The notes under the pieces: model-generated
What the model saw: only the letters and a program-made list of their open reading frames with translations
What the model was told of the DNA's origin: nothing
Database searches by the model: none
In this document: in pieces, positions 1 through 64,000 of the stretch
Numbering within the stretch: the first letter of the stretch is position 1
How the letters are laid out: each line of letters begins with the position of its first letter
NCBI GenBank assembly: GCA_916610825.1
Contig: OU744446.1
Span: 12,706,538-12,770,537 of the forward strand
DNA from: Haliclystus octoradiatus
Taxonomy: Eukaryota > Cnidaria > Staurozoa > Stauromedusae > Haliclystidae
Direction of reading: 5' to 3'
DNA: 64,000 nucleotides
Position numbers and translations under genes: made by a program

Positions 1-347
1 TAAGAACTTTGTATCCACACAAATTATATTATATGACGATGACTATTGTCGAAAGCTGTTATTTTGAAACTTTAATCTCATTACATTCGGACAAGACCGC
101 CATTTTCTGGCCGTCATCAGAAATCTCAAAGTCAAGTTGAGTTTGAAATACAAATCAAACCGAAGTACAGTCAATCGTGCGAGATTCAGATTAAATTCAG
201 ATGTGGCCAAAATATCAGACGGGACAGGGTGCTACTGCGCATGACTCCATGCAGCCTGTTGAATATTCTGTTTACCGCATATTCCCGCCAAAGTTTGGAT
301 ATAGGGTCAAATGAGGACTGGGACCAAGTTTACGAATTCAGTCGTTG

Positions 348-3300
348 ATGTTTTGGTGCTGCCATTGGCAATTTGTGCCGCTCCATAATCACTTCGACAT
401 CATGATGACATTCAATAAATTGAAATCAGATAATGTATGCTTACTAATCATCCACTATGCATGGTACAGAATGTATTGCAACTTCCTATCAAAGTCATTC
501 GAAGAAGTCAATCAATTGCATGCTACATTTGCAGGTAAATTTTAGAGTTAGACTTGAGCCACTCAAGCACAACCCTACTTAGGCCTGACTCCTGAGGAAG
601 TTTGGTTATGAACATTCACTTTTAAATAATTTCATCATGCACGTATCTTATGCCACCCATTTAGTAAAGTAGAATAAATGATGTCCTGTCCTAAGTCCTG
701 CTTATTGGCCCTTACTTTGATTTGCCGAAATTTGATACTGTAGTTGGTAAGCCAGACTTGTGTCTTTTGACTTTTTGTAAAGGGTGAGACTAATCGTTGT
801 TGTTGTTGCGTGACCTTACGTCACCACATTGATATCGATAGACATTGTAAAATCAGAGCCATCTATTTACAAGAGTTGGGACACTTCTGCCATTTTTGTA
901 TCTTTTTGCCTGGACGCGAGCACGTTTTTAACAGTGCGCATGTGCAGGAGAATGTTGTGTGTTTTTTTCAGCCATATTGTATTGTATTTTTTCGCGCGTT
1001 TCACTTGAAATGATTGAGAACCTGTTTCCAAAAGAACAAAGATGGCATCCAAATATCACATGACTGGCATCTGTCCAATTGGAGACGATAGCGGCACATG
1101 AAAGCGTGTCCCAACTCTTGTAAATAGATGGCTCTGTGTAAAATAGCTTGTATGATTAATCGTAGTACGTCGTTCATTGAATAAAGTAGGGGAGACCGGG
1201 TACACATCGGAAGATTTTTGGTTTCTTACTTGTAATTATTTTATTTTTCGCTCAAAACAAAGAAATCGTATATCATTTAATAGCTATTGTGCCATGTTTA
1301 AAAGGGTAAATTATTGGAAAATGGAATGTATTTGAGTGCCGAGTATTTAATCATTCTTTTACCCCTAGTTGAGAGGGGTGACTTCGGCCAGACTGGGGTG
1401 ACTCTGGACAGTGAATTTAAACTCTCAGCAATGAACGAAACAAATGTTTATTGACATCAATCGAATGCTTTATCATTCATCTACTCAGAGAAATCGATGA
1501 AATTATTCATAAATTACAAACCATGTTAATATTTATAATTTCTTTAGCGCGTCGAAATAGTCATCGAAAGCCGTAGATTCAAGTCATAACACAGCGGCTC
1601 CAGACGAAAACAAAACATGCTCGTAAATCAATAAGAGTATACCAAACTCTTCGACATATATAAATCGAGACATATCTGTAATTATATGCACTTCATACTT
1701 GATTTTTCATCCACAATTTGATATTATATTTAACTAGACCATATTATTTCCACACATTCTAAGCCGACGGATCACGCGTGCTCTGAAATGTTTTCACAAC
1801 ATCACAGCTGGAGCGTGTCAAATTTGAATGGAATGGGAAACGTGACACCCACTTAACTTCGGAATTACAATTGTTTCACAGCTTGATATTTTACTTCTTC
1901 ATCGCTTTGCTATGTTATGATACTCTGTCACCCTGTTTATAAACATTGAAGAATATCATTTCTGCAGTTGAATTTTCAAACTGCACGTGCATGAGACTTC
2001 AGTATGAGGCACACAACGTCACTGGCTTCAAAATGGTACCAAATATCAACATGTTGGTTGCGAGGATTTTCTTCGTCAAACTTTTTCTTCGAAAACAAAT
2101 AATACACAAAAGCGGGACAAAGTTTCAAACCATAATAACTCTTTTATTACTTGATGAAATTATCTAAAATTTTGGCAATAGGTATGTTTTACCTTTGTAT
2201 TAAACATACTGAGAGGTTGTATTTTTATTTAAACTAGAACCGTTCTGTCCGAAGTCACCCGCGTCCGAAGTGACCCCGGTCTCCTCTACTGAATTATTAT
2301 GTTGCATCGTTATTTAGTATCAGAACGCAGACGAAACGAAGCGTTCAGTTACATTTGCGAAGTGTTGAGCTAGCCTCACTCCATCACAGCCCTCATTTCC
2401 CCTCGGCGCTTCAGTGAGGGCCTAATAAAACTGCAAAAACTGAAGGTTAAAACTGGGCCATAAACCTAAAATATGGTGTGCCCAATCACAACGCACCAAG
2501 ATGGTATCACATGAGTTACAGCCAGTTGTTAGTTGGTCAGCCCATTGAAGAACAATACAACAAGGTGTAAAGAAAAATAGAAATTTGCCGAATTCAGTTA
2601 TTTTGAATTTAAACATTTTGTAAACAAACTGTCGAAGCCGTCTGAAAACATTGAGTGTACGGGATTATTTTGGATCAAATCGGAGTAGCAGAATTAATAA
2701 TAATAGATTGCATTATCCTGAAGAACTGCATGAAGATTATGAAGGCATTTTGTGGTCGTAGAATACAAAATAAGGGGAGAATGTGGTGTTTTGACGGAGC
2801 AATCGACGCCGTTGGAAAACTGTAAGCACTTCTGTCTGTTTGAAATTTGGTTTAAATGATCAAAGAGGAGGATTAGCTCAGATGGCAGAGCAACCGAACT
2901 TCAGATCGTATCATATCTGATCGACTGTGGTTCAAATCCCCCGAAGGTCAACTCAGCCTTGACTTTACAATCTGAAACATCAAATGAGTACCATCTTAGG
3001 ATGGCGAATGGAATGGTCCAGAGGGAATTGCATTGTGAGTAGCTGCGGCGCATCGTTGCGCATTGACAAGCGAGACCTATCTGCCATAAAATCTGTTGAC
3101 ATTGATCTGCAGTGTTGCGGCTGAGATCAACAAAGAGCGTTTAAAATCATTGCTCTCAGCAAAAAAAGCCACTCCTCTAGAAATGGAGGAGTGGTGCGGG
3201 TGCCTTCGGTAGGGCGACACCGTCTACATTACATTACTTTTAAATGATCAAAATCAACGAAGTACTTGAAGTTAAAGAACAATTCTCCATAATACAACAT

Positions 3301-6300
3301 TACTCTATTCAAAATTTAACCCAAGTCAGTTTGACCTGGTACAGTAAAACCCAAGTCAATTTTATTAGCCCTCACTGTAGTGCTGCGCGGAATTGGTGGC
3401 CGGGATGGAATGAGGCTAGTGTTGGGCATTGAGGTATAAGATATAAAGCGCTATCCACATGGCCTCCCCTGTCGCCGATAGACATGCCCCACATGCCCCT
3501 GTACTTCACTCTTTCTGCAGTCACTTCGTATAGGGTTACTTTTTGGAATAGTGGGTCTTATGGAGCTAGGCTATGTAGCTAGCTGACTTCCGTCATTTTC
3601 TTGGATGGTAAACAATGGCATTGTGACGTTTTGGCAGCTTTTGAGGGGAAAATAAATCAAGCAAAAGATCAGCTGTTTTGAGTGGAGAAAGTTTTCAAAA
3701 ATTGGTTAACAACAGTTGTAATAGCTGTTACCCAAACCAACCAAGAAACAATTGTCTATGCTTGATGTAACACTACCTTTTTTAAAATTAACGGAATAAT
3801 ATTCCCGTTTCTTCGTTGTGTGAGTAACACTTTCACAAAAACACTGATCAAATTACTTGTGCTTCAAATATTTAAAAATCTTTCACGTCGAAAAACGAAT
3901 TTATGTTACATGCCAATAGTAGGCCTACAGTGTTTCAATTTTCTCAAAATTAAACCATGTCATCTAAGATAGCAAAGAAAAAAAAATTCTGAAAACTCCA
4001 TTGCCTTGTGCATTAAATTCAAAGATTTTATCCTCCAACAAATAGCCACCGTGGAGACATCTGCCTCCAATGAAAAGTCACATGTTGAGTGCTCTAGTAC
4101 TTATACCAATACTTCTATGGTGTTGGGCAGGAATCTTCTCAACGCATTGCTTGTCTGATCTCATTGTTTTCATAATTGTTTATGCCTTCGAAAGATAGAA
4201 AAAATCTGTCTTCAATATAATACTATTTTGTTCAATATAATCATAGTTTGTAGGCTACATAGTTTATACTGGTTAGGAAACATCGAAATTTTCACACCAG
4301 AGATTTTGTTATCACTTTTAGCGAATCACATGATATTTACAATGCACACATTACGCTTGAGAATTGTATAGTTGTTGAGACCGCGGCATGTTGTTGATAA
4401 ATTTATTATATCCGTTTAGTTAAAAACGTTAATGTAGTTGCATTCGAAAGTAATTTTCATATGAATGATCTGTAATATTAAATTACATACTATATTCTTT
4501 GTTGAATAAAATGCTTTGCCTTCTCAAAGTGGTTATGAAACGATAAAAAATAAAACGTAACATTGATAGGCCTATTAATAGTGCAATTCAGTAGAAGTCC
4601 CCCTTAGCCGATCTTATACAAATATGTAGTTTTGTCAAGTTGAATTATTGATCACAAAAAGGAAGTAATGAATTCAAGTCCTGTAAGGCCAATCTTTAGT
4701 AGTTTATCGTTGTATTTTATTGATCGCAAAAAATTAAGGAGTGAACTAGAAAGAAGTGAGAGCAGAGATTTTACCAAGTGTATTGCTAAATCAATGGTAG
4801 GCATATTCATGTTATTGCATACCAAAGTGAATCGATTTTCTTCATGATGTATCTTTGCATTAACTTGAAAGTATTGTAGGCCTATAATGTAGATTATCAT
4901 CTGCTCAGCTAGTTTACAGATTGTATCAGTTGTTAGATGATTAACCTTTAGTGTAGGCCCTACATAACACTATTAGAGATGATTTCGATTTAAATTTTAC
5001 AATTATGACACCACTAGACTCCACAGGCTAATCGAATAAACGTAATCGTACACCATATATATTTAATTGTTCATACTTCGTTGTTTTATTTATAATCCCC
5101 GACAGTATAATTTAATTAAATTGATAAGATCAGGAGCTGTAGAACAGACATCGTAGCATTCACCGTAGCGAGTTAGTAGTTGGTTGACAAATGACACTTT
5201 ATGCAAGCACTGATTTTCACACAGCTTTTCACAATATTAACATTGCAACATACTTCCTTTAATCTACAAAAACAAAATTGTTATAAAACAAAACATTAAT
5301 TATCTAACATTTGATTCAGTGATTAATCTTATGTAACATCTTACAGCATTTGAACATTTGATGTAAGAAATATAAGAATAAGGAAACACAGAACACCTTG
5401 AAATTGCAACATACTTCGTTGAGTGAAGTAACAACTTCACGCAAGAGAAACGGATTAAAAAACACAAAACAGTTTAAATACCTTTTCCAGCTACGTTGGT
5501 AATGTTTTTCTAGTTTATCATCTTATCCAGAAGCAAACTAATGTGATAACTTGATAAAACTATGCGAATCTGAGTTTTCTGCATGGAATAGATCCTGATT
5601 TCAATTCATTGATTCGTGAACGACTGTTACAAGTTCACTGCTTCGACATTTCTTCCTGTTTCGTGTTTTTGATTACAAAACAATATAATTAAGGCTAGGC
5701 CAACTGTTTCAAAACGATACTTGATTTCTTCCTGATCTGAAATTCAAAAACAGAGCAACTACAAAGGGAATCAATGCCAGACTTTGATTGAAATGTTTCC
5801 CGTTGTGTTCTGTTCAACCCCATAGTGAACATTGCAACATTAAACACTATTTACTGAAATCTTTATTGTAATAGACAAAATAACAGCTGCCAATATCAAT
5901 GTCAACACAAAATTATTTACAAAATGATATGCAGTAACACCTGATGCGTGAAAAAATGAAAAAGAAATCAAACACGATGTAAAAAGTAAACTACTTGTAT
6001 CGCGTGTACACACTTTCAAAGGCTTATAATATTTTATTTACTTTATGAATCAAAATGAAGCTTTCCAAAATGTTTAGATTATATAAAAAACAATTTACTG
6101 CTGTAGTTTTATAATTTTGATGTGTTTAGAAGTTACTTATTCCGATTCACCCCTGTCCCATTTCACCCCCTGTGAAGTCAGTTCATGAATGTTGAATGGC
6201 GTAATTTTCATGAACTGTCAATGAAATGTTGATAAGGTATTTATGAACCCAACTAATTTTGTACAAAAAAAAATTGGTTGAAAAATGACAAATTGATAGA

Positions 6301-9300
6301 TGAACATACAGTTTTGGAAACTCTCTTTTATATATTAAGATTGATACTAGGCTTACAATTAAATTTCTTTGTAATTCTAGGAGCAGTTGGCCTCCTTTCC
6401 TCAAATAGAGGAAATGAGTCGAGATTTGAAGCATTTCATATTCAGCGAATTGAGATATTGTTCAGACTAAGTCAATTTTTTTGTGGCTCATTCTCAAAGT
6501 CAGATATGTTGCAAAGAGTTATATTGTTGCTTCAAGATTTGGAATCAACAGAAAAGGAACTGAAAGACACAGCTATATCAATGTGCTCTCACACTAATAG
6601 TCAGGTTGGTTTGCAATGCACTTTAAAGCCTATAGGCTGCCCCCTTGTAGGGAAATTTCGATTGAAGAGAGCAACATCAAAAATTTAAAAATTCTCCTTC
6701 ACTGCAGAACTAAATTTGTTTGTTTGGCATATGAAATGTTGTTTGTATAGAAAATGAATCCATCCTTGAACATGCAATGGTTCAATAAAAAGCATTAGTA
6801 GGCCTATTTAAGCTCATTTCCTGACATGTTTATAATATTGTAATCCTTTAAAATTTACAACAATTTCAATTTTTTTTAGTTAGTCTCAAAATAATGTTAA
6901 ACATTCTTTACACTTTTAATACCTATGTGAGTAAATCGATTTTATCAAATCTTGTAAACAAACTTTTTCTTGATTCTAATATGTACAGTATTATTTTTAT
7001 AAATCTTCTTGATTTAAAAATGATGGATTTGAATCGTAGAAACGTTGTGAAATTAAAAAGCAAATATTATTGTTGATACCGACTTTTGTTTTGAAGTGTA
7101 GGCCTAGGCCTGATACTATAGTGTAACCCATTTAAGTGCAATTTCGATAAGTGAAATTCCTGCGTAAACTATTTTCTGGTATAATGTTCCTTTAACAATT
7201 TGTGCTAAACGAATATGTGCAAATCCAGAGACATGCAATTGGGATTTTAGGCTGCACTTGTACATTAGTTACAGGTTACACTGTCATTAATAGTTTTGCT
7301 TGAACATGTAATATAATTATTTGATGTGCTCAATCTTTATGTTGCATATTCTTTGTATAGCTTTAATCAATTGCGTAGCAAACTTTTTCGTTTAATTTTA
7401 ATATCCCCTATCTATCAGATGCACATCCTCATTTAGAGCTTTAATTTGGGTATAAGGGTATAAGGGCGGATTAGCTCAGATGGCAGAGCAACCGAACTTC
7501 AGATCGGATCATATCTGATCGACTGTGGTTCGAATCCCCCTAAGGTCAACTCAGCCTTGACTATATCTGAAACATCAAATGAGTACCATTTGAGGATGGC
7601 GGATGGAATGGTCCAGAGGGAATTGCATTGTGAGTAGCTGCGGCGCATCGTTGCGCATTGACAATCGAGACCTATCTGCCATGAAATCTGTTGAAATTGA
7701 TCTTCAGTGTCGCGGCTGAGATTAGTAAAGAGCGTTTAAAATCATTGCTCTCAGCGAAAAAAGCCACTCGTCTAGAAATAGAGGAGTGGTACGGGTGCCT
7801 TCGGTAGGGCGACACCGTCTACATTACTATTTACTATTAATTTGGGTATATTGTTCATTCCTCTTTTTAGATTGTGATAGCATTGTTTAAGGAAAAGAAG
7901 ACCGCTCTATCAATCGCACATCGGACTAAAACAGAAAAACAACATCTTTTGGTAGGGAAATTATTAAGCGTGGTTTTCATTTGATCCATATGTTAACCAT
8001 ATGTAAAATACAGCATCATGTCCCATGTAAAAAAACTAATGATTTCATGAACCGGTTCATGAATCTGAAATCGCCCAACGTTAACTTTCAAGAACTGTTT
8101 ATGAAAATACTCATGAACTCATGTTTATTTTACAGAGGTGCTATTTGTTTGCTTCTCTGGGTAATTTAAAATACAGCAGTGTTGTTAGGTGTAAAAATTC
8201 CTAGAATCAATTTGATCAAATTTAAGTTCGATGTCAAGCTCTGAGTTTAACAAACTTTTTATGATTGTAGTCTCTAGTTAATAGTTTCAATTATTCAACA
8301 TTGTATTTTTGTAGAGGTCTGAAGCCCAGGGCCAAACTGTTCATGAATTACTCTCGAAAGAATTGTAAAATAGTTTCCTATCTATTCCATGAACAGTTCA
8401 TTAATTAGATTGAACACAAGAATGAGGCAAAGCCTTTTCTCAACTCAAAGTTTCATGCTTTAAGCAATCATCAAATGGTAACTGAGCAACTTAAAAACAT
8501 CCAACTTTCAGTAATAGTCTGAAATCAAAAATATCTAAATTATTTGTTAGACATTCATGTTTGCTGCTCAAAGTTGCAGGCCAAGGCGATCATCAGGCAA
8601 TCTATTCAATAAAAATTATGCACTATACGTTCAGGGTACATAAGATCAGAGTAGGCCTACTATTATTTTAATTATGTTATTGTTTACTTGTTATGTTTTA
8701 AAATTTGACTAAGTAAAATTTATTTTGATGTCTACATTTTGATATTATTTCTGTTTGATTTTTTTTATTTTGTTGCTGTATGACTTGGCAGTTGAGAGGA
8801 TGGACCATTTGATGTTGTATTATTTATTGCTTTCTTCCAGGTGCCATATATACTTCAAAAGCTCTGTAGAATTGATGTATTTTGAATTTCTGAATAAGTG
8901 TGCGTGTCTTGAATGTGTTTTCAGTTAATCCGATGTAGTTTTGCCCTTCTCGGTCTTCATTTTCTGTGACTGTAGTATTATACACAATGCTCTCTTTGAT
9001 GCAGTTATTATCCATTGGGCATAATTCTTTTTTTTGGCAGTTACATAATTGGTCACGTTGGGTGTTTTCTTGTTGTTGGTTGTTGATTATTTTGTTATTG
9101 TGGCTTGCTTTTTATTATCGTCTTGTTTTTTGTACAGCTGTAGTAACTGTAATCTTTGAGTAGCAAACATGAATGTCTGATTTTTGGCTTTACATTTTAT
9201 ATTTTATATATTATTTAAAGCTCTGCTGTATAGCATTGAGCCCTATGTTCAATTAGTAAGAAAATTTACACCATATTATATAAATTATTTGTTATGGGCT

Positions 9301-12300
9301 TCAATGGAAAAAGGCATGTAACTAGATTCCCCAAGAGGGAAAATATCCGCTCTGGAATACACTAAAAGCCTGGAAATTATTACGTCTGAATTTACATCTA
9401 TCAAAACATATTGATTACGAACAAAAGTTTGTTGATTTGCGTATTGATATTGAATTAAACAGAATTTAAAATTTTCATGTAAAGCTTATTCTTATCTTGG
9501 CATTTTGAAATTAGTTCAGATCGTTGTTAATTAAGTTTGGTAAATCGGATGTTATAATATAAAAGTTTTCATTTGACATAGGTTACCTTGTATAGATAAA
9601 TTGCTGTACGCACCTATTTAATATTAAATCCAACATTGTTGGCTTTGAGGCTTAATACAAGTTTGCATAGTGCAGTCTTGGTTCTGTATTTTTCATGCTT
9701 AAACAACATTATATGACTTGCTACGTGGGTTTTGAATGTTTTCTACTGCGAATGCCGTTGTAATTATGAGTCTGTGACTTTGGCGTTGTATTCAATATTT
9801 ATTGTTACGCATTTATTGTTATTGTCTGATGATCGCTTAAAATCAAAACTAGAATTTTGAAAAAGGCTTTTCCCCATTCTTTTGTACAATCTATTTATGG
9901 TCTGTTTTAATTAACATTGATCACTTCATTTTTACATACATATGTGTGAACAATTGACTATTATTTCAGTTCATTTATCATCCAAAAACTCTTTATGAAC
10001 TCATGAATTAGTAATACAGTATGTCAATGTCATAAGTATTTGTTCATCAGGCGCAGTGATACACACAAATTGGTCACTACCTTTAGGTTGTATGTATTTA
10101 ATAGCCTCTTATTGCTTTTTACTGGCTGCACTAATCATTGCACAGTATACCAATTGTGGTATAGTCGACCCATAAAAAATAAAAACAGCTATCGATCATC
10201 CGTCCATAACAACAAAACAATTTTTTGATTTCCGTTGTTATGAACAAATGAACGATAGCTGTCATGAACATATTGCGCTCACTCATCCAGATTAAAAAAA
10301 GACATTATGACCTCACTTAACTTTGAATCTCCGTTTTCAAGACTTGAAACGGTCACATTTTAAATGCCTATTTTTCAAAAACTACTTATCCGTTTATCGG
10401 AAAAAAACTTGGCAAACCAATTAAGGCTCTTAATTCAACAGGTTAATGTAAAACATTTTACTTTTTTATTTTTTATGAGTCGACCCTATATTAGTAGTAT
10501 GTTTCCTGAGTCACATAATTCATTGGGTCACGAACAGTTCTTAACGGTTTTTCTGCCTCACTCAATACATTCCTGAGCAATGCCTCTTCAATTTATAAAG
10601 TGTTCATTAAAATATCCTGAGGACATAGGAAACAAGGCTTATTTAATACGTAATGAGTGAATTCCCACACACAGGGCAGGCAAACTGATGCTATACCATG
10701 TTTTCTTGTAGGCATATCCTGACCTTGTTGCAAAAATGACATCAGCAACTGATGGTGCAGATAATATTGATTGTTCTAACCTTTCATTGGAGTCCTATTT
10801 TGATGTCTGCTCTGCCTTCCTTAAATTAATGTTCAAAGACATATCAACACCATTTCTCTTGAAGGTAGGCCTAATACTCCTAATAGGGTAATGTCCTGAT
10901 CATCTGTAAATCGTATGTTTCTGTCCGCTAAGAAACAGATAAAGTGAAATAAGAAACATTAATATTACCATAACCTGGAATCAAAATTAGTGGCTGTATG
11001 TTTAATGATCCCAATTTACAAATAATTTGGTTGAAAAATGCCTGTCGAGGAAGTTATTTCTGCAAAGAATAACTGTCCACTTGATAATTTGTCCCCAATA
11101 TTTTTTGCATCAAAAGAAGAAACAGCAATCAATAGCAACAACTATTAATTTTCAACAATTTTGGTTTCTTCAAGTTCATAAATTTGTGGGGAAAATGTCG
11201 TAAATATAATCAACAATTAATTATTTTTGAGGATTCTACTGATGTTGGATGAAGAATATGTTTTTCTAAAATGAATTATTAGATGTTTAAAGACGCTAAA
11301 TAGGCCAGCAGCTCAGTTGGATTGTTTAAGTAATGGTAAGTTAATCTTACAATCTCTTAAAAACAACATTTTGGAAGTACAAATATGATCATTATGAATG
11401 TCAGTCGTCACTATCTTAGTTCATTATAACTTCTTGCGAATAGTAGTATTGGGTTATTGTTTTTCAATGTTAATTAATCTCTACTCTATTCACCTACATT
11501 CATTGTATCTTTTTTCACCAGATTTCCACATGGCTCACAGAAGATGAAGGAACAGGACCGACAAAGTATGTTAATAATCTTTATTAATCAGTGCAAACAT
11601 CTTCTGCAGTATTATAGTTTATATTAGTCAGATTGACGCTAACTTTGATGATTAGTATTTGTATTTCGTGGTCTAAATGACCAGTTTGATCTTACTGTGC
11701 TATTCTTGCCATTCAAAAGAAGTTAATAAAAGTTCATGAACAGTGTGTGAATATTGAAAGAGGATTCCAAGTTTTAGTACAAATTTCATTTTTCAAAAGC
11801 AACGTTTGTATAGATTATACATGAGAATATTCAGACTTTTAGCTGATTTCAGACTATTTCCATCCTTCTAAACTCAATTAATTGCCTTTTCCCGTTGAAA
11901 TCCAATGCAACTTTCTTAATTTCCTTGAACTCAGACTATTTTTGAAATTTAAATTCTCATGTCTGAATTTATTTGACACAATTATTAATCATCCTGTGTA
12001 GAAGTTAAGATAGATAATCAATGAATCAGATACGACAGATATAGATATGATTATGGTAAGCATAATTGACTAGCAATGAGTGACTTGCATTGCTGGGCCG
12101 AGTAAGAAATACCTTAATGGTCAGATTTGTAATTGTGGATTTGATAAAGACTTTCAGAAATGCGACGATGTGCACGTTTTGACATATTATGATATGTTCC
12201 GATATAATAGAGAACAGTCATTACAAAGATTAGCAAAGCCAAATAGATTCATTCATATGGGTCAGATAAAATGTAACTATTTGATTGAAATATTCTCAAG

Positions 12301-15300
12301 AAATCTTTTGATTGAAAAAATATTGATTTTGCTCCAATCAAATAAAAGAGGCAACACTACTTGCGGCGATAGCAAAGAATAAAGTCGAGTGAGTTCACTT
12401 CACTCACACAAATATTTTAATTTCCTAGAAGGCGCATGATGGAAGACGTTTTAATTGTCTTAACAATATTTCAACTAACCATTGTTTGAGAATAGCAATA
12501 ATATATTTACAATTATTTGCTTGTGAGTGTGCTAATTAATTATAGATTGAGATTTAAATTGAGCCTACGAAAATTGATTAATCTTCTACGTAAAATAATG
12601 TGCGTGTTTTGATTTGCATCACACTTGACTGCGACATGCCTTGTATCACAACACAGATCACAATAATTACAATTAATGAAGATAAAAACATCCTAAAGGG
12701 AATAAAACTTTGAATAACAACAGACGTTTTGAGCTGTAAAAATGTGCATTAGGCTATCAATCTTTCATTTCATTGTTATTATGTTGTCCATAACGGTGTT
12801 GCAATCAAATGCAAATAAATAGTCAGCATAATCAGCCGAATTGTGAAAGTAAGCTACAAGAACGTCATCTAAATATTCATCTATTTTGAAATCTCAAGCC
12901 TTTAAGTGCCAAATAAATCATAGAGCATCTGTTCACAGTCTGTCCAGAACGGAAAAGTTGAAGTCAAAATCATAAATCAGCCGACTGCGTATCGTGTGAA
13001 TTCCAATAATACTATCTGACTGCGATTCTTTCGGATTTAGAAAGACAAAACAAAATCCAAAATAATAATATGATAGTGAAAAATGATCTAAGTAAAATCT
13101 AGTTTTCCGTAGTGAAATGTGTAATCGAAAACAACTTTGTCAGATCAGATCAGAGATTTGCTACTTACGAAAATTTTGATTCAGAATTCGGAGAGATATA
13201 CGCGAACAACCATTGGAAAGGACTTATAATTATAGGTTAAGATATAACGTTGGAACAGTAACAAGCATTATAATCTAATATAGCTAGCTCTAGCTCCACA
13301 TATCTCTACATATCCTTAGGCTGCCCTTGCGGGTTAGCCTCATAGTGAGTGTAAAATCTACACATCCAAGTGGCAATTAAAACTTGCATGTCGTCTCTAG
13401 AATTTACCATCAACCAATACAGTTTTATTTGAATAAGTTTTCCTGTTTTTTTTCTCGGATTGATCCATTTTTATGTATATATTTTTTGGAAAATGAAACA
13501 ATTCAATAATGATTTCTATTCCAAATTCCTCAAAAGCAATCAAATGGTTAACTTTAATCCGTTTGAAGATTTGTCAATTTTCCCAAATTTTGATTAACAA
13601 TTACATCAATAAAGTATATCAGAATAAGATTATGTCACTGCTGACAATGCATAATCAGTTTCGGAGGCCAGTCATTAAGAATAACCAATGGCGTGGATCG
13701 CATAATTGACAATTTGACATCTGTTTTAAATGTGAACTTTGTTAGGCTACTGAGTCCATTTTGGCTACAGAAAGAATGCTTGTCTATAGATGACCAATGC
13801 AACTGAACATTGTGATATGACAGACAAAAATAGACAGACAATTTAGGACATATAGAAATAGGGATATCTCTGTATCCTCAAACAAGAACAGTATCTATTG
13901 TATAAAAGAATATTGTGAATTTGCATTGGATCGATGTACCAGTGGTAAAGCACCAGCAGGAATCGAGACATGAGATGAATATGGACTGTAACATAAGTTC
14001 TATAAAATATTTATTGTATATAAACATTCAAATAATCTGAACATTTCAAAATTTGGTTGACTTTTCCTAAATTCCATTCAACCCTTGTTTCAATTTACAC
14101 AGTGAAAACAGTTCCCCGAAAATTTCATGAATATCGGGCCACTTGACGTTCATAAACTGTTTATAATGTGTTCATGAACAGTTCAGGGGCTCATGAACCC
14201 ATGAACGAAACTAATTTTTACAGGAGACACCCTGTCTTGTTATCAAATCAATATTCTATCAGTACCCTGCAAAAATAGTTAATATTATGAACCATTTAAC
14301 CTTCATTAACAGTTCTCACAGGGGAATGATCGGCTCAGCAACTGTCTCGGAAAACTATGATTTTTCATTTAATTATTTTTTCAATTATTCTACGTGATAT
14401 TAAATTATGAATATATATTAATTAATATTATGTAAATATTGAAATGTTTACATTTTTGCCATCGCAGTCACTATTGGCCAATGTTACCTTACCTTCAATC
14501 GATTACTAATAAAGTAAGTTGATACCTAATCGATTTTGGCTGATTTAATTTTAGATTTTCTGCTAGTCAGCTAACAAAGTTGTGGATTAGAGATTTCACT
14601 GTTAACCGAACATCTACAGAAGATGACAATCATGAGGAAGAAGATACTAGTCAGTGTGTTTTAAGTGAGAATAGCGAAGATGAAGATGAAAATGATAGCA
14701 CCCATTCTAATCATCAACTGCAAAATGATGGCTTTTCAAGTAAACCAAATTGTTCTACAAAAGAAAGGTAATTTTTATGTTGTTGAATGTAATTCAGGTG
14801 ATATTAAACTTGGATGCACTAAGAAATCTTAGGTGATTGACATGTCATGTCAATCATGGTAATGGCCTGGGAACAGATATTAAGTAGGTCACATGGATAA
14901 CATCTTCAACTGGGCATGTCTAAGGTTCAGAGATATTCTTGTGCAATTATGTTATATCATCATACTTCTCTGACCTCAGCATCAAGCATATATTGCGCAA
15001 TCATTTGCATGTCATCATACCTCAGCGTCAGTCAAACTGTCTCTCTGGTCAGCCAGCACGTCTGCACAAATTCATCAATATTCTCAAGATCTTCATCTCG
15101 GAATCTCTCGCACATTCATATGCGTCATACTCTCACAGTTGTTGCTATTCCTGACATATTGATGTCGGTGACCGCTTGCTTGCAAGCTTTCAAACAATAG
15201 TTCATACAATCTGTTCAACTGTATCACTAATATCAATATCAATCATGAACTGGAAGAGGGTGGGGATTTCTTTCCCACCCTCTTCCCATTATCCAAGTAA

Positions 15301-18300
15301 AGGTAAAGAGGTTAGTATATCTGATGCCACTGTATTATCAGTAAGACTGGTGTCTGACGGTGGAGGCATGCCTCTCCTGCAATCAGCTCATGTCCACAAT
15401 GGGTGTATCATACCACCCAACCACCTATACCACATTCTCAGGCAGTTAAGTTTGAATTAATTCAGTATCAGCAATTATATGATAATTCAATATCAAAGAT
15501 ATCGACAAATAATCTCTCGTTAATTAACGCATCGCTACCTTACCAAATCGAAATCAATTGTAAATTTGATTTAAGTTTCTAGATTCAATGTCTACCATCT
15601 ACAATACAGAACAATATTGTGAATTTGGTGAAAACCTCTTTTAACAAAGGACTTAATTATGCATACAGCTCATTTTGCTGTGCTAAGCTCTATATTCTAG
15701 TCCCTATTTTACCTTAATAAAGCAAATCCAAGCAGCCGTTAACAGTTCTTACAAATGTGAGTCAATTGTGTAGTATCAACAACTTAACGACAAATGAAAT
15801 ATAAACATAATTTCCGTAGTACAGTGAAACATGTATATAGCGGCCAGCTACGAGAGGTAGATAAATTGACCATTATAGACAGGTGGCCTTTATATACAGG
15901 TTTAATTCAATAGAAAATACTATTTTAGACATTGCAAGAATGACCACTATAGACAGGTGGCCGCTTTGTAGAGGTGACCGTTATAACAGGTTTGACTGTA
16001 TACTTTTACTCATCATTATTATATGTAGGCCTATAATTGCATATGTATGGTTACTAATTTACTATGGTATATCATGTTAAGTATACATATTATTATTATA
16101 TTTATAGCCCACTTTAATGCTTATTTATTATACTGTACTAATATTTCTTGAAAAATGTTTTCTCTGTGAATCATCTTAAATAGTTAAAATGAATTACTGT
16201 TATTGGTTATTGATATTGCAGGATGATATTGTGCAGAGGGAAACGGATTCCAGTAATTGAAGAAAGGTAAATAATACCAAAACATGTAAATTATCTGTCA
16301 TGTAATTCATGTCACTAAAACAAGTAGTTCATGAACTTTGAAAACATTCATGGACATTTTATAAACAGTTCATTAACCGTTCATAAACAGTTCACAAGTA
16401 GTTCATAAAAATTGAGCCATTTAACGTTTGTGGAACGTTTTCGCAAGAGTAACTATTACAAGTAGCGTTCCCACATATGTAATAAAATTTTGTGACAGGG
16501 TTACAGTAATCATTGAGTATGACAGAATGGCTTGGTTACATATCACAAAACTCACACAAAAATGACGAACCGGGCACACTAAATTCACATTCATATTCCC
16601 AATGAAATGATGAAATCAAAAACAAAAAATAATTGTTTAGATTTATGCCAAAATGTTGCTGACTTTTGGTAACTTGCTATTGTCAAGAAATTGCAATATT
16701 CTGGCTTCATCAATAGTTCATAATTTATTTTTCATTAGTGACAGCAATTCAGATGAAGAAAACTTGGACCAGAAAGTGACAGTTGTCAAAGCTAGACCTA
16801 GCACAGACCAAAAACAAGAAAGGTTGAGTAAATTAAAATCATTATCCGAAACAACAGTTTATACAAACCTTTTATGAACTGTCTGTCTGTCAATGGAAGT
16901 TAGGCCATTTAACTTTCATAAACTTCCGCTCACTCACAGGAGGGTGCATGAATTTAAAAATAGGATTGAAACTGAGAAACAAAGTTCTTCATGAAAATTG
17001 GGCCATTTAACATTTGTGAAATGCTTTCACAGGAGTAACATTGCAAGCAACATTCCCACAAATGTAATAAAATTTTGTGACAGGGTTACTTAATCATTGA
17101 GTATGACATAATGACTTGGTTACTTATCTTAAAGTTCGCATAAAAATAACGAACATGTCTCACTAAATTCACATCCATATTCCCAGTGAAATGATAAAAT
17201 CAAAAACAAAAAAATAGTTGTTGAGATAAATGCCAGTATACTTTCGATAACTTACTACTGTATTGCCAAGAAATTGCAATATTCTGGCTTCATCAATAGT
17301 TCATAATTTATTTTTCATTAGTGACAGCAATTCAGATGAAGAAAACTTGGACCAGAAAGTGACAGTTGTCAAAGCTAGACCTAGCACAGACCAAAAACAA
17401 GAAAGGTAGAGTAAATTGAATTCATTATCCGAAGCGACTCAATGTTTTTTTCTCATATCAATGTGTCAGTTAGATTTTGCTGTTTTCATAATGTAAGGCA
17501 ACCATATGTTTTGATCACAACAGCTTAGACCAATACAGTACTTTCTCACAGTTGTACATAAATGTGACTGAGTCGAATTTCATTTTTCATATTGGAGTGT
17601 TTGCAATATTGATTACTGCATATCAGTCTTATTTCATTTTTTATGATAAGGTGTTCATCAAGCAATATACGTTCTTCTCCTGATAAAAACCCTTCAAACC
17701 AAACAAGTAAAGACAAAGCGGTACTTGCCAAAAACTCGCAAAGAAAAAGAATTAATATTTCTGATGAAGGGGAATCATTAACATGGTCTTCAGCTGACGA
17801 AATGGAGATGTTAGGCTTTGTCAACCCGCCTGATCAAGGTATACCCTAGAAGCATGTTTAGGCATGATAAATAGATTGTGTATACAGTGAAACATGTATA
17901 TAACAACCAGGTACATAAATTGACCACTATAGACAGGTGGACTTTATAAACAGGATTAGTTCAATAGAAAACACTACTGAATTCTAAACAATTGCAAGAG
18001 TGTGACCACTATAGACAGGCGGGTGCTGTATAAAGGTGATCGCTATAACATATTTGACTGTGGTAAAAGTTAATTATGGATCATCCATAAAATACTTTTG
18101 CAAAGGGCAAATGAAGCCAACATTTTCTCAACATTTGTTCAAATTTCATTCGGCCACCCCAGCCAGCATTTTTCCAGCATTTGCACAACATCACGATCGG
18201 TGTAAGCAAGTATAAGTTTGTGAACGTTCCACGTGGGTTAAGAATGCAGATACTGCATAGTGTTCATTATATTACTCGAATAAACAATTTATTTTGTTTG

Positions 18301-19777
18301 AATATAATATAAACAAATGATTGCATCTTTGCATGTACATTATCTTATAATTATTCCATCGTAGTTTCATTGTGGAATAGTACATCGAATTAATTAATGA
18401 GTACCATCTAAGGGTTGCGGATGGAATGGTCCAGAGGGATTTGCATTGTGGGTAGCTGCGGCGCATCGTTGCGCATTGACCATCAAGGCCTATCTACTAT
18501 GAAATCTGTTGAAATTGATCTGCAGTGTCGCGGCTGAGGTCAACAAAGAGCGTTTAAAATCATTGCTCTCAGCGAAAAAAGCCACTCCTCTAGAAATGGA
18601 GGAGTAGTACGGGTGCCTTCGGTAGGGCAACACCGTCTACATTACTTACTTTTTATTTGAGCTGTCAAGTTTGCCCGCCTATCAATCAAAATCATTTTGA
18701 TTATGATGATAATATTCATTGGGGATTTGATTGATTTAAAAAGAAATGAACACCTCTTACCCTAATCCTTAGAGCCTATAGTGCAGCCTTGGTTTAGTGG
18801 TTAGGGATTCGGACCTCGGTCCGCAGGTTATTGCGGGTTCAATCCCTGGCAGAAGCACTATTGGTTGGCGTCAGGAATGACATCTGGCCATAAAAATCGC
18901 ACACACATCAAATATATTAATCAATTTAACCAGCCACCCTGATAAAAAAGAGCTTCAAGCTTACCTGGCTTATGGATAAAGGACAAATACGAAATAAAAA
19001 GTACAAACGCTACATAATTTATACAGGGGTGTACTCATGTTTGGGGTAATAAGTTTATGCATTTTGCAGAAAGTCTTCTTGTTAAACTACTTACATGCTT
19101 CACAGCTCAAAACGTACTTAAATTGAAAACAGTCTAAAAATTTCAAATGATATAAACGTTTCAATTCTGACTGCTCTGAAATTCAGTTGGACATTCCTGG
19201 AACTTGGAAAAAATGTATGGCGAATTTAGAATTTCATTATAAATTCATTATAATCTCTCAAAGTTTTTGCGAGATTAGCTGGGAGGAAGCTAACACGAAG
19301 ATGAAATAATTTGATTGAAAACTATTGGGAAGGAGTAGAAGGAGTTGATAAAGTTTGAATAAAGTTTGATACATTATTTGCTTTAATTAACGGAATGTCT
19401 TGTGAATATTTCAGTCAAAACGCAAATTTCCCAAATATGTTTTTGATGGCGTTTGATTGATATTCTCTAGTGCAATTGTTCATCACTGTATATTCTGTAT
19501 AATGATTATAAGCACAGATCGTGGTATGCATAACATTGAATTTGGATTATTGAATAACTTTTTTATTTTGGGCTATCTTCCTGTAGCAGTACCTTTAACT
19601 CGCAAGTCGCCACAAAAAAAGCGAAGAAGGTGGAGTGCAGGCGAAGAAAAAATGTTAAGAGATGGTGTGCAACTTTATGGCCAAGGTAGTTGGTCTAAAA
19701 TATTAAAACACTTTAAATTCATAGATCGAACTTCTGTCAATTTGAAAGATAAATGGCGCGTTCTCATGAAAGAATAA
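348..19777 (+). CDS. TERF: Telomeric repeat-binding factor (TRF1/TRF2-like), 11 exons
   Basis: Inferred shelterin DNA-binding protein for duplex telomeric repeats in the nucleus. Exons: 348-534, 6381-6604, 7871-7951, 10712-10864, 11522-11565, 14555-14767, 16222-16266, 16739-16822, 17322-17405, 17651-17838, 19587-19777. All junctions are GT/AG and the phases agree, giving about 497 codons. The first five exons resemble the helical TRFH dimerisation domain (e.g. SLESYFDVCSAFLKLMF). The linker is acidic (SENSEDEDENDS) and partly duplicated. The last exon is a Myb domain with a basic lead (KKRRRWSAGEEKML) and the telobox-like core VNLKDKWR, ending at the stop as TRF proteins do. AATAAA overlaps the stop. 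The size lies between human TRF1 and TRF2. The Myb exon is near certain, the TRFH exons good, and exon 1 (first ATG after an in-frame stop at 312) least certain. An upstream exon is possible. Confidence 0.82.
854..1136. mobile_element. hAT-like MITE with perfect 8-bp target duplication
   Basis: A 283-bp element whose ends are inverted repeats of about 31 bp, beginning CAGAGCCATCTATTTAC. It is flanked on both sides by TGTAAAAT (846-853 and 1137-1144). The 8-bp duplication and CAG terminus fit a non-autonomous hAT element. There is no coding capacity; the two overlapping short reading frames inside are mirror shadows of the inverted repeat. Confidence 0.85.
1186..2289. mobile_element. Non-autonomous DNA transposon with GTAGGGGAGACC-type ends
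   Basis: The left end GTAGGGGAGACCGGGT and the right end (read inverted, GTAGAGGAGACCGGGG) are terminal inverted repeats. Related motifs (ggggtgacttcgg, tccgaagtcaccc) recur subterminally. The flanks TGAATAAA and TGAATTAT match at 6 of 8 positions, as for an aged 8-bp duplication. About 1.1 kb long with no convincing gene inside. Confidence 0.7.
2865..3238 (+). mobile_element. tRNA-derived SINE, full length, with 14-bp target duplication
   Basis: The head has tRNA-like pol III boxes (A box in GATTAGCTCAGATGGCAGAG, B box GGTTCAAATCC). The body contains a CCACTCCTC...GAGGAGTGG hairpin, and the 3' end is GACACCGTCTACATTACATTAC. It is flanked by perfect direct repeats TTTAAATGATCAAA (2851-2864, 3239-3252), which define the ends and show retroposition. 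Four further copies or fragments of this family lie in the window. Confidence 0.92.
3253..6380. other. Rest of TRF-like intron 1, no gene seen
   Basis: AT-rich sequence with several TAGGCCTA palindromes (near 3923, 4568, 4877) and a weak TTCATGAAC-type repeat near 6183-6250. The short open frames here have no recognisable domain or splice context. Confidence 0.5.
7455..7836 (+). mobile_element. tRNA-derived SINE, full length, with 14-bp target duplication
   Basis: Same family as 2865-3238, with B box GGTTCGAATCC. Flanked by TTAATTTGGGTATA at 7441-7454 and 7837-7850. It sits just upstream of the TRF-like exon at 7871, so insertion nearly reached the splice acceptor without disrupting it. Confidence 0.92.
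8546..9179 (-). mobile_element. Truncated Penelope-like element remnant
   Basis: The minus strand (about 9060-8824) reads as the start of a Penelope GIY-YIG endonuclease region: a Cys-rich lead (CNCQKKELCP), then SIVYNTTVTENE and YIGLTENTFKTR, after which the frame is lost. Downstream on the same strand, near 8600-8565, is a degenerate hammerhead core (CTGATGA, GCAAC). The ends are inverted repeats (ACATTCATGTTTGCTGCTC near 8548 against GAGTAGCAAACATGAATGT near 9160), as expected for inverted pseudo-LTRs. No reverse transcriptase remains. Confidence 0.65.
9180..10711. other. TRF-like intron 3, remainder
   Basis: AT-rich. Near 9825 there is an isolated GTCTGATGATCGC motif followed by a disrupted AAAAC, probably a decayed hammerhead/Penelope fragment. 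TTCATGAAC-type repeats occur near 9990 and 10235. No exon is supported. Confidence 0.4.
11566..14554. other. TRF-like intron 5, no gene seen
   Basis: AT-rich intronic DNA. The open frame at 12080-12382 has no recognisable domain, and I see no matching splice sites. A TTCATGAAC/CCACTTGACGTTCAT-type repeat lies at about 14120-14210. Confidence 0.45.
15252..15286. repeat. Short perfect hairpin in TRF-like intron 6
   Basis: GGAAGAGGGTGGG is followed, after a 9-nt loop, by CCCACCCTCTTCC: 13 perfect pairs in otherwise AT-rich sequence. Function unknown. Confidence 0.8.
15822..15998. mobile_element. MITE with CAGTNAAAC inverted ends and TA flanks
   Basis: About 177 bp. The left end CAGTGAAACATGTATATA and the right end (inverted, CAGTCAAACCTGTTATAA) are imperfect inverted repeats flanked by TA, fitting a Tc1/mariner/pogo-type MITE. 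Inside is GACCACTATAGACAGGTGG. Related copies lie at 17885-18060 and about 37333-37508. Confidence 0.8.
16400..17405 (+). repeat. Tandem segmental duplication containing a coding exon of the TRF-like gene
   Basis: Two direct copies of about 0.45 kb (roughly 16400-16822 and 16990-17405) each end in an 84-nt exon (16739-16822, 17322-17405). I see no difference between the two exons, including the flanking ttcattag acceptor, while the intronic parts have diverged by scattered substitutions and small indels. Both exons start and end in phase 2, so including one, both or neither keeps the frame. They encode an acidic 28-residue block starting SDSNSDEENLDQK. Confidence 0.9.
17885..18060. mobile_element. 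MITE, second copy of the CAGTNAAAC family
   Basis: Same ends and internal ACCACTATAGACAGG motif as 15822-15998. The left flank is TA; the right flank has decayed (TG). Confidence 0.75.
18392..18650 (+). mobile_element. 5'-truncated copy of the tRNA-derived SINE
   Basis: Starts inside the SINE body (GAGTACCATCTAAGG) and runs to the CCGTCTACATTACTTAC tail. The tRNA head is missing, as for incomplete reverse transcription. Confidence 0.85.
18782..18995 (+). mobile_element. Second tRNA-derived SINE family
   Basis: The tRNA-like head has A box TGGTTTAGTGGTT and B box GGGTTCAATCC, followed by a body with GGCGTCAGGAATGACATCTGG. Sequence unrelated to the first SINE family. The 3' boundary is approximate and no clear target duplication was found. 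The head does not form a complete tRNA, so I do not call a tRNA gene. Confidence 0.7.
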
Positions 19778-19990
19778 AAATATTTATTTAATGCTATGTA
19801 AGATAATATTTAGTTAATTTTTAGATAAGATTCGAGTTAATGCTCGTGACAGATTGTTGTTTATTTGACTCTTGTCTCAGTTTACTAATTTTCAATTGTT
19901 ATTCTTGTTATTTATGTAGTTGTTGTATTACAGCTGCTGCTGATTGGTCAACCAATAATGAGTATTCTTCATTTTGGAATTTGATTAAAG

Positions 19991-20188
19991 GGTTACTGCA
20001 CAGCAGCCTTGTGTTTGGGTTCTCTGATACCAGCACGCGGGATATTGGACACGATGTTGGATGTTGGATGAGACACAGAAAGCATCAGAAAAACAAGAGC
20101 CTGTAGGATGAGTGTTTTTCAACTTTCGAGTGTCTCCTAACATCGTTAGTATCAGAGAACCCAAACACAAGGCTGCCGTGCAGTAACC
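19991..20188. mobile_element. Foldback MITE with about 40-bp inverted repeats
   Basis: The left arm (GGTTACTGCACAGCAGCC...) and right arm (...GGCTGCCGTGCAGTAACC) pair over about 40 nt with one or two mismatches, around a centre of about 115 bp. It lies just downstream of the TRF-like gene. No clear target duplication. Confidence 0.75.
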
Positions 20189-20959
20189 GTTTGTGTCTTT
20201 GTGAAATAAAACATATTTTGATTATTTTTAGACGAATTTAACATTAACAATTATTTCGAACGCTATGATTTTGATCTATCTTGTTTCTCATTTCTGCTAT
20301 TTTGCAAGCTTTTGCCGGTTTTGTAGGGTTTTTTGTCACTGAACAGCTACTTTAACCAAACAAAATGACGCGAAAAAGAAGAATGCCTTCAATTACAATA
20401 TCCTGGAATATATATCATCAACGATACTAGCATAATTCAAATTTTTATTTACAATTATTTACAAATTTTGTATGTTTTTATCTCTCATGATGTCTAAGTT
20501 TTTGTGACGTGTGTGTTCCAAACACGGGCGTAGCCAATCAAATCACTAGAACAACATTCGAAAATCCCTCGAGTTTTACAAAAGGGATTTACAGTGCAAA
20601 GAATTGTTGACGACTCTGTAGTGGCCTCGCATATAGTGTATTTTCACATCAGGGGTTTTCGCTGTCATTGAAGCTGTAAATTTCGTCTCAATTCAATCTA
20701 ATCCGAAAATTTCCAAATCTATTTCAAATTTCTAAATCCAGGAAGTTATGAATTTGTTCCAGATTTTCCCAAAGGGCATTTCTAGTAACATAGTCACTGT
20801 GCTTCATCAGAATGAGTTAAGCAACAAAGACTGTAAATCACTTAGGATGTAATTGCAGATAGTGAATTATAAATATGTATGCAGCGTATACATTTGATCT
20901 AGAAAGTAGGCCGTACCTTGAAATTTTGTATCCATTTCTATTAAATTATTGATTATTTT

Positions 20960-22000
20960 AAAGTAAAGGATTAAATCCGCATGCAAACGTCTTTCCCCAA
21001 ACTATCTAGATTTAAATTGCTTAAACGTTCTTCATAACTCTAGCTCTGGTTCAGGATCAATGGTATATAACATTCTCTTGGTATATTTCCGTTGAATTGC
21101 TTCAATGAAGTCGATGTCTGTGACGTCAAGACCAAATTTGGGACCCAATACTCAAGTAACAAACATCTGCTTTAAAAAGGAGCAGTGACGAATGCGAAAA
21201 ACACGACTGATCATCTGTGCCCTAATGGAATAAGAATTCCTAGGTCTCTCATTTCTGTTATCGATTGTAATTCAGCATTGTTAATATAATACGGCTTGCA
21301 TTTGTCGTTAGAGCCAATATGTAATATTTTGCATTTTTGAATTGCCATTGTCATTAATTGATTCCTTTCAGCCCAGCCCATTATTCGATCTAAATCGTTT
21401 TGCAATTTGCGATAATCAGTAGTAGAATTCGTTTGAAAATATCTTGCAATTACCAGCATGCAGTCTATACTGTATCACAATCTTTGATGACATCAACAAG
21501 ATCGTTTATATACAATAGGCGGAATGATTTTACATTCCAACAAACGTTCATGGCTAAATAGAATAAATGACTATTTAGCAAAATTAGGACTATCAATTAA
21601 GCAATTAACATCAAAAGATATTTCACATAAGAGCACTCAAAAGCAGCTGATGAATTTGATAAAAATTGCGCTAGAAAATAGATATATCCAGAGATTTTCA
21701 AACCACCAGATTGTTGAAGCAGAAAAAGATAATTTTGCTGACAGAATCGGGAGGAAATTTGAATTCTAATCTTGCCTCTTTTTAACAAATACTGGGCGAA
21801 GAAATGCCATTACAAAATTAAGAACTAGCTCACACACACTGAGAATACAAACTGGACGATACAAATTAGAACATGCAGATTCTGCAACAACGGCAATTAA
21901 GGGACGAATCTCATTGTCTCTTTTTCTGTTCGATCAACGCTACCATTGGTCCCAGTACTGACCCTTGAGGCACACCTGAATCAACTTCTGTCCACCTGAA
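20960..22000 (-). mobile_element. LINE remnants: minus-strand RT split by a plus-strand LINE 3' fragment
   Basis: On the minus strand, near 21990-21910, a non-LTR reverse transcriptase motif SGVPQGSVLGPM is readable. The same RT resumes at about 21510 with YINDLVDVI and continues at 21459-21211 (LQNDLDRIMGWAERNQL, ELQSITEMRDLGI). Between them, on the plus strand at about 21530-21900, lies a LINE ORF2 C-terminal fragment (KLRTSSHTLRIQTGRY). Frameshifts and stops show both are dead. The CR1/Jockey-like class is an inference. Confidence 0.7.
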
Positions 22001-22701
22001 TATTGATCGTTTGACAGTATACTGTTGTTCTTTGTCTTCTTTGAGTTGAAAAGAAATCTGTCCTTTCCACTATGAAAATCTTTTTCGAAATCTGAAATCA
22101 GTCATATCCGGGGTTGAACTATAGTACTCTAGTACTGAGAATTGAAGTTGATGAAGTAACTGTAGCTGCAGTAGCCTATAATTTGGAAATACAATTAAAA
22201 TAAATCAATTGTATACATGCAAATTGGCAAACGTTTTACAGTTATAATAATAATAATAATTCTGTTATGTATTGTATATATTGTTACGGAGGCTATCATT
22301 TTGAAATCTTAATCAATTTTTCTGTGCACCATATTAATCCATTGATCCATTCCATTCACTATGCAATGCTTTTTGTCTGATATGGTCATCCTTTTTATTG
22401 AGCATTTGCTATATATAATTATATATGTTATTTATTCATATCAAAAGCTGGATAAATACTATATCATTCAGTCATTTTTGCCACCGGGGAGCGGGTTTGA
22501 GTTGGATTATGCAATACCTTTCGGAACCTTTGAAGAGGGTTACAAAACTATCAAGGTTCCTATATTATACTCTACTGATATAGGCATTACCTATATGTTA
22601 TGCTTGTTTCTTCAATTTCATCTAATAAATAAAGCTCCAATTTTCATCAAATCAAACAGTCACATATTAATCGCGAGTGTGCAGTTAATTAACTCCCAAA
22701 G

Positions 22702-22870
<169 letters not shown>

Positions 22871-23389
22871 TGTAATAATAATTTTAATAATACTAATAGA
22901 CTAAAATGTATTCGTAATTTCGTAGCCTGCATATTTTCAAATAATTATCCTTTGCTAGCCTTCTACCGACACCGTACGATAGATATTGTTATCGAGGCTA
23001 CATACGCATTATTATTTAATTATACAAGATACCATTAAATTATAATTACAGTGAAACTTTCAAGATGAATCACTAGATTTTGACGGTGTACCATGCAAAT
23101 TTCACTGTCTTTGTATATGTTACGTTAATAAAAAGCAAGAAATAATTCTTATACTGTTAATTCACGGCCGTGCATTCTGGGGTGTGACACCCCCAATAAA
23201 ACATATCGACTTACACAGTATTTCGGGCAATCTTGAGACGAAAAATTGCGGAATCGTGCAATTTTTAAGATACTACAGTACTGAAGCTACTAATTATGCA
23301 AATTCCCCGCCTCTTTTCCGGGCAAAATTGACAATCCCCTTCGGTCATAAGTATGTAGCTACATTCGTGAATAAATGGTAGTATCCTAA

Positions 23390-24410
23390 AATTACTAAAG
23401 CCGTTATCTCAAATCGGCCATCGGTTCTAAAATAACTAAAGCCGTTATCTCAAACTGGCCATCGATTCTAAAATGACCAAAGCCGTTATCTCAAATCGGT
23501 CATCGATTCTGAAATGACTAAATCCGCTATCTCAAATCGGCCATCGATTCGAAAATGACTAAAGCCGTTATCTCAAATCGGTCATCACTTCCATAGTTTC
23601 AAAAATGACTGAATTCGTTATCTCAAAAATTCCTTTCTACAAAAGCGCGTAAATATGGCTAAAGCCGCTATGTCAGAGCCATTCAAATTTGCAACTTATC
23701 AGTTGCAATTATCTTTTCAAAATCGGAATCTCTCTATTTAGAATATTTATTCTCGTTTCATTCTTGGTAAGATAGCTTCCGTTAAATATTCGGCAGCCAA
23801 TCAAAATAATCTTGAGACAAATCAAACCAATCAAAAGCTCTCCTTCAAAGCGAGGTTCTTCTACGTAAAGCTTCTATGGAAGTGGAAGTTTACTTCCCTT
23901 TATTTGCCAGTCAAAATTTTTGACAAATAAATCAACAAAAAGCTGCATCTTTGTATATAATCGGTCAGAATATCGGGCCGATTTGAGATAACAGCTGGCT
24001 CTCGTTTATGGCGCTGTTATACTGTCTGGAGTTGATGTAATTATATGTTATGTAAACATTAGTCGACTAAACTGCAGTTATCTCAAATCGGTCATCACTT
24101 CTAAAATGACTAAAGCCGTTTCTCAAATCGGTCACTGTTTCAATAGGGGACTGAAGCAGTTATCTCAAAAAATCCTTCTTACAAAAGCATCTGCAAAATG
24201 ATCCCAAAGCTGGTTTCTCATATCGGCCATCACTTCTAAACAGACTAAAGCCGTTACCTCACATCTTACCACGAATCAAGCCAATCAAAGGCTCTCCTTC
24301 AAAGCGAGGTTATATTCTACGTAAAGCAGCATCTTTGCATAGAATCGGCCTGGATATCGGGCCGATAAGAGAGAGTGGCATTTGAGATAATGGCTGGCTC
24401 TCTAGAGGGA
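23390..24410. repeat. TCTCAAATCGG tandem-repeat region with duplicated blocks
   Basis: Units of roughly 43 bp built on AAAGCCGTTATCTCAAATCGG and CCATCGATTCTAAAATGACT repeat five or six times at 23395-23640 and return, more diverged, at 24077-24260. A second motif (CTCTCCTTCAAAGCGAGGTT...CTACGTAAAGC) occurs at about 23838 and 24290. Two rounds of duplication are implied. No terminal structure was identified. Confidence 0.8.
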
Positions 24411-26115
24411 TATCCAACAACTCCATACAACACCATAACAAAGAATGCGTGTCGTAATTGTTTAGATCTTATGCAATTATTTCTTTCATAGCTCTTGATT
24501 GGATTCAAATCTTATCATCAGATATCGGATAAACAATAGAGAACTGAATAGAATTGTAAAACTTGTATAAACTCATTAAAGCGTAACTACAATAGACATC
24601 GAAACACGAAATACAAAGAAAGATATTTTATTTATCGACAGATACAGGAAGAATTGATCGAAGGACGAAAAACCGTGAAGAAACAGCTAGCAGTTAAACA
24701 GGTACATCCAATCAATCATATTTGTATTTTATATCATGCAACAAATTGTCTTGTGAAATCAACTTGAGAAGGATTTCTATTATATGTATATTATCTAAAT
24801 AATGTAAAAAATTATGCTGAAGGAATTAATAGGGAATGTTAGCATTTAGAAAGATGCTGCTCTTGTTGATGCTGCAATTGGGTTTGCACATAAACACACT
24901 CAAACTTGATGACTTTTCAAACTTTGACTTCAAATCTAACTTTCAACTTTAATATAACGACACATAGATTTGATTTACGAAAGTCAATTAATAATTTATT
25001 TTATTTAGTTTAAAAAATACAATTTCCAAATTTAGAATAATTTAGCCTGGGGTGTAACCACTATTTGAAATAGATAGTTAGAAGATCCGATCTTCCATTA
25101 ATGGGATTCGATCTTAAGCTAAATGCATAAGCAACAGAAAATAATATCGGGAAAGAATATATAATATACAGTCTGAGTAGAAACGTGCACGAATATCAAA
25201 TCAATTCGACAATTCCTCATTGATAAATAGATTAACGTACGTAAAATTCTTAAAAAAAAGTAAATCCAGAAAATCCCAATGCAATCATTAATTTTGTTGT
25301 CATGACAAATAAATATGTAAATGACACAACTTGTACCCATATATAGAACTATAGTATATGTTGTTGTAATCCTATGTTTTATGACTTATGATGTTTCACA
25401 AATTGGCATGATGATGATATTCAATGTACGATGTATATTCATTTTCAAAACACTCATCTGCCTTTAATGTAAGAAAGCTACAATACTTATTTTGAAAATT
25501 TTAGCTTGTATATGTTGTTGTTGTTGTTTTATTGGTCAATATTTTAAAACTGGAAGGGCGAATAAAGGGTAAACCTACAGCCCCCACTAATTACGTACCG
25601 GTACCGCCCTTTTATTGATTATATGTGATATCATACTGCTGCATAATAATTGAAAGGAATATAACAGGAATGTCTTTTTTAGCAATGAAGAAGGATAGCT
25701 TTGGATGTAAAACTTTTTTGACCCGTGAATTGAATGGATAGCTAAATTAATATCAAGCATATTTCCAATCTTGGCATGGAATTTATTGTTTTATTTTACA
25801 TACAGGGATTTTGAAGCTCTCTATAAGACTTTTGTACCATACTTTATTTTGTTAGAAAAGAAATGCAAACAGTAAAATAATAAAAACTTTGAAGCTGATG
25901 ATGGTTTAATTGAAAACAGAGGTCACTGTCTAATGGCCTCTATTTAGCTTCTGATGGGGTTGTTCGTTTTACACTGAAGCAATTACTTTCTCAAATAGGG
26001 AGGAAAGCAAGTGGAATTTTGATTAAAAAAACCATAGTTGGTGTTCTCCTATCTCGAAAATAAGATGTTAAGGGTTGGATGATTAAATGCCTATTTTCTT
26101 CCTTGCAGTCTGACA
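24411..26115. other. Intergenic region upstream of the first P450
   Basis: No gene recognised. A strong splice acceptor (cttccttgcag) ends 6 bases before the P450 start codon at 26116, so an unlocated 5'-UTR exon probably lies in this interval. Confidence 0.45.
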
Positions 26116-27609
26116 ATGGATCTGACAGCATTCTTCGTTGCCTTGGCAATGATTCCATTGGTCTTTCTATGTATGTGGTTGTATGAGATATGGCAAATGA
26201 GAAAGACATCGCCACCAGGTCCATTTCCTCTTCCTCTTCTTGGTAATGCACTAATGCTGACATCTGAAAACATCCAAAAAAGAGTTTACGAAATATCGAA
26301 ATCGTACGGTCCAGTTATTACCCTTTGGTTATCAAATAAGCCCGTCGTCATGGTGAATACAATCGAAGCAGCCAATGAGTATCTAATACGTAAAGGCAAA
26401 TTATTCGCTGGTAGACCTCAAACATCGACAACTAAATTGTACATCCCAAAACCAGGTGGAATATTGATGGCCGATTATCACGATATCTGGCGTACAAATC
26501 GAAGATTAAGTCATGGTTATTTCAATCCAAGTGGGATCAACATTGATTTTATTACAGATATTATTAATGACGAATCAAAATATTTGATACAAAATATCGC
26601 GATTCAAAATGGCAAGCCGTTCTTTCCCAAAGTAATATATTTTGCTGTCAAACTTAACGTTATTATGAGATTGATGTTTGGCATCAGATATGAGTTAGAT
26701 GACGAAGGCTTATTATTTCTACACAGTGCCATCCAGATGGGTACAGAGAGAGGCAGAAGGCCATTAATACGCAAAATCATTGAAATGATACCATTTATAA
26801 ATTACTTTGAATTGAAAAACAAGGCAAAGGCCCGTCATTTCTTTGTTATATTAAAGGATTTCATGATAAAGAGATTTGCTGAGCAAGAGGCTACATATAA
26901 CCCGGAGGTCATTCGCCATTGGGCAGATGCTATGATTAAACATGACTTGGAGAAACCTAACGAAGATTTCAAGTACCAATGGGCTCCATGTGCATGTGAC
27001 ATATTCGTAGCTGGTGTGGATTCAAGCCATAACTCAATGCTCTGGGCAACACAATATCTTGGTTTAAACCCTGAGATACAAAATAAAGTTTATAAGGAAA
27101 TCATTTCTGTTGTTTCACCAGATGAACAAGTTAACTGCAATGAGCATATTCTAAAATTACCCTATTTGCAAGCTTTTGTTCACGAGACCCTCCGTTTAAG
27201 TTGTGTATCATCCTTTGGTCAACCTCATAAAACTCTTGTGAAAACAACACTTGATGGATATACGATGAATCCTGGTATGCTGGTCATGACAAATGTTTAT
27301 GCTCTACATCACGATGAGAAATATTGGAAAAATTCATTCGAATTCCTACCTGAGCGATTTATTGATTCTCATGGACGTTTTCATGTGCCGAATGATAGCT
27401 TTCTACCATTTTCAGCCGGAATGAGAGGCTGTGTTGGTGAAAATCTAGCAAAAATGGATTTATTTGGACTACTTGGTAATATAATCAAAACATTCGAATT
27501 TACATTCTCTGAAGGCGGTACAAAACCTATAACAGATGGAAGAAGAGAAATTTCTTGGGGAACTGATTATTTTGAAGTAGTTGCAAAAAAAAGAAGAATA
27601 AGCAAATAA
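26116..27609 (+). CDS. Cytochrome P450, CYP2-clan-like, 497 aa
   Basis: Microsomal-type haem-thiolate monooxygenase, expected to be ER-anchored and reduced by P450 reductase. Substrate unknown. The N-terminal membrane segment (about residues 4-25) is followed by the proline hinge PPGPFPLPLLGN. I-helix motif AGVDSSHNSMLWA is at about 299, the ExxR motif ETLR at about 357, PERF at about 412, and the haem signature PFSAGMRGCVG with Cys ligand at about 439. The length is normal for the family. The whole coding region is one exon, but a consensus acceptor just before the ATG suggests a 5'-UTR intron, arguing against a recent retrocopy. The I-helix has Ser-Ser where many CYP2 enzymes have Thr-Thr. 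Its closest relative in the window is the convergent gene at 29327-30796. Confidence 0.95.
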   Translation: MDLTAFFVALAMIPLVFLCMWLYEIWQMRKTSPPGPFPLPLLGNALMLTSENIQKRVYEISKSYGPVITLWLSNKPVVMVNTIEAANEYLIRKGKLFAGRPQTSTTKLYIPKPGGILMADYHDIWRTNRRLSHGYFNPSGINIDFITDIINDESKYLIQNIAIQNGKPFFPKVIYFAVKLNVIMRLMFGIRYELDDEGLLFLHSAIQMGTERGRRPLIRKIIEMIPFINYFELKNKAKARHFFVILKDFMIKRFAEQEATYNPEVIRHWADAMIKHDLEKPNEDFKYQWAPCACDIFVAGVDSSHNSMLWATQYLGLNPEIQNKVYKEIISVVSPDEQVNCNEHILKLPYLQAFVHETLRLSCVSSFGQPHKTLVKTTLDGYTMNPGMLVMTNVYALHHDEKYWKNSFEFLPERFIDSHGRFHVPNDSFLPFSAGMRGCVGENLAKMDLFGLLGNIIKTFEFTFSEGGTKPITDGRREISWGTDYFEVVAKKRRISK

Positions 27610-27769
27610 TACATAAATTAATATTATTTTATATATTTTTATAATAATAATAATAATATTTTGTAATTTTTTTGTTTGTGTATCCATAATTACAGAATTT
27701 GTGAGTAAACTGTTTTTATATCTAAAATGTATTCTCAATTTCCTAACATGATTACTGCTCACTCTGATT

Positions 27770-28082
27770 TGGGACATTGTGATTGCTCCATTGTAATTTC
27801 CACGTTGCTCTGCATCACGATGAAAGACTCTGAAAAGATTCATTTGAATTTATGCCAGAGCGATTTATTGATTCGCACGCACGGTGCTTTTTATGTGAAA
27901 GCTTTTTAACATTCTACCTTTGGTGATAACTTGGCTGAAATCGATTTGTTTGTTTTACTTGGTAACTTAATCAAGAAATTTGGATTTACATTTGACAATG
28001 GAGGAATTAAGCCTAAAAGGATGGAATAAGAGAAATCTCATGGCTCCAGCTTATTTTGAAATCGTGGCAAACAAGAGATGAA
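27770..28082 (+). pseudogene. P450 3'-end fragment, degenerate
   Basis: The C-terminal P450 region is readable across several frames: ALHHDE-like, then a PERFIDSHA-like stretch, DLFVLLGNLIKKFGFTF and an EISW-like end, matching both neighbouring P450s. The haem-Cys segment is lost, and there are several frameshifts and a stop before the end. It lies about 160 bp downstream of the intact plus-strand gene in the same orientation, consistent with a decayed tandem duplicate. Confidence 0.85.
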
Positions 28083-28089
28083 TATTAAT

Positions 28090-29326
28090 TGTAATATCTA
28101 TAGTACTGTATAGGTGTGTAATATTCAATAATTATTGGGAACCCCAGACGAAGATAACCAAACACATTTCCATTACATATTTGTATATGGACGAATATTA
28201 TGTTCAATTTTTCATTATTGTATTTTTATTCATCCATAAATCTAGGCTTACTTTTCACCTCTCTCATTATAGAGACAGATTTAAGACTTGTCAGGAGAGT
28301 TTTAGCTAGTTCTTTGTCTATAATGTTTCTATGGTAACTTAGTACACGCATCTGATTAACACGATTCCAAGAATGATTCATCAGTCACTAATAACAATGA
28401 ACAAATATCAACAATAATGTAATAATGTAAATATTTTGTATATGACGTCATTGATTTTTCAACCTTGTTTGAAAAATCAGACGTATAAAAGTTCGTAAAA
28501 ATCATCCATTCCCCTGCGAGATTCAATCCATGAAGGTTTAATGCCCCATTTTTGCGAACTGTGTCCATGATTCTTTCGTAAGAAGTTCATGAACAGCCCA
28601 CATGGAAGCTTAAAATGGGAAGGTTCATAAAACGGGCCATCTATTGATCACAAGCTTTATTTTTCGATTATGGTTCATGAACTTACGCAAATTGTCAAGA
28701 TGATTTTTTATCATAAATACATTAATCTTTCTATGGATTATTCTATCCAACCTTTTGTTTAACTCGTAAAATTTGATTTACTTTAAGTTTCAATCGCGTC
28801 TTAGGAGTCATGGTTCCACAAATTTAATTTAATACTAATTTTGTGTAAGTAAATTTACTCAGCCTCTCTATCTTCGGTACCTCTTTCTCTGTGGTAGAAC
28901 TATTGAGCAGTTGCAATTCCTAGGCTAATAAGTTGACAAGTTTGAGAATGAGAAGACTCGCACAACTCAAGCAAGCAGAGGGATAATCCCCGGAATAATA
29001 TGCGGTACGCGAATAAAACATAACAACAATCTGTTACTGAGTGGTGATGCTTGCAAAGGCAGTATATACAAGTATACATTTTTATTGTGTTTTTTTCAAA
29101 ATGTATTTAAACCTGAAAATTACTTAAGTATATATATATCATCTAGACGTTGTCACAAAAATTGATTATAAGGATTATTCTGCTGAAAGCTTTTTTCAAA
29201 TGTAATAATAAGTTAATAACTTCAAAAATTTAGTTTAGATATATATATATAAAGTTTTATTCGAAATATAAATTGGTGGTTGTTAGATATTCAGAATCGT
29301 GTGAAACTATTGTTATGTCCTTGTTA
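28090..29326. other. Intergenic region between convergent P450 genes
   Basis: Contains a GTTCATGAAC-type dispersed repeat at about 28560-28690 (GTTCATAAAACGGGCCATC) and AT-rich sequence. No gene seen beyond the P450 fragment. Confidence 0.5.
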
Positions 29327-30796
29327 TTATTGCCTCTTGACTGCTACAACTTCGAAATAGGCTGGCGTCCATGATATATCTCTTCTTCCCTCATCACGAT
29401 CTGGTAAAGGTAAATTTTTTGAAAATGTAAAAACAAATTCTTTAATCATGTTACCAAGGAGACCAAATAGATCCATCTTTGCTAAATGTTCTCCTACGCA
29501 TGCTCTCATTCCAATTGAAAATGGCAACAGACTTTCATTCGGTAAATAAAATTCATTGTTGTCATTTATAAATCGTTCAGGATTGAATTGCCGAGGATTT
29601 TTCCAATATCTTTCGTCATTATGCAAAGCGTAAACATTTGTCATTACAAGCATACCGGGTTCCATTTCGTAGCCATTGAGGGTGCTCTTCCCTAGCGTCT
29701 TGTGTGGCAGACCGAATGACGTGACGCAGCTGTGACGTAATGTTTCATTAATGAAAGCCAATAAATATGGAAGCTGAGCTTTCTTAGCATAGGTTACTTG
29801 CTCATTTTCAACTACAGCCTTTTTGATATCTTCAGATAACCTCTCTTGGATTTCTGGATAGAGGGCCAAATAAACTGTTGCCCAAAGCATTGTATTGTGA
29901 CTAGAATCAACTCCGGCTATCATGATATCGATTGCGCATGGTATCCATTGGTAACGGAATTCTTTATCGGTTTCACGTTCACGCTGAATCATTGCGTCAG
30001 CCCAATGACGCTTTACATCAGAATTATACGTAGTTTCTTGTATTGAGAACTGTTTATCAAAATAATCAGAAATATTTTTAAGAGAAGCAGCGGCATTAAA
30101 ATATTTGTCTTTATAAAAAGGTAACAATCTGAGTAGGTATCTAGTAATAGATTTTCTCCCTGCATTTGTTACTACTTGAAGTGCGGTTTCAATCATTTGG
30201 AAGTCTGCACTGTCTAAATCATTTCTGATTCCAAACATTTGCTGGAATACAACATTCATTTTTGCTAATAAGAACATTGATTTTGGATAAAATGGTTTGC
30301 CATTCTGATTTTCAATATTTTTAATCAACATTTTTGCTTCAGTGTTAATAACCTCTGTAATTTCTTCGATATTGATACCATTTGGATTGAAGTAGCTATG
30401 ACTAACTTTACGGTTTATTTTCCAGATGTTGGTATAATCAGAAATAAATATACCTCCAGGTTTTGGACAGTATATCTTTGTCCCTTTGGTTTGTGGCCTT
30501 CCAGCAAATGTTTTTCCTTGCTTTATAAGATAATCTTTCGCTGCTTCAATTGAATTCACCATAATTACAGGACGACTTGAAAACCAAATTGTAATCACAT
30601 CTCCATATTTTCTAGATATTTCATAAACAGTTTTTTGCATGTTTTCTTCCTTGAATAGAAGGATATTACCTATAAATGGTAATGGAAAAGGTCCTGGTGG
30701 TAATTTATTTCGTTGAGATTGCTTTTGGATAAACCACGAAATTAAAAAAACCAAAGGGATGACTGCCAAGGCAACGAAGAAAGCGGTTGTGTCCAT
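29327..30796 (-). CDS. Cytochrome P450, CYP2-clan-like, 489 aa
   Basis: Paralogue of the gene at 26116, convergent to it. It has an N-terminal anchor (TAFFVALAVIPLVFLISWF), the hinge PPGPFPLPFIGN, I-helix AGVDSSHNTMLWA, ExxR as ETLR, PERF, and a haem signature PFSIGMRACVG with Cys at about 433. Complete with no frame breaks. As in its paralogue, a splice acceptor (tctttccag on the minus strand) lies a few bases before the ATG, so both share a 5'-UTR intron and arose by DNA-level duplication. The intact convergent pair plus one decayed copy indicate a small local P450 cluster. Substrate unknown. Confidence 0.95.
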   Translation of the reverse strand: MDTTAFFVALAVIPLVFLISWFIQKQSQRNKLPPGPFPLPFIGNILLFKEENMQKTVYEISRKYGDVITIWFSSRPVIMVNSIEAAKDYLIKQGKTFAGRPQTKGTKIYCPKPGGIFISDYTNIWKINRKVSHSYFNPNGINIEEITEVINTEAKMLIKNIENQNGKPFYPKSMFLLAKMNVVFQQMFGIRNDLDSADFQMIETALQVVTNAGRKSITRYLLRLLPFYKDKYFNAAASLKNISDYFDKQFSIQETTYNSDVKRHWADAMIQRERETDKEFRYQWIPCAIDIMIAGVDSSHNTMLWATVYLALYPEIQERLSEDIKKAVVENEQVTYAKKAQLPYLLAFINETLRHSCVTSFGLPHKTLGKSTLNGYEMEPGMLVMTNVYALHNDERYWKNPRQFNPERFINDNNEFYLPNESLLPFSIGMRACVGEHLAKMDLFGLLGNMIKEFVFTFSKNLPLPDRDEGRRDISWTPAYFEVVAVKRQ

Positions 30797-30990
30797 AATT
30801 CCCTGGAAAGAGAAAAAAATTGTAAAATGTTATATTTAGTTGGATATATATGTCACAGTCGGCATAGATAGGTCCCAATTTTGATCATAAGCTTTCACGT
30901 TCGATATATTTTGAATTATAATCTATGCGGCGCTTCACGTTATGAAATGAGGTACTGTATTTGTACTTATAAACCTCATTCTCCATTGTC

Positions 30991-31252
30991 CAGATGGCAG
31001 AGCAACCGAATTTTAGCCTACAGAACTTCAGATCTGATCACTTATCTGGTCCACTGTGGTTCAAATCCCCCGAAGATCAACTCATCCTTGACTTTATCTA
31101 AAACATCAAATGAATACCATCTTCTGATGGCGAATAGAATGGTCCAGCTGCGGACCTGCGGTGCATCGTTGCGCATTAACAATCAATTGAGTCCTGTCTG
31201 CCATGAAATCTGTTCGAATTGATCTGCAGTGTCACTGCTAAGATCAATAAAG
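30991..31252 (+). mobile_element. Degenerate copy of the tRNA-derived SINE
   Basis: Recognisable A-box side (CAGATGGCAGAGCAACC), B box GGTTCAAATCC and body (GCATCGTTGCGCATTAAC), with internal insertions and deletions and no 3' hairpin or tail. Confidence 0.8.
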
Positions 31253-31259
31253 GGTACAG

Positions 31260-33800
31260 TATTTACAAAAAGGGGTCGGATGTATATGATGAAAATATTT
31301 GGATCACTCTTAACATAGTCAATATTCGGAAAATCTGTGATAATATGTACATGTTGTTTAGAACTTGAAAATAATTGAAAGGCTCGAATCAGAATTATGG
31401 AACTTAAATGGAATTAGGTATGCAAGCAATATAGTATAACACGACACAATGGCCAAGTTCTGCTAGACGAAACTTATGAACTTGGAATAAAAAGAAACGA
31501 CAGAATAGTATGACTAGGTCTTCATATATACAGCCTCTACTCCGGCCAGTAGAGTATATACAATTAAATCAAGGAAATCGAGGTCGAGAGATAATTGTGT
31601 ATACCTCATTATCAATCAAGAGGGGCTATATAGGGGCTGAAAACCGTAAAACAGCAAATATTTGAGCCAAAAACCGAAATCCGGGTATTGTCCTTTAATT
31701 TGCACAAGGTCTGATAGACATGTAATTAACATTTCTGAAACATTTTTAGGTGAAAGCACCGCTATTGGAATTTCTAAGGAAGTTGCAGCACATAAGGAAG
31801 GAAAATAGGGCATATATGATGTAACTGATTCATGGTATGACTTTTTTCATTCCTGCAAAGGACGCTGAACGGTATAAAACTTGACTTTGCGATTAAGGTG
31901 TTTAAGAAGGCACTAAACCATTGACTGTTTGATGATAAATCGTAATGTATGGTCGAATTATCCGAAAACGAAGGGTTAAACATTACATATTCCGCAAATC
32001 GGACTACTTCTAAAATCCAGGAGCCGGACTCAAAATCACCATCACTCAAAAGCTTGAGAAAAAAAACTAAAAATCCGCGAACAGTTTTTCGGCCCTTTTC
32101 CTCTGACCTCCCCATGAATCAAGTCCGTAACAAAAACACAGCCACCTTATCAACTCTGCCAACTCTGCCCAATCATCACAATTTATAATATTCGATCACT
32201 ATTATATAGTACTAGAAAAAAAGGCTACCTCCGGCAGCTTTTTCTAGCTCCTGCGGAGGGCCTTGTGGACCTTCGGCCCAATTGTTGTTACTGTTGAGAA
32301 GCTGTATTTAATTTTCTGCACTAAGTCATGGTTTCGCTCTATGCATATAGTATGGATTTCAGAATCGAAAATCTATTGCTAACATGAATGGAATATAATA
32401 AAGATTGACTCTTACAATTTAAGCGTTATTATAAGATTTCAAAAGCGTTATTCGATTTCAGTTAGTTAATATCATGTTGAAAAATATTTTGCCAAAGTTA
32501 AAATGACTGCAATGTTACAATGATTACTGAAGCGTTTTGGAAAATTTTAAACTAAACATGGTACGGATTTCAGTTACACTATTTGCCATTTCAATATTTA
32601 AGCAGTAACAACATTGAACAGAACGTTAAAAATTATGTTTCAAATCCATGCAGTTATCAAAATGAGTAATGTTTATTAAAGTCAAAGAAGCATTGAAGAC
32701 ATAAATGTATGTAGCATATACTGTATATGTGTACACGCTTAAAACTAAAATTTCATAATCCCCCCGTATTCCAGTACTATAAATTATAATAGCATTTCAC
32801 AGTTTAAAAGAAATCCACCCATACCAGCATAGTAGTAGCTCATGATTTGAAAATGAAAATATGAATTATAGTAAGATTTTGTCAAATATTCTCAATAGAA
32901 ATTCAGTTGCAGTTTGATATTAATGATTTACTACAGATATCTAACTCAATATGAACGATATAGAAAATACGTCATACATATAAAAGCCATAAGAAAATTG
33001 AAACGTAATTATCAAAAGCTAATGAAAATGTGTTCATTAAAATGTCATAATCCTTCCATACAAGTCCTGCTTCTATACTGATTATATTTCATGATTTAGA
33101 AGTACTAATTAAAGTAAAATTCTGCCAAGACTGTATCCTCAAGACTTCCATTGCAGTTTGATATCAATAATCTTTACTGCAGATATCTCTAACCATGTGA
33201 AAGATTTTAAAAAAATATTTCGATACCGTCTTATTCTAAAAGATTTATTCATCGCCATAAAAATCCATAAAATGTCGTAAAGAATGAAAATTGAGACTTA
33301 ATTATTAAAAGCTATAATGAAAGTGTGTTCATTATAATGTCATATTCCTTCCATACCAGTACTATGTACTGATAATATTTCATGATTTAAAAGTGTTCAT
33401 TAAAGTAAGATTTTGCCAAACGATTTTCAAGTGTTCCAACTGCAGTTTGATATTAATAAATCTTTACTGTAGATATCGAATTCAATATGAACTATATAAA
33501 GAAATACGTCAATACCGTCTTATCAAAAGAATACGTTAATATTGTTTTATCGAAACAAATTTCTTCATTGGATAGCTAGATGAAGCAATAATACACATAT
33601 TACATTCATCTTCATAATTATATCCCCATGTGATAGCAGTGGAAAGGAAAACATTTGGTTGATCTGGTTTCATTTCGGTTATGACCTTTTGAATAGGCTT
33701 TAAATTTTAAAAGCTGGCTGATGAATGTCAAAGCACATTTTATACAGAGACATTGTTGGACTAAGAAATACTATTGAGTGGACCATGGTGCAGATAATAT
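31260..33800. other. Intergenic, no gene supported
   Basis: AT-rich. The overlapping frames at 31616-32188 show no recognisable domain, though the stretch at 31949-32188 (Ser/Lys/Arg-rich) is the best candidate for an unrecognised exon. Diffuse direct repeats occur at 32800-33540 (recurring CATACCAG...TACT, GCAGTTTGATATTAAT and ACTGCAGATATC blocks), suggesting three old copies of a unit of about 270-300 bp. Confidence 0.4.
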
Positions 33801-33882
33801 AGGGCTCTATGTCTGCATTTGACAGAGTGGTAAATAATAATAATATATGGCGAAAGAGTCAAAGAATACACATTAATTCTTA

Positions 33883-33928
33883 ACTGTTACTTCAAGTTTC
33901 ACACATTTCACTGCGATCTTCAGACAGA
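33883..33928 (-). ncRNA. Minimal type-I hammerhead ribozyme motif, left arm of first foldback
   Basis: On the minus strand: helix I CTGT/ACAG, core CTGAAGA, helix II CGC/GTG (one G-U wobble) closed by U and U, GAAAC, a 5-nt loop, then GTA as cleavage triplet. Confidence 0.55.
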
Positions 33929-33957
33929 TTTTTTACTCAATCACTTGAGTAAAAAAT

Positions 33958-34001
33958 CTGTCTGAAGATCGCAGTGAAATGCGTGAAACTTGAAGTAACA
34001 G
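33958..34001 (+). ncRNA. Minimal type-I hammerhead ribozyme motif, unit 1
   Basis: Helix I CTGT (33958-33961) pairs with ACAG (33998-34001). The core CTGAAGA is at 33962-33968. Helix II is CGC...GCG flanked by U and U. GAAAC is at 33985-33989. Helix III is two pairs closed by the loop TTGAA. Predicted cleavage follows GTA at 33997. The U-U at the base of helix II is non-consensus (usually G-C) but is conserved in every copy here. Confidence 0.62.
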
Positions 34002-34174
34002 TTGAGAATGTGTATTCTTTGACTCTTTCGCCATATATTATTATTATTAAATTATAATATATATAAAGTAATAATATTAGTATTAGATATTATCTAATAG
34101 CAGTAAAACAGTGCTCAATGTCAGTTGACAGAGCTGTAAATATAATAAAGAAGTCAAAGACTACACATTTTGAT

Positions 34175-34217
34175 ACTGTTACTTAAAGTTTCACGCTTTA
34201 TGCGATCCTCAGACAGT
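34175..34217 (-). ncRNA. Minimal type-I hammerhead ribozyme motif, left arm of second foldback
   Basis: Minus-strand mirror of the unit at 34247-34289: helix I ACTGT/ACAGT, core CTGAGGA, helix II CGC/GCG, GAAAC, GTA. Confidence 0.55.
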
Positions 34218-34246
34218 TAGTTTTAACAGTTAGTTGATTAGTTTTA

Positions 34247-34289
34247 ACTGTCTGAGGATCGCATAAAGCGTGAAACTTTAAGTAACAGT
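34247..34289 (+). ncRNA. Minimal type-I hammerhead ribozyme motif, unit 2
   Basis: Helix I ACTGT (34247-34251) pairs with ACAGT (34285-34289). Core CTGAGGA is at 34252-34258. Helix II is CGC ATAAA GCG. GAAAC is at 34272-34276. Loop TTTAA is closed by two pairs of helix III. Predicted cleavage follows GTA at 34284, 287 nt after the unit-1 site. Confidence 0.65.
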
Positions 34290-34431
34290 ATCAAAATGTG
34301 TAGTCTTTGACTTCTTTATTATAGTAATAATATTAGAAATATTAAAACTTAATATTGGCAATTGAATAGTGCTCAATGCTAGTGAATAGTGAATAGCAAA
34401 GTGTAAATAATAATAATTGTAGTTATTATTT

Positions 34432-34475
34432 GTTGTCTGATGATCGTTTAATAACGTGAAACTTGGAGTTACAAC
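34432..34475 (+). ncRNA. Minimal type-I hammerhead ribozyme motif, unit 3
   Basis: Helix I GTTGT (34432-34436) pairs with ACAAC (34471-34475). Core CTGATGA is at 34437-34443. Helix II is CGTT TAAT AACG. GAAAC is at 34458-34462. The cleavage triplet is GTT (34468-34470). Helices I and II both differ in sequence from units 1 and 2 yet still pair, which is strong internal evidence for structure. This unit has no matching left arm. Confidence 0.68.
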
Positions 34476-34519
34476 CAAAGAATGTGTCTTTCCTGACCTT
34501 CTCATTATTATTATTATTG

Positions 34520-35580
34520 TTGTTTTATATAATATATCTATTTACTGATGGTACAGATGGGTATCGAAATAATTATATGAAAAGAAAAGAATAAGAAAAC
34601 TACTACATATTGATAATTGATGTTGTATGACGTGTCTTGAACTATGGGTGTATCATAGAAAACAGTTTACCTAAAAATACAATTTTATCAAATCAGACGC
34701 AGGATACTGTATAATAAAAGACTTATCGAAGAAATCCATTAAGCAACAAGATTATAATCACTATAGTCACTATATATACTCACCAGCAATTAAACTGATA
34801 ACTGATTTTATCTTTCATATATATATCTCAGTATTATGATCAACTTCAAGAGTTCAAAACAGGTATTGGATTAGGTAAACTATGCCGGATTCAAAGCAGT
34901 ATCTTCAATCATAGTCAATAGAATAGAAATTCAGTTTCTATTCTATTGTGACTAAGTCATTGACTATGCTTCAATGCATACAAGTTTAATTGCAAAGATT
35001 TCCTGTAGTTCAGCAGAAATACCAATGGCAAAGCGATGGACAGTAGAATCAATTTCAATACACTTCAATATACATGAATGTATATCGATGGCTCTGATTT
35101 TCAGGCCTGGTCGTGGCCTTATTATAGTCCAGTAAATCCATATCACAGAAAATCCTGATAACAGATCCAATTCAATTTCACGATCGGATTCGAAATCCCG
35201 AACATGCGGCCTGAAATCATGTTTGTTTGGTTAGCCGCTTGTGCGCTTACCCACGTGCTTAATAATTCTGCTTACAAGGCTGAATCATCAGCGCTGCCGT
35301 TACTATACAATTTCTTTCAGCCTTTGAAATTCGAAGACCGACTCAGGACTGACCGTTTGTTAGATTCAAAGAATCATTGCTAAAAGAAGAAAATGGTATG
35401 GTGTTATTGTGTTCTTGTGTGTCTGGTTAGGTTAGTTATTGGCCTACTGATGTGATCATTTTCGCCAGGTCTATTGATGATTGATGGTCAGCCGGCCAAA
35501 CTCATGGAGTTCAAAGACATCCAACTCTAATTCAAAATGATGTTAATCATGTTAACCTTTTCATCTTCATAGCACACAGA
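34520..35580. other. Intergenic, no gene seen
   Basis: AT-rich with a short imperfect foldback near 34915-34970 (GACTATG/TAGTCAATG and AGAATAGAAATTC). No coding region or classified repeat. Confidence 0.4.
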
Positions 35581-35585
35581 AACAG

Positions 35586-36216
35586 GGCTGTCAATTACTG
35601 AGATTTTTGTAATCAACTACTGTTACAATTACTTTGAACAATCACTGTGTGGTTGAAATTATCGTTACACTGTGTGTGTTTCAAAAAGTAATTTCACAAT
35701 TTCAAATGACTTAATTTTCAACAGCTATTACGATTACCCATTACTGATGGTGATTACTGATTACTTTCAAGCAATTAGAGCAAACTGAACCATGTGATAT
35801 CTAATATCACAACGCAATATCACCGGAGGAAAAACTAAAATAGGCTGGTGTTACAAAATCATGTTGCTAGAGGATAGGCATTCATAAGCCTACTTTTTAC
35901 AAAACTCTTGATGAATATTTTATTTGAAAGAGTGTCATTTTAAGAGTCATTTTTAAGCATTGCTTTATGTGGAACCAAACAGTATTACCTAGTTCGAAAG
36001 AGTCACAAACTAGTTTTCAATTAATAAAAATAAAGAAAATAATCAGTAGGCCTAATTGCTACGCAACCAACTAAAAGTAACCCGTTACAGTTACCAAAAA
36101 CAGTAATGATTACAGATAATATTACTTTTCCAGAAAAGTAATTGATTCCAGGTCAGAATTACTGAACAGTTATTAATTACAGTAATCAAGTACTTTAGTA
36201 ACGATTACTCGACAGA
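35586..36216. mobile_element. Non-autonomous element rich in GTAATTAC/ATTACTG motifs
   Basis: The left end GGGCTGTCAATTACTG and right end (inverted, GTCTGTCGAGTAATCG) look like decayed inverted repeats, and ATTAC/GTAAT motifs fill both subterminal parts. This resembles hAT-type non-autonomous elements. Boundaries and target duplication are unclear. Confidence 0.5.
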
Positions 36217-36390
36217 CATGCACAGACATCACAGGGCACAGCCTGACGGTGGCAGTCAAATATTCCCTCTTTAAATTGGTAACTGATTGAAACCATCAAG
36301 TCTGCAAGCTCTACTGCTCTAATTGTTTTCTGCAAATAAAATCATTCTAACTGTTCAATTGCTCCACTGGGTTTGGTCTAGGCCTATAGC

Positions 36391-37175
36391 AGTTTACAAA
36401 TTCCATGGCAGATAGGCCTCAATTGTCAATGCGCAATGAGGGTTAGGGATGCGAACGGAATATCGATTAATCGATTAAGAATCGAATATAAATGAAATAT
36501 CGATTATTCGAATGGTAAAATGAATATTTGATTATTTAAATTAATTTTAAATATTCTCGTTTCCAAATATAAAGCAACCTTTCTTGGATAAATGTTCCTT
36601 TAAAATCAAATGCTCTTTTTGCCAATATAAAATACGAAACAAACACGTGACAAATCATTCAAAGCGACATCTTTTGCGTGTTTGAATGGTCTACGGAACT
36701 CCCCCTAATTACCATAACAAAGAAAATCTCAAGTTACGAGCCATCAATTCTATTTCAGACTCTGTTACTATGACAATTAATTGATCGAACAGACGTGATG
36801 AAACATGAAGCGTCTTGAAAAACATGAATTCTGTAAATTAATGTCGAAGCGAACTGAGCGAACAAACTGTTATATCTATGTATTCCAAATCTTTCAAAAT
36901 GTATGTAAAGATAGTTAAGTTGAATTTGATGTTTTCAACACATTTCTTGCAGTCGTGGAAAAGGTTTTGTTTGTGTTTTCATTGTCTACTTGAATGGTAA
37001 CAATAGAACAAAAGATTTAGATTAATATTCAATTCGAATCGAATGGTGCATTGTCAAATATTCGATTACCGTTTTGACTGTCGATTCCCATCCCTAATGA
37101 GGATTTGAACCACAGTCAATCAGACGTGATCAGATCTGAAGTTCGATTGGCTTTGCCATCTGAGCAAATCCTCCC
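36391..37175 (-). mobile_element. tRNA-derived SINE (minus strand) split by a nested hAT element
   Basis: SINE body fragment at about 36391-36443 and the A/B-box head at 37097-37175 (GGATTTGAACCACAGTC, GCCATCTGAGCAAATCC), reading on the minus strand. Part of the SINE between them is missing. The interruption is the element at 36444-37096. Confidence 0.8.
36444..37096. mobile_element. hAT-like non-autonomous element nested in a SINE
   Basis: 653 bp with ends TAGGGATGCGAAC and (inverted) TAGGGATGGGAATCG. Flanked by ATGAGGGT and ATGAGGAT, an 8-bp target duplication with one change. Subterminal AATCGATTAATCGATT repeats. No gene inside. Confidence 0.82.
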
Positions 37176-37223
37176 TTGGAGTCACACTTACCTGAAGCTG
37201 TTTATTATTCTTATTGTTGACAG

Positions 37224-61456
<24,233 letters not shown>

Positions 61457-62880
61457 ATGATATATTAGTACATATCAACTCTTGCTAGTTTGTCGGAACT
61501 TTGATTTCTTTTGGCCTGAATCAAATCTGTGTTGTATATTATATTTCGTTTTTATTGTAAAATAATTGTTTTAAGTAACTAAATAGATAAAATGTTTGCA
61601 AGATTGCATGTAACTTTTCTACATACTTTTTAAATATTAATCAATAAGACAATAATTTTGATCAAGTGAATATGAATTCTGTTTATGTGATCAATTTTGA
61701 TACCGTTGGGGTTTGTTTGTTATTCTATATTTGTGTATCAAATTTGTTTAACTACTGATAATTAGTTTGAAAAATATGATTGCTGGAAGGCGGCACAACC
61801 AACATTGAGAATTCTTGCACTTACACCAAAACAATAGATTATGATTGTTTCTCTCCCATAGCCTGCATGCAGACTAAAACTTTCATTAACGAAAATGGAA
61901 ACTTTCGTTCAAGATAGTTGACTTCAACCATATTCAGAGGTGCTGGATCCATTTGAGGACGACAGGGGCAACCTCTACATAAAGGGCACATTGCAGGGAA
62001 AAGTTGTGCAATTTCTAAGTATTCATACATATTTTTTCATCTTTATTTAACGTGGTTAATCTTGACAGTTAATGATAATTATACAGAAGGGCACCTGCTG
62101 CCCCTCTGCCACAAGGGCAGGAGGGTCATCTGCCTCTCCTGCCCCTGGCGCCCCGGACCATTTTCGATCTTGATTGAAATTAGAAGCGTCTTTTGCCACA
62201 CTTTTTGCATGCTAAACAAGCAAATGTATTTGTACTCCGCCGACGTTGTCTGACTTCAATAATAATATAGGACAATCAATCATGAATTCATGAATTTCTG
62301 TAATTATTTCATCGGGGATGTAGGTAGTCTGCACGCAGGCTAGCTAGGATCAGATTGCTATGGCCATCAATGAGGCCATTTTGGGACGAGGCTAAATTTT
62401 GAACTTGTGACCTTGTCGTATATCGTATTTTGAAATTAATTTGGAAGAAAATAACATTTCTATCAGTATCGAAAGCAGAGCAGCTATAAGCAGAAAAAAA
62501 GATAAAATGGTATGGTTTAACTTCATTTGATAGCAGCTTCACACAACGAGCCAACAATCTGTACCATAATGTTTCATACTGACTAATTAAGAACTTTTCC
62601 AGTAGCAGTATTTAAGGATACTCTCATAATCCATATAGTCCAGTTCCGAAGCATATCTCTCTATTCAACACGATTAAACAACTTTATTTGAAGAAAAACT
62701 TCGTTTGAATGCCATTTTTTCAATTAAACTTGTGCTTGCGTACGGAAATATCGGTAAAGTAACTTCATTATAGTTGACCTATAATGGGCCTGACCTGATA
62801 GCTTGATTGAATTGATCACGATATCTTTATGTAGGCCTATTTATTGATGCGGAGCACACGATCTCTGGAATGCTAGCTAG
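61457..62880. other. Downstream of AKR, no gene supported
   Basis: AKR 3' region, then AT-rich sequence. A GC-rich patch at 62085-62160 (GGGCACCTGCTGCCCCTCTGCC and mirrored GGCAGGAGG...CTCCTGCCCC) can fold locally and may be a repeat fragment. Nothing coding recognised. Confidence 0.4.
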
Positions 62881-62885
62881 GGATG

Positions 62886-62960
62886 TCAGTGTTCCCTAAT
62901 CTTTTCAGGCCCACCACCCCAGAGAATTTTGGTCTTTTCAGGGAGGCTTTTAAGCAGGAT
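62886..62960. mobile_element. hAT-type element end fragment
   Basis: CAGTGTTCCCTAATCTTTTC followed by AGGCCCACCACCCC resembles the left end of many hAT non-autonomous elements. No matching right end was found within the window. Confidence 0.45.
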
Positions 62961-62999
62961 TGTCAAGAATAAATTAACGTTGAATTAAACATTCTTTTC

Positions 63000-64000
63000 A
63001 TTAGAATTAGAATAAACATAACAAACTAGAACAAACATTAGAATTAAACATTTAAACATTCATAAACAAACGCAAAGAAAGAAAGAAACAGCACCAGATC
63101 TTCTCCCATCTGCCAGGAAGCTCTTCGAACCCCATAAGTAGGCTATTTTACAATCAATAGTTGGTGTCAAACATGCAGGCCAGTAGGCTAAACTAATGAA
63201 AAGCCCATTTCCTCATAACCGCCCTAATTTGCAGCAAAAAATCACTATCGGCCAGAATGATTCCATACTTAGGCAGAAACAATCTCGTCCAATGGTGATT
63301 GAAAGCACTACTTCCTTGTGCATAAAATAATTAAACTGGTCAACTGGTTGAATTTAACAGAGCATAACACAGTGAATAAGAAAGCAATCATAATAATCAA
63401 TCATAATAGCGGCACGAACGACCATTCACGAATACAACTTTGAATACGACAACAATGAGGATAACAATTAACAACCATGTGTAAATGTGACAGTGCTACA
63501 ACTACGAGCCCTGAGGCACAACACACCAGCAAGCGGACAAAATCGCAAGACCACGTGACTGTAAAAAACTGTAAAAGACGAAAGAGTAAAACAAAGGGTA
63601 TTACAGAAAAGGTTGAATTTAAAAATTCATATAAAATAAAATGCTTGATCAATCTTGATAAAAACAGAACCACAATGCTAATAACTGAGTGGAACATTCT
63701 TGCGACACAGACAGCATCTTTGTAAAGCGCACAGGAGAATCTATCGGCTGAAATTTGGATCCCCAGTATCCTTGGTTGAATTTTAACTCCGTATGCGCGG
63801 ATCTGGGCTGGCGGTCGCGGCCGCTTGCCTGAGCTCGGGCCTCGAGGCATCATGCTTCTACCTACTTGTTCAAGTTATTCTAAACATAAACATAGACCTA
63901 CTCATAACATTTTAGTAGGCCTAGTCACCTAAGACCATGCTCTAATTTCCAGCCACCAGACCAGCGATCTGCATCTTAGGTTGAGCTAGGAAACCACCAT
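63000..64000. other. Window end with a GC-rich restriction-site cluster
   Basis: 63785-63850 is strongly GC-rich compared with its surroundings and contains NotI, SacI and XhoI recognition sequences within about 35 bp. No gene recognised; the overlapping open frames have no domain. Confidence 0.4.

What the first reader, a model, noticed from the sequence alone, without database searches (positions are those of the whole stretch)
33841..34510. Tandem array of foldback units carrying minimal type-I hammerhead ribozymes
Three consecutive units each contain a complete hammerhead core (CTGANGA, helix II, GAAAC, a 5-nt loop, GTA or GTT) with helix I restored by different sequences: CTGT/ACAG, ACTGT/ACAGT, GTTGT/ACAAC. 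Helix II also changes while still pairing (CGC/GCG, CGTT/AACG). Predicted cleavage sites are 287 and 186 nt apart. Known Penelope-like elements and metazoan retrozymes carry such minimal hammerheads in tandem units, so this could be a source of small circular RNAs. Caution: the base of helix II is U-U in all copies rather than the usual G-C.
Basis: partly seen in the sequence, partly recalled or inferred. Interest (0 to 1): 0.9.

Follow-up and report, generated by a model that had tools for sequence, protein, structure and literature searches.

The report
Ribozyme-bearing inverted Penelope retrotransposon ends
These three DNA units are short, mostly head-to-head inserts of the ends of Penelope-like retrotransposons, each carrying a small hammerhead-type RNA motif, and their regular shape may record how these unusual elements jump.

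Summary
The hammerhead motifs are real, but this is not a tandem retrozyme array. The window holds five, not three: units 1 and 2 are near-perfect palindromes. A covariance model built without the window's subfamilies finds all five (E 3e-13 to 1.6e-9); Rfam misses them. The core pattern occurs 5,338 times in this 262-Mb genome against 83 in the reversed control, and its helices covary. It follows the endonuclease ORF of Penelope-like elements (PLEs) in 29 of 30 cases examined; one such ORF models as a telomerase-like reverse transcriptase. Each unit is an insertion of inverted PLE ends. The three are different subfamilies, and unit 2 sits inside unit 3 between 13-bp target duplications. All 25 copies measured have one long and one short outer end, with 24 distinct centres. 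I infer reverse transcription from both sides of a break, starting at two different internal sites. Against this, inner arm lengths match within 2 nt in 20 of 25, which fold-back copying also predicts. No sign of self-cleavage was found in the genome; activity is untested. New variant of a known kind.

The parts
33793..34048 (.). Unit 1 (subfamily B): inverted pair of PLE ends, long end left, short end right; ends approximate
   Evidence: Inverted repeats 42 and 65 nt; alignment to the B copy of L013
33883..33928 (-). Minimal type-I hammerhead, left arm of unit 1
   Evidence: Model R1 E 4.4e-10; descriptor
33957..34002 (+). Minimal type-I hammerhead, right arm of unit 1; predicted cleavage 33997/33998
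   Evidence: Model R1 E 3.9e-11; descriptor
34081..34323 (.). Unit 2 (subfamily A): complete inverted insertion, long end left, short end right
   Evidence: 79-nt arms, 100%; fixed ends shared with other A copies
34068..34080 (.). Target duplication of unit 2, left copy
   Evidence: Letters printed
34324..34336 (.). Target duplication of unit 2, right copy
   Evidence: Letters printed
34175..34217 (-). Minimal type-I hammerhead, left arm of unit 2
   Evidence: Model R1 E 3e-13
34247..34289 (+). Minimal type-I hammerhead, right arm of unit 2; predicted cleavage 34284/34285
   Evidence: Model R1 E 3e-13
34067..34520 (.). Unit 3 (subfamily C), interrupted by unit 2; left arm holds only the outer tail, right arm holds the hammerhead; ends approximate
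   Evidence: Comparison with the C copy of L048
34432..34475 (+). Minimal type-I hammerhead of unit 3; predicted cleavage 34470/34471
   Evidence: Model R1 E 1.6e-9; same core in L048
8440..8479 (-). Decayed hammerhead relic
   Evidence: Model R1 E 6.1e-6
8560..8601 (-). Decayed hammerhead relic
   Evidence: Model R1 E 6.2e-6
61076..61119 (+). Decayed hammerhead relic
   Evidence: Model R1 E 0.0019

Best explanation
Each unit is a very short insertion made by the machinery of a Penelope-like element (PLE): two copies of the element's leader/pLTR region, which contains a minimal type-I hammerhead, placed head-to-head with their RNA 3' sides outward (in unit 3 the left copy stops before the hammerhead). 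Steps: (1) shown: PLEs with long open ORFs exist in this genome, with a hammerhead just 3' of the endonuclease and, in L033/L034, also before the ORF. (2) Published for an anole PLE: the enzyme cuts and extends both DNA strands and starts reverse transcription inside the RNA at two nearby sites. (3) Inferred: on one side of the break a cDNA starts at the far site (long end, +101 from the cleavage position in subfamily A), on the other at the near site (short end, +39); both run back through the hammerhead and stop 6-28 nt beyond its core, where I suppose the leader RNA starts. (4) Inferred: the two cDNA ends, identical in sequence, pair with each other at short self-complementary stretches and are joined, so each insertion gets its own centre with near-equal arms. 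(5) Inferred: in the finished palindromes the hammerhead is mostly a passenger; any function is in the parent PLE RNA. The confidence is for the whole; I put the identity (PLE-end insertion with a true hammerhead) near 0.9 and the two-sided mechanism near 0.55, lowered.
For: Hammerhead: 5,338 core matches v 83 reversed; core-only anchors 144 v 0.25 by chance, helix I fully paired in 136 and helix II in 138; helix II 191 of 219 cells paired, 2,000 shuffles at most 185; model R1. PLE: hammerhead within 400 nt of the endonuclease match in 29 of 30 and in 3 of 4 more distant PLEs; telomerase-like fold; GIY-YIG in a relative. Architecture: 31 of 38 neighbouring endonuclease pairs head-to-head; 792 short head-to-head hammerhead pairs v 2 in control, and only 90 with a longer centre; one long and one short end in 16 of 16 A and 9 of 9 D copies; target duplications; 24 distinct centres in 25 copies. 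In ten ORF-bearing pairs whose two arms could both be mapped, arm lengths differ (for example 1654/543, 285/941 nt) and nearly fill the gap. Both-strand extension and two start sites in an anole PLE: PMC11167929.
Against: In the short units the inner arm lengths agree within 2 nt in 20 of 25 (A: 13 of 16, shuffled mean 4.8, none of 2,000 as high; D: 7 of 9, shuffled 5.3, 240 of 2,000), as fold-back copying would also give. No PLE with exactly the A, B or C leader was found; L061 is only a near relative. Of 33 short pairs a crude motif test called 30 long/short, 2 short/short (another subfamily, L028 and L055) and 1 long/long (L005, a chance motif in the flank). The query ORF itself has no Pfam match. 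Folded alone, the three hammerhead segments do not give the hammerhead as minimum-energy fold. Rfam sees nothing over its cut-off. The transcript start near the hammerhead is not observed.
Confidence: 0.7

Rival explanations
1. Fold-back: the PLE origin and hammerhead are as above, but the inverted pair arises because one strand (cDNA or antisense RNA) folds back and primes copying of itself, as proposed for rotifer Penelope elements.
For: Proposed by Arkhipova and colleagues from palindromes at head-to-head junctions (PMC3846280, passages). Inner arms of equal length within a copy but not between copies are what a hairpin gives.
Against: Simple copying of one arm from the other should give equal outer ends, yet the ends are one long and one short in 25 of 25. 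Ten mapped ORF-bearing pairs have clearly unequal arms that nearly fill the gap, which would need loops of up to about 1.1 kb.
Confidence: 0.3
2. Retrozyme: the units are tandem copies of a non-autonomous element that spreads through hammerhead-cut circular RNA.
For: Type-I hammerheads in short AT-rich repeats with three motifs in the same direction. Tandem hammerhead-like arrays exist elsewhere in the genome (70 forward and 398 reverse matches v 8 and 4 in control, many from one array).
Against: Three different subfamilies, nested, with a target duplication inside the supposed array; inverted order dominates; no pile-up of arm ends at the cleavage site; palindromic transcripts should hide the motif.
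Confidence: 0.05
3. An ordinary foldback or MITE-type DNA transposon in which a hammerhead-like string occurs by chance.
For: Long inverted repeats, many copies, AT-rich targets with duplications.
Against: Helices covary between subfamilies; the same motif sits beside PLE endonucleases; outer ends are unequal and centres are new in nearly every copy.
Confidence: 0.02

Closest known systems
Endonuclease-containing Penelope elements of the rotifer Adineta vaga, such as Pen2a_Av (PMC3846280; passages read)
   Same: Head-to-head inverted pLTRs, a short 'tail' on one of the inverted pLTRs, target duplications of 8-10 bp, palindromes at the inverted junction, AT-rich targets
   Different: There the pairs mostly flank an ORF or captured DNA and the tail is 31 bp; here most units are leader-only, in about 790 copies, with a 62-nt tail on exactly one side and a hammerhead in each arm; no hammerhead is mentioned in that text (0 occurrences)
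Poseidon/PAc of the green anole (PMC11167929; parts 1-2 of 4 read)
   Same: Minimal hammerhead at the pLTR/ORF start, internal reverse-transcription start at two sites that define the tail, cutting and extension of both strands, AT-rich targets
   Different: Studied in vitro as a tandem element; inverted leader-only inserts with a hammerhead in each arm are not described in the parts read
Metazoan non-LTR retrozymes (PMC7229834; part 1 of 6 and passages read)
   Same: Small AT-rich non-coding repeats with type-I hammerheads and target duplications; PLEs suggested as helpers (PMC7761336, passages)
   Different: Retrozymes are direct tandem repeats of one unit with mostly canonical hammerheads and known circular RNAs; these are inverted pairs with minimal hammerheads
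Dispersed minimal type-I hammerheads of animal genomes (PMC7761336, passages; original 2014 and 2017 papers not held)
   Same: Thousands of minimal motifs scattered in non-coding DNA, some in PLE pLTRs
   Different: Here most short ones can be placed in a defined inverted insertion with fixed outer ends

Membership tests
Minimal type-I hammerhead ribozyme | Conserved core (CUGANGA, GAAAC, GUH) with helices I and II supported by covariation | tested here: met
   One measure (number of further pair types, 9 v shuffled 10.6) does not exceed chance; the 14 rows were chosen mostly from scans that asked for helices
Minimal type-I hammerhead ribozyme | G-C (or other standard) pair at the base of helix II | tested here: not met
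   U-U in all five window motifs; T-T in 42 of 73 genome sequences, standard in 27 of 73 (G-C 9, A-T 8, T-A 8, G-T 2)
Minimal type-I hammerhead ribozyme | Very short helix III | tested here: met
   About three pairs and a short loop; the pairs never vary, so no covariation support
Minimal type-I hammerhead ribozyme | Self-cleavage | not testable with these tools
   No RNA or bench data; no cleavage-site pile-up in the genome
Endonuclease-containing Penelope-like element (parent of the units) | Telomerase-like reverse transcriptase | tested here: met
Endonuclease-containing Penelope-like element (parent of the units) | GIY-YIG endonuclease at the C-terminus | tested here: inconclusive
   No Pfam match in the ORF itself; a 48%-identical Solemya protein has GIY-YIG at 26.2 bits (cut-off 22.6) in a stretch aligned to our C-terminal part
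Endonuclease-containing Penelope-like element (parent of the units) | Hammerhead-bearing pLTR before and after the ORF, with inverted partial copy | tested here: met
   One locus examined, C8 14.096-14.102 Mb (L033, L034): hammerheads 2,454 nt apart around an ORF of over 750 codons, plus an inverted copy
Endonuclease-containing Penelope-like element (the units themselves) | Inverted pLTRs with a tail on one side and target duplication | tested here: met
   25 of 25 A and D copies; duplications clear in 6 of 16 A copies, undecidable in 10 within simple repeats
Endonuclease-containing Penelope-like element (the units themselves) | RT-endonuclease ORF | tested here: not met
   The window units carry no such ORF; at most non-autonomous or leader-only copies
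Metazoan non-LTR retrozyme | Direct tandem repeats of one unit | tested here: not met
   Different subfamilies, nested and inverted
Metazoan non-LTR retrozyme | Circular RNA intermediate | not testable with these tools
   No RNA data
MITE / foldback DNA transposon | Two equal terminal inverted repeats and an inherited centre | tested here: not met
   Unequal ends in 25 of 25; 24 distinct centres in 25 copies

The most novel reading that the evidence does not exclude
The thousands of 'dispersed minimal hammerheads' of animal genomes are in large part the footprints of one kind of event: a PLE protein complex reverse-transcribes the same 5' leader RNA from both ends of one double-strand break, starting at a different internal site on each side, and the two cDNAs are joined in the middle. 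The strict long-plus-short ends would then record an asymmetric two-sided target-primed reverse transcription, and the hammerhead sits just where cleavage would decide whether a leader can act as template.
Probability: 0.4. Interest if true: 0.72.

Novelty: new variant of a known kind. Interest (0 to 1): 0.52.

Why it matters
How Penelope-like elements insert, why their copies are head-to-head, and why they keep a hammerhead are open: passages of PMC7761336 call the role of the minimal hammerheads a mystery, and PMC3846280 leaves the replication cycle to future work. This genome offers a recent and very regular natural data set: about 790 tiny inserts with fixed outer ends and a fresh join in the middle. 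It makes two-sided priming against fold-back directly testable, offers an origin for dispersed minimal hammerheads, and shows that Rfam's hammerhead models miss this class here.

Tried and rejected
Rfam: no hammerhead at gathering score, at E up to 5 or 10; the microRNA matches reflect the long hairpins. Whole-genome RF00163: 7 hits, best 30.9 bits, none over the cut-off of 34, none here; 73 of 24,130 candidates scored.

Idea that reverse transcription ran off self-cleaved RNA, so that arm ends pile up at the cleavage site. A few hammerhead-less palindromes suggested it (L026, L054, L058, L048). A genome pattern for small palindromes without hammerhead gave 64 (control 0). Of the 50 places listed, the lengths expected if both arms end at the site (50 or 52 nt by subfamily) occur 3 and 1 times; the peak is 45 nt (8 of 50), which is ambiguous. 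Not supported. A scan of held loci was swamped by AT repeats and is not used.

Arm identity as a test of fold-back: uninformative, because copies of subfamily A hardly differ; that script stopped with an error before subfamily D. The arm comparison included junction and flank and is discarded. The first long/short tests used loose motifs; one search uses subfamily-specific ones.

Pfam on the ORF and on the 30 aligned relatives gave nothing useful, nor did sequence search of solved structures. GIY-YIG is absent from the structure lists, which the reverse-transcriptase domain fills; this says nothing against it.

Literature: the searches (open-licence papers only), as far as their listings and the passages read go, gave no description of high-copy leader-only inverted PLE inserts with hammerheads or of a strict long-plus-short rule. 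The 2014 and 2017 papers on PLE hammerheads are not held and are known to me only from citations and recall.

Full report
What is there. The stretch 33.79-34.52 kb holds three units. Units 1 and 2 are near-perfect palindromes, so their hammerhead strings lie on both strands: five motifs in all, the only hits of a strict type-I descriptor in the window, against 0.12 expected per 64 kb. Unit 3 has one.

Are they hammerheads? Rfam gives none, and its type-I model has no hit over cut-off in the whole genome either. I therefore tested the structure itself. Anchoring on the core alone, without asking for helices, gives 144 places (44 distinct) in 347.8 kb of held DNA against 0.25 in shuffles. Helix I is paired over 4 bp in 136 of 144 and helix II over 3 bp in 138 of 144; among the 44 distinct sequences the numbers are 37 and 38 (the loci were largely fetched for this family and some overlap). 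In the whole genome the core pattern occurs 5,338 times against 83 for the reversed pattern. The 100 places listed there give 73 distinct sequences; 50 of 73 have all three inner helix II pairs, and 191 of 219 cells pair, more than in any of 2,000 re-dealings (mean 176, highest 185). In an alignment of 14 hammerheads without subfamilies A-D, 94.8% of cells pair, 6 pairs and 17 cells change on both sides (shuffles 3.2 and 5.5), and sliding the partners by 1-3 columns lowers pairing to 24-56%; the number of further pair types (9) is not above shuffles (10.6), helix III never varies, and the basal helix II pair fails in 6 of 14. I chose those 14 rows mostly from scans that asked for helices, so one search is the cleaner test. 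A covariance model from the 14 finds the five window motifs at E 3e-13 to 1.6e-9 and decayed relics at 8.4-8.6 and 61.1 kb. So this is a real, covarying minimal hammerhead. Whether it cuts is unknown; the U-U in the window copies makes weak activity likely, and the isolated segments do not fold into it at minimum energy.

What carries them. Locus L013 has the motif just beyond a fragment that I recognised as a Penelope-type endonuclease. A genome search with that fragment scored 150 matches of 3,139 candidates, many in long open frames, several over 700 codons. In 29 of the 30 fetched matches a complete core lies within 400 nt downstream: 27 at 128-134 nt, one at 49 and one at 256; L039 has none. 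Three of four ends of more distant PLEs (58-63% endonuclease identity) also have one; L062 has none in the 201 nt read. Between five such families the 91 nt before the hammerhead are at 0.58-0.66 identity in eight of ten pairs (shuffled 0.58-0.60; the other two 0.70 and 0.77), while the hammerhead keeps 0.65-1.00. The ORF of L034 has no Pfam match, but its model (mean pLDDT 86.9) matches telomerases first; PLE reverse transcriptases are described as telomerase-like (PMC11167929). A Solemya protein 48% identical over 572 residues has a GIY-YIG match above the Pfam cut-off in the aligned C-terminal part. In the C8 locus, hammerheads lie before and after a long ORF, 2,454 nt apart, with an inverted partial copy beside them: the direct-plus-inverted pLTR layout of classical Penelope. 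I did not find a PLE with exactly the leader of A, B or C; L061 is the nearest.

How the units are built. Copies have fixed outer ends. In subfamily A the short end lies 39 nt and the long end 101 nt from the cleavage position, a 62-nt tail. With subfamily-specific motifs, 16 of 16 A and 9 of 9 D copies have one long and one short end. Target duplications are clear in 6 of 16 A copies, the window's among them; the other 10 lie in TA or TAA repeats where nothing can be said. The arms keep 6-28 nt upstream of the core. There are 15 distinct centres in 16 A copies and 9 in 9 D copies, often with a few extra bases. Within a copy the two arm lengths agree within 2 nt in 20 of 25, for A far more than by chance (13 of 16, shuffled 4.8), for D not clearly (7 of 9, shuffled 5.3). 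Genome-wide there are 792 head-to-head pairs with a 20-50-nt centre (reverse strand 777; controls 2 and 1) and 90 with an 82-112-nt centre (controls 1 and 2). In held loci larger, mostly ORF-bearing pairs of 1.1-2.3 kb form a second class (14 of 48 head-to-head gaps, a few counted twice in overlapping loci). Of 12 distinct large pairs, both arms could be mapped in ten; their lengths differ (for example 1654/543, 1581/712, 285/941) and nearly fill the gap. Among endonuclease matches less than 6 kb apart, 31 of 38 neighbours are head-to-head, 5 in tandem, 2 tail-to-tail. Among hammerhead anchors less than 400 nt apart the orders are 34 head-to-head, 16 tail-to-tail, 8 in tandem; only head-to-head (26) and two tandem neighbours share the same core.

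Window anatomy. Unit 2 (A) is inserted into the long end of unit 3 (C) with the duplication GTAATAATATTAG; the uninterrupted C copy in L048 runs through that point. Unit 1 (B) lies just to the left. Three subfamilies, three insertions: the 287/186-nt spacing has no meaning. True tandem arrays of hammerhead-like strings exist elsewhere in the genome but not here.

Mechanism. The anole PLE enzyme cuts and extends both strands and starts reverse transcription inside the RNA at two adjacent sites that define the tail (PMC11167929, parts 1-2). If it starts at the far site on one side of the break and at the near site on the other, the outer ends, the head-to-head order and the target duplication follow. 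Unequal arms in the large pairs fit two separate cDNAs. Equal arms in the short units fit fold-back (PMC3846280) as well; under the two-sided model they need the added assumption that two identical cDNA ends pair symmetrically. What fold-back does not explain is why the outer ends always differ. The uniform stop 6-28 nt beyond the core would fit run-off at an RNA start there; that start is my inference. Finished palindromes should be poor ribozymes: units 1 and 2 fold into hairpins of -161.6 and -133.6 kcal/mol. I looked for arm ends at the cleavage site as a mark of self-cleavage and did not find them in excess, in line with the report that unprocessed RNA is the main template of the anole element.

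Known or new. Minimal hammerheads in PLEs, inverted pLTRs and one-sided tails are known. Not found in the open papers searched are the high-copy leader-only inverted inserts with a hammerhead in each arm, the strict one-long-one-short rule, and the link of dispersed minimal hammerheads to two-sided priming.

Noticed in passing
G000 C1:38055465-38064635 and possibly beyond, - strand (outside the window): A long array of the hammerhead-like pattern CTGANGA..GAAAC repeating about every 90 nt.
   Followed up: partly
G000 C1:567478-568150, - strand (outside the window): Five near-identical hammerhead cores, two of the spacings 106 nt: a small tandem array.
   Followed up: no
G000 C1:306229-306266 (-) and the flank of the A copy in L012: Hammerhead-like strings of the canonical kind CTGATGAGTCC..GGACGAAA, different from the PLE type.
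   Followed up: no
L004, L024, L044 and a variant in L026: A second type-I-like motif, AGCAGTACTGATGAAGGCTAATGGCCAGAAAC.., with 7-bp helix I and A-A at the helix II base, ending in TA repeats; perhaps another retroelement family.
   Followed up: no
L014 and L015: Two subfamily-A copies on different contigs share the same centre, so a palindrome may sometimes be copied whole or recur by microhomology.
   Followed up: no
L028 about 3412-3591: A D-type unit with two - strand hammerheads 72 nt apart, one with a shortened tail, as if by template jumping.
   Followed up: no
window 26083-27609 (+) and 29327-30829 (-): Two intron-free open frames; the second matches cytochrome P450s (PF00067), best relatives about 30% identical, so the species is distant from sequenced animals. 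The first looks like a paralogue by eye.
   Followed up: partly
window 39360-40417 and 56424-58405 (+): Open frames that look by eye (recall only, no search) like remains of a polinton/adintovirus-type capsid gene and of a DNA-transposon protein.
   Followed up: no
window about 9.1-9.25 kb, 9.8-9.95 kb (+) and 60.94-61.12 kb (-): Further decayed PLE tail pieces (GCTCTG..TTGAGCACT type), so old copies are spread through the window.
   Followed up: partly
flanks of A and D copies in L003, L004, L010, L016, L021, L026: Many insertions lie inside long TAA or TA microsatellites, which PLE insertion may favour or even seed.
   Followed up: no
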